From NCBI GenBank assembly GCA_030149525.1, contig JASBRJ010000028.1:1-42555 (forward strand): 42,555 nt of DNA, in the 5' to 3' direction. Made by a program: the position numbers and the translations under genes. The notes under the pieces were generated by a model. That model saw nothing but the letters and a program-made list of their open reading frames with translations, had not been told where the DNA came from and did not search any database. This DNA is from a bacterium. Lineage in GTDB: Bacteria > Vulcanimicrobiota > Xenobia > Xenobiales > JADMJV01. Below, piece by piece: positions 1 through 42,555 of the stretch (position 1 is its first letter; each line of letters starts with the position of its first letter).

Positions 1-2
1 AC

Positions 3-179
3 TGGGTCCTGAACCTTAAGCATCAGAAGGTTGAAGTGCGCACGCAACCGGCGGAAAATTCAGAGGGTCCGTTCGATTGGGATTATTCTTCGCTAAGAGT
101 CTATTCGCTGGGCGAAACGGTCAGTCCGATGTTTGCCCCGCGAGCGGAATTCCACGTTGAGGAACTTGTGGTTGTCTAG
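3..179 (+). CDS. Uma2 family endonuclease, C-terminal end (partial)
   Basis: An open frame enters from the left edge and stops with TAG at 177-179. The translated tail begins WVLNLKHQKVEVRT and later has YSLGETVSPMF. This matches the end of Uma2 (DUF820) proteins, where a Tyr-Trp-x-Val-Asn strand is followed by a 'val-glu-val-tyr' strand and a 'Gly-Glu-x-Val-x-Pro' stretch. The complete Uma2 gene at 20322-20891 has the same order (YWIVNVADRVLEVYRE, then EPEQAVCPLAL). The family has a PD-(D/E)XK nuclease fold, is found in many environmental bacteria and is of unclear cellular role. The catalytic core lies outside the window, so activity cannot be judged. Confidence 0.75.
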   Translation, partial: WVLNLKHQKVEVRTQPAENSEGPFDWDYSSLRVYSLGETVSPMFAPRAEFHVEELVVV

Positions 180-962
180 ATGTCGACTTTTAGTCGTCAG
201 ACAAGCGTTCAAGCCTGGACTTGAGAGTCAAGTCATGTTCGGAGCGGTACTCAACTCGATGCGTGTCGGACCATTCTCCGGAAGCTGCGACCAATTCCTT
301 GAGAACGGCGCGAGTAAGCATTTTGATGGAGAGTTCCCCGGGCTCGCTCGGCTGGTTCGAGCCACGGAGCTCCTAGCGTGGCCAGCACCTCATCTCGACT
401 AGAACTGAGGGAAACTCCAAGCAGAATGGCGTCTTTGAGTCTCATTGAAGAGCCGTTCGACGCGGAAACGGGACGAGCCTCGACTCAATTCAACTTGATC
501 TCAGACGCTTCTCCAGCAACTGGACAACCATTTCCGGCGTCGGGTAACCTCCATTGCCAAAGAGGTACTCCCAAAGACTTGCCTTTTCGTTTTTGCCGAT
601 CAAGAACTCATCATTCACAAAAACATCAAGTTGACCAGGGGACCCGGATGATTCCATTGTGCGGAGATGTTTCGAAAGGGCCGGGGGAACTCTCCAGTCC
701 CCCAGGGGAAATTGAACAGCGACCATCCCCGTCTTGTTGCGTCTACCTCTAGATAGCAGTGAAGCCGACGCATCAGTATGTCGGGCTTGAGAACTTTCTC
801 AAGTTCAGCTTTTCGATGTCTGTTCATCGAGTTCTGCTGCACCATCTGACGGAGACGTAACGCTTGCGCGTGAGGCGGAGCACCCGGGCGATGGTCTATT
901 AATGGTTGTCCAACCTCGGCTCGAGTGAAGGACAAACCTGACCAATTTCCCAATTTAAGAGC
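180..962. other. 783-bp gap without a convincing gene
   Basis: No frame here has a good ribosome-binding site plus a recognisable product. The least bad candidate is a minus-strand frame at 490-726 (78 codons) containing DVFVNDEFLIGKNEKASLW, which looks protein-like but matches nothing I know and begins inside the dispersed repeat at 699-745. The stretch may be the eroded remains of a gene. Apart from that repeat I see no structured element. Confidence 0.5.
699..745 (+). repeat. Dispersed GC-rich hairpin repeat, copy 1 of 5
   Basis: This copy contains CCCCCAGGGGAAATTGAAC, then a GCGACCAT block and CCCCGTCT. The same 19-base core recurs, with one or two changes, at 1921-1949, 6925-6942, 7942-7960 and 18261-18279, always in the same orientation. 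The CCCC/GGGG core can form a short hairpin. Copies 1 and 2 bracket the nucleotidyltransferase gene at 963-1730. Confidence 0.8.
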
Positions 963-1730
963 GTGGGAATCCTGTCTGCTGATACTTCTAGGGAGATTGA
1001 AAAGATCCAATTTCAGATCCTCCGCTCCAAAGGAGTGCCTGGTCGTCTTTCTTTACTTGCTGACTCGGTGCTTACCAGCTGGACTCTCGTTCTTGCAGGT
1101 GCGGGTCGTGCGAGGGACAGGTGGCTTGGATTCAAAAGCCCAGTTGAGTATGAGGAAGCTAAAACAGAGATGGAACCTTTGAAAACGCCTCTTTTGCTGG
1201 CTCAGATATTCGATGAGTTAGGACTTGAGTATGTCATTGGTGGCTCCTATGCGAGCAGTATTCATGGAGAGCCTCGCTCAACAAGGGATTGTGATTTTCT
1301 GGTAGATCTGGCCTCAGACCAACTGGACTCTTTTGAGCAAAAGACTCATGGACTTTTCTATATGAGCCGAGTGGCCGCCGAGGAAGCCATTGAGCTAAAT
1401 CGTTGTTTTAATCTGATACACCTGGAGACGGGCTTTAAGCTCGACATCTTCATCTCCGAGGGTAGAGATTTTGATCGAGAGCGATTGAAACGCGGTCAGT
1501 CAGTGGCAGTGGACGGCCAATCGCTGCGGTTTTCCTCGGCAGAGGACACTATTCTATCCAAACTGGAGTGGTATAAACAGTACCCAAGCGAGCAGCAATG
1601 GCGAGACATCCTGGGTATTTTCCTCTTACAGGAAGATAAGCTGGACCTTGGATACCTGAAATACTGGTCGCGAGAACTCGGCGTTTCCAAAAAGTTGGCG
1701 CAAGCCGAGAAAGCCCTCGAAGATTTGTAA
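963..1730 (+). CDS. Nucleotidyltransferase with fused N-terminal segment (AbiEii/DUF6036-like)
   Basis: Residues from about 70 on (MEPLKTPLLLAQIFDELGLE) form a nucleotidyltransferase-fold domain. The signature is YVIGGSYASSIHGEPRSTRDCDFLVDL, given here only as landmarks: GGSYAS, then TRDCDFLV carrying the paired acidic residues, with a third acidic position in KLDIFI. The C-terminal part (AEDTILSKLEWYKQYPSEQQWRD) is typical of toxin-type nucleotidyltransferases that sit beside a small partner. The first 69 residues (TSREIEKIQFQILRSKG, then a helical stretch) resemble the small proteins often encoded just upstream as a separate gene, so this may be a fusion. GTG 963 is used as start; ATG at 1171 would give the nucleotidyltransferase alone. 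A toxin or toxin-regulating role is inferred from family, not shown. Confidence 0.7.
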   Translation: MGILSADTSREIEKIQFQILRSKGVPGRLSLLADSVLTSWTLVLAGAGRARDRWLGFKSPVEYEEAKTEMEPLKTPLLLAQIFDELGLEYVIGGSYASSIHGEPRSTRDCDFLVDLASDQLDSFEQKTHGLFYMSRVAAEEAIELNRCFNLIHLETGFKLDIFISEGRDFDRERLKRGQSVAVDGQSLRFSSAEDTILSKLEWYKQYPSEQQWRDILGIFLLQEDKLDLGYLKYWSRELGVSKKLAQAEKALEDL

Positions 1731-1912
1731 TCTTAAACTCACCGGACAGCCCGCCGACCCGAACTAGATTGAAGTGACCCTCAACCGAAGTTGCGAGACA
1801 AATCACCCTCTGAGCCGAAAGTAAGCTCATCGTTCGGAAGGCTTGCTTAATTCTGAGCCAGGAGACTTTCGGACATATCTGTGAGTAACAGTATTTCACC
1901 CAAAATCCCGAC

Positions 1913-1990
1913 GCCCAATTCCCCCAGGGGCCCCCAGGCGAAATTGAACGACGAAACCCCCCGTCTAGCCACAGATTTACTCGTGGCGGG
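1913..1990 (+). repeat. Dispersed GC-rich hairpin repeat, copy 2 of 5
   Basis: This copy has the core in a doubled form (CCCCCAGGGG then CCCCCAGGCG) followed by AAATTGAACGACGAAACC and CCGTCTAGCCACAGATTTA. The right-hand extension CCACAGATTTA...TGGCGG is shared with copy 5 at 18371-18389 and runs into the 3' end of the minus-strand gene that stops at 1977. It lies about 180 bp after the nucleotidyltransferase gene. Confidence 0.75.
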
Positions 1991-3869
1991 GGAGTTGGCT
2001 TAGCTTGATCTCGCTACCGTCTTTGTTCTTGTATGTTTCCTTGAAGGCGTCCGGCTGAATTAAACGATAGGAAAAGCCGTCTTCGGCTTTGGAGTTGGGT
2101 TGACGAAGGATCACGGCGCCGTCCTCAAACTTCTGAGGAGTGGCGGCGGGGCCTTGGAACTCGCCTTTACCTTCCACGAAGAGTACATCGCAGACGTCCC
2201 TGTCGTCGCGACGGTGAAGCCCGTATTGAGCCACACCGGTTTCGGAAGTTTCCATAGCGTTCATCTTACTCTTAATGAAGTCGCGATTGGAGTTGTACAT
2301 GTCGCCCACGCCCAGGTCGCTGTAGGCATATTCGAGCGCTCCCTTAAACTCTTCCAGCGAGAGCTTGCTTGGATCGCTACCGATCTTCTCTTGCAGCTTC
2401 TTACCCTGCTCGTCGGTGACCTGATTCATGATGACGACGCCGTTTCCGTCGGCCTTCACGGCCTGGTACGACTGGTCTTTGTGGTTGAAGAAAACGACGC
2501 CCTTCTCACCGGGCTCACCGATCGGCTTGCCTTGCCAGTCGGTGATCGGCTGACCGGCCACGCTTTTACCCTCTTTGTCGGTCGCTCCTTTTGGATAGAC
2601 CAGCTCCTCTCCACCGCCGCTTTCGGCGAATGTGGGAACCGGTATGATGAACTTCTGGGCGCCCGAAACAACCTTGGCCCCTTCATCAAAGTTCATCCCG
2701 GCGTGGGTGATGGTGCCGTTGTCCTTGAGGGGTCTGGGCTCCTGCGTTTCCATTTTGTCTAGCTCTATAGCCGTGCCGTTCTTGTTGGTGTAGGTCTCCT
2801 TGAATGCATCCGGCTGGATCAGGCGGTATGAGAAGCCGTCGTCGGCCTTGGAATTCGGCTGTCGCAACAGGACCGCTCCGTTCTCGAATTTTTGAGGAGT
2901 GGCGGCGGGCCCTTTGAACTCACCCTGGCCTTCGACGTAGACGGCGTGGCAGACATCGCGATCGTCTCGACGATGCAACCCGTACTGGGGAACACCGGTC
3001 TCGGAATTCTCCATGGCGTTCATTTTGCTCTTAATGAAATCGCGGTCGGAGTTGTACATGTCGCCCACCCCTAGGTCGCTGTGAGCATATTCGAGCGCGC
3101 CTTTAAACTCTTGCAGACTCAGCTTGCTTGGATCTTTACCGATCTTGTCTTGCAGCTTCTTGCCCTGCTCGTCGGTCACCTGATTGAGAATGACGACGCC
3201 GTTTCCGTCGGCTTTGACAGCTTGATAAGACTGATCTTTGTGATTATAGAAGACTACGCCCTTCTCGCCGGGGCCGCCGATGGGATTGCCTTTCCAATCG
3301 GTGATCGGTTGACCACCAACGTTTTTGCCTTCGCCGTTCTTGGCTCCCTCGGGGTAGACCAACTCTTCACCACCGCCGGTCTCGGAGAAAGTGGGAACCG
3401 GTATGATGAACTTTTGGGCGCTGGAGACGACTTCCGTACCTTTGTCGAAATTGAACTGTTTCTGGGTGATCGTGCCCACATTCTTACTGGGAGCTGAGTC
3501 CGGGAGAAACTTGGTAAGGAAACCGTCGATCTGGGAACTGTATTCGGCTTTGGCGCTGGGGGTTGCCGGGTCCAACACGACGATGGGCTCTGCGCCGGTA
3601 TCGCGAACAGCAGTCGTCTCAACTTTGGTGGCCGGAGGAGCTTCCGTTTGAGCGGGGGCAGCGACCTCTGCCTTCACAGGCGGCGTCGAGAGGGTCACCG
3701 ATTCGCCCACGTTCAACGCTTGTTCGCTGGTCGGTGCGGCCTTTTGAGCGGTTTCTTTCCTGGCAACGGCGCCGGTCTGGCGCAACGGCGCTTGCTGATG
3801 GACTTTTGGATTAAAATTCACGTTACTCACGATACGATTTCCCCTGTTTACTTCGACATGTATTGGCAC
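1977..3869 (-). CDS. Orphan protein made of two near-identical ~250-residue units
   Basis: The 630-residue product starts with about 130 residues of Pro/Ala/Thr-rich, probably disordered sequence, without a signal peptide or membrane segment. Two copies of one domain follow, at about 132-384 and 385-630. Each contains, in order, a QKFIIPVPTF strand, GGGEELVYP, GQPITDW, GEKGVVF, a VTDEQGKKLQ helix, GVGDMYNS and a YGLHRRDDRDVC block. I recognise no family; the His-Arg-Arg-Asp-Asp-Arg-Asp-Val-Cys block is the most motif-like part. The motif GESVTLS at residues 55-61 resembles GDRIDLG in the orphan at 25762-26535. The units are so similar that the duplication must be recent or actively homogenised. 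Function unknown. Confidence 0.85.
   Translation of the reverse strand: MPIHVEVNRGNRIVSNVNFNPKVHQQAPLRQTGAVARKETAQKAAPTSEQALNVGESVTLSTPPVKAEVAAPAQTEAPPATKVETTAVRDTGAEPIVVLDPATPSAKAEYSSQIDGFLTKFLPDSAPSKNVGTITQKQFNFDKGTEVVSSAQKFIIPVPTFSETGGGEELVYPEGAKNGEGKNVGGQPITDWKGNPIGGPGEKGVVFYNHKDQSYQAVKADGNGVVILNQVTDEQGKKLQDKIGKDPSKLSLQEFKGALEYAHSDLGVGDMYNSDRDFIKSKMNAMENSETGVPQYGLHRRDDRDVCHAVYVEGQGEFKGPAATPQKFENGAVLLRQPNSKADDGFSYRLIQPDAFKETYTNKNGTAIELDKMETQEPRPLKDNGTITHAGMNFDEGAKVVSGAQKFIIPVPTFAESGGGEELVYPKGATDKEGKSVAGQPITDWQGKPIGEPGEKGVVFFNHKDQSYQAVKADGNGVVIMNQVTDEQGKKLQEKIGSDPSKLSLEEFKGALEYAYSDLGVGDMYNSNRDFIKSKMNAMETSETGVAQYGLHRRDDRDVCDVLFVEGKGEFQGPAATPQKFEDGAVILRQPNSKAEDGFSYRLIQPDAFKETYKNKDGSEIKLSQLPRHE
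1980..3476 (-). repeat. Tandem in-gene duplication (two ~750-bp units)
   Basis: The DNA of 2718-3476 and 1980-2717 encodes the two units of the 630-residue orphan. Long stretches match almost base for base, for example around the VTDEQGKKLQ segment (2370-2430 against 3130-3190). The units are direct repeats in the coding direction, with a period of 253 codons. Confidence 0.9.
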
Positions 3870-3968
3870 TTGTGCGGTCGTAGACTATCTACTCGGTCGG
3901 ACGAGACCAACGATCACACTTCTCCTGAGCCTACCTGTTGAGTCTAGTCCGGTCTTGTCCATATGTCT

Positions 3969-4012
3969 ACATGCATGTAACATAAACCGTTTCTGTTTAA
4001 CCGAGTTTTAAC
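3969..4012. promoter_or_regulatory. Upstream region with ACATGCATGT palindrome and phased TTTAAC repeats
   Basis: The 173-bp gap upstream of the duplicated-domain gene contains the 10-bp palindrome ACATGCATGT (3969-3978) and TTTAAC at 3996-4001 and again at 4007-4012, exactly 11 bp apart. Direct repeats with an 11-bp period are typical of OmpR/PhoB-type operators. A similar TTTAAC array lies at 39437-39469. Binding is inferred only. Confidence 0.35.
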
Positions 4013-4042
4013 ATGTCGCGGCTGCGGGGCGAACCAGATTCT

Positions 4043-4396
4043 TCAACTCCACGGCGAAGAAGATTGGACGTCTTCTCCCCCCAAGGCTCGCATCAACGGA
4101 GCCAGTGCGCCGGCATCTCCAACCAATTTTAACTCCTCGCCGGGGGCAAGATAGATCTCAGGTTGCAGAAGTAAACGACCCATAAAACTGGCCTTGCAGT
4201 GCAAAGCAAGAGGTGCCTCGGGGTTGGCACCTCTCCGGCAACGTGAATCTTTGCGATGGGGGTCGAAGTTCCAAACTTCATCTTCAAATTGGAACTCGAT
4301 CGGCTTGGCGTCGCTTCCCAGCTCCTCCGAACTCTGTCTCAGGAGCGCTTCTAACAGAGCCATCGCTTCCACCGCTCTCCGGATCTCAAGAGACAT
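4043..4396 (-). CDS. Small SCP2-like protein
   Basis: I chose ATG at 4396 (MSLEIRRAVEAMALLEALLR, 117 residues); it overlaps the end of the upstream phosphoesterase gene by 11 bp, which suggests translational coupling. A longer frame upstream would lie inside that gene. The C-terminal half, with IEFQFEDEVWNF, an ALHCKASFMGRLLL segment and LKLVGDAGALAPLMRAL, resembles the end of SCP2 sterol-transfer domains, where a 'gly-asp-x-x-ala-leu' turn precedes the last helix. SCP2 proteins hold lipid-like ligands. The assignment is tentative because the N-terminal helix and most core residues are not diagnostic. Confidence 0.5.
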   Translation of the reverse strand: MSLEIRRAVEAMALLEALLRQSSEELGSDAKPIEFQFEDEVWNFDPHRKDSRCRRGANPEAPLALHCKASFMGRLLLQPEIYLAPGEELKLVGDAGALAPLMRALGGEDVQSSSPWS

Positions 4397-6857
4397 CGGA
4401 CTTGGTGACGGCTCGGATGCGCGGGCCCAGCTCGTGGAGTTCGTCCGCGTGGATGACATGGAAATGTGCGGGAAGCCCCGATTCACGAGAAACTTTGTCG
4501 GAGGCTCCCATGGGTTCTTCCCCTCGCCCGGCAACCAGGAAAACGGGGGTTTCGGGAAGAGAACGAGCCGCCTCGATGGCTTTGGCGATGGCTCCGCCGC
4601 CGCCTATGAATAGTGAGGCACCGCCTCGACTGCCGGCGTAACGAGAAGACTCAATGGCGGGTAAATGCCACTCGGAGGCACCTCCACATACAACCACGGC
4701 ATCGGGTCGATGTGTCACATCATCGAGGTTTGCCACACTCGGCATGGCCGCCACTCTGCGGGGAGATTCAGCACCGAATTCCTGATCCTTAGGGAAGAGG
4801 ACGTCTTGAACTATCATCTCGGGAGACTTTTCTCCCTCGTTGGATTTGACCGAGGTTCCTCCGTCTATCACCATAAGGTCGGCGCCGAAAGTCTTCTGCA
4901 AGCTTTGACTCATGGCCAACAACTGATCCTGAGTCGCCGGATGGCGTCCGTATGAGGAAGCCGCCGACACCAGCAAAGGTGTGCGATGACCGCGGACCTG
5001 GTCCAGGCTCTCAAAGCTCAGGATCGGACTGTTCCACTCACTCATCTTGTTTTCGATGGCTGCCGAGACTTGCTGATGAGTCTTGAGACGAGCGGTGGAC
5101 TCTTCCGGCCTTTGAGCCTTGGGTTGAAGAGTCTTGAGTTCCTCGGGCGTCACGGTTTTCTGGCTCAATTGGTACTTTTCCGCGTACTTCGACAGAAAAT
5201 AATTTCCATCTAAGGTGAGTCCGGTGACAGCGTACCCGTCCGAGGTGATCTTGCCCAACGGACTGTCGACACCCGGCTTGTGAGCGAAGAAGACGACTTG
5301 TCCGTCATCCTTTGCGCCGACGCGACCTACGGAAATAGTCAGATCGCCCTTGCGAACTACCATGGCCTGGGAGCCGTCGCTAGACATAGAGCTATCCGTG
5401 TAGATTTTGGCCGTTCCCTCCGGACTGACCCGAATTTCCGGAATAGACCCGATGGGCGTGTGTCCGACGAATTCCACACTCCTGCCGACTTGTTGCATTG
5501 CACGAGCGACTTCGGGTTCGTGGCCTCGATAGTTGCCGTCTTCGACATTGCGCTGGGAGTAGATAAAGCTTTCCGCGCGCGCCGCGTTGATCCCCACGGA
5601 CGCCATCCAATTGGAATCTCCAAGGGAAAGCAACATCGACTTGACGGGCCGACCGGCCTTGAGGTCTTCTTCGGCTTCTGCGATCAGTCGTTTGCCCAGG
5701 TCGTATTGACCGCTGACCACGGCATCTAAATCTTTCGGCAGAGCCGCTTCGCCGGGAATGGCGGTAATATTTTCCCGAGCAGCACCGCCGTGAAAAGCCA
5801 TGTGGGTCTCTCCCATGAGTTCAGGCGGAGCGGCAAAGCTACCCTCTTTAGTGAACTCAAAGAACGTGCCGCCGGGAAGCCAGGACTCCACATAGTGGCG
5901 GGCGGCTTCGTTGGAGTCGACCGACCTCCCCATCTTCTGTTCCAGACCTTGGCGGTGAAACTCCAGCGCTTTGGGAGCAGAGTGGCTTTCGAGCCAGTAC
6001 TGGACTTGGTTGGCGTCGGTGTTGTGATTCTCTACGGATTCGCCCTCGGGCAGCTTTTCTTTGAGCCAATCAGAGTAGCGCTCACCGGCTGTGCCCCGAA
6101 GAGCTCGCAAGTCGGGGAGATCGTTATGGATGGCCAGTTTACCAAGATCTCGATTGCCCCATATAAAGGCTACTCGGTCGGGAGCCGATTTTTTGAGAGA
6201 CAGCATCTCTTCAGCTAACTTCAGCCCCGCCGGACCCCGGTCCATCAGGTCGCCCATGAAGACAAAGGAGGCGTCGGGGTCGCGGAAACTCATGTTGCCG
6301 TCGCTATCCTTGACCAGGACGCCCTGTTCCTTCAGGGTGTTGAAGTCGTTGCTCTCTCTGCCTTCGGTATCGCCTGAAAAGTAGACGTTTCCGCTTTGGT
6401 TGCCGGTGGCTTCACCAAGCTGATTGGAAAGGATATCCATGAGCTTGCCGAGGTTTCTCCCTGCCGTACCTTGTCGAGCGGATTCCTTCACTTCAGGATT
6501 TTCCAGAAACGACCCTATGAGGCCCTGGAGCTCGAAGTTGACCTGAGGGGAAGTCTCTGTTCCGCCGGCGGGGGTCGGAGTCTCCAAAAAAATGGGCTGT
6601 GATGAGTAGGAAGGCGAGGGCTCAGAAGACTCAGGGGCCTTGACGGGAAGACCCGCAGACAGTTCAGGAGCTTGGGTGCTCCGACTACCAGAGTCCAAAG
6701 CGAGCGGAGGGCCGTCGTTCTTAGCGACGGGAGAAGAGGTCAGGATTGAGCTGTCTACGGAGGTAGGAGATTCCGATGGTAGCTGGGTCCGCTTAACGGA
6801 CGGTTTGATTGGCCCGCTCCTATTGAGGAGGGGGAGAGATTGGGGCGGCACTTTCAC
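4386..6857 (-). CDS. Metallophosphoesterase fused to a LOG/SLOG-like Rossmann domain
   Basis: The 823-residue protein opens with about 110 Pro/Ser-rich, likely disordered residues and no signal peptide. A calcineurin-type phosphoesterase domain follows: SGDTEG (161-166), MGDLMDRG (201-208), GNRD (234-237, where the family usually has GNHE), then AFHGGA and a VGHTPIG metal-binding end. Such enzymes hydrolyse phosphomonoesters or phosphodiesters with two metal ions. The last ~220 residues have LMVIDGGTS, VVVCGG (721-726) and FIGGGGAIAKA (750-760), the glycine-rich loops expected of a LOG/SLOG-like nucleotide-binding Rossmann fold. The combination suggests handling of a nucleotide or nucleotide-derived signal. 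The SCP2-like gene overlaps its 3' end. The C-terminal assignment is weaker than the phosphatase. Confidence 0.75.
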   Translation of the reverse strand: MKVPPQSLPLLNRSGPIKPSVKRTQLPSESPTSVDSSILTSSPVAKNDGPPLALDSGSRSTQAPELSAGLPVKAPESSEPSPSYSSQPIFLETPTPAGGTETSPQVNFELQGLIGSFLENPEVKESARQGTAGRNLGKLMDILSNQLGEATGNQSGNVYFSGDTEGRESNDFNTLKEQGVLVKDSDGNMSFRDPDASFVFMGDLMDRGPAGLKLAEEMLSLKKSAPDRVAFIWGNRDLGKLAIHNDLPDLRALRGTAGERYSDWLKEKLPEGESVENHNTDANQVQYWLESHSAPKALEFHRQGLEQKMGRSVDSNEAARHYVESWLPGGTFFEFTKEGSFAAPPELMGETHMAFHGGAARENITAIPGEAALPKDLDAVVSGQYDLGKRLIAEAEEDLKAGRPVKSMLLSLGDSNWMASVGINAARAESFIYSQRNVEDGNYRGHEPEVARAMQQVGRSVEFVGHTPIGSIPEIRVSPEGTAKIYTDSSMSSDGSQAMVVRKGDLTISVGRVGAKDDGQVVFFAHKPGVDSPLGKITSDGYAVTGLTLDGNYFLSKYAEKYQLSQKTVTPEELKTLQPKAQRPEESTARLKTHQQVSAAIENKMSEWNSPILSFESLDQVRGHRTPLLVSAASSYGRHPATQDQLLAMSQSLQKTFGADLMVIDGGTSVKSNEGEKSPEMIVQDVLFPKDQEFGAESPRRVAAMPSVANLDDVTHRPDAVVVCGGASEWHLPAIESSRYAGSRGGASLFIGGGGAIAKAIEAARSLPETPVFLVAGRGEEPMGASDKVSRESGLPAHFHVIHADELHELGPRIRAVTKSDVS

Positions 6858-6915
6858 ACAAGATAGTTCAAGGTTGAGTCGGCGCCCCCTGCCGTCTCAT
6901 CGGTGAGTCGCAATA

Positions 6916-6966
6916 CCCCAGGGGCCCCCAGGGGAAATTGAAAACCGACCACCCCGGCCTTGCATC
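6916..6966 (+). repeat. Dispersed GC-rich hairpin repeat, copy 3 of 5
   Basis: Like copy 2 it has a doubled core (CCCCAGGGG then CCCCCAGGGG), followed by AAATTGAAAACCGACCACC. It lies 44 bp upstream of the MntA gene, and copy 4 lies about 70 bp downstream of HepT, so the toxin-antitoxin pair is bracketed by same-orientation copies. Confidence 0.8.
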
Positions 6967-7009
6967 TCAGTTGTGGCATCGGGCCGTCTAGGGTAAGCTT
7001 GAGCAGACA

Positions 7010-7459
7010 ATGGACGAATGCGAAAAAGATTCATGCCGGACCTCGCTAAAACCGGAACTGCTGAGCAAGCTTGCTCATATCGCATCCGAGCATCAGGATG
7101 TTTGGGCGCTCTATCTCTTCGGCTCGCACGCTAAAGGTAAAGCTACCGAGCAGAGTGATATCGATCTTGGGGTTCTGTTCAATCCTACTCTCAACGAAGA
7201 ACAGGTGTGGAGCCTGAGACTTCAACTCGCTGACCGGTTTTCAACCGTGGGAAGCCCCCGGCAGGTCGACCTTGTAGTGATGGGTGAGGACCTTGACCTC
7301 AGTTTTCGTATCCTTCGTCAAGGGATCAAGCTCTACGTCAAAGACCACGACGAGGTATGCTCGAGAGAAGCCACACTCGCTTCCATGTATTACGATTTCA
7401 AGCCGTTTCTAGATGCCTATCTGCGCGGCGTTGCTAAGGGGTTCCGAGCCGTTGGTTGA
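7010..7459 (+). CDS. mntA: MntA-type minimal nucleotidyltransferase antitoxin
   Basis: The 149-residue protein carries the minimal nucleotidyltransferase signature: LFGSHAKGKATEQSDIDLGV with the Gly-Ser pair and the two catalytic Asp, and a third Asp in QVDLVVM. In characterised MntA-HepT pairs the enzyme adds AMP to a tyrosine of the HEPN toxin and so silences its RNase activity. The HepT gene overlaps its 3' end, the standard order for this module. The C-terminal YYDFKPFLDAYLRGVAKGF resembles the usual end of MntA. All three acidic residues are intact, so activity is expected. Confidence 0.88.
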   Translation: MDECEKDSCRTSLKPELLSKLAHIASEHQDVWALYLFGSHAKGKATEQSDIDLGVLFNPTLNEEQVWSLRLQLADRFSTVGSPRQVDLVVMGEDLDLSFRILRQGIKLYVKDHDEVCSREATLASMYYDFKPFLDAYLRGVAKGFRAVG

Positions 7460-7871
7460 CCCATCAATTCTATTACGACGAATGTCTGTCATTCGTCATT
7501 GCCTGGAGAGGCTTTCCAGTAAGGAGGTCTTGTCGGAACAAGAGTTTCTGGTTGACGCTGATGCTCAAGACGTCGTTCTCAGGAACCTCCAAGTCGGAGT
7601 CCAGGCGGCTCTAGACATTGCTCTTCATGTGGTCAGGGATGAGAACTGGCAGCTTCCCGGCGCTTCCACCGGCACATTTGATATCTTGGCCCAACGAAAC
7701 GTGATCTCTCAAGACCTAGCTGATCGATTGCGACTCGCCGTGCAGATGAGAAACCTTCTGGTTCATGCTTATGACGCTATCGATATGAGACGCGTTTTTC
7801 GAGCTTATCGTGATAGCGCACAGGACTTGGATCTTTTTGGTAAGGCAATCGCCCAGTACTTTAGGCTGTAA
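7452..7871 (+). CDS. hepT: HepT-type HEPN ribonuclease toxin
   Basis: The HEPN domain shows the RNase motif R-x4-H-x-Y as RNLLVHAY near the C-terminus; the tyrosine is the residue AMPylated by MntA in studied pairs. I chose TTG at 7452 because the product then begins (M)VDPSILLRRMSVIRHCLERL, as HepT proteins do. AAGGGG at 7436-7441 is well placed and the gene overlaps mntA by 8 bp. ATG 7482 is a shorter alternative. The length of about 139 residues is normal. Together with mntA this is a complete type VII-like toxin-antitoxin module. Confidence 0.85.
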   Translation: MVDPSILLRRMSVIRHCLERLSSKEVLSEQEFLVDADAQDVVLRNLQVGVQAALDIALHVVRDENWQLPGASTGTFDILAQRNVISQDLADRLRLAVQMRNLLVHAYDAIDMRRVFRAYRDSAQDLDLFGKAIAQYFRL

Positions 7872-7936
7872 AAAATTATGACCGCGGCCTCTTCTCCGGC
7901 CGACTGCCCAGTGTTTCCCCAGGTACCCTTCGACCC

Positions 7937-7980
7937 CAATTCCCCCAGGGGAAATTGAACGCCGACCAACCCGTCTCACC
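7937..7980 (+). repeat. Dispersed GC-rich hairpin repeat, copy 4 of 5
   Basis: The core CCCCCAGGGGAAATTGAAC (7942-7960) is preceded by CCCAATT, as in copy 2, and followed by GCCGACCAACCCGTCTCACC. The flanking AATT and AAATT can extend the hairpin. It lies just downstream of HepT. Confidence 0.85.
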
Positions 7981-8099
7981 ACAAAGGCATCAGAATCAAG
8001 TATGGATTGGCCGGCTTACCCTGGCGTGATATACTCAACGCAAGTGGCGAACTCAGGTACCAGAGGCGTATCGCAAATGTTCGTCCTTACGAGGCAACA

Positions 8100-8447
8100 A
8101 TGTCTGAATTTGAAAAACTTAAGCAGGTGGTTGAAGACAATTTCGTCCTCCAATCAATGGAAATGGCGGAAATGAGGTCGACTTTCTCCGCTCAACTCGG
8201 CGCACTGGGTCAGATCACCGGTGTCCTGGTCAAAGATGTCGACGCCGTCGCACAGACCGCAAAAGCTCTAGCGCAGAGCGTAGACTCGCTGGCAAAAGGC
8301 ATCGACAGCAACCTTGAAAAGCAATCGTCCAGACTTGAAACCGCAGTCAAAGCGATACGCTCTTTGGGAGACGGCAGCGTGGATGTTCGTCAGGAACTTG
8401 CAGAACTAAGAGCTAGAGTCGAAAAGCTCGAGGACAAGGCCAGTTAA
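8100..8447 (+). CDS. Small coiled-coil protein
   Basis: ATG 8100 gives 115 residues starting MSEFEKLKQVVEDNFVL; the longer frame from 8007 has no good ribosome-binding site. The product is almost wholly helical with heptad-like spacing: a central run of Ala/Lys/Ser (VAQTAKALAQSVDSLAKGID) and a C-terminal LAELRARVEKLEDKA coiled coil. There is no signal peptide or membrane segment. I recognise no family. An intrinsic terminator follows directly, so it is a monocistronic unit. Confidence 0.65.
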   Translation: MSEFEKLKQVVEDNFVLQSMEMAEMRSTFSAQLGALGQITGVLVKDVDAVAQTAKALAQSVDSLAKGIDSNLEKQSSRLETAVKAIRSLGDGSVDVRQELAELRARVEKLEDKAS

Positions 8448-8464
8448 TTTGGGTCTGTGAGAAC

Positions 8465-8493
8465 AAAGGTCACGCCAGATGGGTGGCCTTTTT
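8465..8493 (+). terminator. Rho-independent terminator after the coiled-coil gene
   Basis: AAAGGTCACGCC, a GAT-centred loop, then GGGTGGCCTTTTT form a GC-rich stem with an upstream A-run and a T5 tail, 18 bases after the stop codon. The IS element begins two bases after the T-tract. Confidence 0.8.
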
Positions 8494-8494
8494 G

Positions 8495-10430
8495 CTAGAA
8501 GCGCTGCCGGAAACCCCCAGTTTTTAAGAGACCCTTCTTAAAATGCTCAATCGGGGGATTCGAATAGCGATTACTTCCCCGTTTTCTTTAGAGTCTGCTC
8601 GGAAGGCAGGGTTGAGTAGTCCGACCCATTCTGCGGTCGTGAATGCCAGAGCGCGAATGCCGCCGAGGGTAGCCTGGACCACCCGCAGGTTTGCCAAAAG
8701 AGCTATCATTGTCATCTGAAACTTAGTTTTCCGTTTGCCAAAATAGCGAGCTTGCCGTGCTCCCAGTTGGATGCACCTCGCAAGACGCTGCTCAGCAGTC
8801 TGGCGTGACCTGATATCGTCGCGAAACTCTGGGCTTGCTTGATGCTGTCGGGCCTGTTGGAGCAGTTCTTCTTGAGGATGAAGTTCGAGGCCACGGCCCC
8901 AGCTTGACCTCTTGTCGGAATTTCTCAGACAATCTTCTCCATTTGAACAGTCTGCACAGTCTTCCGCCCTAAACCGAAGACGTCTTATTGGCTGGTCGTA
9001 TTCCGAACGCGAACGATAGTCTATCACAGACGAGGTTTTCCCCGCTGGACAAGTGGCAATCATGTTTGTCAGGTCAAGCTTGAAGCGGCTCTTGGGAAAC
9101 CGGATATTCTTTCGGTCAGCTGGAACCTTGGCCGACAAATCGATATCGGTATCGTGGAATTTTTGTCGGGTAGGCCCGTCACCATAAGCGCAGTCAGCGA
9201 TAGCCTTTGTCACCCTCAGACCAGTATTCTGTTGGGCTTGAACGACCAGCTCGAAGGCTCCCTCATTATCTCCGGCGCCACCTGAAAGTATATCCAGACT
9301 CAGGATAAGGCCGCTCTCGACATCGTTGACGATACTCAATTTATAACCATTAAAGAGAGTACTCGAACTCTTGCGCCCGTGCCGTATCTCGGGGTCATGG
9401 ACGGAGATGATTCGTTCTGTCGCTGTGCCTTTACGAATTCGGACCATTTCACTGAGAAGGTCGGGGCACGTTTCTGACCCATCAACGCTCGTCGGCTCAG
9501 TATTCGCTTCATCCTGGACAGAGGAGCTTTTCATACTCGCTCTCTCTTGTGGGTCAGGATCTGGTTCAGTATCCTGTATTATAATGCGGCGCAAAAGAGC
9601 CGAAGCCTCGGTAAGCTCTGGTGCATACTCGACAGCTTTCTTGGCCGCCAGATCCGCGAGCAGGAGAATTCTCTCGGCATCGGCCACCAAGCTGTTCAAG
9701 AATACTCGACGCTGAGTCTCGTCGCTCCAATCGATTCCAGCTTCGCCCTTGAGACTTGAGGCATTCCAGTATCGACCGAAGTCATGTTGGCTTGCCCACT
9801 GTTCAGAAGATACTCCTTGTACCCGTGCCAAGACCTGAGCCACTTTCCGAATACCGTCGCCGATGAGATTATAGGTGTCCTTGACCGCGCCTCGGCCAAA
9901 GACGGGTGTCGTATCCATCGCGACATTCAAAGGCCCCTTAATCACTCCGAGTTTACGGGCCAGAGCCAGGGTGCTCTTGAACTGTTCCTCGGCTACTTCA
10001 TGAAGAAGAACTCTCGCGCGGAATTCCTGAAGCGTGCTACGGCCGCAAAGCTTCAATGTTGGCTCCATGTCCAAAGCAGCAGCCCATCGAATATCGAAAC
10101 GCGCCCTTTCCACAGCCTCTCCATCCGAGCAACCATCGTGCATCTGGAGTAAAAGCAACGTGAACATCTGCCCGGGAGGTATACAAGGCCTACCATTGTC
10201 TTCGACATAGAGATACTCAAACTGATAATCGTCAAACAGCTCTTCCGCGTGGTCAGCTAACATCGCATAGAACGAATCGTCGTCTAGTGCATCTCGATAC
10301 TGATTTCTAGCGGAGAATAGACTTTTCTGCGGGTCACGTGCGCGAAACATTCCAATCTATTCCACACTGGCTGGAAATACCATGCTTTTCTTCAGGGTTC
10401 TGTCAAGGGGGTTTCCGGCAGCGCTTCTAG
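8495..10430 (-). mobile_element. IS1182-like insertion sequence
   Basis: Perfect 24-bp inverted repeats bound the element: 8495-8518 begins CTAGAAGCGCTGCCGGAAAC, and 10407-10430 is its exact reverse complement ending GCGCTTCTAG. If CTAG is the duplicated target, the true ends are 20-bp repeats beginning AAGCGCTGCC. One long transposase gene fills it. The right CTAG is also the first four bases of the adjoining 168-bp MITE. Confidence 0.88.
8524..10350 (-). CDS. IS1182-family DDE transposase
   Basis: The 608-residue protein has the N-terminal DUF772 region (FEYLYVEDNGRPCIPPGQMF, then DIRWAAAL and a CGRSTLQEFR segment) and a C-terminal DDE domain. NVAMDTTPVFGRGAVKDTYN carries the first Asp, and the second lies in KAIADCAYGDG. 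A cysteine cluster (EDCADCSNGEDCLRN) lies between, as is common in the family. It ends with TKFQMTMIALLANLR, the usual C-terminal helix. The frame is intact between perfect inverted repeats, so the element may still be mobile. The gene reads opposite to the coiled-coil gene it follows. Confidence 0.9.
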   Translation of the reverse strand: MFRARDPQKSLFSARNQYRDALDDDSFYAMLADHAEELFDDYQFEYLYVEDNGRPCIPPGQMFTLLLLQMHDGCSDGEAVERARFDIRWAAALDMEPTLKLCGRSTLQEFRARVLLHEVAEEQFKSTLALARKLGVIKGPLNVAMDTTPVFGRGAVKDTYNLIGDGIRKVAQVLARVQGVSSEQWASQHDFGRYWNASSLKGEAGIDWSDETQRRVFLNSLVADAERILLLADLAAKKAVEYAPELTEASALLRRIIIQDTEPDPDPQERASMKSSSVQDEANTEPTSVDGSETCPDLLSEMVRIRKGTATERIISVHDPEIRHGRKSSSTLFNGYKLSIVNDVESGLILSLDILSGGAGDNEGAFELVVQAQQNTGLRVTKAIADCAYGDGPTRQKFHDTDIDLSAKVPADRKNIRFPKSRFKLDLTNMIATCPAGKTSSVIDYRSRSEYDQPIRRLRFRAEDCADCSNGEDCLRNSDKRSSWGRGLELHPQEELLQQARQHQASPEFRDDIRSRQTAEQRLARCIQLGARQARYFGKRKTKFQMTMIALLANLRVVQATLGGIRALAFTTAEWVGLLNPAFRADSKENGEVIAIRIPRLSILRRVS

Positions 10431-10594
10431 TGGTCTGTCACATAAAGATTTTGGAGTCGAGGGCGTTCCAGAGGTGGTTGTGGGCTCACCGGTTTTTCTG
10501 CGGCGTGCCTGGCCGCACGTGAGGAAAAATCGGTGAGGCTACGGCCGCCTCTGGGGCGGTCTCGGCCAAAAATCTTTATGTGACAGACCACTAG
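10427..10594. repeat. 168-bp palindromic MITE, copy 1
   Basis: The element starts CTAGTGGTCTGTCACATAAA and ends with the near-perfect inverse TTTATGTGACAGACCACTAG. The interior is also an imperfect inverted repeat (CCAGAGGTGGTTGTGGGCTC against GAGGCTACGGCCGCCTCTGG), so the whole element could fold into one long hairpin. No coding capacity. A same-length copy lies in inverse orientation at 41845-42012. Its last CTAG supplies the stop codon of the adjoining glycosyltransferase gene. Confidence 0.88.
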
Positions 10595-11625
10595 CGCTTG
10601 AACGCACTCCTTAGCCGTCGAATGAGCGGTATGATCAGCTGAAGCAAAGGCAAGGCGGGATTACGGCCTATGAGACGAAACAGACGGCTGGAGAAATCGG
10701 GCAGAGACCTACGGTTGTTGAAAAGAAAGCGATACTCCAGGAGTTGGGCAATCACTCTGCCTGACAGGCTCCGATCGTTGTCGGAGCGCCAGCCTTTCCA
10801 ATCCGTTCGGTCCAGCACATCGTAAAAGTCCGTTTTCTCACCCAGGCGTCTCCATCTTTTGGTGACTTTCTCCGGCCCGGCAAAGTGCAGAATAACAGGA
10901 TGAACGGCGACGGCCTTGAGTCGTTGCCGATGAACCAGGTCGTAGGTGGGAGCGTGCACCACATTGTATTCCGCCGGAAGAGGTAGAAACTCGGGTCCGA
11001 ACAGCAAGTTAATCTCACCCTGATCAAAGAGACATTCGTGAGGACGATGGGCGGCAAACTTCTCATCCAGAACCGCTCCCATGTCGCTGGCTCGCCATCT
11101 TGCCACATTCACCATAATGACACCGGTATTGAAATAGGTGAGATTTCGGTCGAACTCCATACCCAAACCCTCGGCAAACTTCTCAAGATCGTCCTGAGCG
11201 CGGATAGGGTCGGGTTCCTCAACCATGGCTCCCAAATATCCCTCAATGTCGACCTTCCAGAGAGGACTCACATCCTGCAAGACCAGGAGGTCGTAGTCCA
11301 GGTACAGGACGCGTTCCACATCGATGGGCAGAACAAGGTGCATCCAGGCCCTGAACCAGTAACCGTAGCCGGGGTCCTTTGCCCGCCCTCCCAGAGTGTC
11401 GCTCAGCCGATGATAAAAAACCTGTTCCGCAGAAGACCAGGGTTGCCAACTGAGGTGCAATCGGTCCAGGTCGGCCTGGTCGAGATGCTCATAGATAACG
11501 TGAAGTCTGAGCTTTTCGGGGCGCGAATGACACTCAAAGAGCGAGCGGGCCGCAGCGGCAAGGTAGACAAGACCGGAATCTCCACTGCAACAAAAGACCA
11601 CGTGATGGAACTCTGAAGGTGTCAT
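10591..11625 (-). CDS. GT8 family glycosyltransferase
   Basis: A 344-residue cytoplasmic or membrane-associated retaining glycosyltransferase of the GT8 (LPS galactosyltransferase/glycogenin) type. Landmarks are HHVVFCCSGDSGLVYLAAAA at the start, the DxD metal/sugar-nucleotide motif in RVLYLDYDLLV, YFNTGVIMVN, FDQGEINLLF and the late HFAGPEKVTKRW block. The C-terminus is basic and hydrophobic, which suggests membrane contact. The stop TAG lies inside the terminal CTAG of the MITE, so the last codons (AFKR) may have been set by the insertion. It is divergent from a second GT8 gene 104 bp away; the pair probably acts on a cell-surface polysaccharide or lipid-linked sugar. Confidence 0.88.
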   Translation of the reverse strand: MTPSEFHHVVFCCSGDSGLVYLAAAARSLFECHSRPEKLRLHVIYEHLDQADLDRLHLSWQPWSSAEQVFYHRLSDTLGGRAKDPGYGYWFRAWMHLVLPIDVERVLYLDYDLLVLQDVSPLWKVDIEGYLGAMVEEPDPIRAQDDLEKFAEGLGMEFDRNLTYFNTGVIMVNVARWRASDMGAVLDEKFAAHRPHECLFDQGEINLLFGPEFLPLPAEYNVVHAPTYDLVHRQRLKAVAVHPVILHFAGPEKVTKRWRRLGEKTDFYDVLDRTDWKGWRSDNDRSLSGRVIAQLLEYRFLFNNRRSLPDFSSRLFRLIGRNPALPLLQLIIPLIRRLRSAFKR

Positions 11626-11729
11626 GGGGACGGCTTTCCGCTATTCTCAATCGCCCTCCTTTGGGACGGCTGCGAATCCTGTCTTTGTCGATGTAAAGGG
11701 ATGGAAGAGCTTCTAGCGACTCTTTCGCC

Positions 11730-12806
11730 ATGGCAAAACGCTTTCACATTGTGTTCTTTACCAGTCGAGAAAAGGACCTGCCCTATCTCGCCGTGGCGAT
11801 CCGCTCTCTAGTGGACCACTTCTCCGACCCGGCAAAGTTGGATATCCATTTTCTCTATTACGATCTCGAGAGTTCCGAGCGTGGAAAGCTGCTGGACAGT
11901 GTTGCCGACCTCCCGTGCGGGGTTCGAGAGTACGACCTGGAGCCGATGCTGGGAGACCGGATTGAGCAGCCGGGCTTTGGCTTTTGGGCCTATTTCTGGA
12001 TCGTTAAGCTGTTACCGCCGGAGGTCGAGAGAGTGCTCTACCTCGATTGCGATATGATGGTCTACGATGATATCACTCCGCTGCTAGAAACGGAGATAAC
12101 CGATCATGTGCTGGCAGCCGCGGTCGACCCCGGCGCCATAATATTGGGCAATCAACCCAATCTCGCTCAATGGGCTCGGGAAAACGGACACCCCTATGAC
12201 CCCTCGACGACACCGTATTTCAACGCCGGGATGCTCCTTTTGAATCTCCGAGTGTGGAGAGATGAGAACCTTTTGGAATTCTTGGACGAGCGGTTCCGCA
12301 ACAACTATCACTGCCTCCCTTTCCACGACCAGGACGCCCTCAATCTCTTCTTTGGCACCCGTGCCAAAATGGTCTCTGCTCGATGGAATCTCTTGGAAAT
12401 CCTCGAGTTTTGGGACGAATGGGACTTCGAGATTCAGGCCCCGGTGGACCGACCGGAGAACTATTTCGAACCGGCCATCAAGCACTTCGCGGGATTTCAG
12501 AAACCCGATACTTTACTTATCAGGATCTCCGACCGAGTCCACTACTACCACTATCTGGACCAGACGGTTTGGAGAGGATGGAGAGCGGACTGCGCGCGAA
12601 GCTTCAAGGGTCGAGTCATTTCGGAACTGCTTGAATTTCGATACGTACTCTTAAGAGGCTTCGGACAGAAGGCGCTCAAGAACCCGTGGGGACGTCTTTG
12701 GAAAGTCCTGAGTCGGTCTCCTTACATTCCGTTCTTTTACCCGCTTTTCTATCTTAACCGCGCTGTCCATAGGGTCAAAGCGGCTTTGTCAAAGACACAA
12801 GACTAA
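11730..12806 (+). CDS. GT8 family glycosyltransferase
   Basis: A 358-residue GT8 enzyme that is a paralogue of its divergent neighbour. It has HIVFFTSREKDLPYLAVAIR, the DxD motif in RVLYLDCDMMVYDD, YFNAGMLLLNLRVWR, HDQDALNLFF and KHFAGFQKP. Both share a C-terminal WRGWR(A/S)D...SGRVI.(E/Q)LLE(F/Y)R stretch, so they arose by duplication. This copy has the usual ending with a basic, hydrophobic tail (IPFFYPLFYLNRAVHRVKAA). The acceptor and donor are unknown. Confidence 0.9.
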   Translation: MAKRFHIVFFTSREKDLPYLAVAIRSLVDHFSDPAKLDIHFLYYDLESSERGKLLDSVADLPCGVREYDLEPMLGDRIEQPGFGFWAYFWIVKLLPPEVERVLYLDCDMMVYDDITPLLETEITDHVLAAAVDPGAIILGNQPNLAQWARENGHPYDPSTTPYFNAGMLLLNLRVWRDENLLEFLDERFRNNYHCLPFHDQDALNLFFGTRAKMVSARWNLLEILEFWDEWDFEIQAPVDRPENYFEPAIKHFAGFQKPDTLLIRISDRVHYYHYLDQTVWRGWRADCARSFKGRVISELLEFRYVLLRGFGQKALKNPWGRLWKVLSRSPYIPFFYPLFYLNRAVHRVKAALSKTQD

Positions 12807-12847
12807 GCTGTGAAGTGCCTTGACGCACCTCTGAGCCCGGCTAGCTC

Positions 12848-13861
12848 CTAACCGACTTCGATCACGACTTTACCACGATGGCTGCCACTAGCGAGATACT
12901 CCAGCGCCTCGGCTGCCTCATCGAGTGGGAAGACCCGGTCCACCAGGGGGCGTAGCCGATGGAATTCGATAGCCGAGTTCATCCTTTCGAACATCGCTTT
13001 TGAGCCTACAAAAACTCCCTGCATTTTCACCTGGCGTACGAGAAGAGGAAAGAGCGGTGTCAATGCATCGAGACCGGTCAGCACCCCTATCGCTGAAATC
13101 TGACCACCTGTCGCTATGGCCTGCAAGGATTGCTCCAGAGTTCCCGCGCCCCCGACCTCCACAACCAAGTCGACCCCAACTCCAGCCGTCAGCTCCTGAA
13201 CTGAATGTCCCCACCGAGGATTTTTCTTATAGTTGACCACGGCCGTGGCTCCCATTTCGCGCAGGAGTTCTGCTTTTTCATCTCCCGAAGTTGTCGCTAT
13301 TACTCTGGCACCGGCCAATTTCGCGAACTGAAGAGCAAAGAGGGAGACTCCACCTGTACCCTGGATCAACACAGTTTGGTTGGGTTGCAAGGACCCCAGT
13401 TCGAAGAGGGCGTTCCAGGCTGTCAGAGCCGCACACGGGAGGGTCGAGGCTTCGTGAAAGGAGAGATGATCGGGAAAGCGGATCAATCCACGACTCTTTA
13501 AAACAATCTCCTGAGCCAGAACTCCTGGCGCCTCTCCGCCAAGTGCACCCTGGAAATAAACCGGCTTTAGCGGCCCTTCTATCCAGTCTTGAAAAAACGT
13601 AGTCGCAACTCGGTCACCTACCACCAGGTCGGAGACGGCAGCCCCTACCTCGATGACTTCACCGGCGGCGTCGGATATGGGGACAGCGGGCAGGGGAAGT
13701 TGCGGATTGTAGAGGCCTCGCGATACCATCAGATCGCGATAGTTCAGTGATGCGGCTTTGACCTTCACCCGAACCTCGTCCGGCTGAAGGTTAGTGGTGG
13801 AGTGGGAGACAAGCTTCCAGGACCTAGGTCCCTCAAAATTGATAAGATTGACGGCTTTCAA
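12848..13861 (-). CDS. MDR-superfamily NAD(P)-dependent oxidoreductase
   Basis: The 337-residue product has the GroES-like N-terminus (LVSHSTTNLQPDEVRVKVKA, then NYRDLMVSRG) and the Rossmann loop LIQGTGGVSLFALQFAKLAG. The Cys and His ligands of zinc alcohol dehydrogenases are not evident at their usual places (PAVPISDAAGEVIEVG, where zinc enzymes have G-H-E), so a zinc-free quinone-oxidoreductase-like enzyme is likelier. TTG 13861 fits an AGAGG site nine bases upstream. It is divergent from the MmyB-type regulator, which may control it. Confidence 0.87.
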   Translation of the reverse strand: MKAVNLINFEGPRSWKLVSHSTTNLQPDEVRVKVKAASLNYRDLMVSRGLYNPQLPLPAVPISDAAGEVIEVGAAVSDLVVGDRVATTFFQDWIEGPLKPVYFQGALGGEAPGVLAQEIVLKSRGLIRFPDHLSFHEASTLPCAALTAWNALFELGSLQPNQTVLIQGTGGVSLFALQFAKLAGARVIATTSGDEKAELLREMGATAVVNYKKNPRWGHSVQELTAGVGVDLVVEVGGAGTLEQSLQAIATGGQISAIGVLTGLDALTPLFPLLVRQVKMQGVFVGSKAMFERMNSAIEFHRLRPLVDRVFPLDEAAEALEYLASGSHRGKVVIEVG

Positions 13862-13945
13862 AACAAATTTCCTCTCGTTGTTACTGAATCTCTCAGCGAA
13901 GTAGGTCTCATTCTGAGTAGCTGCACATCCTATTACAAGAAATAG

Positions 13946-13971
13946 CTTATCCTGGTATAAGGGATTCCAGG
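13946..13971. promoter_or_regulatory. Inverted repeats in the divergent oxidoreductase/regulator gap
   Basis: CTTAT-N6-ATAAG (13946-13961) overlaps CCTGG-N11-CCAGG (13951-13971). They sit between the divergent starts and are a reasonable operator for the XRE-type regulator. No binding evidence. Confidence 0.4.
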
Positions 13972-14003
13972 TAAAGGTTTGCTAGATGCGGTAGGATAGG
14001 ATC

Positions 14004-14831
14004 GTGAACACCGAGTACCGACTTGAACTTGCAGATTTTTTGCGAAAGAAGAGAGCTAGACTCTCCCCTGAAGAGGTGGGCCTCCCGACCGGTCGGCGTC
14101 GACGTGTCGCCGGCCTGCGTCGTGAAGAGGTAGCCGAACTCGCTAATATGAGCACCACCTGGTATACCTGGCTCGAACAGGGGCGTGAGATCTCTCATTC
14201 GCTGGAAAGCTTGGAACGGCTGGCAGTTGCTCTGAGACTTGATAGCAGCGAAACCGGATATCTGCTGAAGCTGAGCGGACATCGCCCGGCTGAAGAAAGC
14301 GAAAAAAGCTTCTTGCTCGATGAGTCGGTCTCTCTAACCCTTCGGCAGCTCCAACCTTACCCGGCTTACGTGGTCGCAACGAACTGGGACGTGCTGGCCT
14401 GGAATCAGGCAGCAAATTGTCTTCTCGGTCCTTTTGAAGAACTAGAGTGTGGTGAACGCAACTTGCTCTGGCTAGCCTTTACAAAAGACGCCTACAAAAC
14501 TTTATTTAAGGAGTGGGAAAGGTTCGCCCGGTGTACCCTGAATCACTATCGCGCTGATGCCCATTTGAGTCCAGGCAATCCCGGATTGCTACAAAGACTT
14601 CAGGAACGAAGTCCCCATTTTCGTGAATGGTGGCCTAACCACGATGTCAGCAAGCCGGCTAACTGGCGAAAGGAGATTCGCCATCCCACGCTGGGAGATC
14701 TTAGTTTCGACCCGTGTAACCTGAACCTTGTCGACTACCCGAATGCATCGCTCGTGGTTCTCACGCCTTCGGACCAGTCCACCAGCGAGGCGATCGATGT
14801 CCTACCCTTCTTGCCGGCTTCGTTACGGTAG
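14004..14831 (+). CDS. XRE-family regulator with MmyB-like ligand domain
   Basis: Residues 1-85 are a helix-turn-helix of the subfamily starting LADFLRKKRARLSPEEVGLP, then RRRRVAGLRREEVAELANMS and TWYTWLEQGR. The rest is the MmyB-like domain (YPAYVVATNWDVLAWNQAAN, later FREWWPNHDV and the KEIRHPTLGDLSFD ending), a PAS-related pocket thought to bind a small or fatty-acyl ligand. Length of 275 residues is normal. GTG 14004 is the start. The gene is divergent from an oxidoreductase, the common arrangement for this family, and probably regulates it and itself. Confidence 0.9.
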   Translation: MNTEYRLELADFLRKKRARLSPEEVGLPTGRRRRVAGLRREEVAELANMSTTWYTWLEQGREISHSLESLERLAVALRLDSSETGYLLKLSGHRPAEESEKSFLLDESVSLTLRQLQPYPAYVVATNWDVLAWNQAANCLLGPFEELECGERNLLWLAFTKDAYKTLFKEWERFARCTLNHYRADAHLSPGNPGLLQRLQERSPHFREWWPNHDVSKPANWRKEIRHPTLGDLSFDPCNLNLVDYPNASLVVLTPSDQSTSEAIDVLPFLPASLR

Positions 14832-14857
14832 AGTATGGTAGACTGTCACTCAACTTA

Positions 14858-15631
14858 ATGTTCAAGGCTAGTGTTGTGAAGCTACTTGCTCTTTCCCTAA
14901 TTCTTTCGCTATGTACGCTATCGTCCGTCCTGAGTCAGACTCTGGACATACCCGATGCCAAATTCCGGGCAGCTCTGCTTCAGAGCGGCTATGATCTCGA
15001 CGCAGACGGTTATATCTCACCGTCTGAGGCTGCAAAAATAGAGCGTCTGGAGGTATCCGGACTTGCCCTTGAAAGCCTCAAAGGAATTGAGTCGTTCACA
15101 AACCTGCGCTATCTCAATGCGGGACAGAACGAGCTGACTTCCGTCGACCTATCCGGGCTTGAGCGGCTGGAAGACGTCTACCTTTTCAAGAACAAGCTCG
15201 ACTCTTTGCGACTAAGGGGTTGTCGAAATCTACGAACACTGGACGTCTGGGGAAGTGTCTCTCTAGGTGAACTCGACCTCCAGGGGCTCACCTCCCTTCG
15301 AAGGCTCGATTGCTACAGCACCGGCATCCAAAAGCTCGACCTGCGAGGTTTGGCCCGGTTACAGAAGGTGGACGCCCAGGAAAGCTTTCTAAAGGAGCTG
15401 ATCCTCGGAGACAACGACGAACTCGAAAAGCTCAATGTCCGTAGAAGCTATCTCGAGTTTGCTCAACTGACCGAAGCGCCGAATCTTGTCGAAGCCGACC
15501 TTTCGCGTAATCGACTGGCCTACTTGGATATTCGAGGTCTAGAAAAGCTTCGGAGTGTGGATATCGACAACAATCCCCTGGTCATTCTCAAAATGGGAGG
15601 CAATATGAGCCTTTTAAGGATGCCCTTCTGA
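14858..15631 (+). CDS. Secreted leucine-rich-repeat protein with EF-hand
   Basis: A signal peptide covers about residues 1-27 (FKASVVKLLALSLILSLCTL, cleavage near VLSQ). A perfect EF-hand loop follows, DLDADGYISPSE at 46-57, with Asp at 1, 3 and 5 and Glu at 12. Then come about eight leucine-rich repeats of roughly 20-22 residues (LRYLNAGQNELTSVDLSGLE is one), the internalin-like type that mediates protein contact. The end is short, without an anchor or sorting signal. The stop overlaps the next gene's start as TGATG, so the two form an operon. Confidence 0.8.
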   Translation: MFKASVVKLLALSLILSLCTLSSVLSQTLDIPDAKFRAALLQSGYDLDADGYISPSEAAKIERLEVSGLALESLKGIESFTNLRYLNAGQNELTSVDLSGLERLEDVYLFKNKLDSLRLRGCRNLRTLDVWGSVSLGELDLQGLTSLRRLDCYSTGIQKLDLRGLARLQKVDAQESFLKELILGDNDELEKLNVRRSYLEFAQLTEAPNLVEADLSRNRLAYLDIRGLEKLRSVDIDNNPLVILKMGGNMSLLRMPF

Positions 15632-16209
15632 TGAGGTGGTCCACACTTGTGTTCACGCTGCTGCTCTGTCTACCGTTGGCCGCTCAAGAGAGCGTTAGGC
15701 CCAGCGGCGACTTTCGGTACCACGAGACCCTGCAGCTTCTCGACGACGGAGATGGAGTGGTTAGGGGCACGGCTTTCTTTGATGACAAAGGTCGGCGTCG
15801 TTACCCCAAGGTAGGAGAGTGGGTCATTCTGACTCCGCTCACCGAATATTACGAAGAGTGTCTCAGCTTGGCCAAGGCCCATCCGGGCAAGGTTGTCGAG
15901 ATCGATCCTCGGGCCTCTTCGGTAGCCTACGTCACCCGGACCATCGACGATCAGGGCCACTTTCTTTTCATTCGACTGAAGCCCGGACGGTACCTCATCT
16001 CCAGCAAGGTGGATTGGGTAGGCCGCGGCACCGAAAGAGTGGAGGTCGCTCGAAACGTGACTTACAACTGGTACGGTGTGCCACTGGGCAGCGTTCCTCT
16101 ATACGAAAAGCGCGACTTTGTCTATCGCGATATCCGCCAGGTCACCGGTCGAGTCGTTCTTCCGACACCCGGCGACATTATCGAAGTCGAAATCTGCGAG
16201 GCGGATTAG
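15631..16209 (+). CDS. Secreted carboxypeptidase-regulatory-like domain protein
   Basis: A signal peptide (MRWSTLVFTLLLCLPLAAQ) precedes a beta-sandwich-type domain with VVRGTAFFDDKGRRRYP, GHFLFIRLKPGRYLI and a Y-rich end. The same layout is found at the C-terminus of the convergent TPR gene at 16220-18178 (KGSRSFAADGVQVSLYPATP, then GDFVFRNLKPGRYFAQAYF), so the two share this domain. The 'phe-x-phe-x-x-leu-lys-pro-gly-arg-tyr' strand is the hallmark of carboxypeptidase-regulatory-like folds, which are usually binding modules. Translationally coupled to the LRR gene; probably periplasmic or extracellular. Confidence 0.75.
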   Translation: MRWSTLVFTLLLCLPLAAQESVRPSGDFRYHETLQLLDDGDGVVRGTAFFDDKGRRRYPKVGEWVILTPLTEYYEECLSLAKAHPGKVVEIDPRASSVAYVTRTIDDQGHFLFIRLKPGRYLISSKVDWVGRGTERVEVARNVTYNWYGVPLGSVPLYEKRDFVYRDIRQVTGRVVLPTPGDIIEVEICEAD

Positions 16210-16219
16210 CCCGGGAGCA

Positions 16220-18178
16220 TCACTTATGATCCTTTAAACTCAGTTTCACCGTATCACCGTCTTTTTGGATCTCTACAAAGCCCTCGAGCCGGTCGGAATG
16301 GTCGATGTAACGTACGCGGTCTTCATAGTGATTTGTGGTCACCATATACGGTCCGTCTCGATAGCTGTCGGTGCCTACGTACACTTTGCTTTTCTTAACC
16401 TGGGTGAATTCGAAATAGGCCTGAGCAAAATAACGACCGGGTTTGAGGTTTCTGAAAACGAAATCTCCGTTCTGGTCTACCCTGGACGTCACTTTGAACT
16501 TTTCCGCCTCTCGACAGACTAGCACTACGGTATCGGCATCTTCACGGGCCTCTCGCAATCGATACCATGCCTCGAAGTAGGGCGTGGCCGGGTAGAGCGA
16601 AACTTGGACGCCGTCCGCCGCGAAAGAACGCGACCCTTTCTTGGAGACCGCTTTACCTAGCACCGTTGAGCCACCCGAAGAGAGAGCCGAAGAGGCGGCC
16701 TCTTTGTCAAAAGGCACTCCTGGGAAGAGCACACTCTTGCGCTTTGGAAGCTCTTTTCCCAACTCACGGGCACGTCTTTTGCCGGCTTCGCGAGTCTGAC
16801 CCGCGAGAGCCTGCTGACCCTGCGAATCATAGCTGTCGGCTAGCATAAAATAAGCCTCCAGGTAGTTGGGATCCAGCTGAACCGCTTTGGCAAAATCGGC
16901 CACCGCCCGATCGAGCCGGTGCATCTCTTGCAATAAGATGAGTCCCCGGTTGAAGTACAAAGCAGGCGACTCGACGGATAGGTTCTGAGCCTTGTCGTAG
17001 GCCTCCACGGCGCCCGGATAGTCGCCCAGACGTTCCAAACCGAAACCGATGTAAAAGTGGGGAGTTCCTGCTTGCGGCGCAAGCGACGCCGCCTTCCTTA
17101 AGATCTCAACCCCTTTGCTCGGGTCGCCTGAAGACACGCCCGTGATTCCTTTGTTGAGCAGATGAGAGGTGGCTTTCGGACTCAACCTCTCAAAGCTTTG
17201 GTAGTGAGCTTCGCTCGTATTCCAGTCGTTGAGGGTCAGGCTGTAATCTCCGGACAGCCTAAAGCTTTCCGCCTGAGCTTGAAGGGGCACGTTGTCTCGA
17301 AACCGCTCCAGGTCTTTCAGAGCTTCTTGAATTCGACTCAGACGGGCCAAAGCCAGCGCTCTGTTGTAATAAGCGTCCGCCGTCCTTGGATTAGCGGCCA
17401 GCGCCCGACCGTATTCCTCAACGGCCGTCTCAAACCGCCCCTCATCGAAAGAGAGGTCGCCCAGGGCCAAATGCGCGTCGGCCGTGTCCGGACACTCCTT
17501 CACAACGGCCTCCAATTCAAGACGCGCTTGTTCTTTGGCACCCTGGGCAAGAAGAATACGACCAAGATTCACCCGAGGGACAGAAAAGGCTTGGTTGATC
17601 TTTACAGCACTCCGATAAGCGGCCTCAGCTTCTTTGAGACGGTTGAGGGCCTGGAAGCAAAAGCCCAGCCTGGCTCTCAAGGTGGGCGAGTCGGTCGAGA
17701 GCGACACACCGCGCTGGGCCTCTTTGAGCGCCTCCTCCTTTTTTCCGAGAGCGAGTAGCGCTGAACTCTTAGCGTATGATTGCGGGCCGGTTCGACTTTC
17801 CGGCACAAGCTCCAGGATCTTTGTCGCGGTTTCTAATTTGAATTCTTCCAGCGCCTCAGTGCTACTGTCCCGGCCGGTCCCCAGAAAGCTCATCGTCAGT
17901 CCCAGGCCCACGGGGTCCTTGGCACAGGCTTGAAGGGCGTCGGCCGTTGCCCGCCAGCCGTTTTCGTTATCGTTGAGATAGGCCAGAACCCGGGAGCGGC
18001 AAGCGAGCGCCAAACCGTTCTCGGGCTGTTCGGCAAGCACTGCGTCTGCCGACTGTAAACAACCGAGCCAGTCTCCACGGAAAAAGAGAGTGACGGCATC
18101 CTGGGCAGTTTGCGCCAGGCTCGCGGACCCTAGAGCGGTGACAAGAACCGCTACCAAAGCTAGGACGTTTCGTTTCAT
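16220..18178 (-). CDS. Exported TPR protein with C-terminal carboxypeptidase-regulatory-like domain
   Basis: I start at ATG 18178, where MKRNVLALVAVLVTALGSAS is a signal peptide with cleavage after SLA; the frame is open further upstream but the extra residues spoil the signal. About 480 residues of tetratricopeptide repeats follow (for example AEAAYRSAVKINQAFSVPRV, AVEEYGRALAANPRTADAYY, AVADFAKAVQLDPNYLEAYF). The last ~150 residues form the same domain as the convergent 192-residue protein. TPR arrays scaffold protein complexes. The product is likely periplasmic or secreted. It converges with the LRR operon with a 10-bp gap. Confidence 0.85.
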   Translation of the reverse strand: MKRNVLALVAVLVTALGSASLAQTAQDAVTLFFRGDWLGCLQSADAVLAEQPENGLALACRSRVLAYLNDNENGWRATADALQACAKDPVGLGLTMSFLGTGRDSSTEALEEFKLETATKILELVPESRTGPQSYAKSSALLALGKKEEALKEAQRGVSLSTDSPTLRARLGFCFQALNRLKEAEAAYRSAVKINQAFSVPRVNLGRILLAQGAKEQARLELEAVVKECPDTADAHLALGDLSFDEGRFETAVEEYGRALAANPRTADAYYNRALALARLSRIQEALKDLERFRDNVPLQAQAESFRLSGDYSLTLNDWNTSEAHYQSFERLSPKATSHLLNKGITGVSSGDPSKGVEILRKAASLAPQAGTPHFYIGFGLERLGDYPGAVEAYDKAQNLSVESPALYFNRGLILLQEMHRLDRAVADFAKAVQLDPNYLEAYFMLADSYDSQGQQALAGQTREAGKRRARELGKELPKRKSVLFPGVPFDKEAASSALSSGGSTVLGKAVSKKGSRSFAADGVQVSLYPATPYFEAWYRLREAREDADTVVLVCREAEKFKVTSRVDQNGDFVFRNLKPGRYFAQAYFEFTQVKKSKVYVGTDSYRDGPYMVTTNHYEDRVRYIDHSDRLEGFVEIQKDGDTVKLSLKDHK

Positions 18179-18260
18179 AATGACAATATGAAATGGCATC
18201 CTTGAGTAGGTGTCAAGACACTTCAAGAAACCTTCCCGACATCATCTCCGGCCCCCATTT

Positions 18261-18389
18261 CCCCCAGGGGAAATTGAACACCGATCAACAATGAAACCGG
18301 ATATCTCTTGAAGCGCGCTGCGGTCGGACTTCTAGTGGTTTGTCACATAAAGAATAAACCGTCCTACCACAGATTTATTCCTGGCGGCT
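18261..18389 (+). repeat. Dispersed repeat copy 5, interrupted by a ~65-bp insertion
   Basis: The core CCCCCAGGGGAAATTGAAC (18261-18279) and ACCGATCAAC are present, but the CCGTC...CCACAGATTTA...TGGCGG part resumes only at 18361. Between lies a foreign stretch: GAAACCGGATATCTCTTGAA (similar to bases inside the regulator gene near 14250), then the MITE end CTAGTGGTTTGTCACATAAA (18332-18351). So copy 5 has been split by material that includes a solitary MITE end. Confidence 0.65.
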
Positions 18390-18511
18390 TTCTCCTTGGA
18401 TACTCCCCCGAGCTGCGCAAAAAGGCTCCAAGACTGCCTCGCACCGCAACGTCCAATCATAGGGCCTGACGGAATTATCGCAACCGCGGATTTCAGTAAA
18501 CCACAAGAAAA

Positions 18512-18901
18512 TCACCACCAGGGTCTGTCCAAGAATGCTTGAGTGGAATTACACCTGGGCCAACCGGCAAGCGTTCCGACAGCTTTGTGATTGGAACCAG
18601 CGCACTCAATACAAAAGTACTTCTCAAGCTTCTCATCGTTGAGAGACGCGTTCTTGCCAAACTCCGCGCGGTAGCTCATCCTGCCTGCTCCCCGGAACTC
18701 AGGTAAGGTTCTAAGATATTCCTTTGCATACATCTCAAGTGCCGTAACGATGTTTTTCTGATTGGATTTGCACTGGGACCAGTACCCCTGCTGCTGTTGC
18801 CTCAGAAAACTCGGGACCAATGAACCGACAAATAGAGCCAGAAGAGCTGCCGACCAAACCCAAAGCTTGTATTTGGTGATAATCTTTCTCAGTTGCCTCA
18901 C
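18512..18901 (-). CDS. Small membrane-anchored pseudopilin-like protein
   Basis: The 129-residue product has a basic N-terminus and one membrane segment (LWVWSAALLALFVGSLVPSF), then QCKSNQKNIVTALEMYAKEY, the helix typical of type II secretion pseudopilins and of the related 'DUF1559/prepilin-like' proteins. The usual prepilin peptidase site (G|FTLIE) is absent, so it is not a classical pilin. Two late cysteines (FCIECAG, and a Cys near WPRCNS) are present. It is likely inner-membrane anchored with a periplasmic domain. No ribosome-binding site of note was seen. Function unknown. Confidence 0.5.
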   Translation of the reverse strand: MRQLRKIITKYKLWVWSAALLALFVGSLVPSFLRQQQQGYWSQCKSNQKNIVTALEMYAKEYLRTLPEFRGAGRMSYRAEFGKNASLNDEKLEKYFCIECAGSNHKAVGTLAGWPRCNSTQAFLDRPWW

Positions 18902-19083
18902 TATCTAACCTCCGTTGGCAAGTGAGCCCGTAAGCTTTCGCACCACGTCCTTGACGACCTGGTCATCACAATACCGGGCTTCACCGTCGAAGGCACCAGT
19001 CAGCCAGGCTATCTTAACATGGCGAGAGTCGCCTCTACCACGGCCCTCCGAAGCGATCTCTTTGCGAGAGGAGCGGCCGGGAG

Positions 19084-20191
19084 CTAAAGCAGAAGCAATT
19101 CTGAACCACGGATGGCAAAGAGACACTTGGTCTTTCGGCGCCAACCAGAAACTGTCAATCCCCCATCTTGGGAAGCCACGAAAGCAAGGCTTCTCGGAGA
19201 GCCGAGACAAAACTCCGCAGCTGAGCGGTGGCGAGCCCCGCCAAGCTCAGAAAGTGAGACCGTTTCCAAGGAAAGGGCCGAACTATGTGGCATCGAGTCT
19301 CCGTGAGCTTGTAGAACGCTTACCCTCGCGTCGGACTCTTCTGAATTCGCATTCAGCATGACGCCGAAGGCCATGACACTGAGATCTTCCGATACTATGG
19401 TAGCTCCGTCTACCGCGGTCAATTGACCCACGGCATCGATAGCCGACTTGATAGAAAGAAGGTTGAGCCTAAGCTCCTGACGCTCGGGATCGTCTCTTTG
19501 TCCCTCTTCGCCCTGGCGAAACTGAGGATAGCCATCCTGGTAAAACTGAGATACTTGAGTCATCAGTTCTTGATAAGGAGGTTCACAAGAATACTTCACG
19601 CTCTTAACGCCTTCGCGCCAAGGCGCATCATTCGGTATCCACAGGATTGTCCCACCGTGACCCTGTCGAATCATAGCACGAAGCAACATTTCGAAGGTCT
19701 GAATGAGCACGATGAACCGAGCCGTGGGGGCCGCCGGATACTCAGCGACTTTCGCCACTAAAAATAGCAGATTGTCTGTGTTGTCGTTAGCCAGATAGGT
19801 TATCCTACCTTGCCGGATCAGAACACGAACCCGCTCCCCAACCCTGACAGCAATGAGACCCGGATCGGTAGCTTCCAAGACAAAGCCGTTGGAAGGAAGA
19901 TTTGCGACCCCCCAAATTCGCATGTCGCCTGTGCTGTCGTGGCTCACGCCTACTGCCCTGTGTCCAGCAAGAAGGGCCGGCGAAATTTTCACGATTGAAG
20001 TGATGGAAAATTCTAATGATTTGGCAAAGCTCAAATCGGTCGAGCTTTCTTCTCTCGGCCCAAACCTCAGTGAGAAACGACCTTTTATGGGTCAAAGATG
20101 CCGACCACAATCTCGGCGGTATCTCGGGTGCTCGACACTCCAAATCCGGGCCTTCCAATGGTGACCACCTGACTTTAGTAAAGTCTTCCAC
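19084..20191 (-). pseudogene. DACNV-type sensor protein, frameshifted
   Basis: The main frame (from about 20090 to 19084) encodes a DACNV-like protein, related to the diadenylate cyclase (DisA_N) fold. Landmarks are FSITSIVKISPALLAGHRAV, a MRIWGV strand, AVDGATIVSEDLSVMAFG and ELGGARHRSAAEFCLGSP, followed by VASQDGG. The DGA and RHR triplets that contact ATP in diadenylate cyclases are intact. The main frame has no proper start: upstream of PIKGRFSLRFGPREESSTDL it meets a stop, while the natural N-terminus (MEDFTKVRWSPLEG, then IPPRLWSASL) is in another frame starting ATG 20191. A one-base shift lies near 20085-20100. It may be a pseudogene or a sequencing error. Confidence 0.65.
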
Positions 20192-20307
20192 TCTGGCTTT
20201 TGGGGATAAGTATCTTAAGAGTGAGCGGGCAGCTAAGAATATGATAGACAGTGGGGTCTATAACGAGGCTTCACAAGGGATGGTGAAGTGGTCGGAGCGA
20301 TAGCTAC

Positions 20308-20323
20308 GAACCTCGCGAGGTTC
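20308..20323. other. 16-bp perfect palindrome at the Uma2 3' end
   Basis: GAACCTCGCGAGGTTC is fully self-complementary and overlaps the Uma2 stop codon. No T-run follows on either strand, so it is not a clear intrinsic terminator. It may be a stem-loop that stabilises the transcript end. Confidence 0.5.
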
Positions 20324-20891
20324 AGAACATCTGAGCCACGCTGAATTCAGCCTGCTGCAGGGCAAGAGGACAGACAGCTTGTTCCGGTTCGAAAACTTCT
20401 CTGCGACGATAGGCCCATCCCAGTGAAGCCTGGGAGTCTTCCGCAGGCTCGCGATACACCTCAAGCACCCGATCCGCAACATTCACTATCCAGTATTCCG
20501 GAATCTTAGCTCGGGCATAGAGCGACATCTTTTCAGTCCGATCAAACTTTAGCGATGAGTCAGCTACCTCTATAACGAGGTCCGCCGTCTGAGGATGAGC
20601 GTCATCTTGCAGAGCATCAGCGGCCACGATGGCAAAATCCGGCTCAGGCAGCGAATGGTCAGAAACGTCTAGCGGCAATTGCACTCTCACAATCTTCTCT
20701 TGGAAGTACTTCGCAAGCATCATAGTAAGACGCGACACGGAATTCGCGTGAGGTGGATTATTAGGGCTCAAGGTAAGAATCACTCCTTCAAACAGCTCAG
20801 TTCGTTCGCCATCTGCTAGGATGCCGGTCTCTGCCATTCTCACGTAGTCATTCTTGGACCAACGTCGGTACTGTTCGGTTTCAATAATCAT
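20322..20891 (-). CDS. Uma2 family endonuclease
   Basis: A full-length 189-residue Uma2 (DUF820) protein with the PD-(D/E)XK fold. Landmarks are WSKNDYVRMAETGILADGER, FEGVILTLSPNNPPHANSVS, SLPEPDFAIV (the PD), TADLVIEVADSSLKFDRTEK (the E-x-V and basic residue) and ARAKIPEYWIVN. The family is common in cyanobacteria, Chloroflexota and other environmental lineages; its biological role is unclear despite the restriction-like fold. It is the same family as the partial gene at the left edge. The catalytic residues appear intact. Confidence 0.9.
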   Translation of the reverse strand: MIIETEQYRRWSKNDYVRMAETGILADGERTELFEGVILTLSPNNPPHANSVSRLTMMLAKYFQEKIVRVQLPLDVSDHSLPEPDFAIVAADALQDDAHPQTADLVIEVADSSLKFDRTEKMSLYARAKIPEYWIVNVADRVLEVYREPAEDSQASLGWAYRRREVFEPEQAVCPLALQQAEFSVAQMF

Positions 20892-20941
20892 CTCTTACAG
20901 TCTAGCCTTTGGACGGCGATAAATAAAGAAGTTCAAAGTGA

Positions 20942-21276
20942 TCAAGTAGGGAAATCATCGCAGAAACCACAAACAGTGTACATCGCTTCGCCCTCAGCGG
21001 AGATGAACCCGCTTTCCGCATCCACACCGAAGCTTGCCCGATCGGCGGGGATCGGCTTTCGGGCTAGATAACCGCCCATGGCAAATTGGTAAAAATCCTT
21101 GGTCGGACTGGTGTCTCGGTCAAGATTGTCGGGATCGAAAGCCGGTTGATCGGTTTCTTGCAGTGCTACGGATGCTGTTTCAACGGGTGTGGACTCTGCT
21201 TCGATTGTCTTACCCATCAGTAGGCGGCTCAGAGCGGGCTCGAGCGGGGTGGCCGGGGAGGGTGAAAAGCCATTGA
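20942..21276 (-). pseudogene. Fragment of an M13-family peptidase N-terminus
   Basis: The stretch AFDPDNLDRDTSPTKDFYQF followed by AMGGYLARKPIPADRASFGV is the start of the mature part of M13 (neprilysin/PepO) metallopeptidases, which normally read F-D-x-x-N-x-D...D-D-F-Y-x-Y...W...IP. The HExxH catalytic region, several hundred residues on, is absent: the frame runs on for about 25 unrelated residues and stops at 20942. The sequence upstream on this strand has no signal peptide. It is a scrap left by rearrangement, with an IS91 remnant alongside. Confidence 0.65.
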
Positions 21277-21557
21277 TGATTGAGTTTGTCGCCCTCTCCT
21301 CCTGAGTCGCTTTGGCGATAGGAACGGTCGAATCCAGAGCGACGGGGACTCGATGGCGACAATTGTTTCTGATAGGGGTTGACGGCCGGGTCTGCCGTGG
21401 TATTACAGTTGAGAACGAGCCTGCATACGGGCGGGACCATTTCCTGGAGATTATCGATGTCCTTTGTCCCTTGCCCTCGTCCGTACTGGACACCCTCACC
21501 GTCCCTGTGGATACCGTCAGCGTGATGCTTTTCTCAGTCCCCTTTGGCGAATTCTGA

Positions 21558-22280
21558 CAGACCACCTGGAGACCTTTCTTCAAACCTACGATAGCCAGGC
21601 TTATCCGTTACATTTTTCGAGCGCCCTGCCGCTATCGTCAACTGAGCTACGACGAAACGACGGGGATGGTCCGTTGTAGCTCTAAGCGAGGCGGGTTCAA
21701 GCAATGGCACGCCACGGAGTTCCTGGCCGTTCTCTCTCAGCATGTCCCCAAACCTCGTCAACATACTGTTACGTACTCGGGATACTACGCCAACGCCGCT
21801 GGCAACTTAAAAAAGAAAGAGGAAGATGAGGAGAAGCCTCAAGAGGCCGAAGCTCCAAAGATGAGTGGTTTCAAGCTCTACACTTGGCGCGAACTCATCC
21901 ACCGAGTCTACAACGTGGACCCCTTGGCCTGTCCGAAGTGCGGCCTTGAAATGAAGCGACGACGAACCATGAGAGGGGAAGAGTTCAAAGAGTTCCTCTC
22001 CGCCATCAACAAACTCGGCTATCCTCCGCGTCCGCCACCGACCCCCCTCCAGAGCTCGATGACGCTCATCAGGTCGACGTACCGAACGCCTGCCCACCTT
22101 CTCAAAACTTCCCAGACCAGATCAACCAGGTTCCCCCGGGTTGGGACACCTAAGCATCGCTATTTCCCAACTCGCGGCTCGCTCTGCTGCGGCCGTTCTT
22201 TGCTCAGACTTTCTCACTCCGCTGAGGTGAAAACACCTCATTTGGGGCGATACTCTGCACCCGTGACCACATCTCAGTAG
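21558..22280 (+). mobile_element. IS91-family transposase remnant (C-terminal part)
   Basis: The reading frame gives ARLIRYIFRAPCRYRQLSYD, then GGFKQWHATEFLAVLSQHVP, YSGYYANAAG, FKLYTWRELIHRVYNVDPLA and the zinc-like CPKCGLEMK. This is the C-terminal half of IS91-type HUH transposases. The catalytic N-terminal region is missing: in-frame stop TGA lies at 21555-21557. After about 22060 the frame no longer resembles the family. I could not find the element's ends. Confidence 0.75.
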
Positions 22281-22426
22281 ACCTTCCAAGGCGGCTTATA
22301 CTTCCTACAGCTTTCCGGTCGATTCCCTTATTTCTCTTGAGTCCGGTGCGCCTTTAGCGAGGAATACCAAGAGCGAAGTGAGTAGATCAGGCCTCGATAA
22401 CCGTTCCAATAGAAGGAGACCGTAGA

Positions 22427-22729
22427 ATGGCAGACTCCGAAGAAAGTAAAGACGTAGGCGAGCAGTTCCAGGGTCTTGTCACCAAGTGGTTGGACCTGTC
22501 CTTGAAAGACAAACATCCTGAACTGGTCATGCAGTATCAAGAGGGCTTCAGAGCGTACTTTGCTCTTTTGAGCGAGGGAAACCTGTCTCAAAGTGAGATG
22601 CGGGTTGCCTCTACTTTGGGGCAATTGGTCATGGCGCAGGGAACCATGTTTCAGCAACGCCTCATTGATCTTCAGTCGGAGTGCTTGGAACTCCGGGCCA
22701 GGATCGAGAAGCTGGAATCGGATAGGTAG
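22427..22729 (+). CDS. Small helical protein with C-terminal coiled coil
   Basis: A 100-residue product starting MADSEESKDVGEQFQGLVTK, preceded by AAGGAG at a good distance. It is helical throughout and ends in a short coiled coil (LQSECLELRARIEKLESDR). No signal peptide, membrane segment or recognised domain. The GNAT gene follows after six bases, so the two are probably cotranscribed. Function unknown. Confidence 0.7.
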   Translation: MADSEESKDVGEQFQGLVTKWLDLSLKDKHPELVMQYQEGFRAYFALLSEGNLSQSEMRVASTLGQLVMAQGTMFQQRLIDLQSECLELRARIEKLESDR

Positions 22730-22735
22730 CAAGCT

Positions 22736-23191
22736 ATGTCTCTTGAGATCCGATTGGCCGAAGTTGAGGACGTGGATGCCATCCGTCATTTGCTGGCGGA
22801 TGACAAGCTTGGGAGTACCAGAGAAGATCTGAGCGCAGAGGGCTTAAGCAAGTACCTCAATGCTTTTCACTCCATCCAGAATGACCCTGGAAACGAGTTG
22901 TTTGTAACTGTACTCAACGGTGAACTCGTGGGCACTTTCCAGCTCACCTGGATTCCCTACCTTTCCCGAGGGGGCAACGAGCGTTGTCTCATTGAGGCCG
23001 TGCGGGTGGCAAGTGCCAGGCGTGGTCATGGTATCGGTGAGAAGATGATGCAGTTTGCCATTAAGCGGGCTCGAGAACGCGGGTGTCTTTTGGCTCAACT
23101 TACCACGGACTTGACCAGACCTGCTGCCCACCGTTTTTACGAGAGGTTGGGATTTGAGGCGACTCATCACGGTATGAAGTTGAGGCTATAG
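22736..23191 (+). CDS. GNAT family N-acetyltransferase
   Basis: A 151-residue GNAT enzyme: LEIRLAEVEDVDAIRHLLAD at the start, GELVGTFQLTWIPYLSRGGN as the beta4-beta5 pair, and the acetyl-CoA loop VRVASARRGHGIGEKMMQFA with the R/Q-x-x-G-x-G pattern (RRGHGIG). It ends RPAAHRFYERLGFEATHHGM, the normal GNAT C-terminus. It transfers an acetyl group from acetyl-CoA to an amine substrate, unknown here. Its end overlaps the convergent LysR remnant by 25 bp. Confidence 0.9.
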   Translation: MSLEIRLAEVEDVDAIRHLLADDKLGSTREDLSAEGLSKYLNAFHSIQNDPGNELFVTVLNGELVGTFQLTWIPYLSRGGNERCLIEAVRVASARRGHGIGEKMMQFAIKRARERGCLLAQLTTDLTRPAAHRFYERLGFEATHHGMKLRL

Positions 23192-23586
23192 TGAGGATAG
23201 CGTTGCTCACCCAGCTGTAGTTCAACCGTTTCATCGCCCAGGTCGCCCAGGCCACTCAGAGGCGGAGCCTGGGCAAGGTAGGCCTCGGAAGCGCAGAGGA
23301 TGACATCAAAATCGAAGAACTTCCGGGCCATATGGTTGGCCGAGTCTGCCAGTTCCCCGGTTCTCACCACCAGGTCTCTTGCTCCTTGATGGAACTCCCG
23401 TCCTTCGACGGTGAGGGACAGGCTTCTGGTAGTTCGGTGGAAGAGCTTTACTGAGAGGTCGCTTTCCAGCTTGGCAATGGCGCGACTCACCACAGAGGGA
23501 GAGGTGTCGAGCGCGGATGCTGCCTTGGTAAAACTGCCTTCGCGGACCACAGAGAGAAAAATAGCGACGGCTTTAGGGTCGAGCAT
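23167..23586 (-). pseudogene. LysR-type regulator, internally deleted and truncated
   Basis: Residues 1-70 are a full LysR helix-turn-helix (AIFLSVVREGSFTKAASALD, then PSVVSRAIAKLESDLSVKLF and HRTTRSLSLT). A normal member has about 230 more residues. Here the frame jumps after FHQGARDL to VVRTGELADSANHMARKFFD and then CASEAYLAQAPPLSGLGDLG, motifs that normally lie about 100 residues further on. The remainder is cut short at 139 residues. It would bind DNA at best without a working effector domain. It is divergent from the oxidoreductase at 23697, the usual target arrangement. Confidence 0.75.
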
Positions 23587-23599
23587 CCCGATTTATTTG

Positions 23600-23625
23600 T
23601 GCGAAAATTGCAAAAATCTTTCGCA
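23600..23625. promoter_or_regulatory. Inverted repeat TGCGAAA-N12-TTTCGCA (LysR-type operator candidate)
   Basis: A 7-bp inverted repeat flanked by further symmetry (ATTTG and CAAAT) lies between the divergent LysR remnant and oxidoreductase starts. A further half site TTTCGCA overlaps the oxidoreductase start region at 23690-23696. This fits a LysR autoregulatory site, which may be orphaned now that the regulator is damaged. Confidence 0.6.
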
Positions 23626-23696
23626 AATCAGCCCATTTTTTTCTCATTTATTCTGAATTACGCTGTAGAGACCAAAACTAAAGGAAGAAATTTCGC

Positions 23697-24632
23697 ATGA
23701 AAGCTTATGTAACAGCCCCCAAAGAACAAGGTCACATTCTTGAAACGGAAGTCGCCGAGCCCATTCAGGACTCGAATCAGACCCTGATCCGAGTCTCTCA
23801 TTTCAGTCTCAATCGGGGTGAACTAGGGTTTGCCGGTAACGGAGACGGAGGTCGTCAGATAGGCTGGGATATTGCCGGGGTGGTGGAGAAATCCGCGCCC
23901 GACGGGAGCGGCCCCGAAGCGGGCACCCCGGTGGTCGCATTCAGCCGTGCCCAGAAGGGATGGGCCGAGTTGGTGACGATTCCGGCTTTCGATCTGGCTG
24001 TCATCCCCGAAGGGGTCGAGCCTGCTCAAGCGGTAGCGCTACCGGTGGCGGCGTTGACAGCGCTCTACGCGTTGGAGCGCGGGGAAAGACTCTTGGGAAG
24101 CAAGGTCTTGATTACCGGAGCAACCGGGGGAGTTGGAAACTTCGCGGTCACCCTTGCCGCTTTGATGGGTGCCGTTGTTATTGCCCAGGTCAGGCGAGAG
24201 GAACAAGTCGACGAGGTCTTGGCTCTGGGTGCCCACCAGGTGGTGGTGGACTCTGACGGAACGGAGGTGACTAAGTATGGACCCTACCGTCTGGTAGTCG
24301 ACGGCCTGGGCAATCAACTCACCTCTCGGGCCGTTCATTCGCTCACTCCTGACGGCCGCGCCGTGCTTTACGGAGTCACAGCAGGTCAAGAACTCTCCCT
24401 CAATGCAGGCTTCATGCTCGGCACCGGACGAGGTCGCGTGGAGGGGTTCAACCTTTATCGAGAGTCGGAGGTGGAATCGATATCCAAGGGGTTGGATCGA
24501 CTTCTGGGCTTGCTCTCAAGCGGAACACTCAAGGTGAAAATCGAGCGTGAGGGGAGTTGGTCCGACGCCCCTGGGATCGCTCAGGCGCTCTTGGATAGGG
24601 AGTTCGGCGGCAAGGCTGCAATCAGACTCTGA
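23697..24632 (+). CDS. MDR-superfamily zinc-binding-type oxidoreductase
   Basis: A 311-residue medium-chain dehydrogenase/reductase: MKAYVTAPKEQGHILETEVA, VSHFSLNRGELGF and GRQIGWDIAGVVE in the GroES-like part, then LITGATGGVGNFAVTLAALM as the NADP-binding loop. No zinc-ligand Cys/His pattern is visible, as in quinone-oxidoreductase-like members. The start ATG 23697 follows AAGGAAG. It faces a LysR remnant across an operator-like repeat, so it was probably LysR-regulated; the substrate is unknown. It is a distinct subfamily from the enzyme at 12848. Confidence 0.88.
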   Translation: MKAYVTAPKEQGHILETEVAEPIQDSNQTLIRVSHFSLNRGELGFAGNGDGGRQIGWDIAGVVEKSAPDGSGPEAGTPVVAFSRAQKGWAELVTIPAFDLAVIPEGVEPAQAVALPVAALTALYALERGERLLGSKVLITGATGGVGNFAVTLAALMGAVVIAQVRREEQVDEVLALGAHQVVVDSDGTEVTKYGPYRLVVDGLGNQLTSRAVHSLTPDGRAVLYGVTAGQELSLNAGFMLGTGRGRVEGFNLYRESEVESISKGLDRLLGLLSSGTLKVKIEREGSWSDAPGIAQALLDREFGGKAAIRL

Positions 24633-24651
24633 GCGTTACCAAAGGGCTCAC

Positions 24652-25617
24652 TTACTGAATAGAGAGTTGCCCGTCCACAACGGTCATAGCCCGTTTCTCG
24701 ATACCGTCTCCACTCCAGCGAGAAAGGTCGAAGTTCTCCCCGTTGTGGGTTGTTTGAACGTTGAGACGGCGATGAGTGAGTGGGGCATCTCCTCGTAAAA
24801 CATCCGCAGGGGCCTCGGCTTCCACGAAATGGGCACCACCCTCGCCCACGGTGCGACTTCCACCGTCGGGGGAGACGAGCACCGCTGTCTTCTCGTCGAC
24901 CCCGATGCCTCTCACCGTCTTAAGCTCATTCTCCTTCTGAAGTCGCGCCATGAAAGTCACCAGACGCCCCATGCGGTCTCTTTCTGAGAAGTGAGTGTCG
25001 GTGATAACATTCTCGAGAGTCGGCGCCTTGAGGAAATCGCTCTCAAGCGTTATGGCATCCTGAAGAGGAGCTTCCAGAGCCTCGGAGGAGGTAAGAGAAG
25101 CTTTCTCGGCCGTAAAAACATGTTCGCCCAGAATGGCAAGCCCGGCGGAGGTTCCCCCCATGGGAACGCCACGAATAAGCGCCCTGTTTAGTTCCTTGAG
25201 AAGCTCGGTATTCTTCCATTTTCCAACGTAGTTCCACTGATCGCCCCCGGCAAAGAAGATCGCCTCGGCCTTCTTCACTTTGTCCAAAACAAATTTGTCC
25301 TCTGCAGCTTTGGAATCGCGAATGACCAAAGTGCTCACCGAGTTCACATCGGCAATCTGGTCGATGTACTCCTGGTAACCGTCGGAGCCGCTTCCCCGCA
25401 AGACCAGGAAATCGCCGTTGCCCCCACGGTCGGCCATCCAACGAAAGACCTCATCCACATCGGTGGAGCCCCCCATCAGGGCCAAGCCACCTTGAGTCTT
25501 TCTTTGCACGTCTTGGGTGGAGCCTCGGTGATAATAGGTGTAGGAATTTGAAAGGGTCTTGGGCATATCCGGTTGTTCCAGGCAGAGTAGCGTGAGCCAC
25601 AGAATGAGGTAAGTCAC
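24652..25617 (-). CDS. Cyanophycinase-like S51 peptidase
   Basis: A 321-residue serine peptidase of family S51. The nucleophile is Ser157 in VPMGGTSAGLAILGE; FAGGDQWNYVGKW and the later TDTHFSERDRMGRL are the other hallmarks of cyanophycinases (as opposed to short PepE). The N-terminus (MTYLILWLTLLCLEQ) looks like a short signal peptide, so it may be exported, like extracellular cyanophycinases that degrade multi-L-arginyl-poly-aspartate. GTG 25617 is the start. No cyanophycin synthetase is present in the window. It may equally hydrolyse other beta-linked aspartyl peptides. Confidence 0.85.
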   Translation of the reverse strand: MTYLILWLTLLCLEQPDMPKTLSNSYTYYHRGSTQDVQRKTQGGLALMGGSTDVDEVFRWMADRGGNGDFLVLRGSGSDGYQEYIDQIADVNSVSTLVIRDSKAAEDKFVLDKVKKAEAIFFAGGDQWNYVGKWKNTELLKELNRALIRGVPMGGTSAGLAILGEHVFTAEKASLTSSEALEAPLQDAITLESDFLKAPTLENVITDTHFSERDRMGRLVTFMARLQKENELKTVRGIGVDEKTAVLVSPDGGSRTVGEGGAHFVEAEAPADVLRGDAPLTHRRLNVQTTHNGENFDLSRWSGDGIEKRAMTVVDGQLSIQ

Positions 25618-25660
25618 CCGCAGAGTTTAGGGCGGCGAGGGCGACTCGATTTTTCGGCGC

Positions 25661-25670
25661 TGTAACAATT
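25661..25670 (+). promoter_or_regulatory. TGTAACAATT motif shared with the 30.5-kb divergent region
   Basis: TGTAACAATT followed by (T)CG lies 92 bp before the start of the orphan gene at 25762. The same 10 bases occur at 30539-30548, within the palindrome AATTGTAACAATT. A common regulator is possible; the evidence is only the two matches. Confidence 0.3.
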
Positions 25671-25761
25671 TCGCCCGATGGATTTAACCTGTGCTCTCGG
25701 ACTTCGGAATCGATTCGGAACTCCTAACCATAGGATGTTCATGTAACGAACGGAGTCAACT

Positions 25762-26535
25762 ATGAATATCAAGCCCACTTCACAGTCCCAACAAGTTACC
25801 GGACCTCGCTCCTCGACGAAGGCCCCGGCAAGCCCCACCGAGTCCTCCGGCGACCGAATCGATCTCGGGGTGTCCAACGACGTGCATGATATGAAGGCGC
25901 TCAGCCAAGCTTTGAGCCGAAGCTACCTGGCTTATAAAAGCACCAATTCTCGACGAGAGCAGGCCAATATTCAGCGCCAGATGGAGAATCTCTACGACTC
26001 GCACCGGTTTTCCATGAATGATGGCTTGAGGCGCTCTGAAGACAAAATGAGAAGAATCTTCCAAAAGACCGAGACCGCCTGGGAGCTTAAGCAAGGCCTT
26101 GAGGACCGCCCTGTGACTTCCGAGGTGGAGTGGAACGTTCGGAAGTTCGAAGCCGCGCAGGCCCGACCCATGACACAGGCCAATCTCTTCAACTTCTCCG
26201 ATGTCCAGGCCCAACGTCGTTTGACCGTCATGCATGAAATGAGTCAGGTAAAGCCCGAGAAAGCTGAGAAGGGGCCCGGCGCCCTGCGCGAAGGCTTTAA
26301 CCCCGATGACCCCTATTACGAGACCAGCCCCACCCTGGGAGAGAAAAAGAAAAAGGACGAGGAAGACGACTGCACCTTTGATCCCGAAGACAGCTACTAC
26401 GGCGGCAAAGTTCCCGCTGGAAAGCCCAAAGAAAGAAGAGTCGGTGACGGTTTCGATCCTGAGCCCTGGTCTTACTACGATGACAGTGTCGCGCTAGCCG
26501 GGAAGAAGCCCCCAATGGGCAAGAAGAGGCAGTAA
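25762..26535 (+). CDS. Orphan protein with three FDP(D/E)-x-YY repeats at the C-terminus
   Basis: The 257-residue product has a Ser/Pro-rich start with GDRIDLG at 30-36, a helical middle (MKALSQALSRSYLAYKSTN and on), and an acidic, lysine-rich tail carrying three related blocks: FNPDDPYY (179-186), FDPEDSYY (206-213) and FDPEPWSYY (221-229). Between them are KKKKDEEDD and lysine-rich linkers. No signal peptide or membrane segment. Repeated short acidic-aromatic blocks in a lysine-rich tail look like a multi-core substrate or a repeated binding motif. It is next to the cluster at 27-38 kb. CGGAG precedes the ATG. Function unknown. Confidence 0.75.
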   Translation: MNIKPTSQSQQVTGPRSSTKAPASPTESSGDRIDLGVSNDVHDMKALSQALSRSYLAYKSTNSRREQANIQRQMENLYDSHRFSMNDGLRRSEDKMRRIFQKTETAWELKQGLEDRPVTSEVEWNVRKFEAAQARPMTQANLFNFSDVQAQRRLTVMHEMSQVKPEKAEKGPGALREGFNPDDPYYETSPTLGEKKKKDEEDDCTFDPEDSYYGGKVPAGKPKERRVGDGFDPEPWSYYDDSVALAGKKPPMGKKRQ

Positions 26536-26638
26536 ACTTTCTCCTTCACCTGTTTAACGTTTTTTTGATTTGAGAGAGCTAATATCCGCTCGGCGATTTC
26601 ACCCATCGCCTAGATTATTAGCAAGAGGACCACTCATC

Positions 26639-27106
26639 ATGAACTTTCAAATCCCCACAACCAGCAGCGTCAGCGTCACCTGGAAACCGGGCCAACCCGT
26701 CACCGACAAAGTCCGCCAGGAGCTGATCGCTCAAGGTGAGGCGCTCGCCGAAAAAGCGAACAAAGTCAAAGACTATTTCCAGCGTTCCGACAATAACGAC
26801 TACTCCGACTCTTGCCCTGCGGAAGGCTATGTCTGCATCCCTATCGACGACAAAGGTTCGCTTCTAGAAGAGCGCGCCGACCGGATCAAAGGAAAGTATT
26901 CCGCCGAAGAGGATCGATTCACCGCCGTAGCCTGGGAAGACGGTCAAAGCTATCTGGGAGCGTCCAAGCTCATTGTGGAAGGTTCGACCATTTTCCATGA
27001 TCGTCCGGCCTATCTCAATTCGACCCCCGAGTCGATGATTGAAAGCCTCACGGCAAATCAAGACGGTACCCTCACTTACACGCGTGCGGTTCCTGTTCAC
27101 TACTAG
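26639..27106 (+). CDS. Orphan 155-residue protein
   Basis: ATG 26639, behind AGAGGA, gives MNFQIPTTSSVSVTWKPGQP. The first half has a helix (KVRQELIAQGEALAEKANKV) and two cysteines in DSCPAEGYVCIPIDD; the second half looks beta-rich (FTAVAWEDGQSYLGASKLIV). No signal peptide or known domain. It converges with the LanB-type gene with a 4-bp overlap of the stops. TTTAACGT lies 80 bp before the start, as before the PqqD-Tat gene. Function unknown. Confidence 0.7.
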   Translation: MNFQIPTTSSVSVTWKPGQPVTDKVRQELIAQGEALAEKANKVKDYFQRSDNNDYSDSCPAEGYVCIPIDDKGSLLEERADRIKGKYSAEEDRFTAVAWEDGQSYLGASKLIVEGSTIFHDRPAYLNSTPESMIESLTANQDGTLTYTRAVPVHY

Positions 27107-29250
27107 CGACAGCTCTTATCGAAGAGAACGAACCGAGCTTCTCCGGTGGCAAGGCCCTCAGGGGTCTGAAGCCACGCTTCGTCGAGCGCGGGGAGGACTT
27201 CACTGCAGCGACATTCCCCCGAGGCCACCAGAAGGCTCCAAAAAAGGTCCAGAAAAAGGACGGAATCACGCACTATAAGGAGCGGTTTGACTTCTTTGGG
27301 AAAGCGGGCAAAGAACTGAGCAGGCAAGTCTTTTCCTATCAGTTCTCGATTCAAACGGGAGATTCTTTCGGCCGTCTCAAGCGGCTGAAGAGAGGAGAAA
27401 TCGGACAGCTTCAGAGCCCAGTCCGCGCGCTTGACCACCAGGCCTCCGATCTCAACCCGGTGTCCTGGCCCGATCCGGCTGAAGGGGGAAAAGTGGAGAC
27501 TTTGCAGTTCGCTCAGTTCTCCGGAGAAAAAGTCGAGGAGATCGACATCGGGGAGGTTGGGTGCTCTCAGGCAAAATCTTTCCTCCGACGGATGAACGGT
27601 GAGATCGCCCAAACGAACCTGTTGGGAGGCAGGTCGCCAACTCCCGTGGTGAGGGTCGACCAGAACGGCATAGGCCTCCTGGTCGATCCGTCCGTCCAGA
27701 TGCAGCCTGGTAAACGGGACGAAGGTTGCGGGGCGGACATCTCTTCCCTCCCTTCTGTTCCGATACCACGACCTCAACGTCTCGATGTGGGGGTGATGGA
27801 GGGTTGTGGAGAGATCCTGAAAGGGAAATAGGCAGGGGTGGATTTCGCCTAGCACGGCCTTGCCTTGGGCGGTGAAGAGGATGTCGCAGGAGTGGAATCG
27901 AGCCCCCTTGTAGCTGTGGGTCTGTTGGGGAAACAGAAGCTCGACTCGCCGGCTCACCTCCTCACAACTGAAAGACGCTCCGCTCCTCTCCAGGTCCGGT
28001 TCCCCCAGCGCTTGCTGCCAGCGGCGGGAAAGTTCGGCCTCAGCTTCCGGAAAGCCCAGAAGTGAAGGCTTAGAAAAAATGTCTATAGTTTTCTCCCACA
28101 AAAGAACAGCCGGATATCCGTCGCCGTATCGGCGGTGAAGTTTGCGCGCCTTTTCAAGCAGCAGGTCATCGGCCGTTCTCGCTGTCTCCAGGGCCATCCA
28201 GCGGGCACTACGGAGAACCAACCCAAGAGCCGGCAGCACAGATTCCACCCATCCCGCCGGCAGTTCCATACTTCGTCTCACCCCTTCTTCATAGAACCCC
28301 AGGCGACCGCCGTAAAAGGCCCCCTTGTTTCGACTCACTTGACCGCTATTCTTGGAAGCGATCAGCTGCTGAAAGTTCTGAATGAGGTGAGGGAGGCGAT
28401 CTGAGCGAGACTCACCCACGGACATCTGTTCAAGACATGATCGAAAGCGAGCCAACTCCTTCAGAAGCGGTTCGCCAATCGAGGGGTGGTACTCTTGAGC
28501 TTTCTGAACGGCCCAATCGAGGGGAAAGCCGTTCGACGGTATCGCCGGCAGGGGGCTGATCCAACTCTGCCGCCGCGCCAAAGTAAGAGTCGCTTCATCG
28601 AAACCTTCTCCCAGGAGAGTCTCAGTCGATTGAGGCGCCTGCTTCAAGCGCTCAAGGAGTCGCTGCATCTCCTCGGTGATGGCCCGACCTCCGTTGGCCC
28701 GTCTGCTGGCCGAACCGTCGAACACCACGCCCTGTTCCAGTCGCACTTTGGGTGAGAGCCAAAGCAGAGCATGTTGGGGAGCCTGGGAAGTGAAGTGGCG
28801 CCAGAGCGCGTGAACGACCCACGGCTCCATGTAGACCTTGCGATCCCGAAGCCAGGGGCCCCGAGAGTCTCTAGCTTCAGTCGATCCGCTCACAAGATGC
28901 CCGAATCCCACCGGTCCGAAGAAACCGATCACTTCGTTTTTGGCACAGTAGCGCTGGAGATAGGAAACAAACTTTTTGAGTCGCCTCCTACTTTTGCTGT
29001 TGGAGATGTTGCAGTCACCCCGCAGAAGTGCCGGCAAGACATTGCCGGCAAAGGCCGGGTTCTGCCACCAAATGGCTTCCTGAAGGCGTTCGCTTGCGTA
29101 GATGTCCTGCAGTGTTCTGACTTCCTCGTCAAATCGAGTGGCCCAGTCCGACGTCCTATCACTTGCCAATCGACCGGGCCAGGAACTGGGAAAGCCCGCC
29201 CCTCTGAGCTGGAATTCCGGACACAGATCGAAGTTGATAGAGTTGGTCAT
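27103..29250 (-). CDS. LanB-type lantibiotic dehydratase without SpaB_C domain (PEARL-like size)
   Basis: A 715-residue protein of the lantibiotic dehydratase family. The N-terminal signature YCAKNEVIGFFGPVGFG (101-117) matches the 'K-N-x-x-x-F-F-G-P-V-G' block of this family, and KGAFYGGRLGFYEEGVRRS and RYGDGYPAVLLWEK look like further conserved blocks. Full LanBs are about 1000 residues, with a C-terminal SpaB_C elimination domain; I find no such domain here, and none next door. LanBs transfer glutamate from glutamyl-tRNA to Ser/Thr; short ones include PEARLs, which add an amino acid from aminoacyl-tRNA to a peptide C-terminus. Which of these applies is open. It starts inside the stop of the alpha-oxoamine synthase gene (ATGA overlap), so the two are coupled. 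Confidence 0.8.
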   Translation of the reverse strand: MTNSINFDLCPEFQLRGAGFPSSWPGRLASDRTSDWATRFDEEVRTLQDIYASERLQEAIWWQNPAFAGNVLPALLRGDCNISNSKSRRRLKKFVSYLQRYCAKNEVIGFFGPVGFGHLVSGSTEARDSRGPWLRDRKVYMEPWVVHALWRHFTSQAPQHALLWLSPKVRLEQGVVFDGSASRRANGGRAITEEMQRLLERLKQAPQSTETLLGEGFDEATLTLARRQSWISPLPAIPSNGFPLDWAVQKAQEYHPSIGEPLLKELARFRSCLEQMSVGESRSDRLPHLIQNFQQLIASKNSGQVSRNKGAFYGGRLGFYEEGVRRSMELPAGWVESVLPALGLVLRSARWMALETARTADDLLLEKARKLHRRYGDGYPAVLLWEKTIDIFSKPSLLGFPEAEAELSRRWQQALGEPDLERSGASFSCEEVSRRVELLFPQQTHSYKGARFHSCDILFTAQGKAVLGEIHPCLFPFQDLSTTLHHPHIETLRSWYRNRREGRDVRPATFVPFTRLHLDGRIDQEAYAVLVDPHHGSWRPASQQVRLGDLTVHPSEERFCLRAPNLPDVDLLDFFSGELSELQSLHFSPFSRIGPGHRVEIGGLVVKRADWALKLSDFSSLQPLETAERISRLNRELIGKDLPAQFFARFPKEVKPLLIVRDSVLFLDLFWSLLVASGECRCSEVLPALDEAWLQTPEGLATGEARFVLFDKSCR

Positions 29251-30464
29251 CGGGTGGCGAACTCCGGAGGCCAGAGCCCCAGGTCGCGCAAACTCTCCCG
29301 CAAACCGGCTAACTGTTCCGAGCTATGATCCACCGACACGCAAAGGCGAAGTTGGGCTTGGTCTCTGGCCACTACGGGAAAGAAGACGGTGGAGACAAAG
29401 TAGCCCCGTTCTTTCAATTTCATTCCTGCTTCGATGCAATCGTCGGCACCGCTTGTGGGGACCATGGCGATAGGGCTTACGAACTCTTTTTCCGACGGTG
29501 CCTCGGCAAACTCCCTTAGGCGAGACCAAAGTTGATGCTGCAGCCGGGCCACCGTCCCGTCTTTATGGAGCTTCACCGAAGCCAGAGCGGCTCCGATGAC
29601 CGAAAAATCCAAAGGGGCTGAAAAGCCGTAGGTGGTCCCGTAGGAGCGAATCGCCTTCTCCTGAAAACCGTGAGGAACTAGAACGCCACCGCCATTGCAA
29701 CCGAAGCCCTTGGCCAGAGAAAAGGTCAGGATGATTCGGGGTGAAAGGCCGGGTCCGGTTTGTTGCAGACAGTATCCCTCGCCTTGGGAGCCGAAAAGCG
29801 ATGTACCGTGGGCATCGTCGATGTAGAGATAGAAGTCGTGTTGGTGGGCCAGTCGTAAGAGTTCTTGGAGCGGCGCAACGCCTCCCATAGAGTAAACTCC
29901 GTCGGCCACGTAGATCGGCACCTGGTTCGCCTGTCGAGCTTTGGTCACTTCATCCAGCAACTGTTCCAGGTGGTTATGAGAGATGGACACGACCTCACTT
30001 TCTTGGGCCAAGATCGGCTTCAAGACCTGCATGGAGGCGTGGGCGAATCGGTCGAAGATGAGGCGAGTCGATCTGTTGCCCTGGGGAAAGAGAACTCCCG
30101 CAGCCAGGAGGGGCAGGGTCGACAGATGAGCGCTGGTCACCGAAGGGAAGGTGATGGCCCTTCCGCCGAAGAGTGCCGACAGTTCCTCCTCCAGGAGCTG
30201 GTTCGGTTGGATAGAGAACCGGGAACGGGCGCAGCAGAAGTGAATGCCCCACTCGTCCAGCGCCCTTTTGGCCCCGGCAATCAGGTCGGGATGAGTGTCC
30301 AAGCCCAGGTAGGAGCAGTTGATGAATTCGGTGACGGATGGAAAGCCGGGGAGAGACACCGTCTTCTTCTGCCTGGCACCGATGGTGACTTGCATCATTC
30401 CGGACTCCACCGCCGACTGAAGGTGGGCGGCCGACTCCTCTATCATCTTCCGAGTATTGCGCAC
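29247..30464 (-). CDS. Alpha-oxoamine synthase (BioF/CqsA-like PLP enzyme)
   Basis: A 405-residue PLP enzyme of the alpha-oxoamine synthase family, which condense an amino acid with an acyl-CoA or acyl-carrier with loss of CO2 (examples BioF, KBL, CqsA). Landmarks: a FINCSYLGLDTHPDLIAGA start, GVYSMGG (189-195), DDAHGTSLFG (216-225) and Lys252 in TFSLAKGFGCNGG as the PLP lysine. N-terminal ~40 residues replace the usual start. No bioA/bioD/bioB or CqsS is present, so a biotin or CAI-1 role has no local support. The downstream LanB-type gene overlaps by 4 bp, suggesting one pathway that makes an aminoketone-type group. Confidence 0.85.
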   Translation of the reverse strand: MRNTRKMIEESAAHLQSAVESGMMQVTIGARQKKTVSLPGFPSVTEFINCSYLGLDTHPDLIAGAKRALDEWGIHFCCARSRFSIQPNQLLEEELSALFGGRAITFPSVTSAHLSTLPLLAAGVLFPQGNRSTRLIFDRFAHASMQVLKPILAQESEVVSISHNHLEQLLDEVTKARQANQVPIYVADGVYSMGGVAPLQELLRLAHQHDFYLYIDDAHGTSLFGSQGEGYCLQQTGPGLSPRIILTFSLAKGFGCNGGGVLVPHGFQEKAIRSYGTTYGFSAPLDFSVIGAALASVKLHKDGTVARLQHQLWSRLREFAEAPSEKEFVSPIAMVPTSGADDCIEAGMKLKERGYFVSTVFFPVVARDQAQLRLCVSVDHSSEQLAGLRESLRDLGLWPPEFATR

Positions 30465-30535
30465 TTAAGCTCGTTCTCTCCTGATTTCTGGGGCAATATC
30501 CTGCCGTTCCTCAGACCCGGGGCGGGCAAGAGTCA

Positions 30536-30548
30536 AATTGTAACAATT
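30536..30548. promoter_or_regulatory. 13-bp palindrome AATTGTAACAATT in the divergent promoter region
   Basis: A perfect inverted repeat with one central base lies in the 214-bp gap between the divergent alpha-oxoamine synthase and the small-gene operon. It is a plausible shared operator. Its right arm recurs at 25661-25670. Confidence 0.4.
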
Positions 30549-30678
30549 CGAGCACGCCTGGGATATTCAATGTCAAAAGGATTGCGCAAGACTCGAAAGA
30601 ATCCTAGATTCAGAGGTGAAGGCTGCGCCCAATTCCTTTGAGAGTGGCGTCGAGTCTAGAGGAAGAGAGTAACACATT

Positions 30679-30966
30679 ATGGATCAGATCAGACAAGGTT
30701 CCGGTAACCAAGTAAACTATTCTACCCGCCGAAATCGGGGCTACCAAGAAGATTCGGTCAGTGGTCAGTACCAGGCAAAAGACGTAGCCGACGTCAACCA
30801 AATGGGCTACAGCAACGATGTGGAAAAATTGAACAAAGAGTTGGGTCTCGTCACTCGTCAAATCGCTCAGTATAGCGATGCCCTAGAACGAATCACGGCC
30901 CGTTTGGCTGAAGCCACAGAAGGAAGCTCTCAGCCTAAAGAGCCCGTCGAAGGCCCCGTCAGATAG
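30679..30966 (+). CDS. Small orphan protein with coiled coil
   Basis: A 95-residue protein starting MDQIRQGSGNQVNYSTRRNR, behind AGGAAGAGAG. The N-terminal third is polar and Gln/Asn/Arg-rich; the rest is helical with heptads (VEKLNKELGLVTRQIAQYSD). No signal peptide. It is the first gene of the rightward operon and is followed after six bases by the next gene. A regulatory or precursor role is conceivable; nothing in the sequence decides it. Confidence 0.65.
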   Translation: MDQIRQGSGNQVNYSTRRNRGYQEDSVSGQYQAKDVADVNQMGYSNDVEKLNKELGLVTRQIAQYSDALERITARLAEATEGSSQPKEPVEGPVR

Positions 30967-30972
30967 GTCTTC

Positions 30973-31314
30973 ATGTTCAAAGGCGACAAAGAACTCCCGC
31001 CTCTCTCCGAGCATGAGCAAGAATTCACCGATAAGGTGATGGCGCTGTTCGAAGAGCAAGATGAGAACGGTGAGTATATCCACGACGACAAAGATGTCCG
31101 GCATGTCCTCCCCGCGCTTATTCTGGGCTCAGGTATCGGTCCCAGCGTCTACACCCATGGTCCCATCAAGGGCTTATTGGCCGAGTTCAGAGCAAAGATG
31201 AAGCTCCCCGACGACGTCAGCGATCAGGACTATCTCATAGCGGCCCGCCGTTATTATCGAAAATACCCTCCCAACAAAAGCTTGCTTTCCAAGCTTCAGG
31301 AGGCTATCAACTGA
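30973..31314 (+). CDS. Orphan 113-residue acidic protein upstream of the ATP-grasp genes
   Basis: Sequence MFKGDKELPPLSEHEQEFTD onward; acidic, helical, with a GSGIGPSVYTHGP turn and an ARRYYRKYPPNKSLLSKLQE end. No known domain. It follows the previous stop by six bases, and its own stop overlaps the non-ATG start of the next gene, so the three are cotranscribed. A partner or substrate for the ATP-grasp enzymes is one possibility; nothing in the sequence decides it. Confidence 0.65.
   Translation: MFKGDKELPPLSEHEQEFTDKVMALFEEQDENGEYIHDDKDVRHVLPALILGSGIGPSVYTHGPIKGLLAEFRAKMKLPDDVSDQDYLIAARRYYRKYPPNKSLLSKLQEAIN
31298..31303 (+). promoter_or_regulatory. Perfect Shine-Dalgarno AGGAGG for a non-ATG start
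   Basis: AGGAGG at 31298-31303 lies seven bases before CTG 31311 and ten before ATT 31314, inside the end of the previous gene. No ATG exists in the frame before 31431. Good spacing supports start at one of these rare codons. Confidence 0.65.
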
Positions 31315-32654
31315 TTCCCCACCTCCCGGACAACTGTCCCGAGGTATCGGAATTCGTTTACAAGCATCATCAACAGATTCTCGACGATCCAGGTCGAGCT
31401 CTGGCGGACGCAGCGAGATTTCGCAGCCGAATGGAGGCAGAAGGTTACGACCTTCTGCCCTGGCAAGGCTGGCCGCTGCGTCCTTTTTATTTTCCTAAGG
31501 CCTCTTTGGAAGCGCTCGCCGGTCAGCTGGTCCGGACACTCCGGAGTTGGGCTTGCGATTCCCAGTCGAAGGCGCCTGAAGAGCTGGCCGGGGAACTCGG
31601 TCTGAAAGCAGAGGCCCTGGAGTCTCTCGATTATCAAGGGGCGTTTTCGGAGCCGTCGTTCACGGGATTTCTGCGCCCGGACGGATTCTTGTATCCCCAC
31701 AGCTATACCGTGGTTGAACTCAATTTCGGGAACGGCTTGTTGGTGAGCCAAGCTTACGCCGACCTGTTAGCCGAGTATCACACACAGGACCCCCGTCTCG
31801 CCTCGGAATTGAAGATCCCTCGCCCGTTCGAAAGGTATCTTGACTATCTCCAGTCTCTGGTGGACGAAAAGATCGGTCTCGTAGGCATCTTGGCCTGCGC
31901 TTCTGAGTATGAAACCATTATGTCGTGGGAGAAGCGAGTAGGCGACATGGTCAGGTTCGGCCAAGAACTTTTCCATAGGCGCGGGTGGCAAACAGTGATT
32001 CTCCACGAGGACGACGTGGAGGTCGTCCCCGGCAAGAAGGCCCTGAGCAAGGCGCTCGGACAAGAACTCGATCTCATCGTGCCGCTCACTATCAATACGA
32101 CGTTCTTCGACAGTCCCGAGTTGCTCCGAACCCGATATCGGCATTGGACCGGTAGTCGAGTCGGTCGAACACCGTTCTTCAGCCCGTTGTCGGCTCTCTG
32201 CGTGGACAAGGGAACGCTCCCCTGGCTCACTCCTCATCTGGCTTCTGGAGGAGATTTTTCCGTTGAGATTCCCTTCACGGAACCTCCCACCGAAGAGCGC
32301 ATGAGAGAGTATCGCTTGAACAGAGAGGATTGGGTTTTAAAGCGCGCTTTCGACGGCAAGGACACTCATGTGGGCTGCTCAAGTCATGGGCGCGTGTGGA
32401 ACGAAAGGCTTGCCTACGCTCTCCGCGCCGGTGGTTATGTTTTGCAGCGCTATCAATCCATGCCCACCACCATTGTCCCCGTCACCCCCGACGGTGAGAG
32501 CATTGAGTGGCTTGAGGTTTCCTTCGAACTCTCTCCCTTTCTGGTCGACAACGCCTTCGCCGGAGGCATCGTTCGCTACGCACCCAAGGCAGAAGGCCTC
32601 ATCATGAGCCCGCCCCCCGAAAACATGGGCTTGGGCGTTGCCGTGGCAGTCTGA
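31311..32654 (+). CDS. ATP-grasp-like ligase A (glutathionylspermidine-synthase-like)
   Basis: From CTG 31311 (or ATT 31314) the product starts IPHLPDNCPEVSEFVYKHHQ, a helical leader; ATG 31431 would remove about 40 residues and has no ribosome-binding site. The protein has an E-x-N block (YTVVELNFGNGLLVS), WVLKRAFDGKDTHVGC with the ATP-binding lysine and a glycine-poor loop, and YVLQRYQSM, then EVSFELSPFLVDNAFAGGIV as the end. This order fits the circularly permuted ATP-grasp fold of glutathionylspermidine synthase-like enzymes. Such ligases activate a carboxylate with ATP and join it to an amine or thiol. The loop is less glycine-rich than in ligase B, so activity may be reduced. Confidence 0.7.
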   Translation: MIPHLPDNCPEVSEFVYKHHQQILDDPGRALADAARFRSRMEAEGYDLLPWQGWPLRPFYFPKASLEALAGQLVRTLRSWACDSQSKAPEELAGELGLKAEALESLDYQGAFSEPSFTGFLRPDGFLYPHSYTVVELNFGNGLLVSQAYADLLAEYHTQDPRLASELKIPRPFERYLDYLQSLVDEKIGLVGILACASEYETIMSWEKRVGDMVRFGQELFHRRGWQTVILHEDDVEVVPGKKALSKALGQELDLIVPLTINTTFFDSPELLRTRYRHWTGSRVGRTPFFSPLSALCVDKGTLPWLTPHLASGGDFSVEIPFTEPPTEERMREYRLNREDWVLKRAFDGKDTHVGCSSHGRVWNERLAYALRAGGYVLQRYQSMPTTIVPVTPDGESIEWLEVSFELSPFLVDNAFAGGIVRYAPKAEGLIMSPPPENMGLGVAVAV

Positions 32655-32657
32655 GCC

Positions 32658-33887
32658 GTGTCCTCTGCGGCCGAAAAAATGCGGCAGAATCTAAGAGCTG
32701 AGCATTGGGTGGAATTTGATCGATTGCGACAGGGCCGATCCTGGGAGAGTGTTCCGTTGCTTCCCTGGGCTTTTCTTGTTTCATCGAAAGAGGTGGATAG
32801 ACTCAGGCTCCTGACGGAAAAACTTCACTTGGAGCTTCTGACCTGTGGGCAAACGGTTCTGAGAGACGGAAAAGTGAACGAGTGGCTGCCGCCTCTGGCA
32901 GGTCTCCGGCGCAGTGTTGTATCGGATGAGCCCTGGAGCAGTCCAGACTTTCACTGGCGCTACGACTTTTTGTGGGATAGGGACTCGGGTCGCCTTTCTT
33001 TCATCGAAGTGAACGCTGGAGACCCTTCGGGCCTGGGTTGGATCGCCTCTTTCACCCGAACGATGATGAGTCGTTCCTTTTGGCGAGACGTGTGGGGGGC
33101 TGAGGTGACGGAGTTTCCCCTGTTTGAGAATCATCAAAAGGCTCTCCTTTCCCGACTGCCTCAAGAGTCGAATCCAGTGCTCAGGCTCCTATCGGCGGAG
33201 GGCTCCACGGTGGCAAGCGATCTGGAATGTCTGGCCGAGATGTATCGTGAGGCTTCCCGGGATGCTCAGACGGCCGAGCCCAGGGAACTAGAAATTCGAA
33301 CCGATGGGGTTTTCATCGGAGGGTCTAGAGTTGATGTGCTCTTACGGGACACCTATGAAGAATTGTATTGGCCTCCTTATGAGAAGATAGGCCCCCGGCT
33401 GGAAGAGTTGGTGAGAGAGGGCCGGGTGCTCTTACTCAACCCCCTGGGGGCGAGCTTCTGGGACAACAAAGAGCTGTGGACTCTCCTTTCCTCCGGGGTG
33501 GAAGCTGCCGAAACTCGGAAATTAGAGGAGTGGGCTCTTTCTCCCGCAGAGGACTACACGGAATGGGTTTTAAAGCCGGCTTACGACTACGGAGGCAGGG
33601 GTGTCGTTTGCGGTTTTCACTCGTCGCCCGAGGTCTGGGCAAGAGCTATAAACGCGGCTCGGGATTCCGACAAGCGGTGGGTGGTACAGAGAGCAGCGCG
33701 TTCCGCCCAAGAGTGGGTGCCGTCTCTCTCCGACCAGGGCGACGTCGAATGGGTCTCTCGTTTCGTCACCTGGAGTGCTTTCGTCAACAACGGTACTTTC
33801 TCGGGCTTGATTGCCCGCTCGTCCCGATCACCGGTGGTCAATGTCCACAACGGAGGGGCTATCTTTCCGGTGCTCATTTCGGGATAG
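32658..33887 (+). CDS. ATP-grasp-like ligase B (glutathionylspermidine-synthase-like)
   Basis: GTG 32658 begins MSSAAEKMRQNLRAEHWVEF; ATG 32679 is an alternative. The 409-residue protein shows FIEVNAGDPSGLG (E-x-N type), DVLLRDTYEELYWPP, and WVLKPAYDYGGRGVVCGF, an intact ATP-grasp lysine and glycine-rich loop, then KRWVVQRAARSA. It ends with a VVNVHNGGAIFPVLIS strand. The layout is that of ligase A, three bases upstream, so the pair is a tandem paralogue set or works as a heteromer. A peptide or amine substrate is expected for the family; no spermidine or glutathione genes accompany it. Confidence 0.8.
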   Translation: MSSAAEKMRQNLRAEHWVEFDRLRQGRSWESVPLLPWAFLVSSKEVDRLRLLTEKLHLELLTCGQTVLRDGKVNEWLPPLAGLRRSVVSDEPWSSPDFHWRYDFLWDRDSGRLSFIEVNAGDPSGLGWIASFTRTMMSRSFWRDVWGAEVTEFPLFENHQKALLSRLPQESNPVLRLLSAEGSTVASDLECLAEMYREASRDAQTAEPRELEIRTDGVFIGGSRVDVLLRDTYEELYWPPYEKIGPRLEELVREGRVLLLNPLGASFWDNKELWTLLSSGVEAAETRKLEEWALSPAEDYTEWVLKPAYDYGGRGVVCGFHSSPEVWARAINAARDSDKRWVVQRAARSAQEWVPSLSDQGDVEWVSRFVTWSAFVNNGTFSGLIARSSRSPVVNVHNGGAIFPVLISG

Positions 33888-33907
33888 GCGTGGAACAACT
33901 CGTGGAC

Positions 33908-33936
33908 CCGAAAATCGTCTCAAAATTTTTTTTCGG
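33908..33936 (+). terminator. Weak A/T-rich stem-loop after ligase B
   Basis: CCGAAAA (33908-33914) and TTTTCGG (33930-33936) form a stem with an 8-base T-run. It could end the ligase operon or act in both directions. The stem is A/T-rich, hence weak. Confidence 0.4.
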
Positions 33937-33942
33937 CAGCGC

Positions 33943-33968
33943 GAACTTTCTGAGGCACTTTGCAGTCT
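33943..33968 (+). promoter_or_regulatory. ECF-type promoter candidate for the sigma operon
   Basis: GAACTT (33943-33948), a 16-bp spacer and GTCT (33965-33968) match the general pattern of ECF sigma promoters (GAAC at -35, GTC at -10). It lies 29 bp before the sigma start and would allow autoregulation. Confidence 0.5.
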
Positions 33969-33996
33969 GTAGCTCGTAACCCTATGGGAGACCGAC

Positions 33997-34611
33997 GTGT
34001 ACCAAGCTGTTTTATCTTTGACCACTGATGCAAAACATAGCCCCGAGACGGTGTCGAGTTCCAATACCCTGGAAGAGATCGCCGTCGCCCTCAAGACCGG
34101 CGATTCCAAAGCCTTGGAAGCTCTGGTCTCAAAGACCGAAAAGGCCTGTTTTCACCTCGCCTACTCACTCTTGAGAGACCGGGAGTTGAGCAGGGATGCT
34201 CTTCAGGATGCCTATCTCATCGTTTTTCAGCGAGCAGGCCAACTCCGGGAGCCCAAGGCACTTAAGAGCTGGCTCTTCAGAATCGTCACCCACTGTTGTC
34301 ACGACATCCGGAAGAAGCGCGGCTTTGAATTGGAAGCGGATGTGGAAGAGAAGGAAGAGGCGGCCCGTCCCCCCGTAGGGGTCAAGCCTGAAGCCGACCC
34401 GGCACGTCGGGTGGCCGACCAGAACCGTTTGCGCCAGGTGTTCGGGCAACTGCCGGAGATCGATCGCACGGCTCTGGCCCTGAGGGAAATCTGCTCTATG
34501 AGCTACGAAGAGATGAGCCGGACGTTAGGAGTTCCTCTTGGGACCGTTCGCTCTCGATTGGCGAAAGCTAGAAAACGCTTTATTTCCGTTTATAAAGGAG
34601 AAAAATCATGA
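33997..34611 (+). CDS. ECF (sigma-70 family) RNA polymerase sigma factor
   Basis: The 204-residue protein has region 2 (LLRDRELSRDALQDAYLIVF, then KALKSWLFRIVTHCCHDIRK) and region 4 (LPEIDRTALALREICSMSYE, EEMSRTLGVPLGTVRSRLAK). A 30-residue acidic linker lies between. There is a 30-residue N-terminal extension before region 2. GTG 33997 is the start, with GGGAG upstream. The stop overlaps the next start as ATGA, the usual sign of a sigma/anti-sigma pair. It probably directs transcription of itself and perhaps of the surrounding cluster. Confidence 0.92.
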   Translation: MYQAVLSLTTDAKHSPETVSSSNTLEEIAVALKTGDSKALEALVSKTEKACFHLAYSLLRDRELSRDALQDAYLIVFQRAGQLREPKALKSWLFRIVTHCCHDIRKKRGFELEADVEEKEEAARPPVGVKPEADPARRVADQNRLRQVFGQLPEIDRTALALREICSMSYEEMSRTLGVPLGTVRSRLAKARKRFISVYKGEKS

Positions 34612-36854
34612 CCGAACCTCACGATCAGGACACCTTTGAGCGTTTTTCTGAGTTGCTCGACCAGGAAGACGAAACCTGTGAGAACCAGGGAGTGGAGGAG
34701 GAATTACTGCTCGGTTTACGGGCCGTTCTTCGAGACCGAACCGGGACTCCGGAACTTCCCTCTGATTTTACTAAGACCATGACAGAGGCTGTCCTCAAGC
34801 GTCACAAGGAAAGCCCTTGGGCCACCAGGTTCCTCATGAACACGAGCCCCTTTCTGTTAGGAGGCGCCGGCCGAGGGAAGAGTCTTCTCAGTGCTCTCGG
34901 ACTTGGTGGTCTACTGGCTCTCACCGGGCTTCTCTCCTTCGACGCGCTTGCCGTCGTGGGCTCGGTGCTACTTGTTGGCTTTGTCAGCTGGCTTCTTGCT
35001 CGACGACGGCAGGATTCAGGACTTCCGTCCATGCCCGGTTTGGCCGAGAACTCGCCCTTTCCGGAGTCCCGGTTCCATCAACTCTGTTTCTATCTTGTCC
35101 CCACCCTGGCCATTCTTTTGAGCGGGACGGCGGCCGCTCTGATGTTTCAAGGGCTTGGAACTATCAGCTACACCTTTCGAGGAGACGAGGCCGGGCTCGT
35201 CCAGTTGGGAGTGTTCTTTGGAGTTTGCGTAGTGCTGTTGCTGAGCCTGGGATGGAAACCAACTCTCCAAGCTTACCGGCTGCGGTTCGGAAGGAGCTTT
35301 CCCGCCGTTTTTACCCTCAACATGTTCTTCGGTGGCTGGTTCTTTCTGGCCACCCTGGCTACGCTCGGCGTGACCGGGCGAATGTCGGTCGACGCCATGA
35401 GACAACACTCGGCGCTCTGGTTGATGTCTCTCGTTGGGGTCTTGGGGGTTCTCTCGTTCTTAACCACCAGGCTCTCCTGTTCTGTTCAGGCTAACGTCTC
35501 GCTAGGTCAGGCCTTGAAGAGGAGTACGGCGAGTCTAGCCATCAGCTTTCTTTCTATCGGGTTCGTTCTCAACATGTTTTATCAGATGCATCTGACAAAA
35601 GAACTCCTTTATCCCAAGGAGTACAAACAAGCGATCGATGAGGTGGAGAGCTGGCTTGCCGACCAGATGGCCATCCCCGATTCGAAGAACGGATGGATGG
35701 AAGTTAAACGGTTCATGATTCGGGATGACATCGACGCCGGATTAGGGGACGGAATCGAACTGAGGCTCGGAGCTCTGAAGGATTTCGCCGACACCGATCT
35801 GTTCAGTAAAGACCCTACAACAATGGAGAAGAACGAAGAGCTTCTCAAGCGGTGGCCCCAGGCTAAGGCGCAATTCCTGGAAGAACTTCCCCGGATCCGG
35901 GAGGCTCTGAAGAAACCTCATTTCGCCTCTATCCCAACGGAAGCCACCGACGGTTACGACTTCGCGACTCTGGTTCCCAACTTCATTCTCTTTCGCTCTA
36001 TCAGTCAAGGTTTGGCCTTACTGGCGGAGGAAGCGTTTCTCTCAGGCGAGCCGGAGCAAGCCGTTGACTACCTTGTTTTAGGACTAGAATGGAGCTATCG
36101 GGCCAACGAATCCAATAAGACTCTGATCGGTTTGATGATCAGAATCGCCCAGCTGTCCATAGCCTCGAACCCTATTGAGAAAGTCGTTCTCAGGGGAAAC
36201 CTCAACGATTCGCAGCTTGAGAGCTTAGACGCCGCCCTGGCCGCCGCCCAGGTTCCCCGAATGGCTCTGCATACGGCCATGAATCATGAGATTTATCTGG
36301 TGGACAAGTGGATTCGTCAGTTTGAAGACAGAGAGCCGAGAGCTGTTAAGGAGGTTTCTCTCGAGGACGTCCCCGCCTTCTACGAACTTCTTCCGGACAG
36401 CTATTTGGGGAGTGAGCGAAAGGCCTATTTGAATTTCGAGTTAAGCAGGGCCTCCAATTGGAAGTCGCTGGGGGCTCCAGAAGTTTTCGGGGAAGATGAA
36501 ATCAACCCGTTCAATCTGACCAGCCAGATCTTTGTTCCCAACACAGCTCGAGCTCAAGCGCAGGTCATGACCATCCGTTCCAGAGTCGACGCCCTCCGAT
36601 TAGTGATTGCCCTGGAGCGGTTCAAACGAAAGCAGGGTGGTTATCCCGCAAGCCTTCAGGAGATCGTTCCGAACTATCTTCAGGAGCTGCCGAGAGACAC
36701 CGCATCCGGCTTGCCCTGGCCACGGAAACCGGGCTTTGAATACACTTCTCACGGCCAAACCTTCCAGCTCACCTCGCGATCCCAGGTTTACGAACTGGTG
36801 GGCGAGAGTTCCAGGCAGGTTTATGGGTACCACGGAGATCACTCCGGTGAATGA
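34608..36854 (+). CDS. Large membrane protein, probable anti-sigma partner
   Basis: The 748-residue protein starts with about 75 cytoplasmic, acidic residues (TFERFSELLDQEDETCENQG) that could hold the sigma factor. About seven membrane segments follow between residues 90 and 330 (including LGLGGLLALTGLLSFDALAV, LVPTLAILLSGTAAALMFQG, GVFFGVCVVLLLSLGW and LAISFLSIGFVLNMFY). A long extramembrane region of about 415 residues closes the protein. Its end (DALRLVIALERFKRKQGGYP, SLQEIVPNYL) resembles a C-terminal part seen in large exported proteins of other phyla. No classical zinc anti-sigma motif is present. The 4-bp overlap with the sigma gene is the main evidence for its role. Confidence 0.7.
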   Translation: MTEPHDQDTFERFSELLDQEDETCENQGVEEELLLGLRAVLRDRTGTPELPSDFTKTMTEAVLKRHKESPWATRFLMNTSPFLLGGAGRGKSLLSALGLGGLLALTGLLSFDALAVVGSVLLVGFVSWLLARRRQDSGLPSMPGLAENSPFPESRFHQLCFYLVPTLAILLSGTAAALMFQGLGTISYTFRGDEAGLVQLGVFFGVCVVLLLSLGWKPTLQAYRLRFGRSFPAVFTLNMFFGGWFFLATLATLGVTGRMSVDAMRQHSALWLMSLVGVLGVLSFLTTRLSCSVQANVSLGQALKRSTASLAISFLSIGFVLNMFYQMHLTKELLYPKEYKQAIDEVESWLADQMAIPDSKNGWMEVKRFMIRDDIDAGLGDGIELRLGALKDFADTDLFSKDPTTMEKNEELLKRWPQAKAQFLEELPRIREALKKPHFASIPTEATDGYDFATLVPNFILFRSISQGLALLAEEAFLSGEPEQAVDYLVLGLEWSYRANESNKTLIGLMIRIAQLSIASNPIEKVVLRGNLNDSQLESLDAALAAAQVPRMALHTAMNHEIYLVDKWIRQFEDREPRAVKEVSLEDVPAFYELLPDSYLGSERKAYLNFELSRASNWKSLGAPEVFGEDEINPFNLTSQIFVPNTARAQAQVMTIRSRVDALRLVIALERFKRKQGGYPASLQEIVPNYLQELPRDTASGLPWPRKPGFEYTSHGQTFQLTSRSQVYELVGESSRQVYGYHGDHSGE

Positions 36855-36912
36855 CTCCTTTCTATCTGAGAAGCTAAAGCTATTTAACGTCAAAGCCTTA
36901 TAAATGCAGGGT

Positions 36913-36945
36913 TCTTGACAGAATCTTGATGCAATCTTGACAAAC
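36913..36945 (+). promoter_or_regulatory. Three 11-bp direct repeats upstream of the PqqD-Tat gene
   Basis: TCTTGACAGAA, TCTTGATGCAA and TCTTGACAAAC follow each other without gap. The period of 11 bp places all on one helix face, as in OmpR/PhoB-type operators. They lie about 130 bp before the start at 37074. TTTAACGT is also found at 36883-36890. Confidence 0.55.
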
Positions 36946-37073
36946 TTTCACAGGTCCTCCGCCTGCCTCCCTGAACCACTTCGACGCAAGGGGGGCAGCA
37001 CACAAGACCCTGATAGCGGTGGCTCAAGTCGCTTGCCCATCAGCAGTAGAAAGTAAGAGACTGTATCCCCTAT

Positions 37074-37778
37074 ATGAAGATGCCGAGCAAATTGAACCTG
37101 GAAACCACCATGCAGCAAGAGGTGGGAGATGAGCTGATCGTTTATCAGAAGATCGGCGGCAAGGTTCATCACCTGGAGCCGACTACTGCCTCCGTTTATC
37201 AGGCGTGTGATGGAGTTTCGGACTTTTCAAGCGTTGCCTTAAGGCTTACCGGAGGCGATGAAGAACGCTTGCGGCTCATCATCAAAGAGCTGTCGCAAGC
37301 GCGGCTCGTTGAGGCCGTCGAGACGACTTCAACGCGGCGAACCTTCCTTCAAACGGCGGGTAAAGCGGCCGCTCTGGTTCCCCTCGTCACAACCGTTATG
37401 ATGCCAGATCCCGTTTCGGCTCAATCCACTTGCGTTGCGGGCGGAGGCGCCGGATGTGCTGCCCAACCTCGGACGAGCGGTACGAGTGGCGTGGGTCCGA
37501 ATGGTTGCGTGCCGTGTGACGATGATGCTGCAGGGAACAGCTGCGCTACCACAACCTGCGCCTATCAATTCAGCTGTAGAGATTCTGGGGGAAATATAGT
37601 GCCTTGCGACGCAATGGCGCCCAATATCTGCGAAGCGGGCACGAACGACCTCCTGGCCTCGACGACCTGTGCTACCAATGGGGGAATCCTGAGCAATTAC
37701 CGGCCCAACTGCTCGGATGCGAAGCTGGCAGCAGCCAGCGGGGGCTCTAGTTTCTATACCTGCTGTAGTTGTGTCTAG
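37074..37778 (+). CDS. PqqD-like domain + internal Tat signal + Cys-rich domain
   Basis: Residues 14-82 form a PqqD-like fold, as in RiPP recognition elements: a VGDELIVYQKIGGKVHHLEP beta region, VYQACDGVSDFSSVALRLTG, then IIKELSQARLVE. Residues 87-93 are a twin-arginine motif (T-R-R-T-F-L-Q), followed by a weakly hydrophobic GKAAALVPLVTTVM and a cleavage site near VSA-Q at 116-117. The exported part (117 residues) has 14 cysteines, ending CCSCV. So a peptide-binding domain sits in front of an export signal, which is unusual: the domain would be removed or held in the cytoplasm at export. Start ATG 37074, ribosome-binding site weak. Modification by the neighbouring LanB-type, ATP-grasp-like or other enzymes is a hypothesis. 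Confidence 0.8.
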   Translation: MKMPSKLNLETTMQQEVGDELIVYQKIGGKVHHLEPTTASVYQACDGVSDFSSVALRLTGGDEERLRLIIKELSQARLVEAVETTSTRRTFLQTAGKAAALVPLVTTVMMPDPVSAQSTCVAGGGAGCAAQPRTSGTSGVGPNGCVPCDDDAAGNSCATTTCAYQFSCRDSGGNIVPCDAMAPNICEAGTNDLLASTTCATNGGILSNYRPNCSDAKLAAASGGSSFYTCCSCV

Positions 37779-38263
37779 ATTTTGAAGAGCTTCCCCTGCG
37801 AAACAGAGGCTGAATCGGCAAGAATGCTTTCTTTGTTGGCAGTCCAAAGGTTTAAAGACCCATCCTCTGCTTGGGCGATGGTCACATGGGAGAAGTTGCC
37901 CTCTTTGGAAAAAACCGAGTCGCGCCCCAGGACGTTCGGGTCGTCTATGTTCACAGGGAACGACAGTTCTACAAAGTTCTCTTGAAAACGGTCGCCGCCA
38001 TCGGAGTTCGTGACGGTCAGTCGGGTCTCGCCGTTGGCCATTTTTTTGAATCCGACTTCGAGATTCGGATTCTTGTCCACGTCTTCCACAATCACAACGG
38101 TATCTTTGGCGCTGATGCTGCAGAGAGCGTCGGAGCTTGAATCGGAGCCTTCCAGGATATTCTGTCCTGCGTATTGGCTCGTCTTCACCGTTCCGTTCGG
38201 TGAAGAGCGGTAGCCTTCGGAGATTCTTTGACCAAAAACTTGAAAATTGAGCACGAATAACAC
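37775..38263 (-). CDS. Orphan 162-residue protein, beta-rich
   Basis: Sequence LFVLNFQVFGQRISEGYRSS, then SISAKDTVVIVEDVDKNP, GETRLTVTNSDGGDRFQENF and SHVTIAQAEDGSLNLWTAN. It looks like an all-beta fold without signal peptide or membrane segment. Its stop overlaps the stop of the convergent PqqD-Tat gene by 4 bp. No family recognised. Confidence 0.65.
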   Translation of the reverse strand: MLFVLNFQVFGQRISEGYRSSPNGTVKTSQYAGQNILEGSDSSSDALCSISAKDTVVIVEDVDKNPNLEVGFKKMANGETRLTVTNSDGGDRFQENFVELSFPVNIDDPNVLGRDSVFSKEGNFSHVTIAQAEDGSLNLWTANKESILADSASVSQGKLFKI

Positions 38264-38301
38264 CTCTTTCTCAAGCCATCCTACAGATGATCTGTTAAGA
38301 A

Positions 38302-38326
38302 AGTGTCATTTTTATCGGACGACACT
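38302..38326. promoter_or_regulatory. Inverted repeat AGTGTC-N13-GACACT in a divergent promoter region
   Basis: It lies in the 155-bp gap between the divergent genes at 37775-38263 and 38419-38802. A reasonable operator, nothing more. Confidence 0.3.
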
Positions 38327-38418
38327 CACAACGTCTTCATCTAAATTTCAGCTTTGACTCATGATGTCTCACCCTCGTTGCGATAGCCTAGAACGTACTA
38401 AAGCTAGGAGAGGGTTCC

Positions 38419-38802
38419 ATGAATAAGAGTGCTGTCAACTATCTTATTTTTTTCGCAGAGTTTGACGAGAACGGCCGTCTTACCGAATCGAGTCGACGAG
38501 AATTCCATTCCTGTTTGGAAAAGACCGAAAGCTGGGGGGCAGCCGTGAGAATCGTTCACGCTCGTTCCGCTTCCGAGAGAGTTTGGATGAGTTCGGATTA
38601 CGACAACTCCCCACAGCAGAAAAGGCTCCGGCGCATCGACTACACCCTTGCAAGCCTTGTTGCCGAGGCCAAGGAAAAAGGTCTTCAAGCCGAATACGGT
38701 CTCGTCTACGGTGCAGCAGGACTCCAGGCCGCCGGAAAAGTCGCAGAGGGACTATCAAGCTTTGCCTGGTCTGAGGTGTCTAAACCGGCGAGCTGTTTCT
38801 AG
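38419..38802 (+). CDS. Small alpha/beta protein, universal-stress-protein-like
   Basis: The 127-residue product starts after AGGAGAGG: NKSAVNYLIFFAEFDENGRL, a strand-helix pair, WGAAVRIVHARS, and LASLVAEAKEKGLQAEYGLV followed by AAGLQAAGKVAEG. The order resembles the second half of universal stress proteins (helix, 'G-x-x-x-E-x-x-V' strand, helix), but the nucleotide-binding G-2x-G-9x-G(S/T) end is not present. Its stop overlaps the convergent stop of the next gene by 4 bp. Function uncertain. Confidence 0.6.
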   Translation: MNKSAVNYLIFFAEFDENGRLTESSRREFHSCLEKTESWGAAVRIVHARSASERVWMSSDYDNSPQQKRLRRIDYTLASLVAEAKEKGLQAEYGLVYGAAGLQAAGKVAEGLSSFAWSEVSKPASCF

Positions 38803-39389
38803 CCCGCCGCGAGGAAGCCCGCCAGACCGGAGATCCCGGCCGTCGCCGCTAAAAATTCCCCAGAGCGACCCTGGCTGTCTAGGGGAAGGGTCGAGTGCGC
38901 TATCATAGACCCGAAAGAAACGGTAAGTACTCCTGCTCCTCCGAGGGCTGCCGCGCCGGCCGCCAAACCCGCGGCCGAGGCAAGATTCTCGGCTGCCAGT
39001 GCCTGAATGGCATTGCTTCCAAGCATCCTTGCCCCACCAAAACTAGCAGCGGTTGTCACTCCAAGGACCAGCGCTCGGCTGAGAATTCCAACGGAATCTA
39101 CTTTTTTCTTTGGACGCTCGGGGGATGGGATTGTGGCAGGGGCAACGATCTCGGCGGTCGGCGGCCTCTCAGTGGTTGGCGCGTTGACCGGCTCGCTTTG
39201 GGGAGCAAAACTCTCTCTCGCTCTCGTCCAATTCTCTGCCGCCTTGAGAGCTTCCGAGTCGATACCCCGCGAGCTAAAATAAGCGTCCAGGATGTCTTGA
39301 TTCGCATCGCCGCCTGTCTCTTTGGCGGATTTGCTAACGGTTCTTTCTGTTTTGGTAAGAACCGATGGATTCGAGTGTTGGACTAGCAT
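38799..39389 (-). CDS. Orphan membrane protein with Pro/Thr-rich N-terminus
   Basis: The 196-residue product has about 95 polar residues first (SKSAKETGGDANQDILDAYF, then a PTTERPPTAEIVAPATIPSP stretch) and an Ala/Gly-rich membrane part with about three segments (ILSRALVLGVTTAASFGGAR, NLASAAGLAAGAAALGGAGV, FLAATAGISGLAGFLAAG). No signal peptide. The cytoplasmic N-terminus is likely disordered. Unknown family. Confidence 0.65.
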   Translation of the reverse strand: MLVQHSNPSVLTKTERTVSKSAKETGGDANQDILDAYFSSRGIDSEALKAAENWTRARESFAPQSEPVNAPTTERPPTAEIVAPATIPSPERPKKKVDSVGILSRALVLGVTTAASFGGARMLGSNAIQALAAENLASAAGLAAGAAALGGAGVLTVSFGSMIAHSTLPLDSQGRSGEFLAATAGISGLAGFLAAG

Positions 39390-39436
39390 AGGAATTCGTC
39401 TCGTTTCGTTGAGTTGTTAACATGATGATAAATTCC

Positions 39437-39469
39437 GAACGTTAAAGGAACGTTATGCGATGTTAAACG
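39437..39469. promoter_or_regulatory. Phased GAACGTTA repeats
   Basis: GAACGTTAAAG, GAACGTTATGC and GATGTTAAACG are consecutive 11-bp units upstream of the minus-strand membrane protein gene. On the other strand they read TTTAACGTTC, close to the TTTAAC pair at 3996-4012 and to TTTAACGT at 26553 and 36883. An OmpR/PhoB-type operator is possible. Confidence 0.45.
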
Positions 39470-39496
39470 ACCCAACTACAGTTAACGCAAGGCGCC

Positions 39497-39748
39497 GGCC
39501 TCACCCACATTGCCCGCATGCCGTGCAATCCTTCCATCGGTGGGCCCGCCAAAGCCCAACTGGCCACAGAGGTAGATGCCTTAGGCGGAGCCATGGGTCG
39601 GGTGGTCGATGAAACCGCCGCGAAGGGGTACCACAAAAGAAGCCTTTATAGAAAGCGGCGAGTTCTGCGCTACCAGGTAAAGCGTGGGCAAGATTTCAGG
39701 GTTACCTTGGGGCCCAAGGGCTCTAAACTAAAAACATCCAGAACATGA
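39497..39748 (+). pseudogene. mnmG: Degenerate fragment of mnmG (gidA)
   Basis: The frame reads [20 protein letters not shown], then [20 protein letters not shown], the FAD-protein signature of MnmG (which normally continues ...KGPAVRALRxQ). Further on [20 protein letters not shown] aligns with that stretch but with small gaps. The frame covers only about 65 codons of a 600-codon gene and lacks the N-terminal GxGxxG. It is a dead fragment without the rest of the gene nearby. Confidence 0.75.
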
Positions 39749-39819
39749 TGACGACATGGAAAACTTGAATTTTCGTTTTCTGAAATCTCAAAATTACGAC
39801 TAGGCTTTACATTGCAAAG

Positions 39820-39862
39820 AGAATGCTTTAAGATGCAAACCTAATTTATTTGCATTGCAAAG
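39820..39862 (+). promoter_or_regulatory. CATTGCAAAG repeats and ATGCAAA/TTTGCAT inverted repeat before the lipoprotein
   Basis: CATTGCAAAG occurs at 39820-39829 and 39853-39862, 33 bp apart (three helical turns), and ATGCAAA-N9-TTTGCAT spans 39833-39855 in a locally A/T-rich stretch. The right end is 13 bp from the start codon, so binding would probably repress. Confidence 0.45.
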
Positions 39863-39875
39863 TTTGGGACAGAAA

Positions 39876-41660
39876 ATGAGACATCTTTTGATTTTTTTGG
39901 TAGCGTCGTTACTATTTTTCGGTTGCGGAGGGAGCAATGATTTTGCCGATGGTGGATTCGGCGGAACTGGTAACGGCAGTACTGGCGGTACCACCGGCAC
40001 AACTGGTGGGAGTGGCACTGGCACAACTGGCGGCACGACTACAGCTACCACCGGTGGTGGTGGTACCACTACCGGAGGAACCGGGACCACAACTGGTGGA
40101 ACAACGACGGGCGGAACGACCGGAGGCACCACAGGTGGAGGAACTTTGCCTTCAGCAACGGACGATAGGTTCACCTCCATTGGAAACGCCAGAGTCTCTT
40201 ACCCCTCCAACCACGGAGTACTTCAAAATGACACACTCAACGGTGCCACCATCACCACCGGTACTTTTAACACGAGCCAAGGCGGCAGCGTGACAATCGC
40301 TGCCGACGGGGGATTCACCTACACACCGGCGGCCGGTTTCACTGGCACAGACACCTTCACGTACACCCTCACGAACACCGCGGGGACAGACCAAGGAACT
40401 GTATCGTTCTCTCTTCCTCAACTCGCCCATTTTGTAGACAACACGGCGACTTCCGGGGGCAACGGAACTCTCGATACTCCTTTCAACAATTTCCAAGCGG
40501 CTAACCAAGCCACCAGCGAAGGTGATGTGATTTTCGTTTTTCGAGGGGACGGAACGGCCACGGGTCTTTCCAACTCTGGTGGAATGTTGAAAAACAATGT
40601 GAGAATTGTAGGGGAGACGTTGGGGCTCAGAAACACTGATGTGGAAATCGTGCCGGCAGGCGGGCGGCCGAACACACTTCTAAGACTCAGAACTCAAGAC
40701 AATAACTTCATCGGTGGTCTCAGATTTGAAGTGGCGGGCGCTAACCAGCACGCGGTCTTCACCGATCAAGATGGCTCCTTCACTTTCTCGGACAATGTGG
40801 TCCTAGCTGAGGGCACTTCTGCTCTTCTTGTGGTCGATCTCGACGGAGACGTGGTCATTCAAGACAACACTTTTGAATGCACCGGCGGCAGCGAACCGAT
40901 GATACGCTTTCGTCACGGAGTGAACATCTCGCCTTCGACGAATCCTGGAATCGCCACTACTCTTACTGTCGACGGAAACGGATTTACCGCCAGAAGCGGC
41001 TCTGGGAATATCGGTGATGTCTTAGATATCCGCAACGCCAGAGGCCTGACTTTGGATGTGACCTTGCAGAACAACCTGGTCAACGGATTTGGCAATGGCG
41101 TATGGAATCGCTACGCCACGTTCACTCGTGAGAGCATCTCTCCCGGATCAGGGTACTCAACGACGGTTGCTATCACAGGCGATGTAGCATCATCTATACG
41201 TGGAGAAGTCATAAGGGTAGACCACGATCAGAACGGCGGCCTCAATATGAATGTTCTGAACAGCCAATTCACCACGAATGGGGCTAACACTGTAGGTATT
41301 TTTCCCTCGGGCACGACCACCAGTCGCGTCAGTGTTGCTTCTAGCACCCTGACTGCTGCTAATCGTCCCTTTCTTACCGAAGTTCTTGATTCTGCTACTC
41401 TCAATCTGCAACTACTAAGCTCGACCTTCAGTAACGCCACAAATCCGGTAGCTGTGGAAGTCAGCGGCGCGGGGAACGCCTCGATCTGTTTGGACGCCAC
41501 CGGCAACACATTCAACTCAGGCCTTGAGTTGGATCAGTCGGGTGCCAGTACCACTCTTGGGGTTGAAGAAGACAGCAACCTAAGCGCTCTCAACAACAGC
41601 GCTACCATCACGAGGACTGGAACAATTGGCGACCTCATGAACGGAGCTTGCGGATTCTAA
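39876..41660 (+). CDS. Lipoprotein with Gly/Thr linker, Big/cadherin-like and beta-helix domains
   Basis: ATG 39876 gives a lipoprotein signal: MRHLLIFLVASLLFFGC, with the lipobox Leu-Phe-Phe-Gly-Cys. About 70 residues of Gly/Thr repeats follow (GGTTGTTGGSGTGTTGGTTT). Next is a bacterial Ig/cadherin-like domain (YPSNHGVLQNDTLNGATITT, then SVTIAADGGFTYTPAAGFTG and TDTFTYTLTN), and then a right-handed parallel beta-helix-like region (ATSGGNGTLDTPFNNFQAAN to the end). It is anchored in the membrane and probably exposed at the cell surface. The upstream operator region is described separately. Confidence 0.85.
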   Translation: MRHLLIFLVASLLFFGCGGSNDFADGGFGGTGNGSTGGTTGTTGGSGTGTTGGTTTATTGGGGTTTGGTGTTTGGTTTGGTTGGTTGGGTLPSATDDRFTSIGNARVSYPSNHGVLQNDTLNGATITTGTFNTSQGGSVTIAADGGFTYTPAAGFTGTDTFTYTLTNTAGTDQGTVSFSLPQLAHFVDNTATSGGNGTLDTPFNNFQAANQATSEGDVIFVFRGDGTATGLSNSGGMLKNNVRIVGETLGLRNTDVEIVPAGGRPNTLLRLRTQDNNFIGGLRFEVAGANQHAVFTDQDGSFTFSDNVVLAEGTSALLVVDLDGDVVIQDNTFECTGGSEPMIRFRHGVNISPSTNPGIATTLTVDGNGFTARSGSGNIGDVLDIRNARGLTLDVTLQNNLVNGFGNGVWNRYATFTRESISPGSGYSTTVAITGDVASSIRGEVIRVDHDQNGGLNMNVLNSQFTTNGANTVGIFPSGTTTSRVSVASSTLTAANRPFLTEVLDSATLNLQLLSSTFSNATNPVAVEVSGAGNASICLDATGNTFNSGLELDQSGASTTLGVEEDSNLSALNNSATITRTGTIGDLMNGACGF

Positions 41661-41844
41661 TGTAGGGATCTACACCAAAATTCCATCGTATCTTTGCGTA
41701 ATCTTTCAACGCAAGCTGTACTGCTCTTTATTCATAGAGGACCAGCACGCAAACCACAGAGAAAACCAAACGGCTTGGAGCCGGACGAAAGAGCAGAGTT
41801 ACTTGAATAACACGGTGGCTTACGAAGTTTGGAGCAATACCTTA
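41661..41844. other. Intergenic region after the lipoprotein; possible weak stem-loop
   Basis: TTGCGT (41694-41699) and ACGCAA (41709-41714) form a short stem after the stop, without a T-tract. I see nothing else to annotate before the MITE. Confidence 0.3.
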
Positions 41845-42012
41845 CTAGTGGTCTGTCACGTAAAGATTTTGGGCCGAGACCGCCCCAGAGGCGGCCGTAT
41901 CCTCACCGATTTTCCCTCACGTGCGGCCAGGCACGCCGCGGAAAAACCGGTGAGGCCACAACCACCTCTGGAACGCCCTCGACTCCAAAATCTTTATGTG
42001 ACAAACCACTAG
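41845..42012. repeat. 168-bp palindromic MITE, copy 2
   Basis: Same length and same ends as the copy at 10427-10594, but inverted; about nine positions in ten or better agree by eye. The copy starts CTAGTGGTCTGTCACGTAAA and ends TTTATGTGACAAACCACTAG, so its own ends differ slightly. The ends include CTAG, which may be the duplicated target. Confidence 0.88.
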
Positions 42013-42045
42013 TCCCAGAGAAAACGGACGTTTTGACGTGAAGAA

Positions 42046-42400
42046 TTGGTGCAGCGGTTGCGTAGCCTTGGTCATTTCACAGAGTTTCTCACTCCCGGCC
42101 TGGTAGAACAAGTGGGCGGTATCATAGACCAGTCGGACACACCCTCGCTACGCAATCGAGGCATCGGTTTGATCGCCGACCTGACCAGAGCAGATGATGC
42201 AGACCCGCTGGCTGTTCGAGCAGCTGCTACCACAGGCGCTCTTTGACAGACTCGGTGCCGATGGGGCCCACCCAACAATTCGTCCAGGGCTCCGAAGATA
42301 CGAGGGTACAGTTTTGGTGTGATCGGTGCCGTGGCTACCGGATGGTCTGCCTACGAAGATTTCACAAACGGAGATATCGAGCGAGGCCTTATGAACGGTA
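42046..42400 (+). pseudogene. Stop-interrupted frame, unknown product
   Basis: A plus-strand frame reads TEFLTPGLVEQVGGIIDQSD, SLRNRGIGLIADLTRADDAD, then meets TGA at 42244-42246 and continues in the same frame as GYSFGVIGAVATGWSAYEDF and TNGDIERGLMNGMIDLSP. The second part resembles the hydrophobic 'pre-toxin' segments of polymorphic toxins, but I am not sure. It is then cut by the IS66 fragment. It may be a broken gene or chance. Confidence 0.35.
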
Positions 42401-42555
42401 TGATAGACCTTTCCCCATGTGCATTCCGGGCAACGGGCCCCATGTTTAAGGTCCTTATGAGGACAGGAAATGACTTCGGCCCCCTTGATCTGAGCGGCAG
42501 GCGTCCGACCTTTCCCGCCCTTGCGCTTCTTCTTTTCCGGGCTCTTTTCTGTGGT
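42395..42555 (-). mobile_element. IS66-family transposase fragment (partial)
   Basis: Read from the right edge on the minus strand: EKSPEKKKRKGGKGRTPAAQ, then KGAEVISCPHKDLKHGARCP and ECTWGKVYHTV. This is the N-terminal TnpC block of IS66 elements, with the paired Cys (C-P-x-C). After KVYHTV the similarity ends at about 42395, so the element is truncated, and its beginning lies outside the window. Confidence 0.75.

Follow-up and report, generated by a model that had tools for sequence, protein, structure and literature searches.

A conserved cassette of a putative PEARL-type LanB-family ligase, an alpha-oxoamine synthase and twin ATP-grasp ligases beside a candidate ribosomal carrier peptide

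Introduction

In pearlin pathways, a PEARL (peptide aminoacyl-tRNA ligase) extends a carrier peptide at its C-terminus with an amino acid, which is then tailored and released (PMC9303977). Amino-group carrier protein (AmCP) pathways use an ATP-grasp ligase to attach an amine to the C-terminal Glu of their carrier, at its gamma-carboxylate (PMC10433800). SnaE (threopeptin), which is of the type annotated as "lantibiotic dehydratase", is a PEARL-like ligase (PMC11212132). As for the alpha-oxoamine synthases (AOSs), Alb29 (albogrisin) produces aminoketones from L-glutamate and acyl-CoAs (PMC11906848).

The window analysed here, a stretch of 42,555 nucleotides (contig JASBRJ010000028.1), carries a cassette that has features of several of these systems. 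With the pearlin pathways (3-thiaglutamate tgl, 3-thiahomoleucine tmo and ammosamide amm), it shares a putative PEARL beside a small candidate carrier with a conserved C-terminus, tailoring enzymes and, at some loci, an adjacent exopeptidase. In contrast to these pathways, no MNIO (DUF692), radical SAM enzyme or flavoenzyme was identified in the cassette, whose further enzymes are an AOS and two circularly permuted ATP-grasp ligases; its carriers end in P-[VL]-E and its PEARL is of the NRPS-associated branch. The NRPS-associated PEARL-like enzymes (SnaE) are the nearest sequence relatives of its LanB proteins and are likewise stand-alone proteins of ~700-800 aa lacking an elimination domain, but the cassette has no recognised NRPS, adenylation or carrier-protein gene and its LanBs form a branch of their own. 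Concerning the AmCP pathways (LysW/LysX; Vzb22), the likeness lies in a small carrier with a conserved C-terminal Glu next to an ATP-grasp ligase, whereas, compared with the LysW type, the carriers have neither a Zn ribbon nor EDWGE (Glu being present in seven of eight), the ligases are circularly permuted, and a PEARL and an AOS are added.

Judged from its genes, the cassette is neither a LysW-type AmCP system (no Zn ribbon, no EDWGE) nor a lanthipeptide dehydratase system (no SpaB_C). The best-supported reading is that it resembles a pearlin or AmCP pathway, having parts of both together with a presumably amine-supplying AOS. No described system joining these families was found in the literature searched, most subscription journals being outside its scope, in agreement with an earlier sequence-only reading of this DNA, which knew of none with this set. 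To our knowledge, pearlins have not been described in these phyla.

Results and discussion

Gene layout of the window

The gene inventory of the sequence-only reading was recovered in full, every gene being found where it had been placed. The features are as follows.

24652..25617, minus strand: P0012, peptidase family S51 (PF03575, 44.4 bits)
27103..29250, minus strand: P0002, LanB-family protein, 715 aa; PF04738 match, SpaB_C absent
29247..30464, minus strand: P0003, PLP-dependent AOS, 405 aa; GTG start
30465..30678, no strand: predicted divergent promoter region between the AOS-LanB and carrier-P0005-AG1-AG2 transcripts, from the gene arrangement
30679..30966, plus strand: P0004, candidate ribosomal carrier peptide, 95 aa; C-terminus ...PKEPVEGPVR
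30973..31314, plus strand: P0005, small putative helper protein, 113 aa; homologues in L060 and L163
31298..31303, plus strand: AGGAGG ribosome-binding site for P0006, from the sequence
31311..32654, plus strand: P0006 (AG1), divergent circularly permuted ATP-grasp ligase, ~447 aa from CTG 31311
32658..33887, plus strand: P0007 (AG2), circularly permuted ATP-grasp ligase of the acid-amine ligase type, 409 aa
33997..36854, plus strand: ECF sigma factor P0008 and overlapping membrane protein P0009; outside the cassette
37074..37778, plus strand: P0010, PqqD-like/Tat/Cys-rich protein; outside the cassette

Two gene overlaps reported earlier were confirmed. P0002 and P0003 form a minus-strand pair overlapping by 4 bp, the coordinates and family matches agreeing with a LanB-type gene without SpaB_C next to an AOS, and P0008 (end 34611) overlaps P0009 (start 34608), also by 4 bp. 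Spacers of 109 bp and 219 bp precede the ECF and P0010 genes, respectively. A Myxococcota contig contaminating the assembly was excluded, as the tetranucleotide use and GC of the contig fit those of the other contigs of the same genome. No match to anti-phage defence families was obtained. Further downstream, P0015 (window positions 39855-41660) is predicted to code for a Gly/Thr-rich, lipoprotein-like protein of 601 aa with long GT repeats.

Conservation and distribution of the cassette

The conserved cassette consists of the LanB-family protein P0002, the AOS P0003 and the twin ATP-grasp ligases AG1 and AG2. AG1 was found at 14 loci including the window, from several phyla but mostly Myxococcota, LanB being adjacent in all 14. 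Nine loci have the complete set of four enzymes, and the remaining five lie on short contigs or, in the case of L063, have neither AOS nor AG2 nearby; AOS and AG2 occur at nearly all AG1 loci on sufficiently long contigs, although AG2 was not detected in L163, whose contig measures 8.2 kb. Since LanB, AOS, AG2 and AG1 are found jointly at the cassette loci, they travel together, which supports one conserved pathway. AG1 is a near-perfect marker of the cassette and, being invisible to Pfam, offers a handle for finding more of them.

The LanB-alignment scan of the named genome collection yielded 77 loci, only three of which hold AG1: L059 (Archangium MAG), L060 (Myxococcota MAG) and L063 (unplaced bacterium). 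Both L059 and L060 also hold AOS and AG2, and L060 has a P0005 homologue. No AG1 was found in the other 21 LanB genomes that were searched whole. When the AG1 profile was run against 195 genomes from the phylum of the Archangium genome, ten more loci were obtained, each with an adjacent LanB, and 392 genomes from the phylum of L063 gave one match. A search of the phylum of G161 was empty, but had no positive control and therefore shows little.

As for the phylum of the window itself, 147-149 sampled genomes contained no counterparts of P0002 and AG1, except for one LanB remnant in a different class (L027:3989-4555, genome G024), which covers the C-terminal 125 residues with 34% identity and suggests a lost copy of a cassette-like LanB. 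It was rejected as a second cassette, consisting only of this 125-residue stretch without partner genes. On the LanB tree, the branch separating the cassette LanBs from 64 other LanBs has an SH-aLRT support of 99, P0002 itself being a long branch, and the cassette AOSs form one clade (support 98/98). In the five Myxococcaceae-type loci L165-L169, AG1 and LanB are separated by an antiparallel gene that codes for 320-380 aa and belongs to no known family.

The LanB-family protein P0002

The sole family match of P0002 was PF04738, with 26.4 bits, just below the 28-bit cut-off, while its cassette relatives lie above it (37-82 bits). SpaB_C (PF14028) matched neither P0002 nor its cassette homologues, and none was recognised nearby. 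The P0002 sequence had no match in the solved-structure library; its AlphaFold model (pLDDT 81, pTM 0.85) had MibB, TbtB, MadB, NisB and GodF as best PDB matches (E 1e-17 to 1e-20). According to this model, P0002 folds as a LanB glutamylation domain without the elimination domain.

In the PEARL BhaBC-Trp, residues E813, R815, D558, E575, R715 and F755 bind ATP, and Y205 and R208 bind tRNA, R34 being a further residue of the set (PMC11962472). Counterparts in the same order and spacing are present in P0002 (R16, Y97, R100, D456, E469, R608, F647, E704 and R706), as mapped by spacing from the published BhaBC-Trp/TglB numbering and not by alignment to either, and they are invariant or nearly so across the cassette LanBs. 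P0002 would then be a PEARL-type ligase dependent on ATP and aminoacyl-tRNA. It is not a dehydratase, SpaB_C being absent and the PEARL ATP/tRNA residues kept.

Outside the cassette, its closest LanB relatives are mostly NRPS-associated PEARL-like proteins annotated as "lantibiotic dehydratase", adjoining NRPS, adenylation and ACP genes. Another uncharacterised PEARL-containing cluster was seen on a Streptomyces plasmid (L035:10140-19821), with methylaspartate mutase, LanB/PEARL-like, ACP, AMP-binding, ATP-grasp and condensation-domain genes.

The alpha-oxoamine synthase P0003

P0003 scored 379.8 bits against NF005697 (curated cut-off 342), followed in rank by AOS families. By sequence, it qualifies as an AOS in having the PLP lysine, the histidine over PLP and the D-x-x-H motif: Lys252, His142 and D216-x-x-H219 are invariant in ten cassette AOSs. 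Its nearest solved structures are 8XHA (Alb29) and three similar ones. Despite this likeness, Alb29 is distant from P0003 (158.7 bits) and its gene context differs. AOS relatives from rhizobial plasmids (38-40% identical) were rejected as cassette members, their neighbours being ABC-transporter and acetolactate-synthase genes, without LanB.

The twin ATP-grasp ligases

Ligation of small molecules is known for circularly permuted ATP-grasp enzymes, glutathionylspermidine synthase being one example. P0007 (AG2) matched PF14403 (CP_ATPgrasp_2) with 40.2 bits (cut-off 32), and the AG2 profile matched the glutathionylspermidine synthase-like acid-amine ligases 3N6X (putative; 2e-7) and YgiC (0.008), whereas the P0007 sequence alone had no match in the solved-structure library. 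AG1 differs from these ligases in being outside every Pfam model: none recognises P0006 or its homologues, with three of which (the AG1 proteins of L060, L059 and L063) it is 34-41% identical. The AG1 profile matched the AG2 family profile (99%, E 1e-17), and it is through this match that AG1 is assigned to the circularly permuted ATP-grasp group. The ATP-binding lysines of the twin ligases (K260/K304 and K271/K306) are invariant. An AlphaFold model of AG1 built from four sequences had a pLDDT of 49.

The most likely start of P0006 is CTG 31311, overlapping the P0005 stop, and not ATG 31431, because of the AGGAGG at 31298-31303 and because the upstream in-frame residues resemble the N-termini of homologues. 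This gives a homologue-like length of 447 aa, vs. 407 aa from the ATG. With a CTG (or ATT) start, ORF callers limited to ATG/GTG/TTG put the start 40 codons late.

The candidate carrier peptide and its neighbour

A tiny ORF with an AGGA/GGAG-type (purine-rich) ribosome-binding site lies upstream of AG1 at eight loci, including the window. The order is carrier, P0005, AG1 in L060, L163 and the window, whereas the ORF directly precedes AG1 in L059, L161, L162, L164 and L063. Seven copies terminate in Glu, with the endings GRKPVE (L059), GKKPVE (L161), PGKPVE (L162), PGRPLE (L163), PGKPLE (L164), GSEPLE (L063) and GIGLLE (L060); six of the eight have P-[VL]-E and one LLE, while P0004 of the window reads PVE-GPVR, its last four residues having no counterpart in the other carriers. 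Among 10,607 ORFs of at least 40 residues at the carrier and other LanB loci, a set that does not include the L164 carrier, only six end in P[VLI]E, five of them carriers. Further in, a GW-x-P motif is common to the carriers of L059, L161, L163 and L164, and five copies have a Trp 10-18 residues from the end. Several have few or no Ser, Thr or Cys near the C-terminus.

Because both the last-residue codons (GAG/GAA) and the stops (TGA/TAA/TAG) vary among carriers, the conserved entity is a protein and not a DNA signal. The VE/LE-stop ending as an artefact of the next gene's ribosome-binding site was rejected on the same variation, and the next gene in L060 lies ~70 bp further on. The L059 and L161 carriers differ by 10 synonymous and 9 non-synonymous codons out of 48. 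On these sequence features, P0004 is likely to be the ribosomal carrier peptide of the cassette. As in pearlin pathways, a candidate ribosomal carrier thus stands beside the PEARL at eight loci, with a conserved C-terminus at seven. A carrier ORF was looked for and not found at L165-L169.

P0005 has homologues of 33-34% identity in L060 and L163, where they lie between the carrier gene and AG1. The two small genes called orphans in the sequence-only reading are indeed present, P0004 being placed as the likely carrier and P0005 having homologues at these two loci.

Peptidases near the cassette

An M28 peptidase gene adjoins LanB in L165-L169, with a 4-bp overlap in L168 and L169, and an M24 peptidase gene follows LanB in L063. 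M28 or M24 is therefore adjacent at six loci, and no protease is common to all cassette loci. An M14 gene lies near the L060 cassette, and the S51 gene P0012 near that of the window, separated from P0002 by two plus-strand ORFs. P0012 may possibly be the release peptidase, the M28 and M24 genes beside LanB at other loci being its analogues.

Proposed pathway and alternatives

The enzymes are conserved together, they belong to established families and have intact catalytic residues, and AG1 is preceded by a tiny gene whose C-terminus is conserved. The chemistry that we infer, with a probability of about 0.5, is the construction of an amino-acid-derived compound on a small ribosomal carrier, here P0004, at its C-terminus. 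Its steps are given in no particular order. The AOS would use an amino acid and an acyl thioester to make an alpha-aminoketone. AG1 and AG2 would couple a carboxylate, after its phosphorylation, to an amine that is plausibly the aminoketone; this carboxylate could be the gamma or alpha one of the terminal Glu or belong to the growing product. P0002, as a PEARL, would use ATP to phosphorylate a C-terminal carboxylate and add an amino acid from aminoacyl-tRNA, and an exopeptidase would then free the product. A more specific form of this proposal, rather doubtful, combines two logics on one C-terminal Glu, the ATP-grasp ligase loading the aminoketone on one carboxylate and the PEARL extending the other, to give a ribosomally anchored peptidyl aminoketone.

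Against this reading stand the missing exact C-terminal Glu in P0004, the want of one protease shared by all loci, the mapping of the PEARL residues by spacing, the lack of a carrier ORF in L165-L169 and the nature of the nearest non-cassette LanBs, most of which are NRPS-associated PEARL-like enzymes, a type able to use small molecules with no carrier peptide. These last two points favour a serious rival, less probable than the carrier reading, namely a carrier-free small-molecule pathway in which the AOS aminoketone, the ATP-grasp ligases and the PEARL produce a short peptide through soluble intermediates, the tiny gene being a regulator or something else. The habit of circularly permuted ATP-grasp enzymes of joining small molecules, mentioned above, fits it as well, and so does SnaE, which belongs to the NRPS-associated type and extends a small molecule (PMC11212132). 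It leaves aside, however, that the tiny ORF has a conserved C-terminus, ribosome-binding site and position at seven other loci, and that none of the cassette genes was recognised as coding for an ACP, an adenylation domain or a CoA ligase. Within the carrier reading, an AmCP-like sub-case can be entertained tentatively: AG1, like LysX, would put an amine on the gamma-carboxylate of the terminal Glu, which keeps it protected during the action of AOS and PEARL, and the PEARL would take the bound substrate instead of the carrier main chain. In LysW, whose ending is EDWGE, the last Glu takes an amino group via LysX (PMC10433800; PMC9303977); a terminal Glu is likewise present in the carriers of the cassette, five copies having the Trp described above, and AG1 is the enzyme gene adjoining the carrier. 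Yet they have no LysW Zn-ribbon cysteines, AG1 is in the circularly permuted group and was not identified as LysX, and P0004 does not end in Glu. Finally, the LanB fold of P0002 would suit a glutamylation enzyme making dehydroamino acids in a peptide, but this is very improbable given the missing SpaB_C, the invariant PEARL-typical ATP-binding E-x-R pair and Asp/Glu ligands, and the scarcity of Ser, Thr and Cys near several carrier C-termini.

Under the carrier reading, an AOS and twin acid-amine ligases would be added to the small set of PEARL-partner enzymes, and the cassette would test carrier peptides as a general alternative to thioester carrier proteins. The set is compact, with four enzymes and a peptide of 46-57 residues in the simplest loci, and could be rebuilt in E. 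coli.

The ECF pair and the P0010 family

P0010 matched the PqqD-like model TIGR04353 weakly (E 0.003) and the Tat signal (0.01). As six of its ten scanned relatives pass the Pfam PqqD cut-off, the PqqD-like domain is real, which bears out the sequence-only reading; of its 15 cysteines, 14 follow the Tat signal, the number given in that reading being 14. P0010-type proteins were found at ten further loci in the order (L017-L026), none of which has LanB, AOS or ATP-grasp genes, and homologues of P0008, P0009 and P0010 are absent from all 13 other cassette loci. P0010 belongs to a separate export family of this order. It was therefore rejected as the substrate, since its homologues live apart from the cassette enzymes, and the ECF pair was rejected as a cassette part for want of homologues at the other loci.

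The earlier proposal, that all these parts form one pathway in which the LanB-type enzyme and the ligases modify the exported P0010 under ECF control, consequently holds for the LanB, AOS and twin ATP-grasp genes, kept together in the neighbourhood comparison of the 14 loci, and fails for P0008, P0009 and P0010. Proximity in this single contig and the presence of a PqqD-like domain speak for P0010 as substrate, but a PqqD/RRE modification system built on it is hardly credible, its PqqD protein not being conserved with the enzymes and the two spacers setting the ECF and P0010 genes off from their upstream neighbours.

In this lineage-specific family, the PqqD-like domain stands before an internal Tat signal, an unusual arrangement. 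The C-terminal parts of the P0010 relatives are Cys-rich or Gly-rich, up to a YfbK/VWA protein, which in one member (L018:4910-6850) is complete and forms the exported part. The Cys-rich tails end in Y-x-CC-x-C, and the family member of L025 adjoins a MauE/DoxX gene.
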